Part shown: positions 1 to 64,000 of the stretch, in pieces
Numbering within the stretch: position 1 is the stretch's first letter
How the letters are laid out: the number at the start of each line of letters is the position of its first letter
Assembly: GCA_026004655.1 (NCBI GenBank)
Contig: BPJO01000001.1
Coordinates: forward strand, 1 to 64,000
From: Phycisphaerae bacterium
GTDB taxonomy: Bacteria; Planctomycetota; Phycisphaerae; Tepidisphaerales; Tepidisphaeraceae
DNA: 64,000 bases
Reading direction: 5' to 3'
Notes under the pieces: generated by a model
Told to the model about the DNA's origin: nothing
Seen by the model: the letters and a program-made list of their open reading frames with translations, nothing else
Database searches by the model: none
Translations under genes and position numbers: made by a program

Positions 1-126
1 GACGAGGTGATCCGTGTCGGGATTCGGGCTGTGGCGGTCAGCTCCGCGGTCATCGGATCCGAGGACCCGAAACAGCAAACCACGATCTTGAAACAGTTGT
101 TAACCCGTCTCCCATCGGTAGAATAG
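1..126 (+). CDS. thiE: Thiamine-phosphate synthase, C-terminal fragment
   Basis: Only the last 41 residues are inside the window, in frame 1, ending with TAG. The stretch GIRAVAVSSAVIGSEDP followed by a short helix matches the end of the ThiE TIM barrel, where a glycine/alanine-rich strand (AVvSAI) binds the phosphate of the substrate and is followed by a dP...ar.l helix. ThiE joins HMP pyrophosphate and thiazole phosphate into thiamine phosphate in the cytoplasm. The assignment rests on this short tail alone, so another TIM-barrel enzyme cannot be fully excluded. Confidence 0.6.
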   Translation, partial: DEVIRVGIRAVAVSSAVIGSEDPKQQTTILKQLLTRLPSVE

Positions 127-370
127 TGAAGGCTCGTCGTGGGTTCTTTGACGGTATAAATCTCACAGAAGGAACAATTTATACAAGAGGTGCGAACCGA
201 TCGCCGGACAGGATATAGGACGTAATGAGTTGTTGTTTTTTTCGTCTTTGAATCAGACACGTGTTATGTCAGAAGTGTCGTCGGGCGATTGGAATAAAAT
301 CGAGGCGACAACCCCACCTGTTCAGTCCGGTGGAACCAAATGGGCTGATTCATTTGGGAGCTGTTGTATT

Positions 371-1054
371 ATGAAGCGTGCCCTGCTTACTTCGATGTTG
401 AGTGTTGTGTTGTTCTCCGGTATATCAGAGGCAGCCACTAGTTGGACGACCCCATCAGGTTCAGGAATCCTGATCGATTACTCAGCCGGTCAGACTGATA
501 ATGGACTGTTCACTGATACCTCTCCGACCGTAGCCGGCGATACGTTTTTGTTTTTTTCCCGAATAATTTTACCCGCGACCGAGATCACCAGTTTTGTCAC
601 GGATACGTTGAGTTTTGTCGCAACAGCCAAACCGGGACAGAAGTTGCACCGGATCTCTGCCGGTCTGAACGGAGACTGGTCGGTTCTCGGACCTGCCACG
701 GTCAATGCGACGGCCACACTAACCCTCACCAATCTGAATACGAGTGAGGTTCTGAACCAGCTGTTGACGTTTACCCCCCTTCAATGCCTCCCACTTCGGA
801 GGACGGACTATTCACCGGTACGGGCGAAATCATTCTTCCGGACGGATGGTTAAACGCGAAGGTTGAGTTGACCACCAACTTGTCTGTATCCGGGTCCGAT
901 CCGGATACGACCGGCGGGTACGCGGGGCTGATTCAGCTGAAAGGGCGCTACCGTCGACGTACAGGCCATACCGGTCCCGTTGCCCGGCGCATTGGCTGCG
1001 GCCCCTCTGGCCTTGGGGATCGCGTGGTACGTCCGACGACGATGGACTCACTGA
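371..1054 (+). pseudogene. PEP-CTERM-type secreted protein, frame broken twice
   Basis: The protein starts at ATG 371 with a clear signal peptide (MKRALLTSMLSVVLFSG, then SEA) and continues as a beta-rich, Thr/Ser-rich exported protein of unknown function. The frame breaks at the C6 run at 774-779. Reading then continues in frame 1 (PPTSEDGLFTGTGEIILPDG...) and returns to the first frame near 941 (AAAGGG). After this it ends with VPLPGALAAAPLALGIAW, YVRRR and a stop at 1052-1054. That tail is a VPLP motif, a transmembrane helix and an arginine cluster, which is the PEP-CTERM/exosortase sorting signal. The coherent ends on both sides of the breaks argue for one gene of about 227 residues. No exosortase is in the window. 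Confidence 0.65.
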
Positions 1055-1174
1055 TCCGACCAGACATCGTTTGGGTTTGCGACAAGACAACTAACGACGG
1101 TCCGGTTCGAAACGACGAACCGGACCGATCCTTTTACGACTCGACAGGTCATCGCAGAATGGTATGGTCTTGAC

Positions 1175-1892
1175 ATGACCAGACGTTTTCTTGTCACCGC
1201 GGGCAACACCCGGGAAATGATCGACCGCGTGCGTGACTGGGGGAATATTTTCACCGGAACGACCGGATTTCGCATCGCCACAGCCTTACAAACGATCGGA
1301 CACGTGGATCTGCTGACCAGCAACCCTGTGCATCGACTCCAAGCCGAAAAACAGGGGATCCGTGTAGAATCGTTTTCTTTCCCATCAGGACCTGATGTCG
1401 CGGATCGAAACATCGATACATGAAAATGTGTACGACGCCATCTTTATGACGGCCGCGGTGGCGGATTATCGACCGACCGGCGCTTACGCCGTTCTGCAAC
1501 GCCAAACCCTCCCCGACGGTAAAGAGCATTGGGTAGTCGAATCAGTCCAAGCCGGGAAAATCAAATCCTGTTATCCGGAAATTGCGTTTGTGGGATGTCA
1601 GACGGAGAAGATTGTGGACCGATTCCGTCGAGACTGGAATTATCGAGGAATACTGGTGAAGTTTAAGCTAGAAGTGGGAATCGATATCCCCGAGCTGCTT
1701 AAAATCGGACGCGCCTCTCGGATCGCCTCGGGTGCGGACTATTTAATCGCCAACACGCTGGATATGGTCGAGGGAAAGGATGCGGGGGCTTACTTGATTT
1801 CCGGTTCGGGTGAACGTTTTGTTCCACGCGATCAGCTTCCAGACGTCTGTCGGGAATTGGTCCCTGTCGTAATTCCGACCGTGGCTTGTTGA
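1175..1892 (+). CDS. coaB: Phosphopantothenate-cysteine ligase-like (CoaB domain), one frameshift
   Basis: The N-terminal part, VTAGNTREMIDRVRDWGN, is the nucleotide-binding start of the CoaB (DFP C-terminal) domain. The second part contains MTAAVADYRP, KIKS, VGCQTE and DYLIANT, all in CoaB order. CoaB couples 4'-phosphopantothenate to cysteine in coenzyme A synthesis. The two halves are in different frames (frame 2 to about 1390, then frame 3 from about 1386), so one base appears to be in excess near the TTTTCTTTCCC stretch. There is no CoaC decarboxylase domain in front, so this is a stand-alone CoaB-type protein of about 238 residues. It ends six bases from the convergent acpS. Confidence 0.72.
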
Positions 1893-1898
1893 TACGGG

Positions 1899-2282
1899 TT
1901 ATTTTTCTCCGATCGCAGACCCGGTGGCATGGGTGTCGATGTGAGAAATCGAGATATGCCAGCGTCGGATTTCTTTGTCGGTGGCGATCCGATCCGCTTC
2001 ACCTGAAAGTTTCAAGACCGGTTGACCGAGTTCGTTAGGCAAAATTTCCATGTCTGTCCATTGGATTGCCCCTCGCCGACCCGTGCCTAGGACCTTTAGG
2101 ATGGCTTCTTTGATGGCAAATCGACCGGCTAGATGTTCGAAATATCGTTTTTTTTCGGATCGGGCACAATAAGACTGTTCTGCGGGTGTAAAACAGCGAT
2201 CGAGAAAACGCTGACCGTGCTCGGCATGCATCTGACGTATTCGATCCACCGAAACGATATCGATTCCGTGTCCGACAATCAT
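1899..2282 (-). CDS. acpS: Holo-[acyl-carrier-protein] synthase
   Basis: The 127-residue protein transfers 4'-phosphopantetheine from CoA to the acyl carrier protein. The start is placed at MIVGHGIDIVSVDRI, the standard AcpS N-terminus with the Mg-binding Asp in GIDIV. The second signature, RFAIKEAILKVLGTG, carries the catalytic Glu and Lys, and FTPAEQSYC lies between them. The C-terminal WHISISHIDTHATG is also typical. The reading frame remains open upstream into the end of the preceding phosphodiesterase gene, so the two genes touch or overlap (AAATGA at the start codon allows an ATGA overlap in another frame). CoA synthesis (coaB) next door is a related function. Confidence 0.93.
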   Translation of the reverse strand: MIVGHGIDIVSVDRIRQMHAEHGQRFLDRCFTPAEQSYCARSEKKRYFEHLAGRFAIKEAILKVLGTGRRGAIQWTDMEILPNELGQPVLKLSGEADRIATDKEIRRWHISISHIDTHATGSAIGEK

Positions 2283-3187
2283 TTTGAAACCTGCCGGTTG
2301 AGTAGTTGTTGCCGGAGACGCGCCACCCATTAGATCCGTGCTCTCAAACGCCTGACGGATGATTTTCCCATCAATCCCATCGGGAATAGGAATATTCAAC
2401 ACTGAACAGGCCGTTGCAAACGTATCATAAGTATTGATTTTCAGGTCACGAAACAGGGTCAGGTCGGTTGCAGGACGGACATCCGGTCCGACGATGATCC
2501 AGGGTATAAACCGACTACGGTCATCGTCTTTACCATGTTGTTTTGCGCTGCCCCCCGTGGTCCGCAGTGAGAATGATCGTCGTCTGGGAATCCAGATCCA
2601 TCTGTCGGAGCGTGTCGAGGACGGTCCCCAAAGCCTGGTCTACTCGTTCAATGGCTCGGATTTGCTCCGGCGTTCCCCAACCGTTTCTATGCCCGGTCCA
2701 GTCCACTTCAGCAAAATGAACCAGCATCAGACGAGGTTGATATTGTTTCAACAAACTCACCACCTGATCGGCGACCCGGTCCGAAGTGGCATTTTCGATC
2801 CAGGAATGGTCAATGCTGTCCTGAATCCGATAGATCGAGAACTTGCTCTTGCCTGCCACGATTGCGGTGGAGATTCCCCTTTGATGCGCCAGTTGAAAAA
2901 TCGTAGGAACACGAATGGTCTGTTTCGAGGCCGCTTCATCGTCGTTTCCGGTTATTCCGTGACGTTCGATGGTCACAACCGGTCAACATCGAGGTATGGC
3001 TAGGCAGGGTTATGGCAGCCGGGGTGGTGTAAGCCCAGAAACTGTAAGACCCATTTCTCAGAAGACTGCGAAGATTGGGCATCTCGGCCCGTAACGCCAG
3101 ATCGGGTCGCAGACCATCAATACTGATGATCAGGACTCGAGGTTCAGCCGCCGACGACTTTAGCGTTAAAAATAAAAACACCAACAT
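2283..3187 (-). pseudogene. Type I phosphodiesterase / alkaline-phosphatase superfamily protein, two frameshifts
   Basis: Three fragments in different frames form one protein. The first has a signal-like N-terminus and IISIDGLRPD (first metal Asp), then ITLPSHTSMLTG with the nucleophile Thr/Ser region. The second continues TIERHGITGNDD and has HFAEVDWTGH and TADHGG, which are metal ligands of the nucleotide pyrophosphatase/phosphodiesterase fold. The third continues after the G6/C6 run at 2551-2556 (one base too many) into FIPWIIVGPDV and VLNIPIPDGIDG. The first break is near 2970-2985. The family hydrolyses phosphodiester or phosphate bonds, often outside the cytoplasm; the substrate is unknown. 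The third fragment runs without a stop into acpS. Confidence 0.68.
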
Positions 3188-3314
3188 AGAGGTATGACGA
3201 CCCGAAGAGATCTCCCAAAACCGGTTTCAAAATGGTTCCCAATCATGTCACCGAGTCTACAGGAGTAGACGCGTTCAGAAAAGTTGACTTTCTTCCCCTT
3301 CGGTTCAGCACCTG

Positions 3315-4074
3315 TCAGGCTGCACAAGGTGAATGGATCGTGGTTTGATTATGCAAACATAAACCAAAGAGAATATGTCTCAGCCTCGAAATGGATTCTT
3401 TTTGGTAGAAATCCGGGGTGAAATCGAGCGGAAAGCGGGACCGAAAACTCTTCAGGTGATGAACGATCGTTTCCCCCGATCCATCGACTGAATGGAATGG
3501 TTCAACATTTCGACTTCTTCGGGAGAAAGCATACCAACCTCACGTTCAAGACACCGTCGCGCGCCCGACGTTTGTTTCACACAAACAGATCGAGCAACGT
3601 ACCCTTATGAATCAGATCGACCGTCTGGGAATAAACTTTAGGTTGGATGATGATTCGATCCTCTTGCGGCCAGGGAATAACCTTCCAAGGCGGTTGGATC
3701 GGGTTGTGTTGTTCAGTGGAAACAGACGTCTGTGTGTCCGGGCTGATAACAGACGGTGGTGAAACCACCTCGATCCGTGGAGTCGGATGAATGGTCACCC
3801 GGGGATCAAACCGAGGCCCAGGGGACATCTGTACCCGGCCTGTTCCAGGTTGAAACCGGGGGTTGTCATCAAACTTGGGGTGAGGACGAGGTGTATGCGG
3901 ATTGGCCGACGGAGGAATCGTCCCTAACGGACCGGTCTTGGGTAGATTCGCATTGATCGCACCCGTGATCGCACGAACGACCGAAAGCTCGGCCGTTGCG
4001 ATGATGAGACTGGGCAAACGCGTCCAACACCCCCGACGATGTTGCAAAAATCGGGCATCGACAGGAGCAAACAC
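3315..4074 (-). pseudogene. Proline-rich protein of unknown function, frame broken
   Basis: The longest open part (4074 to 3577) encodes a proline-rich segment with HTPRPHPKF, QMSPGPRFDPR and PPWKVIPWPQEDR. It ends DLFV at a stop. Adding a T at that T3 run restores a frame that continues through MLSPEEVEMLNHSIQSMDRG. Adding a G to the following G5 run gives ETIVHHLKSF, RSRFPLDFTPDFYQKE and ends HSPCAA with the stop at 3315. The compact, charged C-terminal part looks like a real domain, but I do not recognise the family. The true start is uncertain because the upstream 100 bases also look broken. It lies downstream of the M48 protease on the same strand. Confidence 0.4.
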
Positions 4075-4193
4075 GGATCAGACTTATTTTGCCCAGAAAT
4101 ATCGGTCATTCACCTTTATCGGGCTGAATCAGGACAGATCCGTTTATGACGAATGTTGATTTTGGGAAACATCCTTAATCCCCCCCGGACGGT

Positions 4194-5675
4194 TCACCGT
4201 ACGACCAGGGTGGTCAACATCCAGGCCGTGGTACAACACAAAGCAGCGATCAAGCCCAGACGAATCGCGTACATTCCGACGGTCAAAACCGTTCGGCGGC
4301 TTCGGGGGCATATAGCAAACTCCGCAGGTATTCGATCCGCGACCGAATACTCCCGTGCAACCATGTCCCTGCATGGTGCACCAACCATCCATATCCCCGA
4401 CCCAGCCAACCGCGACCCGACGAGTATGACGAGGCATCCAGGGGCATATTGTTCAGTCTTGCCACGTGGACCAATGCCGAATTGAACACTTCCACCCCTT
4501 CGGGTTCAACTTTTGGGTCATCAACCGTCCTTCCCACATTCCTAGCAGCAAATAAATCGGCCTGACGCTCGAACAAACGGGACAGAGACCCGAAAATAAC
4601 GAAAAAAACCAACCACTCCCCACCACGAACAGTACCGTATCCAATGGAACACTCGCAGGTGCACGCCCCTCCCACACCCACCACACCAACACCCGTTCCA
4701 TCGCGTCCAACCAGGTGAAAAAAACTACGGCAAAAATCACGTACCAGGTCATATGCCGGTGTTTGACATGACCCGCTTCATGCGCAAAAAACGGCTTCGA
4801 TCTGACGCTGATCCATGGTCTCGATCAGCAGATCAGACAACAGGATGTATCGAAACCGGGGAATCAACCCCATGACAGCTGCGTTTCCAAAACTGAAATG
4901 AGTCTTCCAGATCAGAATATCTCGATAACGGAGTCCCAGACGCTCGCACATGGCTTGGAGTCGGTCACGCAAGGGAGAGTCGGGCAATCTCGTCACCGGT
5001 AAGACTCGACGCAATATTTCCGGACCGATCAGAAAGACCATCCCCGCTGCGGTCAGGGTCGCGACTACTTCTGTGGTCGTCTGATCCCAAGTCCCGTATC
5101 GTTGAATCAACAGGATCAGAACATCCCGGACAAGGATCGCGACCCCGACTGGGATCAGCAAAGAAAAAATCTGCACTCGGGCGTTATTTATCACGTATTC
5201 GCGTAAAGAGGGGGGTTCAAAAAAGGCTTCGCCGGCGTTTAAAAGCGGTCATGAGGTTTTGCTCACGAACCGCCCGATCCAAAGGATATTGAGCCCAGAT
5301 CAATCCAATCCAGACTAAAACGATCGGAATCGTCGACATTAGCGCCGGGAATGATTCCAGTCGTCCGTTCATCGACAACCCTGCATCCCGGATCCAATCA
5401 CCCCAACCCAAATAAAATAAACCCGTCGCGTGGATCAACATTACGACCCACCGGGCAGCAAACATCTTCTGATGAAACCGGGCAGTTGCCGAAACAGAAC
5501 GAATCGTCGTCCCTTGCATCGCCCGTCGTGCCGATCGACGCATCAGGATCACCACCCAACCTAATGACAACAGGTAAATCGGGACACCCCATCCTGAATA
5601 ATCGATCCGTGTCTGGTTGTGATTGATCCACAACGCCCACATGACCAGGGGTAACAACAGCTGCAACCGTGCCAA
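4194..5675 (-). pseudogene. M48-family membrane metalloprotease, about four frameshifts
   Basis: The reconstructed protein starts MARLQLLLPLVMW with several membrane helices. It crosses the A6 run at 5219-5224 into EPPSLREYV and INNARVQIFSLL, then crosses A6 at 4786-4791, which restores FAHEAGHVKHRH. HEAGH is the HExxH zinc motif. It crosses A7 at 4602-4608 into ERQADLFAA, the third zinc ligand region, and breaks again near 4285-4288 before a last helix (LGLIAALCCTTAW). The order of helices, HExxH and ExxxD matches HtpX/Ste24-type M48 peptidases, which degrade membrane proteins. Each break sits in a homopolymer. Read literally, no intact protease is encoded. Confidence 0.72.
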
Positions 5676-5687
5676 GACGTGTAGCTC

Positions 5688-6581
5688 CTAAGGTATCAAT
5701 CCCATCGCCCGGTACTGCTGATAAGTCTGAACCGACTCCGCCAAAGGCCAACTCAAAATCGCGATCACGATCAACCCGACCATTAAAACCGGTTTCCACG
5801 CACGAGACGAATCGGCGATTAACGCCACCCAACACAACGATGGTGCGGCCAACAACAAGACCGCTTGGGGGACCGGTAAATAAGCGTACCACGGATCCAT
5901 CGCAGCAGAGACAATACCCGTCAACAACGCCGATAGCGTAAACCACAATGACGACGACGGTTCAAACCCACGCCAGATTAACGACGCCAACATCAGTCCC
6001 CCGCTCGTTCCACCGAGCACCAATAGGAGGGTGGCCAGTCTTTCACTTTTGCCTAAAAGCCCCACGATCCCCGCTCCCAGAAGTATGGTCAACGTCCATC
6101 CCACCAGGACCGGACGCGCTCCACGGACGGACTGCACCCACAGTCCGGAAAACATATTCAGCAACGCTATTCCCGCTGATAATCCGATCCATGTAGTGGC
6201 TTGGTTCATTGTCCAACCGCGGGTTGAAGCAGCCCATCGGTTCTCACCGATCAAGACCAACCCTCCCACCAACAGTAACAGGCTGATTCCCACTACCACC
6301 AGGGGTTTAAGCTTCCACAAGATCTCCATCATCGCCAACCCCATACACCCGACCGATAACCAGATCAACCATTGGAATCCCCCCTTAGGCCAGAAAAAGC
6401 TTAGGTCCGATCCGATCAGCAATACCATCCCGACCAGAAACAATCCCGCTACCATCCCGGCAGGAAGACTTTTAAAACGCTCACGCGTCTTTGGTTGACA
6501 AAATCCGGTCAATAAGACGACCCCGACTGTCAACACACACCAAACCCCCGCCAAAACCAAGGCCAGATCCTTCGGCGACAT
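5688..6581 (-). CDS. Polytopic membrane protein of unknown function
   Basis: This 297-residue protein is almost entirely hydrophobic, with about nine or ten predicted membrane helices separated by short loops, for example WLIWLSVGCMGLAMMEILW and LVVVGISLLLLVGGLVLIG. No catalytic motif or transporter signature is visible and I do not recognise the family. It lies 12 bases upstream of the M48 protease on the same strand, so the two are probably co-transcribed, and a role in the envelope is the only reasonable inference. Confidence 0.7.
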   Translation of the reverse strand: MSPKDLALVLAGVWCVLTVGVVLLTGFCQPKTRERFKSLPAGMVAGLFLVGMVLLIGSDLSFFWPKGGFQWLIWLSVGCMGLAMMEILWKLKPLVVVGISLLLLVGGLVLIGENRWAASTRGWTMNQATTWIGLSAGIALLNMFSGLWVQSVRGARPVLVGWTLTILLGAGIVGLLGKSERLATLLLVLGGTSGGLMLASLIWRGFEPSSSLWFTLSALLTGIVSAAMDPWYAYLPVPQAVLLLAAPSLCWVALIADSSRAWKPVLMVGLIVIAILSWPLAESVQTYQQYRAMGLIP

Positions 6582-6636
6582 GAATCATTCCAAAATTGTT
6601 ACAGAGAAATAACTTAAAAACTATCCCATGGTCTGA

Positions 6637-7864
6637 TTACAGGACGTGTCCCAGACGGCTTTTTTTAGTTTCCAGGTAAGACCGGTTGTGCTCGTTTGCC
6701 GGTATTTTAATCGGGATCTGTTCCACGATCTGCAACCCGAAACCATCAAGACCGTAAATTTTTTTTCGGGTTATTGGTCATCAAACGGATCTTGCGAATC
6801 CCCAGATCACGAAGGATCTGGCTTCCGATCCCGTAATCGCGTTTATCCGCGGGTAAACCCAAGCGTAGATTCGCGTCTACCGTGTCCAGGCCCTGTTCCT
6901 GAAGTTTATACGCGTGTAGTTTGTTGACCAGTCCGATGCCCCTTCCTTCTTGTCTCAGATAAATCAGGGCCCCTTGACCCGCTTGTTCGATCATCTGCAT
7001 CGCCGACGACAGTTGATCGCCACAATCACACCGACCCGATCCGAAAACGTCGCCGGTCAGACATTCGCTGTGCACTCGGACCAGAACCGGTTCGGAATGG
7101 ACGATCGGTTGTCCCTGTGCGTCGAGTCGTCCGATCCCCCCTTTGCATAACGCAAGATTCGGTTGGTGATCGACCGGGGAGGTGTAGGCGTGAAGATCAA
7201 ACACCCCCCATCGTGTGGGCAAGGTGATACTTTCCACGCGTTTGACGAACTGTTCTCGGTGCATCCGATAACTGATCAGGTCCGAGATGGTGCACATTTT
7301 CAGGTTGTGCTGACGGCAAAACTCTTCCAGTTCCGGACGACGAGCCAACTCACCGTCTTCACGAAGGATTTCACAGATCACTGCTGCAGGACGGAGTCCG
7401 GCAAGTCGGCAAAGATCCACGGAGCCTTCGGTGTGTCCTGCCCGTACGAGCACGCCCCCATCGACCGACCGAAGGGGTGTGATATGACCCGGACGCAACA
7501 AATCGTGAGGCTGGGCGTCGGGCGAAATGGCAACGAGAGTGGACCGGGCTTTATCGCTGGCGCTGACCCCGGTACTCACACCAAACTTGGGGTGAGCGTC
7601 AAACGTCACCGTAAAGGCCGTTGACATGGTTGCGGTGTTGACCGTGGTCTGGGGATGTAAACGTAGCCGGTCGCAGGTTTCTGAAGTCAATGCCAGACAA
7701 TCGGTTCCCCGACCGTACTTGAGGATGAAGTTCATCGCTTCGGGGGTGACCTTCTCAGCCGCCAAGACCAAATCGCCTTCGTTTTCACGGTCCTCGTCGT
7801 CGACCAAGACGATCATTCGCCCGGCTTTGAGTTCGTCCAACGCTTCGGGAATCGTACAAAACAT
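6637..7864 (-). CDS. ribBA: Bifunctional DHBP synthase / GTP cyclohydrolase II, one frameshift near the end
   Basis: The N-terminal half has the RibB acidic motif [10 protein letters not shown] and makes 3,4-dihydroxy-2-butanone 4-phosphate. The second half has the GTP cyclohydrolase II zinc site [19 protein letters not shown], then RQEGRGIGL and TNNPKK. Together they supply both riboflavin precursors. The frame as given stops just after TNNPKK. Removing one T from the T8 run at 6759-6766 restores [17 protein letters not shown] and a normal C-terminus ending GHVL with TAA at 6637-6639. The full length, near 408 residues, then fits the family. Other riboflavin genes are not in the window, and I see no obvious FMN riboswitch in the 69 bases upstream. 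Confidence 0.93.
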
Positions 7865-7933
7865 AGTGCTGTATTGTATACCAAAGAGCCGTCGACCGCC
7901 CGAACAATCTTTAAATCATTAAAAAACAAACAC

Positions 7934-8533
7934 TTAAGTCCAAAATGCCGTCTGTCCGACGGTCAACCGGTATCGGCATTTTCGTCTTTCCCCTTTTTCA
8001 TAAAGCGGGTTGTTCGGGGGGATGTCCACGATTTCGACTAACTCCGCGCCCAGACGTTCGCAGGTCCGTCGGCTAGGCCAATTGTCCGGGTTGCAAGTAA
8101 TCCAGAGGTGATCCATCCCGTGCGCCCTAGCCAAGGGAAGGATCAGACGAACCGCTCGTTCGGCATAATGATGACCCCGGGCTGGTGGGAAAACCCCATA
8201 CCCAATGTGTCCGGAATACATTCGAATCTGTTCCGCATCGGACACACGAAAAGATAGTGTCCCTGCCATTGGAACCGTCGGGTTAAACTCGGGTCTTAAT
8301 CGCATCCAAAAGTAATATCCCGGCCAGCGTCCCTGAAACTCATCCCCTTTTTCAATCCCCCCGGGATATCGTGACACGAAGTCGATCAGTTGTTGGCGCG
8401 TCCAGGCGGTTTGTTGCTCACCCCAACTTTGCGGATGCTGACAGGCAGTCAGCATTTCATCGATATACCGTGCAGACGGAACCACCAGTTCTAATTCGCT
8501 GTCGATCGCATGATCTAGCCGATAAAACCGCAT
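7934..8533 (-). CDS. GNAT-family N-acetyltransferase
   Basis: The protein has about 199 residues. The core GHIGYGVFPPARGHHYAERA corresponds to motif A of GNAT enzymes, where the R/Q-x-x-G-x-G/A loop binds acetyl-CoA. It is followed by LWITCNPDNWPSRRTCERLG, the N-x-x-S/A region that precedes the last helix. This resembles the RimJ/RimL-like group that acetylates amino groups on proteins or small molecules, and the substrate is not known. A GGGAGG stretch lies directly before the start. GTG 8536 is an alternative start one codon earlier. Confidence 0.82.
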   Translation of the reverse strand: MRFYRLDHAIDSELELVVPSARYIDEMLTACQHPQSWGEQQTAWTRQQLIDFVSRYPGGIEKGDEFQGRWPGYYFWMRLRPEFNPTVPMAGTLSFRVSDAEQIRMYSGHIGYGVFPPARGHHYAERAVRLILPLARAHGMDHLWITCNPDNWPSRRTCERLGAELVEIVDIPPNNPLYEKGERRKCRYRLTVGQTAFWT

Positions 8534-8683
8534 CACCTCCCATCATATCGGATTCGAAAATGATCCTCGAACAGAACCGACATGATCCGACACGGAATAG
8601 TCCGCGACCGTTCATACAGAATCCGGTTAATAACTCAAAGAAATCGATCCGTCGGCAAAAGAGGCAGGGTAACGACCGGGTCA

Positions 8684-8842
8684 CTACTGAAATAGGACGC
8701 CTGATCCGAGGATTTGTTCGGCTTTGATATAAAACAGTATCAAACCGACCGTGACCACCACAAAAGCAGCAGCAGCCAAAGCCGTGTAAACATTATTCGC
8801 AGGTTTTACGACAATGACGTCACCTGATCCGATACGACTCAT
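8684..8842 (-). CDS. Small single-pass membrane protein (52 residues)
   Basis: This is a short open frame from ATG 8842 to TAG 8684-8686. It has a polar N-terminus (MSRIGSGDVIVVKP) followed by one strong membrane helix (TALAAAAFVVVTVGLILFY) and a short tail. It lies 72 bases downstream of the coiled-coil membrane protein on the same strand and may belong to the same unit. The helix and spacing support a real gene, but the function is unknown. Confidence 0.5.
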   Translation of the reverse strand: MSRIGSGDVIVVKPANNVYTALAAAAFVVVTVGLILFYIKAEQILGSGVLFQ

Positions 8843-8914
8843 AACGCGACTCCATCGAAAAGACTGAATCGGCCGATGCGGATATCCGGCCCGGACCGAT
8901 CCGAATCAGGGGTT

Positions 8915-9794
8915 TCAGATCTGCGTTCGAACGATATTTCCGGCCTTGATTTGGGCCAGGTTCTTGGGTTCGGCGACGATCTGGCCCATGGCTTCATTGG
9001 CATCGACGACATCAATGGTCAGGATACCGAGGAAATTACCGGTTTCTTTATCGAGGATCTTGAACTCCATGCCTCGCGTGACCTGGTCTTGCGAACCGAT
9101 GGAGATGGTGGCGTAATCCTTCCCGGCGATATTCCGGACCGATCGGATTACCCCATTGATGGCCGGGGCACCGGCACGGATCCCCGCTTGGCCTTGGGCG
9201 ATCATGGTTTCGTTACCCCCCCAGATCGCGGATCAACCGACTCATCTGTTCACCTTTGGATTGTAGTTCGGTGACCTGTTCTGCCAAGTTTCGACGTTCG
9301 CGCTCGAGCACGGCATTCTGAGCAACGAGATTAGTAACGCGGGTATTCAGGTCGGTGATCTGACGAAGACGTTCGTCAGCGTCTCGACGAAGGTTGGCGA
9401 CCTGCTCCTGAAGCTTGGATTTGCTGTCCTCACTCGCAGCCAAAGCGGCGGCTTGGCTGGAGTTGGCACTGGTCAGGGTGGCAATCGATTGCCGAGCGGC
9501 GGCGATTTGGGCGTCCCGGTCCACAAGCTCTGCCCGAAGTTTGAGGATTTCGTTATTCAGCGCCTGAGAGGCCGAAGCTGCCTCTGCCTGGGCTGCCTGA
9601 ACCCGCGATTCTGCCGCTGCCACATTATCCATCGCGCGGGCCAACAACGAATCTTTCACCGCCAGACGCGCCCGAGTCTCTTCCAGATTCTTCTGAATCG
9701 GAGAAAGTTTGTTGACAAACGTAACGATGCCCGCCGTCATGATCACGGAAACGAGCACGAGCAAAACGACAAACAGCTTGGTCAGGGGACTCAC
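8915..9794 (-). CDS. Membrane-anchored coiled-coil protein with C-terminal beta domain, one frameshift
   Basis: The start is GTG 9794, preceded by AAGGAG. An N-terminal membrane helix (LFVVLLVLVSVIMTAGIV) is followed by a long Ala/Glu/Gln-rich coiled coil (about residues 30-180). The first frame ends after RLIRDLGG. Removing one base from the C7 run at 9216-9222 joins it to a second part with GVIRSVRNIAG, YATISIGSQDQVTRGMEF and LGILTIDVVDANEAMGQIV. That second part looks like a small beta-barrel domain. The layout (helix, coiled coil, barrel) suggests a cell-envelope structural protein. I do not know a named family. The reconstructed length is about 292 residues. Confidence 0.6.
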
Positions 9795-10225
9795 AGGTTG
9801 GCTCCTTGGACGATCGAAGCGTCCGGATCACTGGTGCGGGACAACAGATGCACAGCCAAAACCGACCACCTCCACCATCCGCAGGCGACCGGTCTGAAAT
9901 TACGCCTCCGCTTCATCCACACGCGGTCACGACCGTGACCCAACACCTACCCTTACGCATGGACGTTGAGTTACCCTGCAAATGTAATGCCCCGTCAAGA
10001 CCTGTCAAGTGATTCATTCCCCCACGACAGATTTAAACCCTTTGATGAAGAAAAGTTGTGTTCATCCCGGCAATATCTCTCCCACCGGATACGTCGGTCA
10101 AAAACGACTCCGAAGGAAGTCCCGTCCTCGGACGAAGAAACTGTTTCCTCTCAAAGCATTCCTCAAGAAAAGCATAACTCGTTTGGAAACAACGCCTTAG
10201 AACATCCAATCCGTCGTCAACACGA
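9795..10225. other. Intergenic stretch without a recognisable gene
   Basis: About 430 bases separate the start of the coiled-coil protein from the end of the AraC-family gene, both on the minus strand. Several open frames exist on both strands, but none has a coherent domain, hydrophobic pattern or ribosome binding site. I see no tRNA-like fold. The part nearest 9800 should hold the promoter of the coiled-coil gene, but I could not settle on one. Confidence 0.4.
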
Positions 10226-11059
10226 TCAATGGAATTGGCTCGGAGAAATACCGGCGACTTTTTTGAACTGTCTGCTGAAACTGAACGGGTCGGGGTATCC
10301 GAGCTGGTAAGCCACCTGTTTAACACTGAGCCTTTGTTGGGTCAGCATGATTTTGGCGTGATCGATCCGTCTTCGGATCCAGTAGCCATGCGGGCTATGA
10401 CCGGTCATTTGTCGAAACACTTTTCGGAATCGTTCGTATGAAATCCCGTGATGATTCAATAATTCCTGCAACTCCGGCCGTTTATGGGGAGATTGACCGA
10501 TCCATCGACAAGCCTGATCGATCAGGTCGGCGTTGGGAGACAGGCTGGGGCGTCTGCGGTGACGGATGTAGAGATTGCAGACCACTTCCGTCGCCCGAGC
10601 AAAGTAGACGGGGAGTTGGTCATCGCTGCAGACCGACAGATTTTGAATCATTTGATCGATCAGATCCATCGTTGGCAGGTCGATGCCCGGATGCAGGATC
10701 GTTTGCGATAAATCCAACATCTTCAGTCGGACCAGCGCCTGTTCGTAGTGCTGGTCAAAGAGAACAAAGGCTTCAAACCACTGTCCGTCGGGGTTTTGAA
10801 CGACTCCGTGTCGTTGGTTGGAAGGAAGTTGAATCGCATCCCCGGCCCGGACCGGGTGAGATCGACCTCCGTCGTCGATGTAAACGCCACTTCCTCGAAG
10901 AACGTAGATCAACACATAATCCGGGAGAGTTCTTTGGGCGTAACTGGCATGTTCGGTGGGTTTGAGGACAAAACCCGCGCCGATGTTTCGCTGACCACTG
11001 GACCTATAACGGGATCGATTCTGAAGAAATGACTCGGGCAAAATCGTGCGAGATTGCAT
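10226..11059 (-). CDS. AraC-family transcriptional regulator
   Basis: The 277-residue protein has an N-terminal cupin-like ligand domain: DYVLIYVLRGSGVYIDDGG, then HPVRAGDAIQLPSNQRHGV. The C-terminal AraC/XylS double helix-turn-helix includes SYERFRKVFRQMTGHSPHGY and VKQVAYQLGYPDPFSFSRQF, and ends ISPSQFH. Such proteins usually sense a sugar or related metabolite and activate an adjacent gene. It is divergently placed from the oxidoreductase/aldo-keto reductase fusion, and the shared 124-base region contains three ACCAGAAA repeats, so that gene is the most likely target. Confidence 0.9.
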   Translation of the reverse strand: MQSRTILPESFLQNRSRYRSSGQRNIGAGFVLKPTEHASYAQRTLPDYVLIYVLRGSGVYIDDGGRSHPVRAGDAIQLPSNQRHGVVQNPDGQWFEAFVLFDQHYEQALVRLKMLDLSQTILHPGIDLPTMDLIDQMIQNLSVCSDDQLPVYFARATEVVCNLYIRHRRRPSLSPNADLIDQACRWIGQSPHKRPELQELLNHHGISYERFRKVFRQMTGHSPHGYWIRRRIDHAKIMLTQQRLSVKQVAYQLGYPDPFSFSRQFKKVAGISPSQFH

Positions 11060-11106
11060 GGAAAGGAATCTTTGATCAGATTGTAACCATTTTTATCATG
11101 CATTGT

Positions 11107-11170
11107 ACCAGAAACGCAATTTATTTAACCAGAAAAGGACGTATGCTGACTTTCGTTTTAACCAGAAAAG
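11107..11170 (+). promoter_or_regulatory. Three ACCAGAAA direct repeats, likely AraC-type operator
   Basis: ACCAGAAA occurs at 11107-11114, 11128-11135 and 11161-11168, all in the same orientation. The last two lie within a longer identical 14-mer, TTTAACCAGAAAAG, at 11124-11137 and 11157-11170. Spacings are 21 and 33 bases, close to two and three helical turns, so the sites face the same side of the DNA. AraC-family proteins bind such direct repeats. The last copy ends 13 bases before the start of the fusion gene, so occupancy there could also affect initiation. Binding by the neighbouring regulator is an inference. Confidence 0.5.
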
Positions 11171-11183
11171 ATAGGAATTTCGG

Positions 11184-13208
11184 ATGAGTTCAACAATCGA
11201 CTGGGGGATTCTCGGGACCGGGGCCATTGCCAAGTGTTTTGCGGACAACATTCGGACGAGTCGAACCGGAAAGCTTGTCGCGGTCGGTTCTCGCACACAG
11301 GAGTCCGCCGACCGGTTTGTGGGCAACTATCCGGGGGTGACCGCCTACGGGTCGTATGAATCGTTGTTGGCAGACCCGACGGTACAGGCGGTTTACGTGT
11401 CTACCCCGCATCCCTTCCACGCAGAATGGGCGATCCGGGCGATTCGAGCAGGCAAGCATGTCCTTGTCGAAAAACCTTTTACTCTCAACCATCCCCAAGC
11501 CATGGCTGTGCTGGAAGAAGCGCTTCAGGCGAACAAAACCGTCATGGAAGCCTTCCAGTGGCGTTGTCACCCGCAGACGATCAGATTGGTGGAGCTGCTG
11601 AAGAACAAGTCCATCGGGGATGTTCAACTGATCCAAGCGACATTCAGTTTCGGGAACCTGAAAAACGGGTTTAATCCGGACTCGCGGTTGTGGAACAACG
11701 ACCTTGCCGGGGGAGGAATCATGGACGTGGGTTGCTATACCGTTGCTGCTGCACGTCTGATCGCTGGCGCAGCTATTGGGAAAGATTTTGATACCCCTGT
11801 TCAAGTCACCGGCGCAGCTCACTTGGTTTCCACGGGTGTGGATGCCTACGCCATTGGAACATTGAAGTTCTCATCCGGGATTCTCGCCACTGTCACCACG
11901 GGGGTGGGAATGACCTGCGAAAACACGGTCCGTGTTATCGGGACCGAAGGGTCGATCACACTTCCGAACCCGTGGGTCTGCAATCGGACCCAACCCGATC
12001 AAGGCAAAATCATCATCCAACGCGGGAAAGAAAACCAGACGATCGACATCCCCTGTGACCGAACCAGTTTTACTCTTGAAATCGACGTGATCGGTGAGGC
12101 TATCCGGTCCGGCAAACGACAGGTCCAACCCCCGGCTATGACCTGGGACGACACGCTTTCGCAAATGAAAACTTTGGACCAATGGCGAAAAGCCTGTGGG
12201 GTGGTCTATGAGATCGAAACGGATAAAAAGTATCCGTCCGTAACGATCAGCGGGGAAAAACTGAGTGTCAAACCCGATTCCATGAAATATCTCCAGATCC
12301 CCGGAGTGGACAAAAAGATCTCCCGGCTGGTCATGGGATGCGACAATCAACAATCCCTGCCCCACATGGCCGTTATGAACGACCATTTCTTCGAACGAGG
12401 CGGAAATGCGTTTGATACCGCTTGGATTTATGGCGGGGGTCTGATGGAACGATTGCTCGGACAGTGGATCAGGTCCAGAGGTGTTCGTTCGCAAACGGTC
12501 GTGATCGTCAAGGGTTGCCATACCCCGGCCTGCGATCCCTATGCCCTGACTTGGCAGCTCGAACAAAGCCTGGATCGACTTCAAACGGATTATACAGACA
12601 TTTATATGATGCACCGGGACAATCCCCAAGTTCCCGTAGGGGAGTTCGTCGACGTGATGAATGAACACGTCCGGGCTGGTCGGATCAAGGTTTTTGGGGG
12701 TAGCAACTGGAGTCTGGAACGGGTCGAACAGGCTAATGAATACGCCCGGAAAAAAGGGATACAAGGGTTTGGTGTTGTCAGCAACAATTTCAGCCTGGCC
12801 CGGATGATCGATCCGATCTGGGGGGGATGTATCTCAGCCAGCGATCCGGAATCACGTGCCTGGTTTACCCGCACACAAACGCCTTTGTTAAGCTGGTCCA
12901 GTCAGGCCAGAGGGTTTTTCCTTCCCGGACGGGCATCTCCGGACAAGCTGGACGACAAAGAACTGGTCCGTTGCTGGTATTCGGAAGATAACTTTAAACG
13001 TCTGGAACGAGCCAAAGAACTGGCCGGAAAGTACGGGGTGACGCCGATTAATATCGCGCTAGCGTATGTATTGTGTCAGCCTTTCCCGACCTTGGCGTTG
13101 ATCGGACCTCGAAAACTGGATGAAACACGCACCAGCCTTCCCGGTCTGACCGTGCAGCTCACACCCCAGGAGGTCCGTTATCTGAACCTGGAAACCGACT
13201 CATTCTAA
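11184..13208 (+). CDS. Gfo/Idh/MocA oxidoreductase fused to aldo-keto reductase
   Basis: The 674-residue protein has two complete modules. Residues 1 to about 340 are a Gfo/Idh/MocA dehydrogenase with a Rossmann GILGTGAIAKCFADNI start, VEKPFTLN (EKP at 96-98) and GGGIMDVGCY before the active-site region. Residues about 367-674 are an aldo-keto reductase with the catalytic tetrad visible: Asp411 and Tyr416 in FDTAWIYG, Lys443 in VIVKGC and His477 in YMMHRDN. Both act on sugars or polyols with NAD(P)H, so successive redox steps on one carbohydrate are plausible. The substrate is unknown. The start has a weak AGGAA nearby. It is divergent from an AraC regulator. Confidence 0.9.
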   Translation: MSSTIDWGILGTGAIAKCFADNIRTSRTGKLVAVGSRTQESADRFVGNYPGVTAYGSYESLLADPTVQAVYVSTPHPFHAEWAIRAIRAGKHVLVEKPFTLNHPQAMAVLEEALQANKTVMEAFQWRCHPQTIRLVELLKNKSIGDVQLIQATFSFGNLKNGFNPDSRLWNNDLAGGGIMDVGCYTVAAARLIAGAAIGKDFDTPVQVTGAAHLVSTGVDAYAIGTLKFSSGILATVTTGVGMTCENTVRVIGTEGSITLPNPWVCNRTQPDQGKIIIQRGKENQTIDIPCDRTSFTLEIDVIGEAIRSGKRQVQPPAMTWDDTLSQMKTLDQWRKACGVVYEIETDKKYPSVTISGEKLSVKPDSMKYLQIPGVDKKISRLVMGCDNQQSLPHMAVMNDHFFERGGNAFDTAWIYGGGLMERLLGQWIRSRGVRSQTVVIVKGCHTPACDPYALTWQLEQSLDRLQTDYTDIYMMHRDNPQVPVGEFVDVMNEHVRAGRIKVFGGSNWSLERVEQANEYARKKGIQGFGVVSNNFSLARMIDPIWGGCISASDPESRAWFTRTQTPLLSWSSQARGFFLPGRASPDKLDDKELVRCWYSEDNFKRLERAKELAGKYGVTPINIALAYVLCQPFPTLALIGPRKLDETRTSLPGLTVQLTPQEVRYLNLETDSF

Positions 13209-13253
13209 TCCCAAAACGACCCCGTATTTTGGATCCCATTAGACCCGACGCGG

Positions 13254-15210
13254 TCATCCTGCGGCGACCAGTTGACGCTCGTACAACTGTTTGTACGTCG
13301 GGCAGTTATCGAGCAACTGGTTGTGTTTGCCTTGTCCGACAATTCTTCCCTGGTCCATCACCACAATGGTGTCTGCAGCCAGGATCGTGCTAAACCGGTG
13401 CGCGATCACAAACGTCGTGCGTTCGTGCATCAGTCGTTCGATGGCTTGTTGGATGAGGTGTTCACTTTCGGCATCGACCTGACTGGTGGCTTCATCCAGA
13501 ATGAGGATAGGAGAGTTCCTCAAGATCGCGCGGGCGATGTTCAATCGTTGTTTTTGCCCTCCGGAAAGCTGGGCCCCCAATCCGCCGAGAGGGGTGTCAT
13601 ATCCAAGAGGCTTTTGCATGATGAACTCGTGGGCGAACGCTTCTTTGGCTGCTGATTCGATCTGTTGTCTCGAAAGATTGGGTTGACCGTAGGCGATGTT
13701 CTCGGCAATGGTTCCGGGGAAAATCACCGGGTCCTGGGTCACGATGGCGATAGCACGTCTAAGGGTGGGTAAAGTGAATTGTCGGATGTCGATCCCGTCG
13801 ATGAGGATGCGCCCGCCTTCGGGTTCAAAAAACCGGGGCAGCAACGACAAAAGGGTGGTTTTCCCGCTCCCGTTACGTCCCACGATAGCAACGGATTGTC
13901 CTTTTTGGACTTCCAAGGTCAGGTGATCAATGGCCAGATGGTGAGTTCCGGGATACTGGAAACAAACATCTTCAAACACGATACGGTTCTTAAAGCATCG
14001 AAGCGGGATCAGATGGTCCTGAACTCCGGTTTGTCTTTGGCGTTCGATCGGAAGATCCAACAGCTCAAAAATGCGAGAAGCAGCCCCGTTGGAACGTTGA
14101 AGTACGTTATTCAGCTTGCTCACCCGTCGAAGGGACTCGCCTATCCCGACCAGACAGGCCAGAACCAGTAAGAATCCTCCTTTATCCAGGCTTTTATCCT
14201 CAAAAATCAACCAGGAAGCCACGATCAACACGCAACCGATGGCGAGCATGCCCAACGTCTCGAGTGTTGGTGTGCTGAAAGCTTCATACCGGGCCATCCG
14301 AAGTTGATCCTTCCTCAAATCGGACATGATGGCCGAGTATCGTCGACGTTCGAAACGTTCTGCGTTGGCGCTTTTGACGACCCGGATTCCGACCAGGGTT
14401 CCTTCGATCTGTCCGAGCATGTGAGCACTGGTTTTAAGCGCTTCGCGAGAAGCCCGTCGGACTTTTTTCCCGAACTTTTTGATCATGACCGCCATCAACG
14501 GCGCAAAAAACGATGATGAAAAGCGTCAACCGCCAATCGATGACCGCAGCCAAAAGTAGGGCCAAAACCGCTTTGATCGGTTCGGCGACTGCTTGACCCA
14601 AGACCGTTTTAAACCCCTCCTGAAGGCTTTGGGCGTCAGAGACCAGCCGACTCGTCACGTCGCTAGTACCGTGTTTGCCAAAATACCCCAATGGAAGATG
14701 TAAGATTTGGTCATACAAACGCTTACGAATGTCATTGATCGCACTGATCGCCGACCGGTCGGATAAATACTCGTGACAAAATCGGAAGACGTTTCCGATC
14801 ACCGCCAGGACAAGAATCAATCCGAACAGGGTTGCTATAGCGTACACAGGACGATCGGGGACGTATTGAGCGGCCCGGTCAGCCAGTCCCCAATACCAGG
14901 AAACCGATCCGTTCCGGTCCAGTTGCTCGGTCACTTTTTCATCGACCATCTGACGGACGGTCTGGTTGTTCAACAGAACATTGATGATCGGGTAGATGGC
15001 TGACAATCCCCCGGTAAAAATCAGACCCGAACAAAACGCCGACGCAACGGCAACGATCACCTGCAGACGATACGGTGCAAGAAAACCACATGCCCGCCAG
15101 AACTCCCCATGACGACGTTTGGGGGATGATCGTCGGGGAAAGGCGGGGACAGCAAAAGTCGGGGACGAAATTTTTCCCGTGTCTTCAACCGTTTTCAGGA
15201 CGTGCCTCAC
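13254..15210 (-). CDS. MsbA-type ABC transporter (membrane and ATPase in one chain), one frameshift
   Basis: The first part (15210 to about 14510) carries the transmembrane domain, including the intracellular loop LYDQILHLPLGYFGKHGTSD. Removing one A from the A6 run at 14505-14510 joins it to MAVMIKKFGKKVRRASREAL and the rest of the domain. The ATPase follows with Walker A GRNGSGKTTLLS, signature LSGGQKQRLNIARA and Walker B ILILDEATSQVD. The architecture matches homodimeric exporters of the MsbA/lipid A and multidrug type. The reconstructed length, about 650 residues, is normal with a short extra N-terminus. The substrate cannot be told from sequence. Confidence 0.9.
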
Positions 15211-15395
15211 TTTTCATATCGTAGTCGCGATTTTTTAGGATAATTCACCCTTTTTCGGTACATAAACGGTCCGGTTTGTGCTCCAACAAGTTATAGTGTG
15301 CGAATCCCGTCCATGATTGCAATCGGTTAACCTATGGATTCAAAATCCGATTTTGCATATCGTCAGATGAAGAACAACCTGAAACCCAATATCCC

Positions 15396-16535
15396 ATGCA
15401 AGTCCCACTTTCTCAACCGGATATCACACAACGTGAAATTGATGCCGTGGTCGATGTATTGCATTCGAACACGTTATCGATCGGTCCCCGTTTGGTAGAG
15501 TTTGAGAACAAGTGTGCCGCGATCGCCGGGCGAAGACATGGTATCGGTGTTTCATCGGGAACAGCCGGTCTGCATGCGTGCATGCTCGCTGCAGGGATCA
15601 AACCGGGCGATGAGGTCATCACGACCCCGTTTTCGTTTGTGGCTTCGACCAACTGTATTCTGTATGTAGGTGCCAAACCGGTTTTCGTGGATATCGATAC
15701 CCGAACACTGAATATGGACCCCCGGTTGGTGGAATCGGCCATCACTCCCCGAACCAAAGCGATCGTAGCCGTGGAAACGTTTGGACACCCCGGCGGCATG
15801 ATCGAACTGGAACAAATCGCCCGACGTAATGAGTTGATCTTGATCGAGGATTGTTGTGAGGGTTTTGGTGGCTCGGCCGGGGATCGACCGATCGGGAACT
15901 TCGGTCGTGCAGGAGTCTTTGCCTTTTACCCCAACAAACAAATCACGACGGGGGAAGGGGGAATGATCGTAACAGACGATGACCGGTTTGCAGATGTCTG
16001 TCGGGCTTTGAGAAATCAGGGACGGGAAGGAATGGCTTGGTTGGCACACCAGAGGCTTGGTTACAACTACCGGATGTCAGAAATCCAGGCCGCCATCGGG
16101 GCGGTCCAGTGCGATCGTTTGCCCGAGATCCTCGAAAACCGTCGACGGGTCGCCAGGATGTACATGCAGAGACTGATGGATAACCGATATCTCATCCTGC
16201 CGACCCTTGGAGAGCAGGACCATATGAGCTGGTTCGTGTTTGTGGTCCGACTCAATGACCTTTTCGGACCCATGGACCGGGACGAAATCATCCGTGGGCT
16301 CCGGGCTTCGGGAATCGGTTGCAGCAATTATTTCCCACCGATCCACCTACAACCGTACATGGTGGAGCAGTTCGGATACCAACCGGGCATGTTTCCCAGG
16401 ACCGAGTATGTCTCGGCTCGGACCATCGCGCTCCCATTTTTCTCGCGGATGACCGAACTGCAGGTCGATCGGGTGGTCACAACCCTCAATGACCAACTCG
16501 AAAAGACCTTAATCGTCCGTAAACCTCGTTTATAG
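15396..16535 (+). CDS. DegT/DnrJ/EryC1-family sugar aminotransferase
   Basis: The 379-residue PLP enzyme has the family layout: QVPLSQPDITQREI at the start, GVSSGTAGLHACMLA for phosphate binding, VETFGHPGG and EDCCEGFG for the Asp/Glu that contacts the pyridine ring. FYPNKQITTGEGGM carries the Schiff-base Lys181. Such enzymes transfer an amino group from glutamate onto a keto-sugar nucleotide in the synthesis of surface polysaccharides or glycan modifications. The sialic-type sugar genes lie 18 kb away on the other strand, so a link to them is only possible, not shown. Confidence 0.9.
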   Translation: MQVPLSQPDITQREIDAVVDVLHSNTLSIGPRLVEFENKCAAIAGRRHGIGVSSGTAGLHACMLAAGIKPGDEVITTPFSFVASTNCILYVGAKPVFVDIDTRTLNMDPRLVESAITPRTKAIVAVETFGHPGGMIELEQIARRNELILIEDCCEGFGGSAGDRPIGNFGRAGVFAFYPNKQITTGEGGMIVTDDDRFADVCRALRNQGREGMAWLAHQRLGYNYRMSEIQAAIGAVQCDRLPEILENRRRVARMYMQRLMDNRYLILPTLGEQDHMSWFVFVVRLNDLFGPMDRDEIIRGLRASGIGCSNYFPPIHLQPYMVEQFGYQPGMFPRTEYVSARTIALPFFSRMTELQVDRVVTTLNDQLEKTLIVRKPRL

Positions 16536-16643
16536 AACCACATTTTGTCCGCAACTGTCTGGCAAGTCTCGTTGAGTCAACCGTCGGGACACCCGAAAAC
16601 TCATTTTCGTTTCGGTATTTTTTGATCGATTGTGGTCCCGGAA

Positions 16644-18627
16644 TCAAACCTTGGCAGGGATGATGACAAACGGGGTTCCTTCACGACAAAAGAATCTTTG
16701 AAGAGCAAACACCACATAATTGTGAAGCCACCTTGTCCAGATGGTTTCACGGGCAAAGGCCAATTGCCCCCCGAACACCACGGCTGTGGGGTGCTGACGC
16801 ATCAGGTGTTGAGTGATTTTTTGAATCGACTGAAGAGGATCATGACTCAAGTCCCATTCGGCTTGTGCCTCAAACCCAAGGTAGCGAGCCAGATCCACAT
16901 ATTTTTGAACCGATTCCGACGTTTGCTGACGAAGACGTTCAAGTTGCTCCGAACCCTTGAAGCTTCCGGCATCGACAACCCCGACCTGGACAAAAATAAA
17001 CTTTCCAAACGTGCCCGGGAAGACCCTGATGACTCCGTAAAAAGTGTGTAAACCTAATCCGTTGAACCCGTTGACTAAAACGATCGCGGTACGGGAAGGA
17101 CCTGATCGGATAGCGATTGCCTCCTGTTTAACATCTCGGTGTAAATGTCTTTCGGTCTGCGCCACGAGGGCTTCCAGACGTTTGAGGGAATAACTGGCGG
17201 ATCGGTAATGACGTTTGATCAAAAAGGCAATGCCCACCACCGAAGCGGTGATGAGGATGGTGATCCACCCCCCCTGCTCAAACTTTTCGATAAAAATGGT
17301 AATGAGAATGAAACCGGTGACGACCAAACCCGTCCCGTTGATCAGAAGTTTTCTTCGCCAGGACGGATCTTTTGTCCGTTGATTAAACCAGTGCCGAACC
17401 ATTCCCAGCTGGGAAAGGGTAAAGGTCAGAAAGACATTGATGCTGTAGAGGACCACCAGCAGCGCGACACTGCCTTGGGTCATCACAACAGTCAACGTGG
17501 CAGCCAGCCCCATGAGGAGGATCCCGTTCTGGGTGACAAATCGATCCGAAAGGCTTGCAAAACGAGTCGGGAACCATTGATCCATCGACATGTTAGCAAG
17601 AACACGAGGTCCATCCAGAAATCCCGCTTGAGCGGCAACAAATAAAAGTGCGGTTGCTGACAACAAGCTAACCCAGACGAAAACGCTGCCCCAACCATCA
17701 GGCCAGTTGCGCGTCATACTTTCGAACAACACCGCATTGAGGGTTTTACCCGTAACGGGTTCGACCCGTTCGAGCAAATAAGCCAAAAGTAGTCCGAAAA
17801 CGGTTATGCCCAACGAAAAACCCATGAGTGCCATGGTTTTTTTTACCCGTTTCCACTTTCGGTTCGCGTAAAACCGGCATACTGTTGGAAACGGCTTCGA
17901 TCCCGGTATAAGTCCCCGCTCCGACGCTAAAGGCACGTAACAATAATGCAATTAATCCCCACAAACCCAGTTGCTGATGAGCCTGTTGCAATTCGGAATG
18001 GGTTCGAGTGACAACCATACCAAAGTCAAAACAGGTGAACACCGATCACCATCAGAATCGCGATCGCGTGTGTGATAATGAACGCGAAAAAAAATCGGCA
18101 TGAATAGCGTCACCGACTCCTTGACACCCCGAAGATTCAACAAGGTCAGGAGACCGATCCCCAGACACGCACTGGCAAGTTTCCATGATTGATACTCCGG
18201 CGGGAGCAACGAGAACAACGCATCAATGCCACTGGCAATCGATATCGAAATGGTCAAAACGTAGTCGATCAGTAATGCACAACCGGAAACAACCCCGACA
18301 GCCGGCGACAATAATCGACCTTGCTACCAAATATCCGCCACCACCCCCCGGAAATAGCTCGATGATCTGACGATAACTGATACAAATCACGGTAATGGTC
18401 GCGACACACATCAAGGCAATGACCGGGGACAACGAGGTGTAAGCACCCAATGCTTTGAAAGTTTCTTCCGGTCCATAACAAGAAGACGAAAGCCCATCGG
18501 CTCCGACCCCGATCCATGCCAGAATCGCGCCGAGTGTAATCTTGTGAAACAGAGACCGGTCACCCAACCGAAGCGGATGACCTAGCAAATAGGTCCTGAA
18601 TCGGACCCAGTAAGAAGTGATGTACAT
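16644..18627 (-). pseudogene. kimA: KimA-like APC-superfamily potassium transporter, about four frameshifts
   Basis: The reconstructed protein (about 650 residues) begins LLGHPLRLGDRSLFHKITLG and GVGADGLSSSCYGPEE. After a break near 18300 it continues SPAVGVVSGCALLIDYVLT, then NLRGVKESVTLFMPIFF. After the A8 run at 18087-18094 and the A4 at 18028-18031 it gives FDFGMVVTR and YTGIEAVSNSMPVLREPKV. After the T8 run at 17837-17844 it gives TMALMGFSLGITVFG. The order of these motifs and a soluble UspA-like C-terminal domain match KimA (YdaO) of Bacillus, a high-affinity potassium importer. The c-di-AMP riboswitch upstream supports this reading. Amino acid transport is the alternative. Confidence 0.75.
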
Positions 18628-18724
18628 AGATCATACACACAAAATGCATTTGCTCCCGCGGTCCTGCACGCAGGGAACAACATTCTCTGATCAGGGGGGG
18701 GAGACTTCGTCCGATGGACGAGCG

Positions 18725-18890
18725 AAACTACCCTTCCTTACGCCGACGGGGTTAGCTGACGGGCTAGGCTCAGGAAGTAGCCTGAAATGGAGTTTTTCCA
18801 CTTCTTCGCCCCGTCCTGAAAAACACGTTTTCAGGAGTTTGGGTTCCCCGTGTCGACCAGAACACCCCCGGACGACTTAGGCTTAAACAA
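18725..18890 (-). promoter_or_regulatory. Cyclic di-AMP (ydaO-yuaA) riboswitch
   Basis: Read on the minus strand, the 3' part CCCGTCAGCTAACCCCG, then TCGGCGTAAGGAAGGGTAG (18747 down to 18729), is the strongly conserved end of ydaO aptamers (cCCGaCAGCUAACuCCG...GGcaauaAAGGAAGG, recalled from memory). The 5' part has GGGGAACCCAA (18849-18839), which matches the conserved GGAGGAACC block. A P1 helix can form between UUAAGCC (18886-18880) and GGCGUAA (18744-18738) with one mismatch. It precedes the KimA-like transporter start by about 100 bases, the classic target. Ligand binding normally switches the gene off. A 6-bp hairpin at 18707-18721 follows but has no U tract, so the expression platform is unclear. 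Confidence 0.85.
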
Positions 18891-18918
18891 CTTATTCCGT
18901 CGGAAACACGGTTGTCAA
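18891..18918 (-). promoter_or_regulatory. Sigma-70-like promoter for the riboswitch and transporter
   Basis: On the minus strand TTGACA (18918-18913) is followed after 16 bases by AATAAG (18896-18891). Transcription would begin near 18884, right at the 5' strand of the riboswitch P1 helix, which supports the assignment. Confidence 0.55.
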
Positions 18919-18958
18919 GACAACAACCTTATAATCACCATAAGTACCTAATTATTGA

Positions 18959-19900
18959 TCACTTAGGCGAATCATCCTGGAACAAGGCGTCAACGAATCT
19001 CTTGGGATCAAAGGATTCGATGTCGTCGGGGGTTTCACCAATCCCGATGAACTTGACCGGAATGCTTAATTCGTCCTTGATGGTCATGACGACTCCACCC
19101 TTGGCTGTCCCGTCGAGTTTGGCTAGCATCAATCCGGTGACTTGAACCGCGTCTGTAAACGATTTGGCTTGTCGGACACCGTTCTGGCCTGTTGTGGCAT
19201 CTAAAACCAACAAGACCTCGTGCGGCGCCCCTTCAATACGTTTGGCGATCACGTCCCGGATTTTTTGAAGCTCACGCATGAGATGGGCCTGGGTGTGCAG
19301 ACGACCTGCGGTATCCACAATGACCACGTCAATGCCCCGGGCCTTGGCGGCTTCACAGGCATCAAAAGCAACCGCAGCAGGGTCGGCCCCTTGTTTATGT
19401 TTAACGATTTCTATCCCCAGACGTTGGCTCCAGATCGTCAGTTGCTCGACTGCAGCCGCCCGGAACGTATCCCCGGCCGCCAACAGAACACTTTTCCCCG
19501 ATCGATTCTTCAACAAGTTCGCCAGTTTGGCGATTGAAGTCGTTTTTCCAGCACCATTCACCCCTGCCACCATGATGACCGTCGGACCGGAAGACGCAAA
19601 ACGTATCTCTCTTTCTTCCACAGGCCAGTCCCGAAGCATCATTTCCTTGACCACTTCTCTGGCTTCGACGGCATTTCGGATTCGTCCCAGCCGCCAACGG
19701 TCCCGAATCGCCCCGACAATCATTTCTGCGTTTTTCACCCCCATGTCCGCACGAATGAACTTTTCCTCAATCTCGTTCAAAAAAGCTTCGTCAATTTGCC
19801 TACCGGGTACGAACAGTGTCCGCACGTCCGTGTTCAGAACGTCCGCGGTCTTTTTCAATGCTCCTTTCAAACGATCCAGCGTCTTGGCAAAGAAACTCAT
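18959..19900 (-). CDS. ftsY: Signal recognition particle receptor FtsY
   Basis: The 313-residue GTPase docks ribosome-SRP complexes at the membrane for co-translational insertion. The SRP-type N domain (residues about 1-100) precedes the G domain with G1 GVNGAGKTT (113-121), the DTFRAAAVEQL loop (144-154), DTAGR (196-200) and TKLDGTAKGG. The insertion box between strands typical of SRP GTPases is present. There is no long acidic A domain at the N-terminus, as in many short FtsY proteins. The partner Ffh is not in the window. Confidence 0.96.
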   Translation of the reverse strand: MSFFAKTLDRLKGALKKTADVLNTDVRTLFVPGRQIDEAFLNEIEEKFIRADMGVKNAEMIVGAIRDRWRLGRIRNAVEAREVVKEMMLRDWPVEEREIRFASSGPTVIMVAGVNGAGKTTSIAKLANLLKNRSGKSVLLAAGDTFRAAAVEQLTIWSQRLGIEIVKHKQGADPAAVAFDACEAAKARGIDVVIVDTAGRLHTQAHLMRELQKIRDVIAKRIEGAPHEVLLVLDATTGQNGVRQAKSFTDAVQVTGLMLAKLDGTAKGGVVMTIKDELSIPVKFIGIGETPDDIESFDPKRFVDALFQDDSPK

Positions 19901-20010
19901 ATCCGTCCCAATCTATACGATTCTTCCCGACCCCGCACGTCCTTGTCCGCACCCAGATTATAGAGGCTCGGTCTGTTCCCGATTCGACTCACCCCCTGTC
20001 CGGTGATTTC

Positions 20011-20040
20011 TTGGTTCTTATTAAGATTTATTGGTTCTTA
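20011..20040 (+). repeat. Ten-base direct repeat TTGGTTCTTA
   Basis: TTGGTTCTTA occurs at 20011-20020 and again at 20031-20040, exactly 20 bases apart, in an AT-rich intergenic region of about 310 bases between ftsY and the secreted protein at 20214. Two helical turns of spacing would fit a protein binding site for either neighbour. No gene or RNA fold is apparent in the remainder of this gap. Confidence 0.35.
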
Positions 20041-20213
20041 AAAATAATCGATTTGGACTGATCGGGTTAGCGTCCTGGAAACTCATCATGTTTCGGTAAG
20101 CTGAGGGGATTACCGATGCCTGTTTGGATTGAAACACGGATTTTTCCTTATCGTGCGTTCTACAACGTATCAAGTCGATTTTTTCTCCGGCCGATTCAGA
20201 ATATAAAGGGTAT

Positions 20214-20943
20214 ATGCACCGGACACCTATATTTCCCAATCGGCTAACGACAATCCTGACCACGATAGGAATAATCAGTGGGATGTTATGGGTCCGACCG
20301 ACGTTGGCCCAAACGGTTTATCAGGTCAAACCAGAGACCCCCGGCCGATCTGAAAGTCTTCCTCGAAAAAGCGGTTGAATCCGGAAAAATCTCCTATACC
20401 AAACGCTTGAAACAAGCCCAGGATGAAGTTCAGGAGGCCCGAACGATCCGGGACCGGGTTCGTAAGGCTTTTCGTCAGTATAAAGCCAAAAAAACCGATC
20501 TTGATTCGGCTGAGCAAAAACTCCGGGAGGCAGAAGCACATCTTGCTCGCGTACGTTCCGAGCCGGTTTTGGAGTGGCCCGTACTTCATGCGCTGGATCA
20601 GCCCGGGACGATGGGAATCTTGCCTCATGGTTTTGGTGTAAGCCTAATTCTCGATGATAAGCGAGCTTTGATTTATGTCTTCGTCGAACAAATCAATGGC
20701 CACGGAGGAACCTTGTTTAAAAATCATGACGAAGCGATGAAAGAACTTGTACCCTCTGGCTCTCCGTTATTATTGACCGAGGTTACGACCTCACAATGGT
20801 CTGAAGGGGATCGAGTAGCTGGTAATTCCACAACGGTTTACCGGATCGGTCCTGCTGAGGACATGGAGGGTCAACGCGTTTACACGATTCGTCCGTTCGA
20901 CCTCATGAAATATCTTGAACCGGTCCGACCTTCGAGTCCATAA
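20214..20943 (+). CDS. Secreted coiled-coil protein of unknown function, one frameshift
   Basis: The ATG at 20214 begins a signal peptide (ILTTIGIISGMLW, then TLAQ as cleavage region). The frame breaks in the C5 run at 20338-20342 and continues as ADLKVFLEKAVESGKISY. A charged coiled coil of about 60 residues (EVQEARTIRDRVRKAFRQY, DLDSAEQKLREAEAHLARV) follows, then a compact beta-rich C-terminal domain with GILPHGFGVSLILDDKRAL and YTIRPFDLMKYL. No enzyme motif is visible and I do not recognise the family. It stands in front of the prepilin cluster on the same strand and may share its role. Confidence 0.55.
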
Positions 20944-21076
20944 CCGAATCCTCGTATATTTCGACCTACCCTCAAGGATTATCAATGTCCCACGTGATCT
21001 GATCCGGTTTCAAAATCTCCCTTGAATTGCAACATCGGGTCCCTTCGAGCGTATACATTGGGTGAGGTCATACATC

Positions 21077-21913
21077 ATGAACACACAAGTTTCGTTCAGA
21101 AAAGGATTTAGCCTTATTGAACTGTTGGTCGTCATTGGGATCATTGGGGTTTTGATCGCTATTTTGCTCCCTTCATTGCGCAAGGCTCGGTTATCCGCCC
21201 AATCGGTGGTTTGCAAGTCCAACCTCAGACAGATCTTTGTCTATATGGTGGAATATGCCAACAATAACCGGGGATACATGTATCCGGTCAGCAAGGATGG
21301 CAGCACGCTAGGTACGAATGTAGCACCACACCAACGGTGGGTTCCGATTTTATTCAACATTCAGCCTCCGAATCCGTTGCCTTACCCTTGGCCGGATGAC
21401 ACAACCGGTCTGGCTGCCTATCGAACCGCCGAATCGGCTGCCACGTCCAACCCCTCGACTCTGCAAAGTTTTCTGGATACGTATACCTCTGCACCGTTCA
21501 CCCCACGGATCATGCTTTGTCCGAGCGACGTGAACCCTCTTGAAAATCATTCGTATGTGGTCAACCAGCACTTAGTGCAGCAGGATAACCCGATCCGTTA
21601 CGCCAACGGTGACACGGCCGGGCGTTCCCGGGCGGATATCATCGTCGCCGGAGAAAAACGCTCGACGGTCCGTGATTATCATATGGAAGCCATCAGTTCC
21701 AATCCCAATCCGGTTCCGGATCCGATCACCGGTCAGATCTATAATTCCGAGTTTGATCGTGTGGTCGAACCGTATCGTCACGGGATCAGTTACGGAAGCA
21801 ACTACCTGTTCCTCGACGGGCACGTGGATACGAAACTTCCGACAGACGCCAAAAACGGACTGGATCCTTGGGGGATCAATCCTCCGACAGTGATTCCGCC
21901 GACAACCCCATGA
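21077..21913 (+). CDS. Type IV prepilin-like (pseudopilin) protein
   Basis: The N-terminus MNTQVSFRKGFSLIELLVV is a type III signal with the prepilin peptidase site before FSLIE and the helix IGIIGVLIAILLPSLRKAR. A conserved VVCKSNLRQIF follows. Near the end SYGSNYLFLDGHVDT matches the C-terminal motif of the very large planctomycete prepilin-like family (DUF1559/H-X9-DG type). These proteins assemble into pilus-like or secretion pseudopilus fibres after cleavage and methylation. ATG 21077 is chosen because GAGGT lies upstream at 21064; a GTG at 21062 is in frame. The stop overlaps the next gene by ATGA. Confidence 0.9.
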   Translation: MNTQVSFRKGFSLIELLVVIGIIGVLIAILLPSLRKARLSAQSVVCKSNLRQIFVYMVEYANNNRGYMYPVSKDGSTLGTNVAPHQRWVPILFNIQPPNPLPYPWPDDTTGLAAYRTAESAATSNPSTLQSFLDTYTSAPFTPRIMLCPSDVNPLENHSYVVNQHLVQQDNPIRYANGDTAGRSRADIIVAGEKRSTVRDYHMEAISSNPNPVPDPITGQIYNSEFDRVVEPYRHGISYGSNYLFLDGHVDTKLPTDAKNGLDPWGINPPTVIPPTTP

Positions 21914-22623
21914 GCATTCGGACTCAATCATCTTCGTCACAACGACGCGGGATGCAGATTCCCACTCCGGTTTTTGCAGCCATCATAGCAGTGCTGGCCA
22001 TTATCGCAGGGTGGTTGGTTTATCAACAAATTTTTCAGGTCCGGGAAATCGACCTGACCCAGTACGAATCCTTGAACACCCCTACTGCCCGGGCGCGTCA
22101 GCAATTGGTACGAGGAAACGACCGTTTCGTCCCCCCCAACGCGGGAATCGGCATCATCCATCGCAATGATGGTTTTGATGTGCAGATTGTCGGTGCTCGG
22201 GCTCGATTTGTTCGCCAAAACAATGATCTGACATTAAACGCACGATTTATCGACAATAACTTATTTAACCCAAAGGATCGGGCAGCCACCTATGCCCGAT
22301 TCCAAGCTTTGCGCAACCCGAATGGAATTATCGAGAATCTCAAAATCACTCCCGAACAGCTCCAGAAATTGCGACAAATCCAGGTTCCTCGAGAGATGTC
22401 CCTTCCCGATACCGATAGACAAAAACTCTTGGACCTAGGTAAGCGCTACGTCGATGCCCCGGCCGATCAGAAAAAATCTTTGGAAACGGAGCTAACCGAA
22501 ACCTTCCGCAAAATGGCCTCTCAGGCGCTTCAACCGACCTTGGCTGCTTACGCCGACAGTGCTCATCGGATCCGCGAAGTCTTGACCGAACAACAAATCT
22601 CGTCGTTGAGTCGCATCCGTTAA
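21910..22623 (+). CDS. Single-pass membrane protein of unknown function
   Basis: This gene starts with an ATGA overlap on the prepilin-like gene, so the two are translated together. A short polar N-terminus precedes one membrane helix (PVFAAIIAVLAIIAGWLVY). The rest, about 190 residues, is soluble, probably outside the cytoplasm. It has a helical region EQLQKLRQIQVPREMSLPDT and LTETFRKMASQALQPTLAA that resembles the Spy/LTXXQ-like helical repeats found in periplasmic proteins, but the likeness is weak. The coupling suggests a function with the pseudopilin. Confidence 0.6.
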   Translation: MSIRTQSSSSQRRGMQIPTPVFAAIIAVLAIIAGWLVYQQIFQVREIDLTQYESLNTPTARARQQLVRGNDRFVPPNAGIGIIHRNDGFDVQIVGARARFVRQNNDLTLNARFIDNNLFNPKDRAATYARFQALRNPNGIIENLKITPEQLQKLRQIQVPREMSLPDTDRQKLLDLGKRYVDAPADQKKSLETELTETFRKMASQALQPTLAAYADSAHRIREVLTEQQISSLSRIR

Positions 22624-22667
22624 CCCCGGCTGGACTCGTAACCGATTCTTCTTTACTCTCCCGATCA

Positions 22668-23438
22668 ATGTCCAAGCCGAATCCGAACGACCTGCTACAC
22701 GTGGCAACCCAAGCCGCCCGATTGGGAGGAGCACATACTCTCAAATATTTCAATCGGTCGGTTGCCGTCGAAATGAAATCCGACCAAACACCCGTCACCC
22801 AAGCCGACCGCGAAGCCGAATCGCTGATCCGAGACTTCATCCTTCAACACTTTCCAAACCACTCCATTCTGGGTGAAGAGCACGGTACGATCCAAGGCGA
22901 TCCGGATTATCAATGGGTCATCGACCCGATCGACGGAACAAAATCTTTTATTCATGGTGTGCCACTTTACACCACGCTTGTAGGACTTCAGGTCAAACAG
23001 CAACCTGTTGTTGGAGTCATTTATGCCCCTGTGGTGAATGAGATGGTCTCGGCTGCGACCGGATTAGGTTGCCGATTCAACGACCGACCTTGCCGGGTTT
23101 CGGAAGTCAAAGATCTGTCGAACGCCTTGATATGCGTTAGCGACGCCTTGATGGCCATGGATCGGTCTGACGCTTTTGAAACATTGGCACGACGGTGTAA
23201 ATATTCTCGTACTTGGGGCGATGCTTATGGATACCTTCTGGTCGCGACAGGCCGATGTGAGATTATGCTAGACCCTAAAATGAATCCTTGGGATGTTTGC
23301 GCACTGATCCCGGTCATTGAAGAAGCCGGAGGGGTCTGTACGAGCTGGGCCGGGGAACGGACCATCGAAGGCGGGGACTTGTTCGCCTGCAATAAACACC
23401 TTGCCCCGTTTGTAAGCTCTGTTCTTAAAAAGGGTTAA
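22668..23438 (+). CDS. hisN: Histidinol-phosphatase, inositol-monophosphatase family
   Basis: The 256-residue enzyme has the IMPase metal site in order: LGEEHG, then WVIDPIDGTKSFIHGVPLYT, and later NPWDVCALIPVIEEAGG. The form GTKSFIHGVPLYTTLVGL, with RTWGDAYGYLLVATGRCE, is typical of HisN-type histidinol phosphatases rather than true inositol monophosphatases. It would remove phosphate from histidinol phosphate in histidine synthesis. No other his gene is nearby, so the substrate is inferred from sequence alone. Confidence 0.82.
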   Translation: MSKPNPNDLLHVATQAARLGGAHTLKYFNRSVAVEMKSDQTPVTQADREAESLIRDFILQHFPNHSILGEEHGTIQGDPDYQWVIDPIDGTKSFIHGVPLYTTLVGLQVKQQPVVGVIYAPVVNEMVSAATGLGCRFNDRPCRVSEVKDLSNALICVSDALMAMDRSDAFETLARRCKYSRTWGDAYGYLLVATGRCEIMLDPKMNPWDVCALIPVIEEAGGVCTSWAGERTIEGGDLFACNKHLAPFVSSVLKKG

Positions 23439-23472
23439 AAACCTTTGTGCCCGACCAAGCCCGGTCCGAGAT

Positions 23473-24258
23473 TTATCGGCCGTACGTCCGACGAACCTGT
23501 CGGTAAAGGGCATCCACCTCGGACCAGTCGACCACGTTCCACCAGGCTTTGATGTAATCCCCACGACGGTTCTGATACTTCAAGTAGTAAGCATGTTCCC
23601 ACACGTCGATCAAAAGCAACGGGATGCTGGTGGGGATCATCCGAAGGTCCTGATCCCCGGATTCGGTAATCAAAATGCGATCGGCGACGGGTTCGTAGCA
23701 GGCCAAGGCCCAGCCCGACCCTTTGACCCCGGATGCAACTTGAGTGAAATGAGATTTAAACTTTTCAAGACTCCCGTATTGACTCGCCACGTCCTGGACA
23801 AACGAACTATCAGAATTTTCCGATGAAGGTCCGAGAATGCCAAAGAACAATGTATGCAGGATTGCTCCCCCTGCGTTGAAACTGATGTCACGCGACAATG
23901 CTGAAACTCGTGCGGGTTCTAGATCATCGGTTTCTCGCAACTTGGAAAAGGCGTCAATTGTTTTGTTCAAGTTGTTTATATACGCCTGTTGGTGCTTGGA
24001 ATGATGCAATTCCATGGTCTGAGCGTCCAGATGGGGCTCCAAGGCGTGATAAGCGTAAGGAAGTTTGGGAAGAACATATTTTCCTTCCTGAAACATCGAC
24101 CGAAGCATCCTGACAGACCGGGAATCCGGAACAGAAGGTTGATCCGGATTCGCGACATCATTTTGTCCCCAAGCCAACGTTCCCAAACCCCCCGCAGCCA
24201 CAATCGCTGCAGGGACCGTACCTGTCAGTAATGAACGACGAGACAGTGCATCAGACAT
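23473..24258 (-). CDS. Fe/Mn superoxide dismutase with Tat signal
   Basis: The 261-residue protein has an N-terminal twin-arginine leader (SRRSLLTG, hydrophobic stretch, LAWGQ), followed by a full SodA/SodB domain. Metal ligands are visible in LHHSKHQQAYI, in GGAILHTLFF and in DVWEHAYYLKY. The Tat leader implies export of the folded, metal-loaded enzyme to the periplasm, where it would remove superoxide. It is convergent with hisN. The choice of Fe or Mn cannot be made safely from the sequence. Confidence 0.93.
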   Translation of the reverse strand: MSDALSRRSLLTGTVPAAIVAAGGLGTLAWGQNDVANPDQPSVPDSRSVRMLRSMFQEGKYVLPKLPYAYHALEPHLDAQTMELHHSKHQQAYINNLNKTIDAFSKLRETDDLEPARVSALSRDISFNAGGAILHTLFFGILGPSSENSDSSFVQDVASQYGSLEKFKSHFTQVASGVKGSGWALACYEPVADRILITESGDQDLRMIPTSIPLLLIDVWEHAYYLKYQNRRGDYIKAWWNVVDWSEVDALYRQVRRTYGR

Positions 24259-24472
24259 GATATATCTCCTTATTCAGCCGGATCTTAATTATCAAACGCG
24301 CTCAATTCCGCCCGGACAAACAACTTTAGTCGTCCTCGATCCTGATTTCGACGTTGGATGAAGAATATCAATAAAATCCTGTAAACCGGACTGATCCGCG
24401 GAACTTGCAAAAGTGATTTTCGTGGTTTTTTGGTATCAACCCCTCGCCTGTTCGGGCGTACAACTACCTGAG

Positions 24473-25412
24473 ATGACTGTGCAACGTATCAAAATCTGGC
24501 AATGGATCCTGATCTCTCTCGTGGTTTGGGGAATTGTCGGTTTTTTTCTGATAACTTCCGAGGACCTCAGTGGTCCGGGATCGATCAACCGAACCGTCTT
24601 TTTCCGAGAACTCCAGTCCACGACCGAAGACGGGAAACCGATCATTAATGATCTGCTCATTTCACCCGCCATTCAGTCGGCCAATGGGTGGTTGGTCCAA
24701 CGAGTGACGTTCAAACGGTTGATGAAGAATCGTCAAACCGGAGAAATTGAAGCACTCCCCGCCGACACGATCGCGGAAATTCCGTTCTTGAAAAATCAGG
24801 CCAATCCTGACAACCGGATCGGAGACTATCTTGCAGAACTTCAGAAAAAAATACCTGATCTGAAGTACGGGTATGCCTGGTGGCGGGTTTCCGGGCTTCA
24901 ACCGGATCCGAAAAATCCGGAATCCGGATGGGAAGGCTGGATCCGGGGTGGGTTACCTCAAGATCGAGAACTTTTCTGGTGGCAATATCCGCGTGGAGCC
25001 TGGATCGTCCTGGGTATCATCTGTGTCTCAACAATCGGTTTGATCTGGCCGATGCTGATCCGTTGGTTGGTACGCCTGGGATTCGGACAACCTGAAGACC
25101 CTGATGACTCGGACTTGCGTCATGTTTCAACGCAAAGCGACTCCGGACCTACTAACCCATCGAAGATTACCCAAGCAGACCAAGAAGCCCTTGAAGCGTT
25201 GAATGCTCGTTTGGCAACCGGTCTTGGTGATCTGCAGATTACAGGATCACAGGATCAGGAAACACAACCGGGACGCAGCGGACCGGTCTTCGCGGTTTCA
25301 GGAAACAATATCCCGTCGGAACCCGACCCCCCCCGTCAACAATCCCAACGAACCTAAGGAATACGTCGGCGAGTTTTATCCCGTCGCCAAACCTAAAATC
25401 ACCAAAAAGTGA
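24473..25412 (+). CDS. Membrane protein of unknown function, one frameshift at the end
   Basis: From ATG 24473 (MTVQRIKIWQWILISLVVW) the protein has one N-terminal helix, a soluble domain of about 150 residues with GYAWWRVSGLQPDPKNPESGWEG split by a conserved-looking Trp-rich stretch, a second helix (WIVLGIICVSTIGLIWPML) and a cytoplasmic tail. The frame ends soon after EPDPPRQQ. Removing one base from the C8 run at 25327-25334 gives VNNPNEPKEYVGEFYPVAKP and a stop at 25410-25412. The family is not one I can name. Upstream in-frame ATG 24413 is possible but lacks a binding site. Confidence 0.55.
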
Positions 25413-25489
25413 TCGTCTGACCTGACGGAAAGTTGACGTTTCACCCGTCCATGAAAACAATTAGGCGCAGAAAAGTTAATGCTCGAGCA

Positions 25490-25518
25490 TTGACCGACAA
25501 GGCAAAAAGTCGTATCTT
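25490..25518 (+). promoter_or_regulatory. Sigma-70-like promoter for tRNA-Glu
   Basis: TTGACC (25490-25495) and TATCTT (25513-25518) are 17 bases apart. Transcription would start about 32 bases before the mature tRNA 5' end. Confidence 0.55.
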
Positions 25519-25556
25519 CTCTGCCCTCATCGAATTGGATGAGAGACAAAAATACC

Positions 25557-25629
25557 GGCCCCATCGTCTAGAGGCCTAGGACACGGCCCTTTCACGGCCG
25601 CGACAGGGGTTCGAATCCCCTTGGGGTCA
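25557..25629 (+). tRNA. tRNA-Glu (TTC anticodon)
   Basis: The 73-base sequence folds into a cloverleaf. The acceptor stem GGCCCCA pairs with TGGGGTC, the discriminator is A, the anticodon stem CGGCC/GGCCG encloses the loop CTTTCAC with anticodon TTC, and the T arm has GGTTCGAATCC. No CCA is encoded, so it must be added. Confidence 0.97.
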
Positions 25630-25794
25630 TTTTTTCCCTGCCGGTGCTCTAGCTGATAACCGCCCACCCCGGTTTCATTGTGTCACAGGCCATTTTGACT
25701 CGCGTCAATTTTTTTCTCCTAACGTGTGATAACGACACGACGGTGGCTCTTCGGAGACGGTTTGGAATAATTGTTTTATGATTTTGAGGATTTC

Positions 25795-26625
25795 ATGTCC
25801 GATTCTCGCGCTACGACCGACTCTGGATCGATCCCGACTGCCTGGTCAGACGTTGCAGACTGGTATGATCAGTTGGTTGGGGAAAGCGGTTCGGATTACC
25901 ACCAAAACGTGGTATTACCCGGAACCATCAGGCTGCTGAAACCTCATCCGGGTCAGTTCGTGCTAGACGTTGCCTGTGGACAAGGCGTTCTGACACGACT
26001 GTTGGCGTCCCGGGGGGTCCGTGCGGTGGGTCTGGATGCTTCCAAACCCCTGATCGTCTCAGCCCGGGACCACGCTCAAAAGCTTTCCCCGGAACAGCAA
26101 AATCTCCTGGAATACCGCGTTTTAGATGCGTCAAAAGATTTTGCGTCTTTCTTCTCCCCCTCTTCCTTCGATTCGGCCGCTTGTATCCTGGCGATTCAAA
26201 ATATTCACCCGATTCAACCGTTGTGTAGTAGCGTTTCGTCCTGTCTGAAACCCCATGGTGTTTTCGTGATTGTGATGATGCATCCCCATTTTCGGGGTCC
26301 TAAAGAAACTCATTGGGGTTGGGATCAGAAGACCGGTACTCAGTACCGTCGGGTGGACCGATATCTCGTTCCCCGTAAAGCGCCGATCATCACCCATCCC
26401 GGTAAGAAAGACAGCACCTATACCTGGAGCTTTCACAAACCCCTCGAAGCCTATGTCAAATCATTGCGAAACGCCGGTTTATTGATCGATACCATCGAGG
26501 AATGGACCAGCCATAAAACCTCGCAACCAGGACCGCGACAGGCCGCTGAGAATCGTGCACGCAAAGAAATTCCCCTTTTCATGGCCATCCGGGCGATCAA
26601 AATCTTTTCACCCAAAGCGTCTTAG
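25795..26625 (+). CDS. Class I SAM-dependent methyltransferase
   Basis: The protein of about 276 residues has the Rossmann SAM site VLDVACGQGVLTRLLASRG followed by VVGLD-like VGLDASKPLI and a later acidic loop (YRVLDASKDF). The central ILAIQNIHPIQP corresponds to motif II. The C-terminal part contains VMMHPHFRGPKETHWGWDQ and a YLVPRK segment, as in methyltransferases of the ubiquinone/tocopherol-like group. The substrate is unknown. ATG 25795 is chosen because GAGG lies just upstream; ATG 25771 is in frame. Confidence 0.85.
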   Translation: MSDSRATTDSGSIPTAWSDVADWYDQLVGESGSDYHQNVVLPGTIRLLKPHPGQFVLDVACGQGVLTRLLASRGVRAVGLDASKPLIVSARDHAQKLSPEQQNLLEYRVLDASKDFASFFSPSSFDSAACILAIQNIHPIQPLCSSVSSCLKPHGVFVIVMMHPHFRGPKETHWGWDQKTGTQYRRVDRYLVPRKAPIITHPGKKDSTYTWSFHKPLEAYVKSLRNAGLLIDTIEEWTSHKTSQPGPRQAAENRARKEIPLFMAIRAIKIFSPKAS

Positions 26626-26666
26626 AAGGAACGGTATGACACGTCGGTTCGTGATCGTTAGTCGGA

Positions 26667-28988
26667 TCATTTCGCGGTTTGTGTCGCCGGTTGACTAGTC
26701 GGTCTGGAAACAGAATATTTCTGTAGCAGCTGTCGCATCAGAGTCATCGAAGCTTCGGGGGCGAATCCATAAATGCCATCGAAATGTCTTCCGATCAGAC
26801 CGGAACTGATGTCGAGATGACTAAAAACGACTCTCACCTGATCATCCTTGCGAACCGTAAAAAGCCGGGGAGTTGCTGCAGTTGGATCCTGCTTTGAGAC
26901 CCAAGGTCTAACGTTAAGGGAAGATAACGGAGTTTTCCACTCTTTGAAGATCGGATCGTCCGGGGAGACAGGTTTCAGTAACTGTTCCCCAGCGGTTGGA
27001 AAAATCCGTAAGAGTTCTTCTGTCAAACTGTTTATGAACGATTCAGAGCCGGAAGTGGCATCTGCTAAAAGTGTACCACCGTTTTCGAAGAAGCGTCGTA
27101 GTCCTGCACGTTCCTCGTCAGTCAAAACAAAAGCGCTGCTTCCGGTGATGTGAGCCAGTGAACTGTTTGCAAAATCGGGAGAATCGAGTGAATCAACCCC
27201 AAGTATCAGTTCCGTTTGGTCCTGGTTATGCATCCAGGCCGAAAGGCGCTGCCAACCAGCCGGTTCGGGGTCCCAGTTCCCGTTGTAACGGATTCGTGTG
27301 ATATTGACCACCCGTTTGGGTGTGATCGAAGGGTCTGGAGTGATCCAACGAGAACGTGTATACAACGGGGGATGATTCTGATCGATCGAGTAAAGGTAAA
27401 GATTGGCCATGAACTCGAAGGCTTCGGGACGAGTGCTCTGTTGTCGAAAGCTCCAAGCCCGACCCAAGTCACCGACACGGATCAGAAGGGCAAACTCACG
27501 ACTTCCGTTGCTCAAACCCGACAGCTGAATCGGTCTTTTCCAAGTGCTGCTTCGAAATTGCTGGTGTTGGAAAATCGGATGTGAACTTTCGATCGTTCTG
27601 AACTCATAAGGCGGAAACAATTCCGTCATGATCGAGATGAATGATCTGGAAAAACCCTCGTTCGATTGATCGGCTATCCCGAGAATGAGCCCACCACGAA
27701 GAACAAACTGGCGAAGTTTATCTTTGTGCTCCTGACTGAAGGACAACGGTCGGTTTCCCGCGATATACACGATCGGGGCTTGAGAAAGTAGATCAACGGG
27801 ATCGTCGAGCGTCACTCGCTGCCACCGGAGTTCGCGTTCCATGTTTTTTTCCATCCACAGAACGAGGTTAGCTGCGTCACGTGGATACCGGTTCCAGGGA
27901 CCCGGAACGGGATCCTGGGGACTTTGAGTGTACTCGAGTTTGTTCAGTACGACCGGGATCTTGCCATAGCTGAGAAACAGTATTGCAAAAGCGGTGTCAG
28001 GGACCGAACTACCGACCGGCATGAGGTTATGCCATCCTCCGTCTTTTCCCTGGGCTGACAGGATACGATTTACCCCGTCGGAGTACCAGTCCACCGATCC
28101 AATCCGTGTATATCCGCCGGCCCGTCCGATACGTTCCAGATTATAAAGTGCGTACAGGGTACCGATTCCGTCGGAATTACTGATCTGGATACGTGTGTTG
28201 TAGTCGGTCGCTAACCACCGGACCGCTCGTTCAATATTCTCATCAGCCAGGTATCCTTTTGAATATTCGATCGCTCGGAGGTCCTGCGCGATGATCAGAG
28301 AAGCCAGTCCGGCAGTGGTCATGGTTCCTGTGCTTCTGAGTCGTTGTGCGGCTGCGGTAATGGCCCGATTGGTGTGATAAGACCATCCCCCGTCATCATT
28401 CTGATGAAACCGCCAACTCTGGTCGATCACGTCCCAGACCCGTTTGGGGATTTCGATCCCGTTATTAGCAGCGACCCACAGTCCGAGAATACCGTAATTC
28501 GTCGGGGAAGGGTGTGGAACTTCCCCCTGGCCCCCTTGAATACTGTAGGACATCAATCCGATTGTCTGAGCGTTGCTGGAGAAACCGGATAACAGCTTTC
28601 TGGTCGTTTCTCTCAAAGCCTTCTTGACACGGTCGGTCTGAGGCAGACGTCCCAGCACGAGTGCTTTAACACCGAGCACGTACGTCTTATCTGTCTCGAA
28701 ATCGATCACAAATTCGATCGCCTTGGTGAGTCGTGGGTCGGTAGGCTTTTCTCCACAAGCCAAAAGGGCATAAACGGCCAGACAAGTCCGTCCGCCTTCC
28801 TGCATCGGCCAATTTATTTTTCCTCTCGGCGGATACGAATCCCAGATCCCGTCCCGTTGAGTCGAATAAAGATAGGCTTTACCTCTTTCGATCGCTTTTT
28901 CGATCTGCTCCGGTGTCGCTGACAGACCCGTTGTGACGTGCCCCAACACGATCCACACGATCATCCAGACGTATACAAACCGTCTCAT
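26667..28988 (-). CDS. Secreted prenyltransferase-like alpha/alpha barrel protein with two DUF4159-type modules
   Basis: ATG 28988 has GGAGG at the right distance and starts a signal peptide (FVYVWMIVWIVLGHVTTGLSA). Residues about 25-360 form helical repeats of the terpene cyclase/prenyltransferase fold, with GWSYH-like motifs (DDGGWSYHTN, KDGGWHNLMPV). Two similar modules follow. One has YIAGNRPLSFSQEHKDKLRQ, FVLRGGLILGIAD and SHPIF. The second has HITGSSAFVLTDEERAGLRR, FFENGGTLLADAT and DDPIF. Both resemble DUF4159, a glutamine-amidotransferase-like fold common in Planctomycetes. No catalytic residues can be assigned. The total is about 773 residues. It converges on the methyltransferase gene. 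Confidence 0.75.
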   Translation of the reverse strand: MRRFVYVWMIVWIVLGHVTTGLSATPEQIEKAIERGKAYLYSTQRDGIWDSYPPRGKINWPMQEGGRTCLAVYALLACGEKPTDPRLTKAIEFVIDFETDKTYVLGVKALVLGRLPQTDRVKKALRETTRKLLSGFSSNAQTIGLMSYSIQGGQGEVPHPSPTNYGILGLWVAANNGIEIPKRVWDVIDQSWRFHQNDDGGWSYHTNRAITAAAQRLRSTGTMTTAGLASLIIAQDLRAIEYSKGYLADENIERAVRWLATDYNTRIQISNSDGIGTLYALYNLERIGRAGGYTRIGSVDWYSDGVNRILSAQGKDGGWHNLMPVGSSVPDTAFAILFLSYGKIPVVLNKLEYTQSPQDPVPGPWNRYPRDAANLVLWMEKNMERELRWQRVTLDDPVDLLSQAPIVYIAGNRPLSFSQEHKDKLRQFVLRGGLILGIADQSNEGFSRSFISIMTELFPPYEFRTIESSHPIFQHQQFRSSTWKRPIQLSGLSNGSREFALLIRVGDLGRAWSFRQQSTRPEAFEFMANLYLYSIDQNHPPLYTRSRWITPDPSITPKRVVNITRIRYNGNWDPEPAGWQRLSAWMHNQDQTELILGVDSLDSPDFANSSLAHITGSSAFVLTDEERAGLRRFFENGGTLLADATSGSESFINSLTEELLRIFPTAGEQLLKPVSPDDPIFKEWKTPLSSLNVRPWVSKQDPTAATPRLFTVRKDDQVRVVFSHLDISSGLIGRHFDGIYGFAPEASMTLMRQLLQKYSVSRPTSQPATQTAK

Positions 28989-29098
28989 ACAACCTCCAGG
29001 CATCGCCGGAGATGCATCTTATGTGAGATTCCAAAGTTATTCCATATTTTTGCTCATTTTATCAGGAAAATTAACATGCGCGACTCCGGTTTGTGATT

Positions 29099-29126
29099 TT
29101 GCAATTCTTGTATGTTTGGATAAGAT
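29099..29126 (+). promoter_or_regulatory. Sigma-70-like promoter for tRNA-Leu
   Basis: TTGCAA (29099-29104) and TAAGAT (29121-29126) are 16 bases apart, and the tRNA begins nine bases downstream of the -10 box. Confidence 0.55.
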
Positions 29127-29134
29127 CAGGTCAT

Positions 29135-29216
29135 GCCCAGGTGGCGGAATTGGCAGACGCGCTACTTTGAGGTGGTAGTGAGTAACATCGTGCAGGTTCG
29201 AGTCCTGTCCTGGGCA
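29135..29216 (+). tRNA. tRNA-Leu (GAG anticodon)
   Basis: The acceptor GCCCAGG pairs with CCTGGGC, and the discriminator is A. The anticodon stem CTACT/GGTAG encloses the loop TTGAGGT with GAG at positions 34-36. A class II variable arm lies between it and the T arm (GGTTCGAGTCC), as expected for leucine tRNA. CCA is not encoded. Confidence 0.96.
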
Positions 29217-29221
29217 TTAAG

Positions 29222-29246
29222 ACCCGTCGTTTGACGGGTTTTTCTT
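29222..29246 (+). terminator. Intrinsic terminator after tRNA-Leu
   Basis: ACCCGTC, a GTTT loop and GACGGGT form a 7-bp stem followed by TTTTCTT. It starts six bases after the tRNA. Confidence 0.85.
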
Positions 29247-29462
29247 ATTCGGGGTCAACCGTTTTTTCTCCGAACCCGTCTTTGCGTGTTTGACCCATCA
29301 TGGATCAGAGAAAGCATCGAGAATCACACGATAGTTTTGTTTTTCCGGGGAGTTTTAAAACTCCGGAGTCGATTGATATCGACGCCCCCTTCGACAGCCT
29401 CATTCATGATTGATTCTGTCGGATTTGCGATCTGAAACCATTTTAGAGCCCTTCGGAGGAGG

Positions 29463-29591
29463 CTAATTGCGGTCGATCCACCGACTCAGCAACCAAAGAC
29501 CCCATAGGTACACGTTTAAGAGCACAATGATTCCACTGATGACGTGCCATTTGCTGTGCTTGGGAGATTCGCCGCCGGTTATCAGGGTCAT
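29463..29591 (-). CDS. Small single-pass membrane protein (42 residues)
   Basis: The ATG at 29591 has CGGAGG upstream at good distance. The protein has a short polar N-terminus with SPKHSKWH, one helix (VISGIIVLLNVYLWGLWLL) and a basic end. The strong binding site, helix and stop make it a convincing small gene. The function is unknown. It lies downstream of serS on the same strand, 149 bases away. Confidence 0.55.
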   Translation of the reverse strand: MTLITGGESPKHSKWHVISGIIVLLNVYLWGLWLLSRWIDRN

Positions 29592-29740
29592 GACATGCCT
29601 CCGAGCAGGTGGATGTATTCCAATCTGACACAGCTTTGGCGAGGGGCAAACTTACGAGAATAAAAACATGCCGATTCGGTTTTTGCGAGGGTAAACCGAG
29701 TCATTTCAATCACTTATACCATTTTTACGGGTTATACAGT

Positions 29741-31036
29741 CTACCCGATTCGTTCTCGTCCGCCCATGTAAGGACGCAGGGCATCGGGGATGGTGACCGA
29801 ACCGTCTGCGTTCTGGTAATTTTCAAGGATCGGGATCAAGAATCGTGGACTGGCACACACGGTGTTGTTCAGCGTGTGGCAAAACCGGATTTTTCCGTCT
29901 GATCCTTTGTAACGGAGGTTCAATCGACGGGCTTGGAACTCGTACAATCGGCTGGCCGAGTGGGTTTCTCCGTAACCGGTGGATTCATCTTTTCCGTCGT
30001 ATCGGCTTGGCATCCAGGTTTCGATGTCCATCATGCTGGCGTTTTTAACCCCGATGTCGCCCGTACAACATTGGATTACGCGGTACGGTAGTTTCAATCG
30101 CTGCAACAACGATTCTGCAAATCCCAGCATCCGGGTGTGCCATTGTTTACTTTCCTCAACGTCATTTTTGCAGATAACGACCTGCTCGACCTTGTCGAAT
30201 AAGTGCACACGATACAGTCCGGCAGTGTCTTTACCATAGGTTCCGGCTTCGCGACGGAAACAGGTACTGACCGCGACATACCGCAAAGGTAACTGGGATT
30301 CCTCCAGCGTCTGTCCCATGTGTAATGCGGTCAACCCGACCTCTGCCGTTCCTGTCAAAAACAGGTTGTCTTCGGTCACGTGATAGGCCTGCTCGCGTCC
30401 GGCGGGGAAAAAACCGGTTCCCCGCATGGCTTCTTCACGAACCAAGACCGGAACGGTGACCTGAGTAAACCCGTTCTCACGAACCATAATATCCAGTGCC
30501 AGTCGCAAGACGGCTTGATGCAATTCTGAACCGGCCCCCATCAGCACATACGACCGTGAACCGGACAAACGCACGCCGGCTTCGAAGTTCACGATCCCCA
30601 GTTTTTCGGCCAACTCGATATGAGAACGGGGTTTAAAACCAAAATCCTTCTTCGGTTCGCCCCACCGGTACAATACGAGATTGTCGTTCGAATCTTTTCC
30701 GACCGGGACATCCGGATCGGGAGGCTGAGGAACCTGAAGTAACAGGGTCTGAAGTTCTTCATTGAGTTTACGGGCCTGCTCTTCTAGCTCCTTTACCTGT
30801 GCTTTGAGAACCGCCATACGAGCCACGGCCGCTTTTTTTTCTTCCGGGTCTTTCAACCGCCCGATCTGCTGAGAAGCCAAGTTCTGCTCGGCACGTTGCT
30901 TCTCAAAATCCTGTTGTACGGATCGGTGTCGGGCGTCCAGATCCAGAATGGCGTCAATATCCACTTTGATATTCTTGTCCGAAGCACCTTTACGGTACCG
31001 GTCGGGGTTTTCACGCAAGTCTTTGAGGTCAATCAT
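29741..31036 (-). CDS. serS: Serine-tRNA ligase
   Basis: The 431-residue class II synthetase charges tRNA-Ser. The N-terminal long antiparallel coiled coil that holds the tRNA variable arm is visible in residues about 30-100 (QRAEQNLASQQIGRL, AVLKAQVKELEEQARKLN). Motif 2 is CFRREAGTYGKDTAGLYRVHLF and motif 3 includes HTLNNTVCASPRFLIPILENYQ, both split here only for length. The length is normal. It is intact even across an eight-base homopolymer at 30833-30840. Confidence 0.97.
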   Translation of the reverse strand: MIDLKDLRENPDRYRKGASDKNIKVDIDAILDLDARHRSVQQDFEKQRAEQNLASQQIGRLKDPEEKKAAVARMAVLKAQVKELEEQARKLNEELQTLLLQVPQPPDPDVPVGKDSNDNLVLYRWGEPKKDFGFKPRSHIELAEKLGIVNFEAGVRLSGSRSYVLMGAGSELHQAVLRLALDIMVRENGFTQVTVPVLVREEAMRGTGFFPAGREQAYHVTEDNLFLTGTAEVGLTALHMGQTLEESQLPLRYVAVSTCFRREAGTYGKDTAGLYRVHLFDKVEQVVICKNDVEESKQWHTRMLGFAESLLQRLKLPYRVIQCCTGDIGVKNASMMDIETWMPSRYDGKDESTGYGETHSASRLYEFQARRLNLRYKGSDGKIRFCHTLNNTVCASPRFLIPILENYQNADGSVTIPDALRPYMGGRERIG

Positions 31037-31227
31037 GGGACCAAAGTTGTAACAAAATTACGGGCTAGCAGGTAGCGCCAAGGTGTTTACAGGGGTCGAT
31101 CCGGGTCTATCCGGTCCAGTCCGGTTATCGGACCTTTTATTATCGGATGTTACGAAACTCGAAATTCCAGACTCCCGTCACGGCCTCTGTGGTAGGTTGA
31201 GAGTGGTCTTAACAGGAAGGAGCTTCT

Positions 31228-31377
31228 GTGAACAAGACCATCTATCGAGTGGCTGGGGGGATCCGTCGTACGACTCGTCCTCGCAACGCGGGCAAGTTGA
31301 CCGGTGCTTTTGACGGAATGCTGGCAAGACTGGGCTTGGCATCATCCCGATTGAAAACCGCCCGTCGGAAACGCTAG
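31228..31377 (+). CDS. Small basic protein (49 residues) of unknown function
   Basis: A GTG start at 31228 has the strong binding site AGGAAGGAG seven bases upstream. The frame ends TAG at 31375-31377 and a strong terminator follows. The product is rich in Arg, Lys and Gly (GGIRRTTRPRNAGK, LKTARRKR) with a net charge above +10 and one short hydrophobic helix (AFDGMLARLGLA). It could bind nucleic acid or the ribosome, but this is only from composition. It forms its own transcription unit between divergent serS and miaE. Confidence 0.55.
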   Translation: MNKTIYRVAGGIRRTTRPRNAGKLTGAFDGMLARLGLASSRLKTARRKR

Positions 31378-31404
31378 ATCCCCGAATCGCCGACTCGTCA
31401 TAGC

Positions 31405-31438
31405 GTCTCACCCGGCCATAAACCGGGTGAGACTTTTT
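31405..31438 (+). terminator. Strong intrinsic terminator
   Basis: GTCTCACCCGG (31405-31415) pairs perfectly with CCGGGTGAGAC (31423-31433), giving an 11-bp stem with a 7-base loop, and is followed by TTTTT. It ends the unit of the small basic protein. Confidence 0.92.
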
Positions 31439-31510
31439 GATCCGAATCCCTACAAGGATGATCGCACGAGCATCGTTTACCCTGTCGGAATACAGTGGTA
31501 TTGTCGAAGC

Positions 31511-32125
31511 ATGATCTCGAATACGGATTTGCCCCTTCGATATGCAACCCCTGCCTCATGGGCACAGCAGGTGCTCGAACGAAAACTCGATTTATTAAAC
31601 GATCATGCGCACCTGGAAAAAAAGGCCGCTACCAATGCACTGGAGCTGTTGAACCGCTGGCCTGAACCCAATCCGCCGGAAAATTGGGTCACCGCCATGA
31701 CCGCCGTAGCCCGGGACGAGGTGGAACATCTGGCGGTCGTCACTCGAATCCTGGCCCGACGCGGTGGTCGACTGACACGGACTCATCACAACCCCTACGC
31801 AGCCGAACTTCACAAAACCGTTCGACGGGGAAAAGGCACGGAAGAACTCATCGATCGGTTGATGATCAGCTCTTTGATCGAAGCTCGGTCCTGTGAACGA
31901 TTCAAGCTCCTCGCAGATGCGATCAAGGATGACAAGGAATTGTCAAAACTCTACAAGGGTTTATGGGCCAGTGAACACGGGCATTACTTGACCTTCATTC
32001 AATTGGCAGAGCAAGTTTTACCTGAAAAAGTGGTGTCCAAACGTTGGGACGAAATGCTCGACCTCGAAGCAAAGATTATTCGCGCTCAACCTTGCGGACC
32101 ACGAATGCATTCATCCGGTCTTTGA
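31511..32125 (+). CDS. miaE: tRNA-(ms2io6A)-hydroxylase-like, MiaE family
   Basis: The 204-residue protein is all helical with a diiron site like ferritin: HAHLEKKAA, DEVEHL, SLIEARSCERF and SEHGHY supply the Glu and His ligands in order. MiaE hydroxylates the isopentenyl group of modified A37 in tRNA and needs oxygen. The start is set at ATG 31511, which gives MISNTDLPLRYATPASW, the normal N-terminus. Longer in-frame starts would run back into the upstream terminator. The MiaA and MiaB partners are not in the window. Confidence 0.88.
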   Translation: MISNTDLPLRYATPASWAQQVLERKLDLLNDHAHLEKKAATNALELLNRWPEPNPPENWVTAMTAVARDEVEHLAVVTRILARRGGRLTRTHHNPYAAELHKTVRRGKGTEELIDRLMISSLIEARSCERFKLLADAIKDDKELSKLYKGLWASEHGHYLTFIQLAEQVLPEKVVSKRWDEMLDLEAKIIRAQPCGPRMHSSGL

Positions 32126-32136
32126 CGATTCATGAA

Positions 32137-33009
32137 TCATCCTAGAAACGAGGCCGCGTTGCTCATCAACGTTGGCAGGGTTGACCGGGTCTTTTCAATG
32201 GCCAAGGGATCCAAGCCATATGTCTGAGCAATATCAGGCGGAAGAACCTGATGACGAGCCGTCAGGGAGAAACCGATCTTGGTTTCACAGCAGAGGGTGT
32301 CGGCAATATACACCAAGCCGACCAGTGTCCTTGATCCCTCGCCACCTGTTGACGGTCGATGATGCGATCCTGCCACCCACTGACAACTTTTGGGAAACTG
32401 CCACCGCTCGCACAACGCAGCACCCAGAGCCTCATGATCCACCCCGACCATTTGTTGCTCGATCTGAGTGAATGGTTCTGTGGCGTTCTTGGCCTGCTCA
32501 CAAACCGCGCGTAAACGTTCCGGCCAGGTCTGAAGCGACACTAGAATACCGATGTCGTGGATCATTCCGGCCAAGAATGCTTCTTCGGTCAGGGGGACTC
32601 TGGACTGACGCGCCAGTTCACGAGCGGTCACTGCTACTCCGATGCAATGGGTCCACAGATCCCGGGCGGTATAACCGTCACAAAGCTTTACCCCACGAAA
32701 CATCTGCCCCAAACTGGCTGCAACGGCGATATTTTTAACCGCATTCAGACCCAGCAAAACGATCGCCCGTTCCACCGACGCGATCTGACCAGGAAGACCA
32801 TAAAATGCCGAGTTGACCACCTTGAGAATCCGTGTCACCAAAGCAGGGTCATACGAAACGATCTTGTGCAATTGGGCGGCAGAACTTTTAGGATCTTCCA
32901 CCGTTTGAATGATTTTGGTAGTCACTTCGGGGAGCGTCGCCAGCGAGTTCAGTTTGGCTAACGCCACCTGGATCAGTTCTTCAGGAGTTTGAAGGTTTGC
33001 AGTCGGCAT
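32137..33009 (-). CDS. HDOD-domain signalling protein
   Basis: The protein of about 290 residues begins MPTANLQTPEELIQ. The HDOD domain follows with LPEVTTKIIQ, VNSAFYGLPGQIASVERAI and LLGLNAVKNIAVAAS, and then an HD-like part FLAGMIHDIGIL and VDHEALGAALCERW. HDOD proteins act in bacterial signalling, often near chemotaxis or motility genes, and here the gene follows the Maf/Neu operon by 62 bases on the same strand. This is consistent with a motility-related role. No GGDEF or EAL domain is fused. Confidence 0.88.
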   Translation of the reverse strand: MPTANLQTPEELIQVALAKLNSLATLPEVTTKIIQTVEDPKSSAAQLHKIVSYDPALVTRILKVVNSAFYGLPGQIASVERAIVLLGLNAVKNIAVAASLGQMFRGVKLCDGYTARDLWTHCIGVAVTARELARQSRVPLTEEAFLAGMIHDIGILVSLQTWPERLRAVCEQAKNATEPFTQIEQQMVGVDHEALGAALCERWQFPKSCQWVAGSHHRPSTGGEGSRTLVGLVYIADTLCCETKIGFSLTARHQVLPPDIAQTYGLDPLAIEKTRSTLPTLMSNAASFLG

Positions 33010-33070
33010 GTCAGTCCCACCCTTGTATCGTTTCAATCCACAGGTGTCTTAACTGATTCATATTCTGCAA

Positions 33071-34153
33071 CTAGTACCGGATCAGCTTTTGGTAAAGTCG
33101 ATCGTCCAACTCCACGTCTGATAAAATTCGAGCGATTCTCAGACCGGTTTTCCCCTCGCCGTAGACATTCTTTCCCCGGAACCGTTTTTTCATGGATCGT
33201 TGAATGGCATGCAGGATCCTGCCTGCTTCCCAGGGAACACCTCGGACGTTGCGACTTTTTTCTCGTCCTTTCTGGCGAGGACCGATATTAACCACGGGTG
33301 TTCCCAGGCTAGCGGCTTCGATGATCCCGGATGACGAGTTTCCCACCAGGACCCGGGCGTCCATGAGATGCCTTAAAAACACCGCCCGAGGCAGATCTCG
33401 AACCGTTCGGATCCATGAACAGGCTTCCAACGCCCTTGCCACCCCTTCCCAACCCGGGTCATTGTTGGGATAGACCGCTACGACCCGACCCGTCGCTGCT
33501 TGGCGTACCTGTTCGAGCAACAATCGGGTTTGGCGGTACTGTTGTTTTTCGTCGGGAGAATCCGGATGAACGAGCACAAGGATTTGGGTATCCGTCGGTT
33601 CGACCGATCGGGCCAGATCCCGGATTCCGTCCAAACCGGGGGTCCCGACTGTATGAATCCGAAACTTTTGTTCACCCATCCGAAGAATCCGCCGGGCGCT
33701 GGCGTGGGTTGCCGGAAAGTGAAGATGAGACAGTTTGGTGATGGCATGACGGAGTGTGTCGTCCAATTGTCCCAGGGCACGATCTCCGCCGTGCACGTGG
33801 GCAACAATTCGACCGTCAAGAAGCCCGGCCGACGCTGCGGCAAAGGCTTCGACTCGATCCCCACAGACCAGGACGATATCCGGTTCAAGACGGTCGAAGA
33901 CCTGTACCAGTTTCCGGGTCGCCGATGTGGTCGCCGTGGCGGGATCGGTGTCTTTCCAGGGTACGACTGAATCAATCGACCAGTAATGACGGATTTGGCG
34001 GATGCTTTGCCCGTGTGACCGGCTCAGATGCATGCCCGTGACCACCAGTTGCAGATCCAGTCGCGGATGATCCCGGATGGCCTGCAAGACGGTTTGCATC
34101 AATCCGAACTCGGCCCGGGTTCCGGTAACATAACAAACACGCCTACGCGACAT
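33071..34153 (-). CDS. neuC: UDP-N-acetylglucosamine 2-epimerase (hydrolysing)
   Basis: The 360-residue enzyme begins RVCYVTGTRAEFGLMQTVL, with TGTRAEFG as the family signature. It also contains GDRVEAFAAASAG, HVHGGD and VGNSSSGIIEAASLGTP. NeuC-type enzymes release ManNAc (or a diacetamido analogue for legionaminic acid) from the UDP-sugar, the first step to nonulosonic acids. The start overlaps the end of neuB by 11 bases, so the two are coupled. Which sugar is made cannot be decided from this gene. Confidence 0.93.
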   Translation of the reverse strand: MSRRRVCYVTGTRAEFGLMQTVLQAIRDHPRLDLQLVVTGMHLSRSHGQSIRQIRHYWSIDSVVPWKDTDPATATTSATRKLVQVFDRLEPDIVLVCGDRVEAFAAASAGLLDGRIVAHVHGGDRALGQLDDTLRHAITKLSHLHFPATHASARRILRMGEQKFRIHTVGTPGLDGIRDLARSVEPTDTQILVLVHPDSPDEKQQYRQTRLLLEQVRQAATGRVVAVYPNNDPGWEGVARALEACSWIRTVRDLPRAVFLRHLMDARVLVGNSSSGIIEAASLGTPVVNIGPRQKGREKSRNVRGVPWEAGRILHAIQRSMKKRFRGKNVYGEGKTGLRIARILSDVELDDRLYQKLIRY

Positions 34154-35165
34154 CGTCGGCCTCGATCCATTGACCGGTTTGGATGGGGCGCACGGGCACG
34201 TGTCCGATGACCCGATCCAAAAGTGTTTGAGTGACCCCTTGACCCGGACGACGGGTTGTCAGGTCGTCCCATTCGATGGGACGTGATGAAATATCTCGTT
34301 TGGCGACCAAACCCTGTCGGCTGACCGATCGGACATCCTGCTCACACGGGAGGACTCTTCTCCCGGATCGTCCCCGGACCTGCTCCGCCAGACGAATCAG
34401 ACGGATGTACTCTCGAAAGGCTTCGGGTTCGAGGCTGGCAGCATGATCCGGTCCTGCTGCATGGCGGTCGTAAGTCAGGTGCTTTTCGATGATCCTCGCT
34501 CCGCTCGATACGGCCAGTGCGCCGGTCAATACGTGGTCCGTATGATCCGAATACCCCACCACTTTCACCAAACGGGCCAGTTCCTCGATCCAGACCAGAT
34601 GCGCCTCTTCCAACGGAGTGGGATAACTGCTCACGCAATGCAATAGCGCGAAATCAATCGGTCGTGCGGTTAACCATTGGACAGCGGTGGTGATCTCGTC
34701 CCAAGTGGCTGCTCCGGTGGAGACGATCAGAGGCAATCCGGTCTGACAAGCGTGCCGAAGAAGCAACCGGTTGACCAGGTCCGGAGAAGCGATTTTGACT
34801 GCGTCACAACCGATTCCCACCAGCCTCGGAACGTCTTCGGGTGAAAACGGTGTCGCGATCAGCAACAACCCATGAGACCGAACTTCGTCGGCGATCCGCA
34901 GAAGGGCCTGATCCGACAGTTCATACCTTTTCAGCATTTCACGGGGGTCGACGGCATCGGTGCGGTTCTGCTGATAAGCAGCAAATCGGGAACTCGGGTG
35001 CACCAACCGGTCGGCATTGAAGATCTGAAGCTTGACCGCATCGGCACCGATTTGCCTGGCCTGGTGGACCAGTTGAAAGGCTCGTTCGATCGAACCATCA
35101 TGATTGACTCCGATCTCAGCAATCACCAGCACGCGTTGATCTGTGTCCAAATGACCGATTTTCAT
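34143..35165 (-). CDS. neuB: N-acetylneuraminate (or related nonulosonate) synthase
   Basis: The 340-residue protein condenses PEP with a six-carbon amino sugar. The TIM barrel starts VLVIAEIGVNHDGSIERA and continues ADAVKLQIF, ATPFSPEDV and KIASPDLVN, the standard NeuB order. The C-terminal SAF/antifreeze-like domain begins with RSVSRQGLVAKRDI and ends with the lid QTGQWIEADDV. Its ATG overlaps the stop of neuA as ATGA. Sialic acid and legionaminic acid synthases share these features, so the exact product is open. Confidence 0.94.
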   Translation of the reverse strand: MKIGHLDTDQRVLVIAEIGVNHDGSIERAFQLVHQARQIGADAVKLQIFNADRLVHPSSRFAAYQQNRTDAVDPREMLKRYELSDQALLRIADEVRSHGLLLIATPFSPEDVPRLVGIGCDAVKIASPDLVNRLLLRHACQTGLPLIVSTGAATWDEITTAVQWLTARPIDFALLHCVSSYPTPLEEAHLVWIEELARLVKVVGYSDHTDHVLTGALAVSSGARIIEKHLTYDRHAAGPDHAASLEPEAFREYIRLIRLAEQVRGRSGRRVLPCEQDVRSVSRQGLVAKRDISSRPIEWDDLTTRRPGQGVTQTLLDRVIGHVPVRPIQTGQWIEADDVA

Positions 35166-35878
35166 ATCGTACGTTCTCGAAGTGCTGCCTCAGCCCAGTA
35201 AAGGTCCCGCAAATGATCGACTTCAATCGTTTCCCCGATATCGGTGTAGATTGCACGACGATCCACGCCGAACATCGCGTGCGGATCCTGGGGACTTTCC
35301 AATCCCCTTTCGAGTGATCTCCGAGACATCACCACCACTGCCCCGTCGTGCAGATAAAGGGGTTCCAGATCCTGTCTACGATGGATCGAGCCCGGATGCA
35401 AAGCCACCACTCGATCTTGCTCCAATCGGCTCATCCAGGCCGGATGCCACTTACCCACCGGGCAGAAACTGCGTACGCTGTCACAACCGGTCTTTTGCCA
35501 ATGCTCGATCGCCCGGTCAATGACACCAGGCCCCCTCACAGGAACGTTTCCGTACAGAACGACGACCGCATCCGGTTCAAAACCCTGTCGGGTCATTTCT
35601 CGAGTCGCATGAAGCATGACGTCCTGGACCGAAGCAGTGTCGGTACACAGTTCCGATGGACGCACCAGGGTTGAAAACCCGTAACGTCCGGCCATTTCGA
35701 GAACCGGAACCGAGTCGCTGGAGACGACCACCCGCGTCAACAGGCATGAGGCTTTGGCGTGTTCGAACGTGTATTCGATCAAAGGACGACCTAGCAAAGG
35801 TCGCAAGTGTTTGTCGGATAAACCTTTACTACCTGCCCTGGCCAGGACAACACCGAGAACTTTGGGTTGTGATTTCAT
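35162..35878 (-). CDS. neuA: Acylneuraminate (nonulosonate) cytidylyltransferase
   Basis: The protein of about 238 residues activates the nonulosonic acid as CMP-sugar. VLARAGSKGLSDKHLRPLLGR is the CTP-binding signature, split here after 20 residues as R-A-G-S-K-G. GRPLIEYTFEHAK, VVVSSDS and LYGNVPVRGPGVIDRAI follow in family order. The start at 35878 (MKSQPKVLG) makes an ATGA overlap with the upstream gene; a longer in-frame extension is possible but would cut into that gene. It is part of the five-gene coupled operon. Confidence 0.92.
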   Translation of the reverse strand: MKSQPKVLGVVLARAGSKGLSDKHLRPLLGRPLIEYTFEHAKASCLLTRVVVSSDSVPVLEMAGRYGFSTLVRPSELCTDTASVQDVMLHATREMTRQGFEPDAVVVLYGNVPVRGPGVIDRAIEHWQKTGCDSVRSFCPVGKWHPAWMSRLEQDRVVALHPGSIHRRQDLEPLYLHDGAVVVMSRRSLERGLESPQDPHAMFGVDRRAIYTDIGETIEVDHLRDLYWAEAALRERTI

Positions 35879-37455
35879 GGACGATGCCACTCCTGACATG
35901 ACTGACAAAGTACCGGAAGACCCGATCCACACCGGTGAGAATCACGGATCCCTTTCAGACGCGTCTTCCAGACCGACTCCAGAGACGTTTCTCCTATTTT
36001 TCCGATCGAGAACTGGGAAAACGCGTCCTGCTCACACATCGATATCGAACCGTCCGACCAGACCGTCAACCGGGATTCGATCCGTCGGCAAGGTTTTCGC
36101 AAAGGCGGAGCCATCTGCGCAACCGATAGGTCCGGCATCTTGCCCGCGTAATCACTCGGACCCACAATCACCGCACTACCAACAGCCCCAAGCCACGTGT
36201 CGTACCATTGCTCCATCTCAGCAAGATTCGATGACAACTTCGTGAAAGTCGGAACAATGATCGGAGTACCTTTGCCCCGACTCTGTCTGATCAGAATCAG
36301 CTTTTTGATGTTTTCGATCACCTGCACAATCGAATCAATACCCATGATCGATTCGTAGGTGGATCGCGTCATCGCAGGAAGATGCACCGACACCACATCG
36401 ATCGATCCCTCGACAATCGCCCGAAGCGTTTGTTCCGAAACATCGATCAGATCGGTTTCCAGACCGACGGTATGGATTTGCTGACAACGGTCCAACAGGT
36501 CTTCGAAACAAGGATGTAGCAACGGGTCTCCCAAGCCCCCCAAAACCAATCGGGCATCGTCATACCTTTGAATTTCATCCACGATCGATGAAAACTGTGC
36601 TGCGGACAGATCATCTCGATTGACGACGGGCAAAAATACCGGTCGACTGTTCCTGCGTGTGGTCAATTCGACCGTGATTTCGCGAGGAAACTCCCCGGTC
36701 GGATCGATTGAACCTAGTCGCTGAAGGATTCGGTCCGAGTCGGCGACAAGAAGTGTACCGTTGAGGGGTTCGGTGGCTTGGCTGATGCGTCGGATCTGAC
36801 GTTCTGAATCCAAAGTCAGACGTTCGGTCGATCGGGAGACCGACAAGGGCAATTCGATACAGGCATCACTGGTGACCGGATCGAGTACAGGTGCTTCGGG
36901 CAGATAATGCACGATACGTCCGGGGTGGGCGTTTCCGTCGGCCAGTTTCTGGACCATCGTTCGTTTGAGCAACACACCTCCCAACCCGGGCGGGGCCTGA
37001 GAAAAGTAATAATCCCGGGTCCCGGACTCGGCTGCGCGGACCAGCCGGTGGAGAATCTGTGGATCGACTAATCCCGATGACGGATCGACCAGAACAACCG
37101 CGTCGACTTCGGATACCACCTCGACAACCACAGACGCAAGATAACCTCTGTCCCAGCAACAACTTGCCATCAGACCCCCTCGCCAACCGGCTGACCACTT
37201 TTGCGCAACCGTGATCGCGTCGAGTGTGGGAATCGACCGTCGGGGACCGAGGTTCTTGATTTTTGCCGGTAAAAAGAGGGATTGAACATCCTTGAACTGA
37301 TCTTCCCAGACCGCCAGCACGATCTGCGAGATCTCCGAGCACTGTCTTACCCGAGCCACGGTCCATGTGACCACGGGCTGATCTCGAAACCGTCTTGACG
37401 CACTATTGATCTGAGACGGTTCGTGCAGCATCGACAACAGCGCAGCGGTTCTCAT
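35875..37455 (-). CDS. SPASM-domain protein with cytidylyltransferase-like N-terminus and degenerate radical SAM core
   Basis: Starting at ATG 37455 (ATGA overlap with maf), the 526-residue protein has an N-terminal nucleotide-sugar transferase-like domain (residues about 1-240). A middle domain has the radical SAM fold pattern (EITVELTTRRNSRP, then LVLGGLGDPLLHPCFEDLL). A C-terminal SPASM domain has CRRIESRLTVWSDGSISMC and RCGSGLPVLCQSCQEW. The cysteines expected at the CxxxCxxC site are replaced (RRNSRP), so it should not bind the SAM cluster. The layout recalls the spiro-SPASM family of spirochaetes. Its function is unknown, probably tied to glycosylation with the neighbouring genes. Confidence 0.75.
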   Translation of the reverse strand: MRTAALLSMLHEPSQINSASRRFRDQPVVTWTVARVRQCSEISQIVLAVWEDQFKDVQSLFLPAKIKNLGPRRSIPTLDAITVAQKWSAGWRGGLMASCCWDRGYLASVVVEVVSEVDAVVLVDPSSGLVDPQILHRLVRAAESGTRDYYFSQAPPGLGGVLLKRTMVQKLADGNAHPGRIVHYLPEAPVLDPVTSDACIELPLSVSRSTERLTLDSERQIRRISQATEPLNGTLLVADSDRILQRLGSIDPTGEFPREITVELTTRRNSRPVFLPVVNRDDLSAAQFSSIVDEIQRYDDARLVLGGLGDPLLHPCFEDLLDRCQQIHTVGLETDLIDVSEQTLRAIVEGSIDVVSVHLPAMTRSTYESIMGIDSIVQVIENIKKLILIRQSRGKGTPIIVPTFTKLSSNLAEMEQWYDTWLGAVGSAVIVGPSDYAGKMPDLSVAQMAPPLRKPCRRIESRLTVWSDGSISMCEQDAFSQFSIGKIGETSLESVWKTRLKGIRDSHRCGSGLPVLCQSCQEWHRP

Positions 37456-39371
37456 GTCATTCGCTCCGTCAAAGTTCGTGTTTGATCGATGCACTGGTCC
37501 ATTAATGTTACAAACGTCTGAGCCGCCCGGATCATGTGACGGACGTTGATGATGTCCCGTTCGATCTGTCGTCGTTGTTTTTCGGTTCCGTCCAGTTTTT
37601 CCGATTCGATACGACGGTCGGCTGCGTAACGTTCGAGTTCACTTTGCTGGGTCAGTTGCGTAATCAGATCATACGTCATGGCCAGTTCATTGACCCTCAG
37701 GCGCAGGGGGTCTACCTTTGCGATCAGTTGATTGACCCTGTCCTGATCATCCAGTGACTCGCGGATCTGATTCAGAATCGGGAGAGTCTGCTGGCCGATG
37801 CCGACGATCTGCTCGGCTTCTTCCCGGCGATTTTGTAGACTTTGAATCACGTCAGCCATCCGATCCCATTGCAGACCCGGATGTGACGGGATTCGGCACG
37901 TCAGAGGCCGTTGACAGTAGCGTTGCAAAGCCTCCTGAAGAGACATCACAACCGTGCCCCGTTTGGCAACACCACCTTCGGTGGCATCGATGATCATTCG
38001 TTGACTTTGGGCAAAATCTCGCTCGAACTGCTGAAGATACGTATAAAGCCTCTCCTCGGTATAAGTCGTCCCGCCTCGATAATCAGGGACTTTTCGGAGG
38101 ATTGCTCGATCACGGACGATGCGTTGCCACTGCATCATTTCGACCGTGTTGAAACGTGATAACTCGGGTTTCCACAGATCGTCATAGCTCGTGCCCGGGG
38201 CATACGCCAGACCGTCACTGAATCCGAGGTCCTGACCGACAAAGATGATCGGGTCACAACCGAGGTATTCCGCGAGATAATATGCCAAATGCGCCACGGT
38301 CGCCCCCGAAGCAAGCCCGGGTCTCTGAAGTTTCATCTCGCGCAAGAGTTGTTCAATAAAACTGTTTCCCAAAAGAGACAACGGTCCGGGGTTTAAATCA
38401 AAGATCCGGGGAGTGGCTTTGGGTTCTGCCACCAGTTCGGTACGAATATGTCGAGGAACGTGTTGGAAAAACTGGGCGCAAATGTCGTGATAATCCAGGG
38501 AAGTCACGAACTCGGGTTCGACCCCGATGTCCAGCAACTGCTGAAAAGCCGTTTGGACACAAATCAGCACAGCACGACCTTTAGCCTGAGGCAGCAGGTG
38601 TTTGTTTTTGCGAAGGCTCGGACCGGCTGCGACGATGATCGCCGGTTGACCGGACATGGTGTTTCGGAGTCGACCAATTCCCGGATTGGCCACATACCAG
38701 GGGATATTCCGGGCCAGGTTCTCGCACGTCCGTCGGCTGTTTACGAGCAACGTGTTAAGGGTGGTTTTACCGAACGACAGAAACTCTTCTAACAGTTGTT
38801 TGGCTTGTTGTAAGAACTCGGTTTGCAGCTGCAGGCTAGGGGGATGATCAACGACATGATGCCCGACTGAAATGGCTGCCAAGTGGGATGTCCACTCGGA
38901 AAAAAGTCGCGATTTATCCAATTCGGTGATTAATCGAACCTTGTGGTCCAAAATGGCTTGGGACAGGTCAACACACCGAAACGCCGACCGGATCACCCGA
39001 ACATCCGGTTCAAATACCCAGCATGTCGCATTGGGGAATAATTGGTTCAGCTTTTCGACATGATAGCCCAATCCGATTCCCCGAACGAACAGTTCGTGGC
39101 ATTGGTCGGGAATCGATCGAACCAATCGTTGGGCCTCGTCAACCGGATCATACTTTGACGCTAGCAGGATTGGTCGTGTTTTGCCCCCCACCCAAGCCGT
39201 CTGATGCCCGGACCGCGTCGGCAAGAGGTCTATCTCTTCGGATTCGGGAAGTTGATCGATCCTCAACGCTAAAGAAGGATCGGTTGCCCACAAAGCCGAT
39301 AGGTTCTCCACCAGCCGCTGCGCCGCGTGGGTAGAATCCGAATGAGATAAACTGGTCGTGATTGAAGTCAT
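37452..39371 (-). CDS. Motility-associated factor (Maf) glycosyltransferase, DUF115 family
   Basis: The 639-residue protein has the DUF115 core AIIVAAGPSLRKNKHLLPQA, then TSLDYHD and VAHLAYYLAEYLGCDPIIFV. An N-terminal domain with LFVRGIGLGYHVEKL precedes it and a helical C-terminal region follows. Maf proteins attach pseudaminic, legionaminic or related nonulosonic acids to flagellin. It is the first gene of the coupled operon leading through neuA, neuB and neuC, which would supply the CMP-activated sugar. The flagellin is not in the window. Confidence 0.87.
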   Translation of the reverse strand: MTSITTSLSHSDSTHAAQRLVENLSALWATDPSLALRIDQLPESEEIDLLPTRSGHQTAWVGGKTRPILLASKYDPVDEAQRLVRSIPDQCHELFVRGIGLGYHVEKLNQLFPNATCWVFEPDVRVIRSAFRCVDLSQAILDHKVRLITELDKSRLFSEWTSHLAAISVGHHVVDHPPSLQLQTEFLQQAKQLLEEFLSFGKTTLNTLLVNSRRTCENLARNIPWYVANPGIGRLRNTMSGQPAIIVAAGPSLRKNKHLLPQAKGRAVLICVQTAFQQLLDIGVEPEFVTSLDYHDICAQFFQHVPRHIRTELVAEPKATPRIFDLNPGPLSLLGNSFIEQLLREMKLQRPGLASGATVAHLAYYLAEYLGCDPIIFVGQDLGFSDGLAYAPGTSYDDLWKPELSRFNTVEMMQWQRIVRDRAILRKVPDYRGGTTYTEERLYTYLQQFERDFAQSQRMIIDATEGGVAKRGTVVMSLQEALQRYCQRPLTCRIPSHPGLQWDRMADVIQSLQNRREEAEQIVGIGQQTLPILNQIRESLDDQDRVNQLIAKVDPLRLRVNELAMTYDLITQLTQQSELERYAADRRIESEKLDGTEKQRRQIERDIINVRHMIRAAQTFVTLMDQCIDQTRTLTERMT

Positions 39372-39463
39372 GTCCGGCCGATGATAGGTTGCGAACCTGA
39401 ACGATCGTCTACACGATTTATCGGACGTGTGCCAGAGAATGCGTGAAAAAAAATGGAGTGCGT

Positions 39464-40033
39464 ATGCATGAATGGATTGCCAACCCGCCTTGGTATGTTC
39501 CGACCGTCTTCGCAGCAGTAGCGGTCATTTTTCTGATGCAGGGAAATAACCGGCAAAATGCAAAGCTCAAATACGCAGGTCTGGGTTGTGCCATTGTGGC
39601 TGCGTTGATTTACGGGATATCGCATTTTTTGGAGTCTCCGCACGAACGCGTCATACGACAGACCCATGAACTTGCAGAATCGATTAACCGACGCGACTGG
39701 AAGACATTTTCAGATCTGCTGGACCCCAAGGTCACTTTTTGGTTGTATAACGGGAAACAGAACCTCCGGACCGGCGCTGAAAAGTCGGCCGAAAACGTCG
39801 GGGTTCGGAATATCACGCTTAGCAACATGATTCTGAAGAACGAGCCGGGTAGCTATGTCATTGATTTTTCCGCCTCGGCGGATATCGACCGCGCGGGGTA
39901 CCGTGTTCCCACCAACTGGCGATTTTATTGGGACGCAAAAACGTACCTTTTATACAGAATTGAACACATCCCCAATCCAAACTTCGGGAATGACGCGGTT
40001 TTTTCGCGTCTGGTTAGACCCGGAAGCTCGTGA
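39464..40033 (+). CDS. Membrane-anchored NTF2/SnoaL-like protein of unknown function
   Basis: The protein from ATG 39464 (MHEWIANPPWYVP) has two N-terminal helices (VFAAVAVIFLMQG and GLGCAIVAALIYGISHFL), then a soluble domain of about 120 residues. ELAESINRRDWKTFSDLLDP, FWLYNGK and NWRFYWDAKTYLLYRIEHI are arranged like an NTF2-like cone fold (helices, then a curved sheet), where a small ligand or nothing may bind. No catalytic residue is evident. It converges on the CoA-transferase gene with a five-base gap. ATG 39443 is an alternative start. Confidence 0.6.
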   Translation: MHEWIANPPWYVPTVFAAVAVIFLMQGNNRQNAKLKYAGLGCAIVAALIYGISHFLESPHERVIRQTHELAESINRRDWKTFSDLLDPKVTFWLYNGKQNLRTGAEKSAENVGVRNITLSNMILKNEPGSYVIDFSASADIDRAGYRVPTNWRFYWDAKTYLLYRIEHIPNPNFGNDAVFSRLVRPGSS

Positions 40034-40038
40034 TTCTA

Positions 40039-41529
40039 CTAGACGACATCAGGAAGCATCGAACCGGTTTTCAAAAAGTTTTGGTGCAACTCAAAACAAC
40101 GATCCAGATGGTGCCGAACGTGTCCCATCGGGGCAGTCTCCAGATACCGGAACAGATAATCCCGATACATCGGGTGAGCGCAATTCTCGATGATCCTCTG
40201 TGCCCGTTCGATAGGCCCCAGACCTCTTAGATCTGCCAGTCCCTGTTCAGTGACCAGGACTTGCACGCTGTGTTCGTTGTGATCGACGTGTGTCACCATC
40301 GGGACCACCGTGCTGATACGTCCGCCTTTGGCGACAGAGGGTGCAACCAAGAACGATAAGTAGGCATTGCGGGTGAAGTCGCCCGATCCACCAACACCGT
40401 TCATCAGTTGTGTCCCGGCGACATGGGTGGAGTTGGCGCATCCGTAAATGTCCATCTCCAGAACCGTATTCACGGTAATAACCCCCAGACGTCTGATGAC
40501 TCCGGGATTATTCGACAACTCTTGAGGTCGTATAACGATCCTGCGGGTAAAAAAATCCATGTCGTCGTAGACCCGTTTCATTTGTGATTCGGAAAGCGTC
40601 AAACTGGTCGTACTCGCCCCTAAGAGCCGACCTTGTACCATCAAATCCACCAACGCATCCTGAAACACTTCGGAGTACATGAAAAAAGGGGGGACATCAG
40701 GGTTTTCCCCAAGTCCTGCCATCACCGCATTGGCGACATTCCCCACCCCGGACTGAACAGGCAGGAACTCCCGGGGAATCCGCCCCTGAGCCTTTTCCTC
40801 AAGAATAAAACGGATGATGTGCTCTGCGATTTTATGAGACACGTCGTCAACGGGTGCAAAAGGACTGACGTCGTCCGGTTCATCTGTCTCCACCACGCCC
40901 ACGATTCTGGTCGAATCCACCTGCACAAAAGGCGTGCCAATTTTGTCAAGCGGATGATTGATCGGGATCGGCAATCGGACCGGAGGAGCGGGCAATATCT
41001 TGATATCGTGCATCTCCATCAACCGTGGGTGGTGATGGCGGTTAACCTCTACGATGATTTTTCGCGCGTGTTTGAGAAACGATGGCGTAGCACCCACCGA
41101 TGTGCTTAAAAAAATCCGCCCGTCCGCGTAGACGTCCACCGCTTCGACCACCGCAAAATCGATCGATCCAAAAAAACCAAACTCGACCATCTGCGGGACG
41201 TGAGACAGGTGCATGTCCACGAACTGAATTTCTTGGGCATTGATCCGTTTACGAAGTGACGGACTGGATTGATAGGGTGCCCGCCAACTAATGGCATCGG
41301 CTGAGGCTAGCGCCTCATCCAGAGCACTACCCGTACTTGCCCCGGTCAGAACACGGATCTGAAACGGTTCACCTCGGGCATGAAGGGTTTTGGCTTTAGA
41401 GGCTAGTGCTCGGGGGGTGGCTTTGGCGGCTCCGGCAGGGGTAAAACCTGAAAATCCGACCGTCGCACCGTGAGGAATCAGATTCGCAGCCTCTTCGGCT
41501 GATAATCGGGGTAGGTTCAAAATCGACAT
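40039..41529 (-). CDS. Succinyl-CoA:acetate/propionate CoA-transferase
   Basis: From ATG 41529 (MSILNLPRLSAEEAANLI) the 496-residue protein shows the family I acetyl-CoA hydrolase/transferase layout. It has GATVGFSGFTPAGAAKATP, PVQSGVGNVANAVMAGL with the catalytic Glu region FFMYSEVFQDAL, and GVGGSGDFTRNAYLS. The length and these motifs match succinyl-CoA:acetate CoA-transferases (ScpC/Cat1 type). As the last gene of the methylmalonyl-CoA operon it would return CoA from propionyl-CoA to succinate and thus release propionate. Acetate is another possible acceptor. Direction of the reaction is inferred from the operon. Confidence 0.9.
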   Translation of the reverse strand: MSILNLPRLSAEEAANLIPHGATVGFSGFTPAGAAKATPRALASKAKTLHARGEPFQIRVLTGASTGSALDEALASADAISWRAPYQSSPSLRKRINAQEIQFVDMHLSHVPQMVEFGFFGSIDFAVVEAVDVYADGRIFLSTSVGATPSFLKHARKIIVEVNRHHHPRLMEMHDIKILPAPPVRLPIPINHPLDKIGTPFVQVDSTRIVGVVETDEPDDVSPFAPVDDVSHKIAEHIIRFILEEKAQGRIPREFLPVQSGVGNVANAVMAGLGENPDVPPFFMYSEVFQDALVDLMVQGRLLGASTTSLTLSESQMKRVYDDMDFFTRRIVIRPQELSNNPGVIRRLGVITVNTVLEMDIYGCANSTHVAGTQLMNGVGGSGDFTRNAYLSFLVAPSVAKGGRISTVVPMVTHVDHNEHSVQVLVTEQGLADLRGLGPIERAQRIIENCAHPMYRDYLFRYLETAPMGHVRHHLDRCFELHQNFLKTGSMLPDVV

Positions 41530-41551
41530 ATTGTCAATCCTTTTACTCGAA

Positions 41552-42391
41552 TCATTCGTCTGAATGTTCAAACTCCGGTAATGTAATTTCTCCGTGATCG
41601 ACCACGTGCTCCTGTCCGTCGACGTCTAGGATCAATCGTCCATAGTCATCAAGGCCTTGGATCCGACCGACGACCCTTTGCCCGGCAAAACTCCAACGAC
41701 AGTACCCTCCCGAATACGCCAGATGTGATCGCAATTCTCTCAACATCCCCGGCGACAATCCGTCTTTCTCGTACCGGTGCATCAGGATGAGAAACTGAGT
41801 CACAATCCCATCCACAACTCGATCCACCGGAATATTTATTCGTAACGCTTCCTTCAAAGTAATCGGGGGATGACGCAAAGGCCTTTGTAAAATCTTGGAG
41901 TGAAAACTCACGTTTACTCCCACACCGATAATCAGATGACTCACCCGAGATCCTGTCACCGCGGTTTCACATAAAATCCCCGCAACCTTGCGGTCATCCA
42001 GCAAAACATCGTTCGGCCATTTGATGAGGATCTGCGGAATATGCACAACCTGGTAAGCCTGAATGATTTGATCAATCGCACGCAAGACGGCCAGTCCGGC
42101 CACAAGTGGAATCGACTGATAGTGCTCAACCGGTTTGTTCAAAGGCCAAAGCAGACTGAACCAGGCACCCCCGCGGGGGCTTTGCCAAATCCGACCGTTA
42201 CGACCCCTACCTTGGGTTTGCCGGTCGGCCGTGATCAGAAGGGGGTGACGGATATGGTGAAAAGCCTGTCGTCGTGCTTCTTCGTTCGTGGAGTCGATCT
42301 CATCGAAATGAATCTGCCGGACGCGCCCTCCGCCTGACGCATCCGACAGAGGCGTGCGAACTTCACTGTAAGAGGGAGCTGAATAGACCAT
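41552..42391 (-). CDS. birA: Biotin-[acetyl-CoA-carboxylase] ligase
   Basis: The protein of about 279 residues has DEIDSTNEEARRQA, ADRQTQGRGRNGRIWQSPRG (adenylation loop) and ILIKWPNDVLLDDRKVAGIL, then the C-terminal SH3-like domain. The long N-terminal DNA-binding domain of repressor-type BirA is missing, so it acts only as ligase. It attaches biotin to carrier proteins, and its place right after the biotin-dependent decarboxylase genes suggests it serves the Lys in MEAMKME of the carrier next door. ATG 42391 is favoured over ATG 42397 because GAGG lies seven bases in front. Confidence 0.92.
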   Translation of the reverse strand: MVYSAPSYSEVRTPLSDASGGGRVRQIHFDEIDSTNEEARRQAFHHIRHPLLITADRQTQGRGRNGRIWQSPRGGAWFSLLWPLNKPVEHYQSIPLVAGLAVLRAIDQIIQAYQVVHIPQILIKWPNDVLLDDRKVAGILCETAVTGSRVSHLIIGVGVNVSFHSKILQRPLRHPPITLKEALRINIPVDRVVDGIVTQFLILMHRYEKDGLSPGMLRELRSHLAYSGGYCRWSFAGQRVVGRIQGLDDYGRLILDVDGQEHVVDHGEITLPEFEHSDE

Positions 42392-42404
42392 GACCATGCC
42401 TCAT

Positions 42405-44045
42405 TTAATTTCCGTAATATGATAGGAGTACCCCGGCAGCCACTGCCGTACCGATCACTCCTGCGACATTCGGTCCCATGGCGTGCATGAGAATGAAGTT
42501 CTGTGGGTCTTCACGGTGCGCCATCATTTGGCTGACCCGTGCGGCCATCGGAACCGCACTGACCCCGGCCGATCCGATCAGAGGGTTGATCTTCTGTCGG
42601 GAAAACAGATTCATCAGCTTGGCCATCAAGATCCCTGCGATGGTCGCAATCCCGAACGCTAACATCCCGAGCAGAAAAATTTTGATCGTGTCAAACTTTA
42701 AAAAGGTAGACGCCTGTGTCAGACAACCGACCGACAATCCCAACAAAATGGTGACGATGTCAATGAACTGAGACTGAGCCGTTCGGAACAATCGCTCAAC
42801 CACACCACATTCACGCATCAGATTTCCGAAAAACAGAAATCCCAAAAGCGGTAGTGCTGCGTTAGCGACAAATGCACAAATCAGAAACGCAACGATCGGG
42901 AAAAGCACCTTGAGAATACGCGGGGCGTTATCCGGCACGGGCATCCGGATCAGACGTTCTTTTCGTGTGGTCAACGCAAGCATGATCGGGGGCTGGATGA
43001 GTGGAACCATTGCCATGTAGCTGTAGGCAGACAAGGCAATGGCGCCCAACAGATCAGGCGCCAGTTTGGAGCACAGATAAATCGCTGTCGGACCGTCGGC
43101 CCCACCGATGATCCCGATCGCAGCCGCTTCCGGCCCGGTGAAACCGAGCAGCATTGAGCCCCAGATCGTGCCAAACACCCCGAATTGTGCAGCAGCCCCC
43201 AGCAGAATCGTCCGTGGATTGGATAGCAGCGGGCCGAAATCGGTCAATGCACCCAAACCCAGGAAAATCAGTGGAGGAAAAAAATCCCACACGATACCCC
43301 GTGAAATCGTCCACAAAGGGCTGGCGTGATTCGGATTTTGATTCCCACGGGGGATGAGTGTCGGATAGTCCGAAATCATCTTTATTTTTTCAATCCGTGC
43401 CTGTTCCACGGAGGAAGGACGAGGGACAAGGATTTGACTCCCGTCGGGATTCTGTTTCGGATGACCGACCAGAATGACCCTCCCCTGACGCACGGGAACC
43501 AGTCCTACCTGTCTGGACGGGTCAATAGGATCTGTCTGATCATAGGGCATCCGAACCGTCCGGTGGACCATGACGGCCTGATAATCCAGTGGTTGCAGTT
43601 CCCTGCGGTGTTCGATCGGCTTTCCTTCGGCCCGCAGTCGATCATTCAAACTACTCAGTTCGGCATTGAAAAGTATTTTCTGACGACCCGATTCCGTTAG
43701 TTCGTGAAACAATGCTTCTCCGATCACGGGGTTGGGAATCAACTGCCATTTTTCGAAAACCTGTCCGGACCATTCCGTCCGCTCGGTAGCGTAATATTCG
43801 ATCTGCTCCGGGTCTGCCGGACCGTTGTAGGCACCCACGGGCGTTTTAACCATATCGAACGGGATATTCCCGATCAGGATCCCGAAACCGATCGGGACGA
43901 GCAGGAGCGGTTCAAATCCCCGATGAATCGCCAGATAAATGAATAAAAGTCCCAACCCGATCATGACGGCATTTCCCCAATAAAACTGCCCTAATCCGCT
44001 TTGGGAGAAAAAATCGACTGTCGTTGTCCAGATGTGTTCCAGCAT
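42405..44045 (-). CDS. mmdB: Sodium-translocating decarboxylase beta subunit, with long insertion
   Basis: The 546-residue membrane subunit couples decarboxylation of carboxybiotin to sodium export. The core motifs are present: [16 protein letters not shown] (47-62), [20 protein letters not shown] (255-274), [10 protein letters not shown] with the key Asp near 317, [15 protein letters not shown] and [17 protein letters not shown]. Between residues about 63 and 248 lies a hydrophilic stretch of about 185 residues (for example [20 protein letters not shown]). Usual homologues of about 375-435 residues have roughly 30 there. It is the fourth of the pump genes in the operon and could as well be the OadB of an oxaloacetate decarboxylase; the neighbours favour methylmalonyl-CoA. 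Confidence 0.9.
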
Positions 44046-44061
44046 GACCGACCCTTGCTAG

Positions 44062-44466
44062 TTATTCGAACTCGACCAGCACCTGTCCTGCTTTGACGGA
44101 TTCACCGTTGCTGACACGAATGGCCTTGACTTTCCCGGCAATCGGAGAGGCGACGTTGGTTTCCATCTTCATGGCTTCCATAACCAGTAAGACCTGATTG
44201 ACGCTGACGGTGTCACCGGGTGCGACTTTCAGCTGAAGGACCGTTCCTACGATCGGTGCTTTGACCACACGTTCTCCCGGCAACGTCGTCGGGGCTGAGA
44301 CCGGTGGAGGGGAGGGTGGTGTTGACGGGGGTTTTGGCACAACCGGAGCTGGTATCGTCGTGCTATGAACCGAAGTAGAACCGTATAAAGGTCCCGAAGA
44401 ACCTTCTTCCACAACTTCGACCTCGACCTCATACGTCTTTCCTTCTAGAGTAATGCGTAATTTCAT
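44062..44466 (-). CDS. mmdC: Biotin carboxyl carrier protein of the decarboxylase
   Basis: The 134-residue protein has an N-terminal beta region (KLRITLEGKTYEVEVEVVEE), a flexible Pro/Thr-rich linker (residues about 30-62) and a biotinyl domain with VMEAMKMETNV, in which Lys100 is the biotinylation site. It carries CO2 from the carboxyltransferase to the membrane subunit. It follows the gamma subunit by one base with AGGAAATGAA as binding site. A longer frame upstream belongs to overlap with the gamma-subunit gene and was not used. Confidence 0.93.
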   Translation of the reverse strand: MKLRITLEGKTYEVEVEVVEEGSSGPLYGSTSVHSTTIPAPVVPKPPSTPPSPPPVSAPTTLPGERVVKAPIVGTVLQLKVAPGDTVSVNQVLLVMEAMKMETNVASPIAGKVKAIRVSNGESVKAGQVLVEFE

Positions 44467-44467
44467 T

Positions 44468-44884
44468 TCATTTCCTTCGGATGTTGTGAGAAGTTTGGAT
44501 GGAGATTCGTCCGGCTTCAGCCCATCCGGAGACGGTATTGTGATTAATGAAGGTGATTCGGCGTATCCTTGCACGGCGACCCAATATCGCGGTCGCAGCG
44601 GCGGCTAGGATTACGACCAATTTCGGGTCCGTACACCTTGAATCGGGGGATAATGGTTCGGATTCCGGATTCGAACACGAAACAATGTTCGCAGACGTTG
44701 TCGGAATTTGATCCTCTACTGGTGGGGGTGATACAAACCAACGCCCCAACCATTTGAATACTTCGCCCATCACCAAGAGTGCCAGGATCACAATGCCCAT
44801 TCCCACCACAGTGACCGTGATCGAATCGAGCATTTTTTCGGCGAAATCCGCTGTCGCGAAAATGTTGTTGATCGTCTTAAACAT
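44468..44884 (-). CDS. mmdD: Sodium-pump decarboxylase gamma/delta subunit
   Basis: The 138-residue protein has one N-terminal membrane helix (ITVTVVGMGIVILALLVMG) in OadG style, followed by a polar linker and a second helical stretch (LVVILAAAATAILG). It ends with an Arg/His-rich segment (RRARIRRITF, then WAEAGR) like the tail of OadG/MmdD proteins that helps assemble the complex and may bind zinc. It lies 14 bases after the carboxyltransferase gene. Confidence 0.82.
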   Translation of the reverse strand: MFKTINNIFATADFAEKMLDSITVTVVGMGIVILALLVMGEVFKWLGRWFVSPPPVEDQIPTTSANIVSCSNPESEPLSPDSRCTDPKLVVILAAAATAILGRRARIRRITFINHNTVSGWAEAGRISIQTSHNIRRK

Positions 44885-44898
44885 GATCGGATGTCCAA

Positions 44899-46476
44899 TT
44901 ACAGGGGGATCAGTCCGTGCTTCTTGGCCGGTCGGATATCACGTTTGTTGCGTAGTTGGTCCAACGCCAACGCGAGATATTTTCGTGTTTCGGACGGTTC
45001 GATGATGTCATCGACCATTCCTCGTCCGGCTGCTACGAACGGGTTGCTGAAGGTTTTCCGGTATAGATCGATCAACTCCTGTCGTTTCGCCGTCGGAACG
45101 GGTGCTTGTTCGATTTCACGTTTGAAAATGACTTCGACAGCTCCCTCGGCCCCCATGACCGCGATTTCAGCACTCGGCCAAGCAGCACAACGATCGGCAC
45201 CGAGGTCTTTTCCGCACATAGCCAAATACGCACCCCCGTAGGCTTTCCGGATTATAATTGTGATTTTTGGCACAGTGGCTGCGGAATAACTGAACAACAT
45301 CTTCGCGCCATGGCGAATGATACCCCCGTATTCCTGTTGTACCCCGGGCATGAATCCGGGTACGTCCACAAGCGTCACCAAAGGAATATTGAAGGCGTTA
45401 CAAAAGCGAACAAACCGCGAAGATTTGTCCGAAGCATCGATATCCAGACAACCGGCTTTGACGATCGGCTGATTCGCTAGAATCCCGACCGTTCGACCCG
45501 TGATCCGCCCCAGACCGATGATGAGGTTCGGGGCATACTCTTCCTGGATTTCCATCCAGTCCCCGTTATCCATAATCCGGGTAATGACCTGCTTCATGTC
45601 GAACCCGGCCTTGGGATTGTCCGGAATGATCTGATTCAAGACAGGATCCGGATCAACTGGCTTGTTCCAAACCAACGCAGGCGGATCCTCCAGATTGTTG
45701 CTGGGCAAAAAACTCATCAGTCTCTTGCAGATCTGCAAAGCGTGCTGGTCGTTATCGGCAATGAAATGTACCACCCCGGAATAGTGCATATGGGCTTCGG
45801 GACCTCCGAGCTGCTCGGCGGTTACTGTTTCCCCGGTGACTTGTTTGATGACACTCGGTCCGGTGATAAACATTTGGGCGTACCGGGTCTGGATGATGAA
45901 ATCGGTCAAGGCCGGGGAATAAGCAGCCCCGCCGGCACACGGTCCACAGATGATCGAAATCTGGGGCACCACCCCTGAGAGCAAAGTATTGTGATAGAAT
46001 ATTCTTCCGTAGGCACTTAATGCATCGATCCCCTCCTGGATTCTCGCGCCGCCCGAGTCATTGATGAATACGAACGGGGACCCGATTTTGAGCGAGTTTT
46101 TCATCATCTCCACGATCTTATCGCAATGCACTTCTCCGGCAGCACCTCCTGCGACCGTGAAATCTTGACTCGCTAGATGTATCAGTCGTCCGTCGATCGT
46201 CCCACAACCAGTGACAACCCCGTCCGCGGGCAGTTCTTTATCGGTCATCCCGAAATGCGTACACCGGTGACGTGCAAAGCCCAGCATTTCCTGAAAACTG
46301 CCCGGATCAACAAGCCCGTCTATTCGTTCTCGAGCAGTCAGCTTTCCGGCCGCGTGCTGTTTTTTCAGACGTTCCTCACCACCGCCGGCATAAAGGCGTC
46401 GTCGATGTTCATACAATTCCCGTATCCGTTGACTCATCGGAATGTTTTGACTATTTCCTGTATCCGTCTGTGACAT
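44899..46476 (-). CDS. mmdA: Methylmalonyl-CoA decarboxylase / propionyl-CoA carboxylase carboxyltransferase subunit
   Basis: The 525-residue enzyme carries the acyl-CoA carboxyltransferase fold: KLTARERIDGLVDPGSFQEM, SQDFTVAGGAAGEVHCDK, INDSGGARIQEGIDALSAYG, GPCAGGAAYSPALTDF and later ITLVDVPGFMPGVQQEYGG-like VDVPGFMPGVQQEYGGIIRHG. It is the alpha subunit of methylmalonyl-CoA decarboxylase or the beta chain of propionyl-CoA carboxylase; these are nearly indistinguishable. The lack of a biotin carboxylase gene and the presence of membrane pump subunits favour the decarboxylase. It carries CO2 between methylmalonyl-CoA and biotin in the cytoplasm. Confidence 0.93.
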   Translation of the reverse strand: MSQTDTGNSQNIPMSQRIRELYEHRRRLYAGGGEERLKKQHAAGKLTARERIDGLVDPGSFQEMLGFARHRCTHFGMTDKELPADGVVTGCGTIDGRLIHLASQDFTVAGGAAGEVHCDKIVEMMKNSLKIGSPFVFINDSGGARIQEGIDALSAYGRIFYHNTLLSGVVPQISIICGPCAGGAAYSPALTDFIIQTRYAQMFITGPSVIKQVTGETVTAEQLGGPEAHMHYSGVVHFIADNDQHALQICKRLMSFLPSNNLEDPPALVWNKPVDPDPVLNQIIPDNPKAGFDMKQVITRIMDNGDWMEIQEEYAPNLIIGLGRITGRTVGILANQPIVKAGCLDIDASDKSSRFVRFCNAFNIPLVTLVDVPGFMPGVQQEYGGIIRHGAKMLFSYSAATVPKITIIIRKAYGGAYLAMCGKDLGADRCAAWPSAEIAVMGAEGAVEVIFKREIEQAPVPTAKRQELIDLYRKTFSNPFVAAGRGMVDDIIEPSETRKYLALALDQLRNKRDIRPAKKHGLIPL

Positions 46477-46488
46477 GAGTACTCCATT

Positions 46489-46899
46489 TCAGTGCTGGGG
46501 TTCACACAATTCAGTCAATACACTGCCCGATGACTTGGGATGAATAAATGCAATCCTCGTCCGATGAGCGCCCGGACGCGGTTTCTCATCAATCAGCCTG
46601 ACTCCCTGCTGACGAAGTGATTCCAGACACCGGTCGATGTCTTCGACGGTATAGGCAAGGTGATGCAGACCTTCACCTCGCTTTTCGATAAACCCGGCGA
46701 CCGTGCTGGACGGATCGGTGGGTTCCAACAATTCCAAACGAACCGAACCGATTCGAAAAAATCCTACTCGAACCTTCTGGTCCGGAACCTCTTCAACGCC
46801 TTCAAACACAGCACCGAGGATTTTTTCGTAGAAGCCCCGTTGCGATTCGATGGACCGGACCGCAATGCCGATGTGGTTGATGGATTGTGCTTGAATCAT
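46489..46899 (-). CDS. mce: Methylmalonyl-CoA epimerase
   Basis: The 136-residue vicinal-oxygen-chelate protein has INHIGIAVRSIESQRGFYEK, LEPTDPSSTVAGFIEKRGEG and LHHLAYTVEDIDRCLESL, with the His and Glu metal ligands. It interconverts the R and S forms of methylmalonyl-CoA, linking the mutase to the decarboxylase. ATG 46899 (MIQAQSINHIG) has GGCAGGG before it; GTG 46905 is in frame. It sits between mutase and carboxyltransferase genes as expected. Confidence 0.94.
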   Translation of the reverse strand: MIQAQSINHIGIAVRSIESQRGFYEKILGAVFEGVEEVPDQKVRVGFFRIGSVRLELLEPTDPSSTVAGFIEKRGEGLHHLAYTVEDIDRCLESLRQQGVRLIDEKPRPGAHRTRIAFIHPKSSGSVLTELCEPQH

Positions 46900-46911
46900 G
46901 TTCACCCTGCC

Positions 46912-48584
<1,673 letters not shown>

Positions 48585-48588
<4 letters not shown>

Positions 48589-49592
48589 AAATCACCCTTT
48601 TCTGTCATTCCGGCTGCTTCTTTCATTAGTTCCGATGCCAACTCCGCCACGCCCGTTTCGCCGCGGAGTATTCGATCAATTCGCGCTTCACTCCGTCCGT
48701 TCACACCCATGACTTTCAAAACCCTGCGACGGACCTCTTCTAGAAGCGCCTCGCGGACTTCTTCCTGAACCTGTCTTTGTCGGTGGGCTTTCCATTGTTC
48801 ATGATGCTGGTGAGTGTAAAGCTCAATCGCATCGACCAGGCGATCAATGTTCCGACCTTCGAATGCTGAAACCAGAAATACATTTTCCAGTTCGGGCACC
48901 ACGTCCGTGCAGTATCCGGCGGATCGGATCTCATTCTTTGGTTTTAGCTGCAAAACCGAAACCAGGGATTGATAAAGCTGATCGGCACCGTCGCGGTCGG
49001 CTTTGTTGATCACAAACAAGTTGCCGGCTTCCATTAGACCGGCTTTGAGCATCTGAATGCTGTCTCCTTGTCCCGGGGCCAATACCACCAGGGTCAAATC
49101 ACACCTCGAAGCCACTTCGACTTCGGACTGACCGACCCCGACCGTTTCGACCAGAATCACTTCACATCCGATGAGTCCCATGACGTGCACGACCGCACGG
49201 GCCCCCAAAGCCAGCCCCCCCAGATGCCCCCGTGAGGCCAACGAGCGTATAAAGATCATCGGGTCGGTCGAATGGCGCATCATTCGAACCCGATCCCCCA
49301 GCACCGCCCCACCGGTAAATGGGGAAGACGGATCTACCGCAATGATTCCGAGTTTTCGATCGGGATATCGGTTGCGATACTCGCCCGCGATCCGATCGGT
49401 CAGCGTACTTTTTCCCGACCCGGGAGCCCCGGTGATCCCCAAGACGAGACGTGGTTGCGGGCAATCGTCGGTTTCCGAAAACAGTTCCACAAGTCGTTGG
49501 GGTTCATCCACCATTCGGCTCATCAACCGAGACGCAGCCCGGATATCGCCGGATCGGGCTTGGTGAATGAGATTGGACAATTCGTTGTTCAT
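48585..49592 (-). CDS. meaB: Methylmalonyl-CoA mutase GTPase chaperone MeaB
   Basis: The protein of about 335 residues belongs to the G3E family. [20 protein letters not shown] is the Walker A region, [19 protein letters not shown] follows, [19 protein letters not shown] contains switch II and [13 protein letters not shown] gives base specificity. MeaB protects and reloads the mutase with cofactor. ATG 49592 ([11 protein letters not shown]) is favoured; an upstream TTG at 49619 would overlap the mutase small subunit. The gene lies between the two mutase subunits, as is common. Confidence 0.95.
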
Positions 49593-49615
49593 ATCGACGA
49601 GTTGAATCAACACCC

Positions 49616-50026
49616 TCAAGCAGGAACTTGTAGATGTTCTTTCAATGTCTGAACGATGACTCTTCCCGGGGTTCCCGGGGTAAACACCGCACAGACGCCC
49701 ATTTGCTTTAGCATCGGAATGTCGTCAGGAGGGATCGTCCCCCCGCCGAACACCTGTATGTCTGACGCACCCTTTTCCTTTAACAGGTCGATCACTCGTT
49801 TGAACAGAAACTTGTGAGCCCCGGATAACAACGAAAGACCGATGGCAGAGACATCTTCCTGAATGGCGGCTTCGACGATCTGTTCCGGAGTCCGTCTGAT
49901 CCCCGTATAGATGACCTCAAACCCCGCATCTCTCAGGATTTGAGCAACATATTTGGCCCCCCTGTCGTGTCCGTCTAGACCGGGCTTACCGATCAGGATC
50001 CGGATTCTTTTATCGTTTCGATCCAT
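49616..50026 (-). CDS. mcmA2: Methylmalonyl-CoA mutase, cobalamin-binding small subunit
   Basis: The 136-residue protein is a stand-alone B12-binding domain: ILIGKPGLDGHDRGAKYVAQ holds the base-off/His-on signature DxHxxG with the His that ligates cobalt. IGLSLLSGAHKFLFKRVIDL and FGGGTIPPDDIPMLKQMGV complete the domain. It forms the active mutase with mcmA1 and is the first gene of the ten-gene operon, 54 bases downstream of a good promoter. Confidence 0.95.
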   Translation of the reverse strand: MDRNDKRIRILIGKPGLDGHDRGAKYVAQILRDAGFEVIYTGIRRTPEQIVEAAIQEDVSAIGLSLLSGAHKFLFKRVIDLLKEKGASDIQVFGGGTIPPDDIPMLKQMGVCAVFTPGTPGRVIVQTLKEHLQVPA

Positions 50027-50079
50027 GAGGACCTACCTTTCTGACGGCAAATTAAAGATCACAAGACCTTTTTATCTTT

Positions 50080-50107
50080 TTTATACCTATTCATTCTCTC
50101 GTTTCAA
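50080..50107 (-). promoter_or_regulatory. Sigma-70-like promoter of the methylmalonyl-CoA operon
   Basis: On the minus strand TTGAAA (50107-50102) is followed after 16 bases by TATAAA (50085-50080). The transcript would begin near 50073 and start the mcmA2 leader of about 45 bases. No operator repeat is evident. Confidence 0.6.
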
Positions 50108-50204
50108 GTGTGATGTTCTTAAGATTCCGTTACAGGGCTAAAATTAGAGAGTCTGCGACAATTTTGCCCGCCTCTCGACGACGCCAGATGTATCTTTACA
50201 CTTC

Positions 50205-51323
50205 TTGCTTGTGAAGTGGGACGCCCGACATCCACTTTTTTTGTCTCCCGGTGGCAAGGTGTTGCAGGCACGCGACCAGCCCGTGCGGATTCTGCAGCAG
50301 TTCTGCGACCAGTTGCGCAACGAAGATACAACGGTTGTCGATCATTGGGTCGGTTTTTTTTCTTACGATCTGGGATTGGGGTTTGAATCCATTTCCTCCT
50401 CTGCCGTTGATGATCTAGGTTTACCTTTGTTGGCTTGGGCTCCTTATCAGTCACGAGACCCCGTCAGGTCGGACTTTGCGATGGTCCGTCCATTTCCCGT
50501 GACTTCGACCTTTACGCGTGATCAGTACCTTCAGGCGGTACAGAGGTGTCTGGACTACATCGCTGCAGGAGACGTGTTTCAAATCAATCTGTCCCAACGA
50601 TTTACCGCGCCACTGGTCCGTTCACCGGTCGAGATTTTTAATGACCTTCAATGTCGATTTCCTGCGCGGTACCCGGCTTATTTGGATTTCGGATCGTTTC
50701 AAATTTTGTCCAACTCTCCGGAATTGTTTCTAAAAGTCGAACGATTACCCGATGGTCGTCGTCGAATCGTGAATCGACCGATCAAAGGTACACGTCCGGT
50801 CGGTCCCGGAATGTATGAATCCCTTTTCCATAGCGAAAAAGACCAAGCCGAGCTGGCTATGATCGTGGACCTACAACGAAATGACCTCGGACGAATCTGC
50901 CAAATCGGATCGGTCCGCGTGACAGACCCCCGATCGATCGAAACCCATCCGACCGTCCTGCACGGGGTGGCCACGATCGAGGGGATCCTTCGACCGGATG
51001 TTTCGCTGGTCGATATCCTCCGGGCCACGTTTCCCTGCGGGTCGATCACGGGGTGTCCCAAGATCCGGGCCATGCAGATCATAGATGAATTGGAACCCGT
51101 CCGACGCGGCGTCTACTGCGGTGCGGTGGGTTGGATCGGATCCGATGGATGCATGGAACTGAGCGTTGCCATCAGGACCATGACGGTTCATGACGGGCGG
51201 ATTTTCATTCCCGTGGGGGGGGGTATTGTGGCGGACAGCATCCCGGAACACGAATACGACGAAACGTTGGTCAAAGCTCGGGCGATGTTTGCTGCATCGG
51301 GGATTGATCTATTCACTTCTTGA
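50205..51323 (+). CDS. pabB: Aminodeoxychorismate synthase component I, N-terminus incomplete
   Basis: The chorismate-binding domain is complete: FQINLSQRF, LSNSPELFLKV, NRPIKGTRPVG, DLQRNDLGRICQIGSVRV, HLVS-like HGVATIEGI, FPCGSITGCPKIRAMQIIDE and GAVGWIGSDGCMELSVAIRT. The PIKGT form, with Lys, is typical of PabB rather than TrpE. It aminates chorismate for p-aminobenzoate and folate. At 372 residues it is about 80-100 shorter than usual, and the only start in frame is TTG 50205. The frame is open up to 50148 without ATG, so a frameshift or unusual start is likely. pabC follows 42 bases later. Confidence 0.85.
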   Translation: MLVKWDARHPLFLSPGGKVLQARDQPVRILQQFCDQLRNEDTTVVDHWVGFFSYDLGLGFESISSSAVDDLGLPLLAWAPYQSRDPVRSDFAMVRPFPVTSTFTRDQYLQAVQRCLDYIAAGDVFQINLSQRFTAPLVRSPVEIFNDLQCRFPARYPAYLDFGSFQILSNSPELFLKVERLPDGRRRIVNRPIKGTRPVGPGMYESLFHSEKDQAELAMIVDLQRNDLGRICQIGSVRVTDPRSIETHPTVLHGVATIEGILRPDVSLVDILRATFPCGSITGCPKIRAMQIIDELEPVRRGVYCGAVGWIGSDGCMELSVAIRTMTVHDGRIFIPVGGGIVADSIPEHEYDETLVKARAMFAASGIDLFTS

Positions 51324-51365
51324 TTCGAGCTTGCTCTTTCCGATGAATCACCTACCTTTTGCAAC

Positions 51366-52262
51366 ATGGCTTGGGTTTGGATCAATGGTTCGTTTATAGA
51401 TGAGGCATCGGCGTCGATTTCCATTCGAGACACCGGTTTGTTGCACGGAATGGGTGTTTTCACGACCATGCGTGCCAAGGCATCGACCGTAATCCGTCTT
51501 GAGCAACACTTGAAGCGCCTTCGTCTGTCCTGTGAAGAATTGTCGATCCCGTTGTTGTACGAGGATGACGAACTTCGCAACATCGTTTCTGAACTGCTCG
51601 AGAAAAATCAGTTGATCGATTCACGGTTGCGTTTAACCGTTACACGGGGAACCACGATTCATGACCCGGTGCACGGACTCCAGGCTCATCCGACAGTTTT
51701 TCTAACGGCCGTACCGTTTGAGGCTTATCCCCAAACCTACTATGAAAAGGGCATGACGGTCATCGTTTTGGACCAGTACAAATTAAATCCCTACGACCCC
51801 ACCGCCGGTCATAAGGTGCTGGACTATGTTGCGCGGTTGTCGGCTTTGAGGGACGCCTCGAAGCGGGGGGCTTCTGAAGCCTTGTGGTTTAATGTTCACA
51901 ATTATTTGCAGTCCGGAAGTATCAGTAACGTCTTTCTTGTTAAAGACCGAAACCTGCTGACCCCTCCCACCAACGCGGAATTGCAAGACCCTCTGATCAA
52001 AAGTCAGACGGTTTATCCTCGTAGCAACGTCTTACCCGGGACGACCCGAAGCGTGATCCTCGATCAAGCCAGACAGGTTGGTCTGGAAGTTCGGATTAAA
52101 AGCATTTCGATTCACGAACTGCTCGAGGCTGATGAGGTCTTTCTAACCAATTCCGTGATGGGGGTCATGCCCGTCACACGCGTGGAGCGCAAACCGATCG
52201 GGGACGAAAAACCCGGACCCGTCACCCGCCAACTGGCTGAACGAATCGAACAGACGGCTTGA
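51366..52262 (+). CDS. pabC: Aminodeoxychorismate lyase / class IV PLP aminotransferase
   Basis: The 298-residue fold type IV PLP enzyme has IRDTGLLHGMGVFTTMRAKA, RLTVTRGTT, TAGHKVLDYVARLSALRDAS with the Schiff-base Lys150, ALWFNVHNYLQSGSISNVFL and VFLTNSVMGVMPVTRV. D-amino acid or branched-chain aminotransferases share this fold, but the position directly after pabB supports the lyase step that gives p-aminobenzoate. It is convergent with the MATE gene with an eight-base gap. Confidence 0.85.
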   Translation: MAWVWINGSFIDEASASISIRDTGLLHGMGVFTTMRAKASTVIRLEQHLKRLRLSCEELSIPLLYEDDELRNIVSELLEKNQLIDSRLRLTVTRGTTIHDPVHGLQAHPTVFLTAVPFEAYPQTYYEKGMTVIVLDQYKLNPYDPTAGHKVLDYVARLSALRDASKRGASEALWFNVHNYLQSGSISNVFLVKDRNLLTPPTNAELQDPLIKSQTVYPRSNVLPGTTRSVILDQARQVGLEVRIKSISIHELLEADEVFLTNSVMGVMPVTRVERKPIGDEKPGPVTRQLAERIEQTA

Positions 52263-52270
52263 TCCATCGG

Positions 52271-53677
52271 TCAAACACGTACGTGTGTCCATTGACCTTT
52301 GGCAAAACGCCCCACCATTAATCCTCCACGGACCACCAATTCCGCGCAAAGGACCATCCAGATCTGGGACAAATTGGTTCCCATCAAACCGAGTAACCAT
52401 ACACCGCCGCAACGAATTAGCAGGATACTGGTCAGGTTCAGCCACATCACCCATTGAGTGTCTCCGGCCCCACGCAAGGCGGAACCGAAAATGATCGACG
52501 CCGCAAAACCCGCCTGGATAAAACCCGTATAGAACAGACAGGTCGCTGTCTCCGATATGACCATCGGGTCGCGGGTAAACCACCCCGCCAACAACTCCCC
52601 GGATGTGATAAAGATCACTCCGAACAGGAACATGATTCCCCCGCCCAACAGATACCCACAAACCGCCGATTTTCGGGCACGAATCGGGTCCTTGGCGCCT
52701 AGGCTTTGCCCGACCATCGTCGACACCGCGACCGCGATCGCAAACCCGCTCATGTAGCTCAACGACTCGATCCGGATCGCCAGATTGTGGGCAGTCGCCG
52801 GGGTGTTTCCTAATCCATTGACGACCTTTAGAACGGCGAAATTCCCCAACCACATGAGTAATCCCTCACCACCACTAGGTAAACCGATCTTTAGAATCCG
52901 TTTGATCGTGCGAACATCGGGGCTGAGCCGGTGCCAGAAAAGTTTCAACCCGCCTCGACCCATCAATAAAACGATGAGCTGGAGCATTCCCCCCACGATG
53001 TAGGCGACCGATGTTCCGATCGCGATTCCCTTGAACCCCAAAACGGGTAAACCGAACCATCCCCAAGCCAAGGACATACTGAGAATCAGATTAACCCCGT
53101 CCACCGTCATCATGGCTACTGCGGGGGTTCGGGTATCTCCTGCGCCGCGTAGTGAAGCGTTGGCCGTGAACATCAAGACCGCCAACGGACATCCGAAGGC
53201 AAGGAGCTGCAAGTATTGGGTGAAAAAAGCCCCCGCATCGTCTTGTAGGTTGGACCACGACGTGATCACGGGAGCCCCGAACCAGAGCGCCAATCCGAGC
53301 CCCAGACCGGAAACCCCTGCCGTCAGGATCGATTGTCCGCAGACCTTGTTGGCCAGTCTTCGGTGACGTGCGCCGACCGCTCGGGCGATAATAGCGGTGG
53401 AACCGGTCCCTATGGATGACACAATTAAACCCACAAACCACAACATATAGGTCACGGAACCGACGGCTGCCCCGGCCGCTGAGTTCAAACGGTACGCCTC
53501 ATCCAAAGCTTCTGCCGACAAACCGGACGTTTCGATCAAATGATTGGCAATATAGGTATCCGTCATTCCCACCAGGATATGCAACGCGTGCTCGGCCAAG
53601 ACCGGCAAAGAAAGCCAGACCAGAGGTCTAAACAAGTTCGACCGCGAAAACACCTTGGATCGTTGAAAAGGGTCCAT
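52271..53677 (-). CDS. MATE-family efflux transporter
   Basis: The protein of about 468 residues has 12 membrane helices in two similar halves. PVLAEHALHILVGMTDTYIA near the start is the family signature, and NASLRGAGDTRTPAVAMMTV and later GSALRGAGDTQWVMWLNLTS are the repeated motif at the end of the sixth and twelfth helices. MATE proteins export drugs, organic cations or polysaccharide precursors using sodium or proton gradients. The start at 53677 (MDPFQRSK) is chosen because longer starts overlap the terminator at 53725-53759. Confidence 0.92.
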   Translation of the reverse strand: MDPFQRSKVFSRSNLFRPLVWLSLPVLAEHALHILVGMTDTYIANHLIETSGLSAEALDEAYRLNSAAGAAVGSVTYMLWFVGLIVSSIGTGSTAIIARAVGARHRRLANKVCGQSILTAGVSGLGLGLALWFGAPVITSWSNLQDDAGAFFTQYLQLLAFGCPLAVLMFTANASLRGAGDTRTPAVAMMTVDGVNLILSMSLAWGWFGLPVLGFKGIAIGTSVAYIVGGMLQLIVLLMGRGGLKLFWHRLSPDVRTIKRILKIGLPSGGEGLLMWLGNFAVLKVVNGLGNTPATAHNLAIRIESLSYMSGFAIAVAVSTMVGQSLGAKDPIRARKSAVCGYLLGGGIMFLFGVIFITSGELLAGWFTRDPMVISETATCLFYTGFIQAGFAASIIFGSALRGAGDTQWVMWLNLTSILLIRCGGVWLLGLMGTNLSQIWMVLCAELVVRGGLMVGRFAKGQWTHVRV

Positions 53678-53724
53678 CAGCGGGTGAAACTTCCAACAAG
53701 ATTCATGCACGTATCGGTTACTTA

Positions 53725-53759
53725 AAAGCCAAACCCCGCGACGATCCGACATCGCGGGG
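53725..53759 (-). terminator. Probable intrinsic terminator of the HEAT-repeat gene
   Basis: CCCCGCGA and TCGCGGGG (53734-53741, 53752-53759) form a perfect 8-bp stem with a 10-base loop. On the minus strand it is followed by TTTGGCTTTT, a moderate T tract. It lies 26 bases after the stop of the gene at 53786. Confidence 0.7.
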
Positions 53760-53785
53760 CGGGGAGTGTTTGATTTTTATACCGT

Positions 53786-55975
53786 TCATCGACGGGATTG
53801 TTCGAGGATCAGACTCTTGGCCTGATCGCTGGGCAGGTTTAACGCTCCGCGGGCCTCGGCAGCGGCGTTTTTGACTTCCGGATTGGTCGATACACGCACT
53901 ACGGTTTCCAGGGAATCCAGTTGAGCCGATTCCAGACGGTTACCGAAAAACTTCGCACTGGTAGAAAGACTTTTCAGCAGGCTGATTTTGACTTCATCAG
54001 AGATTCCTTCGCTGGTGGCTTTGATTGCCAGCCCGCGTTGGGCATCATCGGTATTCAGAAGCGCCAAGGCCTGTCCGGCTAGTTGAACGATTTGAGGCCG
54101 GGTATCCTCGAGCGAACCGAGCAGGGTGGACTGAGCAGGGGTCAGGTCCAGAACTTGTCCTCGGGAAATGGCCAGCTTTTTGATCAGTTCCCCGGCCCGG
54201 GTCGCGTACTCGGTGGCCAGTTCCGGATCCAGAGGGAGAGCCCCGGAGGTTTCACGCGCCCGTTGAATCGCAGCTTTTAGACCACTCGGGTCGGTCGTTG
54301 TCGTTATACTGATCGACGGATCGGTAACTTTTCGCTGCTCCCAGGGGCTGGCTTGGCTTTTCACAATGATTAATTTGCCCGCCCCGCGGACTTTGGGAGT
54401 CTGGGCGATAAGTCCCAGCAACGATTCGATGTCGGCCGGGGAAAGATCATCGGAGATCACCACTACGTCTATCGCGGGCAACGAAGCCGCCACACTGAGC
54501 GCCGCAGCCGGTGTGGTAGCGCCGGCAGCAATGAAGTTGTCTGACTTCAGTGGTTCGACGATCGCGTTAACGCTTTCAATCGTCGGCATCACCACTAACA
54601 CGCTGGGCTGACCGGTCTGCGAGATCGCTTCTGCCAAAAGGGGGACGACCATCTCCTGCCCGGTAAACCCGGACTGAGGGAGCGCCTGAGCTAGCGTGAA
54701 AGCAGCTTCAAAACGCACCCGACGATCCCCGTACTGCATCGCGTCAATCAACGGGCTTGAATCATTCGTACGGAAATTGGAATCTCCGACAATTTCCTGA
54801 AGAGATTTTACGACTTTCAAAGCCAGGGGAGAATTGCGGTCTTTTAATGCCCGGGCTAAGGCTGCGTTCAGGTATCGTGCCCCGGCGGTTACACCATAAA
54901 AGTGTGCCGAAGGTTGACCTTCCGCTCGCGTACGATCCGTTTCTCCGATGGGTAAATCGACTTCTCGACGAAAATTGCTCGCCAACCAGAGACTCAAGGC
55001 ATCCCGGTCCGTACCCAATGTCAAGGCATATTCCGTTGCCCGCATGGCCATCAGGTCATTATAGATCGCAGGCGGGATCGGAGTCCGCACCAGCCCCTTC
55101 TGTACTCCTTCGTAACGCCAGATGTTTGCGGCCGGGAAACGCGTGTCGGCGGTCAGAGCACTCTTCCCATAATACAGCTTTTCCGCCAGATCATAGAACA
55201 AGTTTCCGGCCGAGGTTGATGCACCACCGAGTTTTGCCACAGCGGCGGTGGCTACCTGTTTTACTTGCGGGTCCTGACTGGTTTCGACCAACCTTTGAAG
55301 ATAGGGCGTCGCCGCGTCATAACCAAGGTCGCCCAAGAGGTTACAGACGATCTGAAGCACCACAGGCTGATCGGATTCGGTCGCAGCCACCAGAGGATTC
55401 AGCGCCAACCGGCCCAGGTCGAGGATCGCCTGTCTTGCTGCGCCGTGCTCGGCGTTACGCGAAGGTTCTTTTAAAACATCCAACAGGAAGGGAACCGCCA
55501 GCTCACCGCTTTCACGAAGTTGGACCATCGCCAACCGGTAGGGACGATCACCACCGGAAAGACGGTTGATCTGTTCGATGATGTGGTCGGGATTTGAACG
55601 ACGTTCGAAACGTCCTTCGTTGATTTTCTGTGCCAGTTCAGAGACCTTTTCCTTGATCGAATCGACCCCCTGCCAGCGGATTATCCACTCGTCGAGTTTG
55701 TCGCCACGGTCACCGGCCACTTGTTCAAAGGCTTGGAGGATTTGGCTGGGGCTTGCGCCGGATGACAAGATTTCATCGGCCTTGATCGCAGCCAGGTCAT
55801 AACGAGCAATTTTACCGTAGTGCCAAAAATCTTCCACGGCTTTGACGACCGGATCGGTCTGTTCCTGGGCATAAATCACGCCAGGGACCATCCAAACGAG
55901 TGGTACGGCGACGGAAAAACCGACCGTCGCTGCACGCAACCGGGCGGCTACGATCGAGGGGACGAAACGATTCAT
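53786..55975 (-). CDS. Secreted HEAT-repeat protein of unknown function
   Basis: ATG 55975 has GGAGG upstream and begins a signal peptide (AATVGFSVAVPLVWMVPG, then YAQ). The protein of about 729 residues is helical repeat-rich in the first half: PFLLDVLKEPSRNAEHGAAR, NPLVAATESDQPVVLQIVCN and PYLQRLVETSQDPQVKQVAT. These are PBS-lyase/HEAT-like. A response-regulator-like alpha/beta segment follows (PSVLVVMPTIESVNAIVEPL, AIDVVVISDDLSPADIESLL), then further repeats. No enzyme motif is seen. A scaffold role in the periplasm is the likely but unproven function. Confidence 0.75.
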   Translation of the reverse strand: MNRFVPSIVAARLRAATVGFSVAVPLVWMVPGVIYAQEQTDPVVKAVEDFWHYGKIARYDLAAIKADEILSSGASPSQILQAFEQVAGDRGDKLDEWIIRWQGVDSIKEKVSELAQKINEGRFERRSNPDHIIEQINRLSGGDRPYRLAMVQLRESGELAVPFLLDVLKEPSRNAEHGAARQAILDLGRLALNPLVAATESDQPVVLQIVCNLLGDLGYDAATPYLQRLVETSQDPQVKQVATAAVAKLGGASTSAGNLFYDLAEKLYYGKSALTADTRFPAANIWRYEGVQKGLVRTPIPPAIYNDLMAMRATEYALTLGTDRDALSLWLASNFRREVDLPIGETDRTRAEGQPSAHFYGVTAGARYLNAALARALKDRNSPLALKVVKSLQEIVGDSNFRTNDSSPLIDAMQYGDRRVRFEAAFTLAQALPQSGFTGQEMVVPLLAEAISQTGQPSVLVVMPTIESVNAIVEPLKSDNFIAAGATTPAAALSVAASLPAIDVVVISDDLSPADIESLLGLIAQTPKVRGAGKLIIVKSQASPWEQRKVTDPSISITTTTDPSGLKAAIQRARETSGALPLDPELATEYATRAGELIKKLAISRGQVLDLTPAQSTLLGSLEDTRPQIVQLAGQALALLNTDDAQRGLAIKATSEGISDEVKISLLKSLSTSAKFFGNRLESAQLDSLETVVRVSTNPEVKNAAAEARGALNLPSDQAKSLILEQSRR

Positions 55976-56041
55976 GTTGCGAGCCTCCAAGGGTGTGCTG
56001 CGTCGCAGCAAGCTACTCCGCTGCTATGTCTAGTGCAATGA

Positions 56042-56069
56042 AGTTTAAATCCGCGTCCGTAAGTGTCAA
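56042..56069 (-). promoter_or_regulatory. Sigma-70-like promoter for the HEAT-repeat gene
   Basis: On the minus strand TTGACA (56069-56064) and TAAACT (56047-56042) are 16 bases apart, about 67 bases upstream of the start codon. Confidence 0.5.
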
Positions 56070-56115
56070 CAAACCGAAGAGTTGGAAACAATTCGTTCTT
56101 GACCATCGTCCCTAC

Positions 56116-56150
56116 AAAAACCCGTTCTTGAGTTTATAGATCCGGGTTTT
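56116..56150 (-). terminator. Possible intrinsic terminator after the GH42 gene
   Basis: AAAACCCG and CGGGTTTT form an 8-bp stem around an 18-base loop, with extra T on the minus strand. It lies about 60 bases after the GH42 stop. The long loop lowers confidence. Confidence 0.45.
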
Positions 56151-56210
56151 CCGGGACTTATCCGGGGAAGAAACCTGCGTATAACCGATTCCCCTTGGAT
56201 TGCCTTGGGG

Positions 56211-58307
56211 TTACGAGACTTCAAACACCCGGGCTTGCAGAGGCCCGAGAGGTAGGCAATTCTCATAGATCGTTCGGGTTTCCACATCGGTCAGTTTGAA
56301 AGATCCCAAACCTATCTGATGCGGCTGTGATGAAAAATTCATCGCAAAGGCGAACAGTGTCTCGCAGACCCCCCGCCATTGCACGGTCACCCCTTCAGGC
56401 AAGGGATCCTGAAACGGGATGTGACAAGACGACTCTCTCAGGATCATCTCAAACAATGCCTGTCGGGCTTGTTGGTTCAAACGGGTTCCGACGTAATACG
56501 CTTGTCCGCTTCCGCATCGGAAACGAGTCACAGCAGGCATTCCTCGATAAAAATCCTGCGCAAAACGAGCCAATACCTCAACCCCATTGGTGTGCATCAG
56601 GGTTGCGATTTCACTTCCGGACCCGGGCAGACCGTCGATCGCGATGGGTACCCCATTTCCGACACGATCTACCTCTTCGATCCATCCCCCAAACACGTCG
56701 GTTAATCCCTCACCGGGCCATCCCCCCACGAGCATACGGTTGTGCTCATCGGCCATCGCGGTATCCCATGTCGCGATCAGTATCCCCCCTTGGTGAACGT
56801 ACTCCCGCAAACGACGGGCAAAATCGGGTGTCATGATCCAATGCATGGGAAGAACGACGATCCGGTAGGCAGACAAATTCCGGTCGTTGGGGATCACATC
56901 TACCGGTATTCCGTGCCGCCAGAAGGGTTCGTAATACTCCGTTGCCACCGCATCGTAGTATCGGATTTCCCTCAGATTGGTATTTCGAGGGGGATTATCG
57001 ATCCCAAGCCCCGGCGTTAATTGCTGCGCCCAACTGCTTTGGCTGTCATAAATCAAGGCCACTTGCGGGCAGATCGATGTTCCCAGGATCGGTTTGATTT
57101 TTTCATAGGTGTCGGATAATTCGCGAAGCTCTCGAAACCGACGCGTCTGGAAGTGTCGTTGGGTTCCCCAATGTTCGACAACCGCTCCGTGCATCTTTTC
57201 CATTCCCCCTCTACCGGCTCGAAACTGGAAATAACAGGTCCCGTCTGCCCCGTGGGCAATTGCCTGTAGCATTTCCAGTCGATGAATGTTGGGGCGTTTG
57301 ACTTTCATCGGGGTGCGTGACTGCATGACACCCGGACAGCTTTCCATCAGCATGAAAGTGTGTCCTGGTTTCATACACCGGTACAAGTCTTGTTTTAAAG
57401 ACCAGTACGGGACTGCTTCGAGATAACGCGGGTGCTGCGGGTCATAATTCGGATATTGATCATCTGCAACGACATCCACCACTTTGGCAAGGGACTGGTA
57501 ATCGATCCCGTATACCGTGCTCATAAAGTTCGTGGTAATGGGGATGGAAGGTGTGATGCGACGAAGAATGTCGGATTCGAATTGATACCATTGGGCGTAC
57601 TGATCGTTACAGAAACGCAACCAGTTAAGCAACAGACCATCCGAGTACCCGCAGGTCGGTTCGGCATGTCTCCATTCGGTGGCCTGTTTGGACCAGAAAC
57701 AGGCCCAGTGCGCCTCATTCATGGCTTGAAGAGATCCAAACCGTTTTTCCAACCATTCGGACCAGGACCGACGACAGAGTTCGCAAAAACACTGACCACA
57801 TAATTCATTTGATACGTGCCACATCGACAACGCGGGATGATGACCGTATCGCTCGGCCAATTGGGTATTGATGATCCGCACACGTTGACGAAAGATGGGA
57901 GAAGTCCAGCAATGATGCTGACGATTGGTCATCGGTGGGCGATAACCCCGTGGATCGACACGACGGACCTCAGGATATTTTTCCGCCAACCAGGCGGGTA
58001 TGGCAGCGGTGGGGGTCGACAGGATCACGCGATTGCCCAATCGTGCTTGCTGATCCATTACCCGATCCATCCAGGAAAAATCAAACTTTCCTTCCGAAGG
58101 TTCAAGCGCTGACCAGGAAAAAACGCCGATCGTTACCGAATTGATTCCGGTCTTTTGCATCAATTCCATGTCTTCTTGAAGGATCTGTGGATTTACCGAT
58201 AACCACTGTTCGGGATTGTAATCTCCCCCATGAATCAACGTTTTCTGATCCTTAAAAGGAGTTTTCGACCGGGTCCGAGGAATCATCGATAATGGAATCG
58301 GTTTCAT
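56211..58307 (-). CDS. Beta-galactosidase, glycoside hydrolase family 42
   Basis: The 698-residue protein has the GH42 layout. It has a TIM barrel with HGGDYNPEQW at the start, WHVSNELCG with acid/base Glu168, and FMLMESCPGVMQ with nucleophile Glu322. The cysteine cluster CGQCFCELC (170-178), which holds structural zinc in many GH42 enzymes, is present. The trimerisation domain has GGILIATWDTAM-like sequence and a C-terminal beta domain follows. It hydrolyses terminal beta-galactosides. There is no signal peptide, so substrates must be imported. The upstream palindrome suggests sugar-dependent control. No transporter or other glycosidase is adjacent. Confidence 0.93.
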   Translation of the reverse strand: MKPIPLSMIPRTRSKTPFKDQKTLIHGGDYNPEQWLSVNPQILQEDMELMQKTGINSVTIGVFSWSALEPSEGKFDFSWMDRVMDQQARLGNRVILSTPTAAIPAWLAEKYPEVRRVDPRGYRPPMTNRQHHCWTSPIFRQRVRIINTQLAERYGHHPALSMWHVSNELCGQCFCELCRRSWSEWLEKRFGSLQAMNEAHWACFWSKQATEWRHAEPTCGYSDGLLLNWLRFCNDQYAQWYQFESDILRRITPSIPITTNFMSTVYGIDYQSLAKVVDVVADDQYPNYDPQHPRYLEAVPYWSLKQDLYRCMKPGHTFMLMESCPGVMQSRTPMKVKRPNIHRLEMLQAIAHGADGTCYFQFRAGRGGMEKMHGAVVEHWGTQRHFQTRRFRELRELSDTYEKIKPILGTSICPQVALIYDSQSSWAQQLTPGLGIDNPPRNTNLREIRYYDAVATEYYEPFWRHGIPVDVIPNDRNLSAYRIVVLPMHWIMTPDFARRLREYVHQGGILIATWDTAMADEHNRMLVGGWPGEGLTDVFGGWIEEVDRVGNGVPIAIDGLPGSGSEIATLMHTNGVEVLARFAQDFYRGMPAVTRFRCGSGQAYYVGTRLNQQARQALFEMILRESSCHIPFQDPLPEGVTVQWRGVCETLFAFAMNFSSQPHQIGLGSFKLTDVETRTIYENCLPLGPLQARVFEVS

Positions 58308-58339
58308 ATTTAGGCCAGGAAGTTAAAGAAAATTGCACA

Positions 58340-58378
58340 ATATTTCATGAAATATAAGCCTAATTTTCACAAAATCAA
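58340..58378 (-). promoter_or_regulatory. Promoter with perfect 16-bp palindrome upstream of GH42
   Basis: On the minus strand TTGATT (58378-58373) and TATATT (58356-58351) are 16 bases apart. The perfect palindrome ATATTTCATGAAATAT at 58340-58355 overlaps the -10 box and extends over the expected start of transcription. A dimeric repressor bound there would block the polymerase. The regulator is not identified in the window. Confidence 0.55.
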
Positions 58379-58442
58379 TCTTCTCGCTCACGATGTACTT
58401 CGGAAAGTTGTTTGTCCAAGCCAAGCGGGTTAAAACCGGATT

Positions 58443-59876
58443 GTGGAATGGACGGACATAGTCTGGAAAGTGGTAGCGACCACGGGTTTGGTGGTGTTGA
58501 ACGGGTATTTCGTCGCAGCCGAGTTCGCTGCCGTCGGGGCGAGGTTATCGCGACTCCAAGCGTTGGCGGAGAAAAGTTTTCTGGCACGTGCGGGTATTAA
58601 GATCAAGCAAAAACTCGACTTATATCTTTCGACCTGTCAGCTAGGTATCACCATCGCGTCGCTCGGACTCGGGGCAGTAACCGAACCGGCGATAGCGGCT
58701 TTGTTGGACCCGGTTCTCGGGTTGTTGGGTTGGACGATCCCCCCCACCGGACATTCCGCCTTGGCGATCGCGATCGCGTTGACGATCGCCACCGCTTTGC
58801 ACGTGGTGGTGGGTGAAGTGGCGCCAAAAAACGTCGCTATCTACTATCCCGACCGACTTTTACCCGTTCTAGCGGTTCCTTTGATCCTTTTTACTTATCT
58901 GTTTTACCCTCTCATCTGGACGTTAAACGCCGCCAGCAATCGACTGTTGCGTCTTCTGGGTATCCACCTGATCAACGATGCGCACGGGGGTTTACCTCAT
59001 ACCGGAGAAGAAATTCGCGGTCTTTTGCGCCAAGCGATTGCTTCGGGTCAGATCGAGCAGGAACAATCCCGGATTCTCTTGTCGGCGTTCGGTTTCGGAG
59101 ATTTGCTGGCCAGGCAGATCATGACCCCACGGACGAGCGTTCAATTTCTGTCCGTCGGGCAACCCTTGAAGGAAATACTTCAAACGATCCAAGAATCTTC
59201 TTTTACGCGTTTCCCTCTGGTGGACGGGTCCATTGATCGAGTGATCGGGTTTGTACACGCCAAGGACATTCTGACTCATCTGAAACTCGTTCCCGGCAAG
59301 CTTCGTTTTTCGGACCCAACCAATCCCCAAGACTCCGTCATGGCCATCGCCGACGGGAAACCGGGATCGGGTATTCACGTCATCGGTTCAGGAGACATCG
59401 ATTTGAACGTGATTCGTCGTGACATCTTGCACGTGCCCGAATTGCTACCGGTTCATAAATTGTTACGCCAGTTTCAGGAAACACGCATTCATATGGCCGT
59501 TCTGGTTGACGAGTACGGCGCCACGCAGGGAATTGTCACACTCGAAGACGTGATCGAGCAGCTGGTCGGAGAAATCGACGACGAGTTTGACGTGCAAACT
59601 CCGGATATCGTGATGGAAGGCAACATCATTCGGGTCAACGGGACGTTTCCTTTGCATGAGTTGATCCGGAAACTGCAGTTGCCCGAAGAAATCGAACCCG
59701 AAACCGTGGATACCATTGGTGGTTATATCGCACACACTCTAGGACGTATTCCGCGGGTCGGGGATCGGATCGAGATCGGGGAATATCAGGTTCAGGTGGT
59801 CGGGATGAGCCAAAGACAAGTCGCGTCCGTGGTTCTGACCCGACAACACAATCACAACCGACAGGCACCCGGGTAA
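58443..59876 (+). CDS. CNNM/CorC-type membrane protein (DUF21, two CBS domains, transporter-associated domain)
   Basis: The 477-residue protein starts at GTG 58443. The DUF21 membrane domain (residues about 1-190) has LVVLNGYFVAAEFAAVGARL, STCQLGITIASLGLGAVTEP and ALHVVVGEVAPKNVAI. Two CBS domains follow with MTPRTSVQFLSVGQPLKEIL, FTRFPLVDGSIDRVIGFVHA and HMAVLVDEYGATQGIVTLED. The CorC_HlyC domain at the end has GTFPLHELIRKLQLPEEIEP and DTIGGYIAHTLGRIPRVGDR. Such proteins are often named haemolysin-like, but work on others of the family points to magnesium or cobalt export. The gene converges on the GTPase. Confidence 0.92.
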   Translation: MEWTDIVWKVVATTGLVVLNGYFVAAEFAAVGARLSRLQALAEKSFLARAGIKIKQKLDLYLSTCQLGITIASLGLGAVTEPAIAALLDPVLGLLGWTIPPTGHSALAIAIALTIATALHVVVGEVAPKNVAIYYPDRLLPVLAVPLILFTYLFYPLIWTLNAASNRLLRLLGIHLINDAHGGLPHTGEEIRGLLRQAIASGQIEQEQSRILLSAFGFGDLLARQIMTPRTSVQFLSVGQPLKEILQTIQESSFTRFPLVDGSIDRVIGFVHAKDILTHLKLVPGKLRFSDPTNPQDSVMAIADGKPGSGIHVIGSGDIDLNVIRRDILHVPELLPVHKLLRQFQETRIHMAVLVDEYGATQGIVTLEDVIEQLVGEIDDEFDVQTPDIVMEGNIIRVNGTFPLHELIRKLQLPEEIEPETVDTIGGYIAHTLGRIPRVGDRIEIGEYQVQVVGMSQRQVASVVLTRQHNHNRQAPG

Positions 59877-59895
59877 TGCGCTGAAAATCGGTAGG

Positions 59896-61608
59896 TCAGG
59901 CAGCCTGATCCGAGGGACGAGATCGAATGACCCCTGCCGAGGCGGCAAACTCGTCTATTTTTGTCTGCAATGACTCCAACTGCTCCACATATTGTCGGAT
60001 CGGTTCCAACAATTGGTCCTGCCATTCTAGGATGACGGCTGCGGGATGATCCGTTTCGGTTTTTTGCCTCAGATACCGTTGGATTCGACGGGTTGTCCGC
60101 CAACGAAGCCACATCCAAAGGATCAGAAAATAAATCGCCAGGAAACCGACACTCTGAAGTAAATAGCTGGCACTGAGCAGTTCGACGACGGTCAAGATTG
60201 TCTCTCGTGTCAGATCGGATGCGGAATCCTGCAGGAGAGTCTGCAGAATCGGCTGGAGGATCGGAAACCATATGACTACGCCGATCGTCAGAACCGGCGC
60301 AACCATTCGGGTCAGAAACCCGGGTCGGCTGAACTTTTCCGACAACCCTTTCCGGTGTTTTTGGATCGCGAGGTCTAACTTTTGTTGAAGCCCTGCCGAG
60401 GCTCGATCGGAAGGTTCGTGCTCCCACAATTTATCCCGGGCGTACAAAGTAAGCACCATCGGATCGGACTGGACAAGTTCTGCAAAAATCCCCCGCAAAT
60501 GGGATGCAATTTCGCGTCCCGCGAGGGTTTGGGATATGTCCGCAGGGCGTACCGAACGGGTCAAGCTCAAAACCGGACCGAGCGTGGCCTGAATCATATT
60601 CACGATCGGCCAGTATCCCAGACGGGCGTTGACCGTCGGTTCGATCAAATGGGCTTGCAGTTGTGGATCATGGATCAGACGGTCTGTTACCTGATCGACC
60701 AAAGGCTCGACGACTCGTGACACCAGCACCTGCCCGGCATGGTCGTGTAACCTTTTTGCAATCAACAACTTCTCGTCAAGCCCGGCGTCTAACAACCAAC
60801 GGGCAACCGTTTGTCTCTGTCGTCGCGACGCAGCCTCTCGATCGTGCGAAAGACGTTCGGGAGTCCGTCGAAACAAGATCTTTCGCGCAAGTTCAGGAAA
60901 ATCAAAGGCTTGGGAATCCGTATTGGTCACGGCATAGACCACCGGTCGGTCGACGATCTGACAGGCGCGGGCCACTCGGTCGGCAAAATCGGATTTGAGT
61001 TCGTCAACCGCCTGTTTTCCGTGTCGGTTCGCCACCTGATCGGATTTGGTCAGCACGAACAGAAAGTTTTCGGGAGTATTCGACCTCGCTACGGTCGCCA
61101 ACAGATGAATCGGTTCTCGGTCGGCATATTTCTCGATGCTTTGAACCCAGACCGGATACAGCATGTGACGCAACAATCGTCGGGTCAATTCCACGTGTTC
61201 GGAATAGATGCTGTCAATGTCCGGTAGATCCAAAAGCACCCGTCCCTGGCCTGACGGTTGCGTATGTTCGATCAGGTCGAATTGATCCGGAATGATCTGA
61301 TCCAACTGTCGACGTACCGTCATCGAATCGTCTTGAAACACATACGCCAAAGCCCTCCGCGTGCCCTCACCAAAACCGCTGACCCGGGCAATCGACTGAC
61401 CCAATAACGCATTAATCAACGAACTTTTACCCACGTCCTTGCCCCCGATCATTCCGATCAGGTAAATCGAGTCGTTCATCGATTGGATCTGCAGCACCGG
61501 TGCCTGGTCGTTCGCCCAATCCGGTCTACGACCACCGGTTACTCCCAGGACCTGGTCTACCAGTTGTCTGATTGGTGCATCCACAGGATCAGCTTCCCGT
61601 TTTCTCAC
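59896..61608 (-). CDS. Dynamin-like membrane GTPase of unknown role
   Basis: The 570-residue protein has a GTPase domain with IGMIGGKDVGKSSLINALLG (G1 at 55-63), VLLDLPDIDSIY (G3) and VLTKSDQVANRHG (G4). Long helical regions and two membrane helices near residues 455-530 (LTIGVVIWFPILQPIL and VGFLAIYFLILWMWLRW) follow, then a coiled coil. This arrangement of GTPase, helices and membrane segments resembles bacterial dynamin-like or YdjA/HSR1-type GTPases. A role in membrane remodelling is possible but not shown. It is divergent from the HldE-like gene with 55 bases between. Confidence 0.7.
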   Translation of the reverse strand: MRKREADPVDAPIRQLVDQVLGVTGGRRPDWANDQAPVLQIQSMNDSIYLIGMIGGKDVGKSSLINALLGQSIARVSGFGEGTRRALAYVFQDDSMTVRRQLDQIIPDQFDLIEHTQPSGQGRVLLDLPDIDSIYSEHVELTRRLLRHMLYPVWVQSIEKYADREPIHLLATVARSNTPENFLFVLTKSDQVANRHGKQAVDELKSDFADRVARACQIVDRPVVYAVTNTDSQAFDFPELARKILFRRTPERLSHDREAASRRQRQTVARWLLDAGLDEKLLIAKRLHDHAGQVLVSRVVEPLVDQVTDRLIHDPQLQAHLIEPTVNARLGYWPIVNMIQATLGPVLSLTRSVRPADISQTLAGREIASHLRGIFAELVQSDPMVLTLYARDKLWEHEPSDRASAGLQQKLDLAIQKHRKGLSEKFSRPGFLTRMVAPVLTIGVVIWFPILQPILQTLLQDSASDLTRETILTVVELLSASYLLQSVGFLAIYFLILWMWLRWRTTRRIQRYLRQKTETDHPAAVILEWQDQLLEPIRQYVEQLESLQTKIDEFAASAGVIRSRPSDQAA

Positions 61609-61663
61609 GAGAAATGCAACGGGTTATTCCCAATCACTTTACGACATCCGTCCGATAAAAATC

Positions 61664-63286
61664 ATGTCCGATCCACTGAACGACCGATATACAGGGTGTA
61701 TGCCCAGTAACGGAGGATCCGTGCCGGTAAACCGAAAAATTTGCACCCTCCAACAGCTGCTGACCCTCCGTGAACACTATCGTTCGCTAGGTCGGACGGT
61801 CGTGCATTGTCATGGTTGCTTTGATGTGGTGCACCCCGGTCATATTCATCACCTCCAGCATGCCAGATCGTTAGGAGACGTATTGATCGTTTCGGTTTCC
61901 TCTGACGCTCACGTCAACAAAGGGGTCTCTCGTCCTTTAATCCCCGATGACCTGCGAGCCTCCAGCCTGGCGGCACTGGAGTGTGTGGATCTGGTTTATC
62001 TGAATGATTATCCGACCGCTGTCGAACTTCTGGAGCAACTCAAACCCGATATTTACGTCAAGGGTCGGGAATACGAAACCAGCGCGGACCCCCGATTTCT
62101 TAAAGAGCGTGATACGGTCATCACTCACGGCGGAGAAGTCTTTTTTACTTCCGGTGATGTCGTTTACTCTTCGACCGCTTTGATCGGCGCGTTGACGGAT
62201 ACCGGGGCATTTCAACGAGAGAAAGTCCATCGATTTATTCAACAACACCAGATCACCCCGGACCGAATCCAGCATCGGATTGAACAATTCCGGAAACTGA
62301 AAGTAGTCGTCATCGGGGACTACATCCTGGACCGTTATCATTTCTGCGAAGCCACCGGTATCGCGGGAGAAAGCCCCATGATGAGCCTCCGAAGCCTCGG
62401 GCAACAGTCGTATGACGGGGGAGCGGCCATCATCGCCCGACATGCTGCGGCATTGGGAGCACAAACCACCCTGATCACGGCTTTGTCCAAGGATCCGGAC
62501 GCACATCAAGTCTTGTTCAGGCTCCAAGCCGAGCACATCCAGGTTCATACCTCGGACCACCGCAAGCAACTGGTAACCAAAAACCGATACCTGGTGGATG
62601 ACCATAAGGTTTTTAAACTGGATGAGGGGAGTACTGCCCCGCTAGACAGTCGACGTGAGAAACTGCTGGCGGATCGTATCCTGGAAACGGCTGAGGGAGC
62701 CTCCTGTGTGATTTTTGCCGATTTCGGGTACGGAATGATCACCCCCGGACTTCTGGATCGGGTTATGTCGCGACTACGGGAATCGGTGCCCGTTTTGACC
62801 GCCGATGTCTCAGGAAAACAATCCAATTTGTTACGATTCCGAAAGGTCGATCTGCTTTGCCCCACCGAAAGAGAGGTTCGTGAAGCGCTGAACGATTTTT
62901 CCAGCGGAATTGGGGCAGTGGTGTCAGAACTGTTACGCACCACGGAGGTCCCGGCAAGTCTGATCACGTTGGGCAAACAGGGTCTGGTCGCCTGTCAATG
63001 GCCGAGAAGGACCTGGGAAGCTTCGGACGGACGTCTGAGCACGGAATATCTCCCCGCGCTATGCACTCATGCCCCGGACCCCCTGGGGGCAGGCGACGCG
63101 CTTCTCGCAGCAGCCAGCCTGGCGTTGTCCAGTGGCGCCTCGTTATCCGAATCCGCTTTGATCGGTTCCCTCGCAGCCGCCTGTGAGGTACAGCAGATCG
63201 GTAATATTCCCGTCACGCCTGATCTTTTGATCGATGCTTTTTTGCAACTGGTGCCCCCTCCGGAGACTTTGAGCAAAGTGGCTTGA
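61664..63286 (+). CDS. HldE-like bifunctional protein with swapped order: nucleotidyltransferase then PfkB kinase
   Basis: The 540-residue protein begins with a cytidylyltransferase-type domain: VVHCHGCFDVVHPGHIHHLQ (HxGH), LIVSVSSDAHVNKG, KPDIYVKGREYE and GEVFFTSGDVVYSSTALI. The PfkB kinase follows from about residue 205: VVVIGDYILDRYHFCEATGI, GGAAIIARHAAALGAQTTLI and DPLGAGDALLAAASLAL with the catalytic Asp. E. coli HldE has the kinase first. The product is likely ADP-heptose or a related activated sugar for surface glycans, supported by the glycosyltransferase that follows after 30 bases. The start could also be ATG 61700. Confidence 0.85.
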   Translation: MSDPLNDRYTGCMPSNGGSVPVNRKICTLQQLLTLREHYRSLGRTVVHCHGCFDVVHPGHIHHLQHARSLGDVLIVSVSSDAHVNKGVSRPLIPDDLRASSLAALECVDLVYLNDYPTAVELLEQLKPDIYVKGREYETSADPRFLKERDTVITHGGEVFFTSGDVVYSSTALIGALTDTGAFQREKVHRFIQQHQITPDRIQHRIEQFRKLKVVVIGDYILDRYHFCEATGIAGESPMMSLRSLGQQSYDGGAAIIARHAAALGAQTTLITALSKDPDAHQVLFRLQAEHIQVHTSDHRKQLVTKNRYLVDDHKVFKLDEGSTAPLDSRREKLLADRILETAEGASCVIFADFGYGMITPGLLDRVMSRLRESVPVLTADVSGKQSNLLRFRKVDLLCPTEREVREALNDFSSGIGAVVSELLRTTEVPASLITLGKQGLVACQWPRRTWEASDGRLSTEYLPALCTHAPDPLGAGDALLAAASLALSSGASLSESALIGSLAAACEVQQIGNIPVTPDLLIDAFLQLVPPPETLSKVA

Positions 63287-63316
63287 CTCTACGCGGACTC
63301 TGTAAACGAGCGTAAA

Positions 63317-64000
63317 ATGATTGACGTATCCATCATCCTGCCGACCTGTAATCGTGGTCATCTGTTGTCTCGATGCATCGAATCCGTCGCCCGAGAGACA
63401 CGATGTCGATGGGAGTTGATCGTGATCGACGGCGCTAGTACCGACGATACCTGGGAACGATTGCTCAGACACCGAGAACAACTCGGCGAACGACTTAAAA
63501 TCATTCGCGAGGCGAACCGGCGCGGGTTCGTCAAAGCAATGAACGAAGGTTTCTTACACGCCACCGGTCGAAACATGATGTGGTTGAACGACGATGCCCG
63601 TCCGATTCTCGGCGCCATCGATCAGGCCGTCCAGCAGATCGATTTTGCTCCAGCCGATGTCGCTTTTCTGGCGATTTTTCACCGTTGGCATTCACCGAGG
63701 AATATCGCCTATCAGACGGTCGTCAACGGAGCAACATATAGTCTCTGCCACATTCGTGGCACGTTGTATGCGAACTTTCCGATCGGTAGACGAGAGATGT
63801 TTGACCGGCTGGGATACTTCGATGAACGGTTCATTTTTTGTGCCGCCGATCCGGATTTGTCACTCAAAGCCTGGTGGAATGGTTATCGCATCGAACCTGC
63901 TTGGGGGGTGTGCATCGATCACGAAGAAACCCGGGACCTTCGTCGGGAAGAGGATTTGCCCAAGATGCAGCAAGACAATGCCCGACTTTTTGCCAAATGG
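63317..64000 (+). CDS. Family 2 glycosyltransferase, C-terminus outside window
   Basis: From ATG 63317 the frame is open to the end of the window (228 residues). SIILPTCNRGHLLSRCIESV is the GT-A start, ELIVIDGASTDDTWERLL has the first acidic motif, NRRGFVKAMNEGFLHATGR and MMWLNDDARPI contain the DxD-like site, and GYFDERFIFCAADPDLSLKA is the typical acceptor-side segment. It transfers a sugar from a nucleotide donor to a glycan. It lies 30 bases behind the HldE-like gene and probably shares its operon. Confidence 0.92.
   Translation, partial: MIDVSIILPTCNRGHLLSRCIESVARETRCRWELIVIDGASTDDTWERLLRHREQLGERLKIIREANRRGFVKAMNEGFLHATGRNMMWLNDDARPILGAIDQAVQQIDFAPADVAFLAIFHRWHSPRNIAYQTVVNGATYSLCHIRGTLYANFPIGRREMFDRLGYFDERFIFCAADPDLSLKAWWNGYRIEPAWGVCIDHEETRDLRREEDLPKMQQDNARLFAKW

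Follow-up and report, generated by a model that had tools for sequence, protein, structure and literature searches.

The window, as the whole 64,000-nucleotide stretch analysed here is called, raises the question of whether an RNA leader on its minus strand is a c-di-AMP riboswitch placed before a potassium importer, how such a switch would be read out, and how the pair came to lie in this genome. Control of potassium by c-di-AMP is known mainly from Gram-positive bacteria. We consider it likely that positions 18726-18893 form a c-di-AMP riboswitch before a kimA-like gene, predicted to act as an off-switch with its readout at the start of translation, the two together being a cassette from a Verrucomicrobiota-like donor. 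The features of the locus are as follows.

18959-19900, minus strand: ftsY (SRP receptor), the gene upstream of the aptamer, used as a marker of the host lineage (TIGR00064, 340 bits)
18913-18918, minus strand: TTGACA hexamer, a possible -35 element by sequence, lying over the inverted repeat at 18910-18928
18726-18893, minus strand: c-di-AMP (ydaO/yuaA) riboswitch aptamer (Rfam RF00379 covariance match)
18772-18777, minus strand: loop strand of the pseudoknot, CTTCCT, complementary to 18733-18738
18733-18738, minus strand: tail strand of the pseudoknot, AGGAAG, complementary to 18772-18777 and of the CTTCC/GGAAGG type seen in Verrucomicrobiota kimA aptamers
18628-18725, minus strand: leader between the aptamer and the start codon, the presumed expression platform, with a hairpin predicted around GTTCCC/GGGAGC
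16644-18627, minus strand: kimA-like potassium transporter gene in several frames, with a first piece at 18223-18627 and a last long piece at 16644-17951

A ydaO aptamer on the minus strand had been proposed in the first-pass annotation, with a covariance search as its check, and that search matched RF00379 to 18726-18893 (minus strand) at 59 bits (E 4e-11, gathering score 38) over the full model (1-134). This is the only RF00379 match in the window's genome (3.45 Mb in 31 contigs, 93% complete). The aptamer sits in the 5' leader on the same strand as the kimA-like gene, 98 nt upstream of its start and 65 nt downstream of ftsY. The conserved ydaO blocks that had been quoted are all present, with GGGGAACC at 18842-18849, CAGCTAAC at 18751-18758, and GTAAGGAAGGG at 18731-18741, the last containing the 3' strand of a loop-tail pseudoknot. 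Such a pseudoknot is part of the known c-di-AMP aptamer fold, and in the window (CTTCCT/AGGAAG) it comprises 6 bp. A comparison of 134 aptamers out of 137 (98 class aptamers, the window's counted, and 39 belonging to the named KimA loci described below, with three dropped) gave a longest complementary run between loop and tail of 5.57 on average for true partners vs 4.63 for swapped partners (sd 0.08, 200 permutations), and pairing of 5 bp or more was observed in 102 of the 134. The c-di-AMP-type riboswitch before a KimA relative in the window is real. The TTGACA promoter suggested for it stands only in part; the hexamer is present at 18913-18918, but a promoter scan of the window leader returned no passing site (0.3 expected). 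The inverted repeat that spans this hexamer (GGTTGT-7-ACAACC, 18910-18928, minus strand) may serve as an operator or mark where ftsY ends.

The gene behind the aptamer had been read as a KimA-like transporter from its motifs. Its identity holds, the outer pieces matching KimA (6s3k) with E 6.6e-27 and E 2.5e-6, but the open frame does not, as 16644-18627 (minus strand) lacks a single open frame and shifts frame repeatedly from 18627 to about 17840. Homology tests were run on P0001, an uninterrupted database protein of 646 aa that agrees at every position with the clean 398 aa in the window's last piece. A 13-sequence profile (P0001 with 12 relatives) matched 6s3k across its membrane part with E 9.3e-69, the sole PDB sequence match at E 1e-5 or better, and a Foldseek search with the structure predicted for P0001 (mean pLDDT 71) placed KimA entries at ranks 1-3 (E 1.6e-23 to 3.7e-18; TM-score 0.57-0.59 by query length). 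Compared with KimA of Bacillus subtilis (6s3k, 8b70, and 8b71), the predicted fold aligns across the membrane and cytosolic domains over 639 columns, gaps included, with TM-scores of 0.59 and 0.66. The potassium-site residues given for KimA in the consulted part of PMC10284832 (Asp36, Tyr43, Thr230, and Tyr377) correspond to D31, Y38, T227, and Y380 of P0001 and are invariant in 13 sequences, and Tyr118 and Asn237 are also identical. P0001 differs from the Bacillus protein in its low identity (25 to 26%), in the large rmsd of the whole-chain superposition (about 15; 14.9), and in the c-di-AMP pocket, where Arg337 aligns with a Thr, an Arg being found one position further, and where His579 and Asn580 seem to be kept and Gln581 and Ser582 changed, by a non-significant alignment. 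Judged from its sequence, the product of the window gene is a KimA relative, as the motifs had indicated.

Beyond the class, a genome scan with a KimA profile covered named loci from many phyla, the best 80 of at least 527 relatives. Of these best 80 loci, 39 have the motif TCAGCTNACC or CAGCTAACC on the coding strand no more than 800 nt upstream and 41 lack it, with three or more of the 80 having less than 800 nt upstream. In the same named loci the motif is enriched 245-fold upstream of KimA (39 in 63 kb vs 4 in 1,585 kb elsewhere). An Rfam check of 25 of the 80 confirmed the aptamer in 12 of 13 motif-bearing loci, one Omnitrophota locus falling short, and in 0 of 12 motif-free loci.

The planctomycete host that had been supposed is well supported by FtsY. 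Among the 120 database matches listed for this protein, 10 are named, seven from the Tepidisphaeraceae, a family of the Phycisphaerae within the Planctomycetota, and one each from Fontivita pretiosa, the Burkholderiales, and a soil metagenome. The identity of the window FtsY is 84 to 69% in 20 of the 25 other family genomes, the remaining five giving distant paralogues only, and in 35 genomes of the class from other families it does not exceed 59%. No cyclase is found in the window, as had been remarked, and the genome search called for at the time located a cyclase elsewhere and also a predicted phosphodiesterase. The single DAC protein of the genome (303 aa) is CdaA by NCBIfam TIGR00159 (217.1 bits, cut-off 188.8), with a pterin-binding (FolP-like) ORF before it and a YbbR-domain (CdaR-like) ORF after it, and a PgpH-like 7TM-HD protein scores 92.9 bits (cut-off 29.4). 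The genome thus does not lack a cyclase, and with CdaA above the NCBIfam cut-off the host is predicted to make c-di-AMP. When potassium in the cell is ample, c-di-AMP, presumably from this CdaA-type cyclase, would bind the leader RNA at 18726-18893, and the bound leader would stop production of the KimA-like importer, the direction of this off-switch being taken from Bacillus. Since the RNA matches the known c-di-AMP switch family, we predict that this signal switches off the uptake of potassium.

A DAC (cyclase) domain is present in 375 of the 397 class genomes and the aptamer in 75 (74 above the cut-off), including 20 of the 26 genomes of the window's family, the window's own counted. Sorting the first gene behind 99 of the 100 class aptamers, one at a contig end being left out, revealed a GDWGTS-type APC permease in 21 cases, TrkH in 20, KimA in 17, a 72-aa protein in 10, KdpA in seven, an SPFH/Band 7 protein in seven, another APC permease in four, a histidine kinase in two (one doubtful), and Kup in one, with 10 unassigned. 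A recognised potassium-uptake gene (TrkH, KimA, KdpA, or Kup) therefore follows 45 of the 99, window included, such that one sensor stands before four potassium-uptake families in the class survey. With one representative tested for each type, Pfam supported Kup, TrkH, KdpA, Band 7, and the histidine kinase and assigned KimA and the APC proteins to amino-acid permease families only; NCBIfam supported Kup and KdpA, with TrkH just below the cut-off. Within the window's family, KimA lies behind the aptamer solely in the window's genome.

Several of these arrangements are observations in their own right. The GDWGTS permease (L079 2898-4865, minus strand, and 20 further loci) is an APC permease behind the aptamer with a Kup-like GDWGTSRLY motif, the Kup protein having GDIGTSPLY. 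Its relationship to KimA is distant (E 1.8e-9 to 6s3k; hhalign probability 97.5), and a search run without a control found none in the window's genome. In seven class genomes kdpA lies directly behind a c-di-AMP aptamer (L121 3014-4849, minus strand, and six further loci), and in seven an SPFH/Band 7 (flotillin-like) protein does so (L033 4782-6758, minus strand, and six further loci). Locus L035 holds two aptamers back to back on opposite strands, at 4368-4532 (minus) and 4634-4846 (plus), about 100 bases apart.

Ten genomes of the family to which the window belongs have the 72-aa protein behind a c-di-AMP aptamer of its own (L047 6361-6576, minus strand, and nine further loci). The one member tested had no Pfam or NCBIfam match. 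Of 394 database relatives 120 are listed, and the three of these with an organism name are all from the Tepidisphaeraceae, the others being unnamed, 'hypothetical', or 'predicted RNA-binding Zn ribbon-like'. An alignment of 59 sequences has 21 invariant columns, and the window's genome gave no real match to the protein (best E 0.397). The linkers behind the small-protein aptamers (e.g. G006:C270 and G013:C39) show a recurrent stem-loop directly after the aptamer, often with a short hairpin beside an AAGGAG ribosome site, an arrangement that could serve as a translational platform. The 72-aa protein may be a new target of the c-di-AMP signal.

What the window's switch controls, and at which step, can be read in more than one way. 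The several frame changes between 18627 and about 17840 would be expected if kimA here were a decaying pseudogene behind an intact riboswitch, which would then control nothing useful. We hold this to be very unlikely, as the uninterrupted P0001 is present in four contigs, the longest of 182,938 bases, and a 97% relative is also intact. Moreover, a nearby ABC transporter gene (13254-15210, minus strand) is likewise split into two overlapping ORFs in different frames, with its membrane domain divided between both, which points to base-level assembly errors. The frame breaks in kimA are thus probably errors of this kind. Like the Bacillus switches, the window's could act on transcription, through intrinsic or Rho-dependent termination. 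The consulted part of PMC6488665 describes a kdp riboswitch of Bacillus thuringiensis that, like the window's, is a c-di-AMP aptamer before a potassium-uptake gene but controls kdpFABC through a terminator, and in the kimA leaders of Omnitrophota and Chlamydiae, as well as in class leaders G228 and G306, the aptamer is followed by long hairpins that carry T-runs; these are the only leaders whose terminators we judged to be strong. Against termination, no intrinsic terminator was found between the aptamer and the kimA start codon in the window, whose one terminator-like match lies inside the coding region. Among the 56 kimA leaders searched, the window's included, terminator-like sites occur in just 8 of 39 named leaders, drawn from the best 80 of at least 527 relatives (3.4 expected by chance), and in 4 of 17 class leaders, the window's counted (1.8 expected), the 200-nt class stretches extending into coding sequence. 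Termination in the window is on this evidence unlikely. With no terminator detected after the aptamer, control would act at the start of translation, a readout that we infer by exclusion. The hairpin of the window leader is slightly more stable than shuffled sequences (z -1.8), and the 39 named leaders are weakly enriched in a helix that closes near the start codon (17.1 vs 15.9 shuffled, sd 0.5, about 2.4 sd), a comparison in which at least one of 100 shuffle sets scored higher than the real leaders, the starts were guessed by script and several look wrong, and the shuffle means include three long leaders (260 nt or more) in unshuffled form. Competition between strands of the aptamer and the linker was also considered for the window; there are two complementary runs of six or more, and 397 of 500 shuffles did as well. 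This does not exceed chance, so we assign no switch strands.

The origin of the pair was approached through a tree built from 64 KimA sequences (30 from the 80 named loci, themselves the best 80 of at least 527; 15 from the class, one broken gene being omitted; and 19 from the database), rooted at the midpoint only. The window KimA groups with P0003-P0006, a 'Planctomyces' MAG, a Gemmataceae genome, and a Tepidisphaeraceae protein (P0090), and this group is nested with high support among Verrucomicrobiota, mainly Opitutaceae. Thirteen other Phycisphaerae KimA proteins form a separate clade with full support, and two more lie elsewhere near Verrucomicrobiota. In the window's family KimA is found in 2 of 26 genomes, a close one in the window's genome only, the other being a 36% partial match. 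The aptamers give a similar picture. Alignment of the window's aptamer scored a mean of 39.3 (best 50.4) against 30 Verrucomicrobiota kimA aptamers and 22.3 (35.0) against the 26 own-family aptamers that were kept, a few having failed the motif filter; the corresponding values were 25.1 (48.6) for 16 class kimA and 27.6 (41.6) for 19 class TrkH aptamers, and 55.4 for the aptamer of the 'Planctomyces' MAG. The CTTCC/GGAAGG type of pseudoknot occurs in 18 of 30 Verrucomicrobiota kimA aptamers, 2 of 16 class kimA aptamers, 0 of 19 TrkH aptamers, and 0 of 26 family aptamers. Since both KimA and aptamer are nearer to Verrucomicrobiota than to their own family, in which KimA is nearly absent, the two probably entered the Tepidisphaeraceae lineage jointly, as a single cassette whose donor was Verrucomicrobiota-like.

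The cassette could instead be ancestral to these planctomycetes and have been lost from most other Tepidisphaeraceae, with no transfer at all, and there are observations that agree with such a history. P0090 (Tepidisphaeraceae) and L154 and L156 (Planctomycetota) group with the window KimA, three class kimA aptamers score 43 to 49 against the window's, near the best from Verrucomicrobiota (50), and the GC content of the cassette (about 0.50) is within the range of its surroundings (0.48-0.56), which speaks against a recent transfer. We nevertheless think this rather unlikely, given the nesting of the window's group in Verrucomicrobiota apart from the 13 other Phycisphaerae proteins, the distribution of the pseudoknot type between Verrucomicrobiota kimA and family aptamers, and genome G014, which has the closest FtsY (84%), is 80% complete, and shows neither aptamer nor KimA. 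A chimeric contig as the source of the odd KimA was also considered and is held to be unlikely because the adjacent ftsY, only 65 nt upstream of the aptamer, is a Tepidisphaeraceae gene; P0003, a 97% KimA, and P0244, a 97% FtsY, are each listed with an 88,406-base contig, presumably the same one. Joint transfer of aptamer and kimA, as opposed to ancestry with loss, is thus the reading that we retain.

The window's riboswitch shares with the RF00379 riboswitch before kimA of B. subtilis its covariance model, core blocks, loop-tail pseudoknot, and downstream KimA-type gene. It differs in having no recognisable terminator, in its likely planctomycete host, and in its Verrucomicrobiota-type CTTCC/GGAAGG pseudoknot. 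The pairing of riboswitch and KimA is of a known type, to which the cassette's origin, the lack of a terminator, and a regulon spanning the class add somewhat. A literature search by titles and the starts of abstracts found no paper treating c-di-AMP riboswitches in planctomycetes, and the original surveys may hold planctomycete examples; PMC6193735 and PMC6741144, in the parts consulted, contain an incidental mention and planctomycete proteins in an apparent tree legend, respectively. According to the consulted part of PMC6488665, riboswitch-controlled kdp seems restricted to Bacillales, an arrangement that the seven class genomes with an aptamer before kdpA extend beyond that order.

In a broader and more tentative proposal, to which we give somewhat less than even weight, a portable and self-regulated cassette of riboswitch and kimA jumped from Verrucomicrobiota to a planctomycete and there joined a multi-phylum c-di-AMP potassium regulon (KimA, Trk, Kdp, Kup, SPFH, and the 72-residue protein) that is read out mostly at the start of translation and not by terminators. 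The locus is a case of a riboswitch that seemingly moved together with its gene. The whole circuit of cyclase, phosphodiesterase, RNA sensor, and importer is visible by sequence in a likely planctomycete, and c-di-AMP signalling thereby becomes testable in the PVC group.
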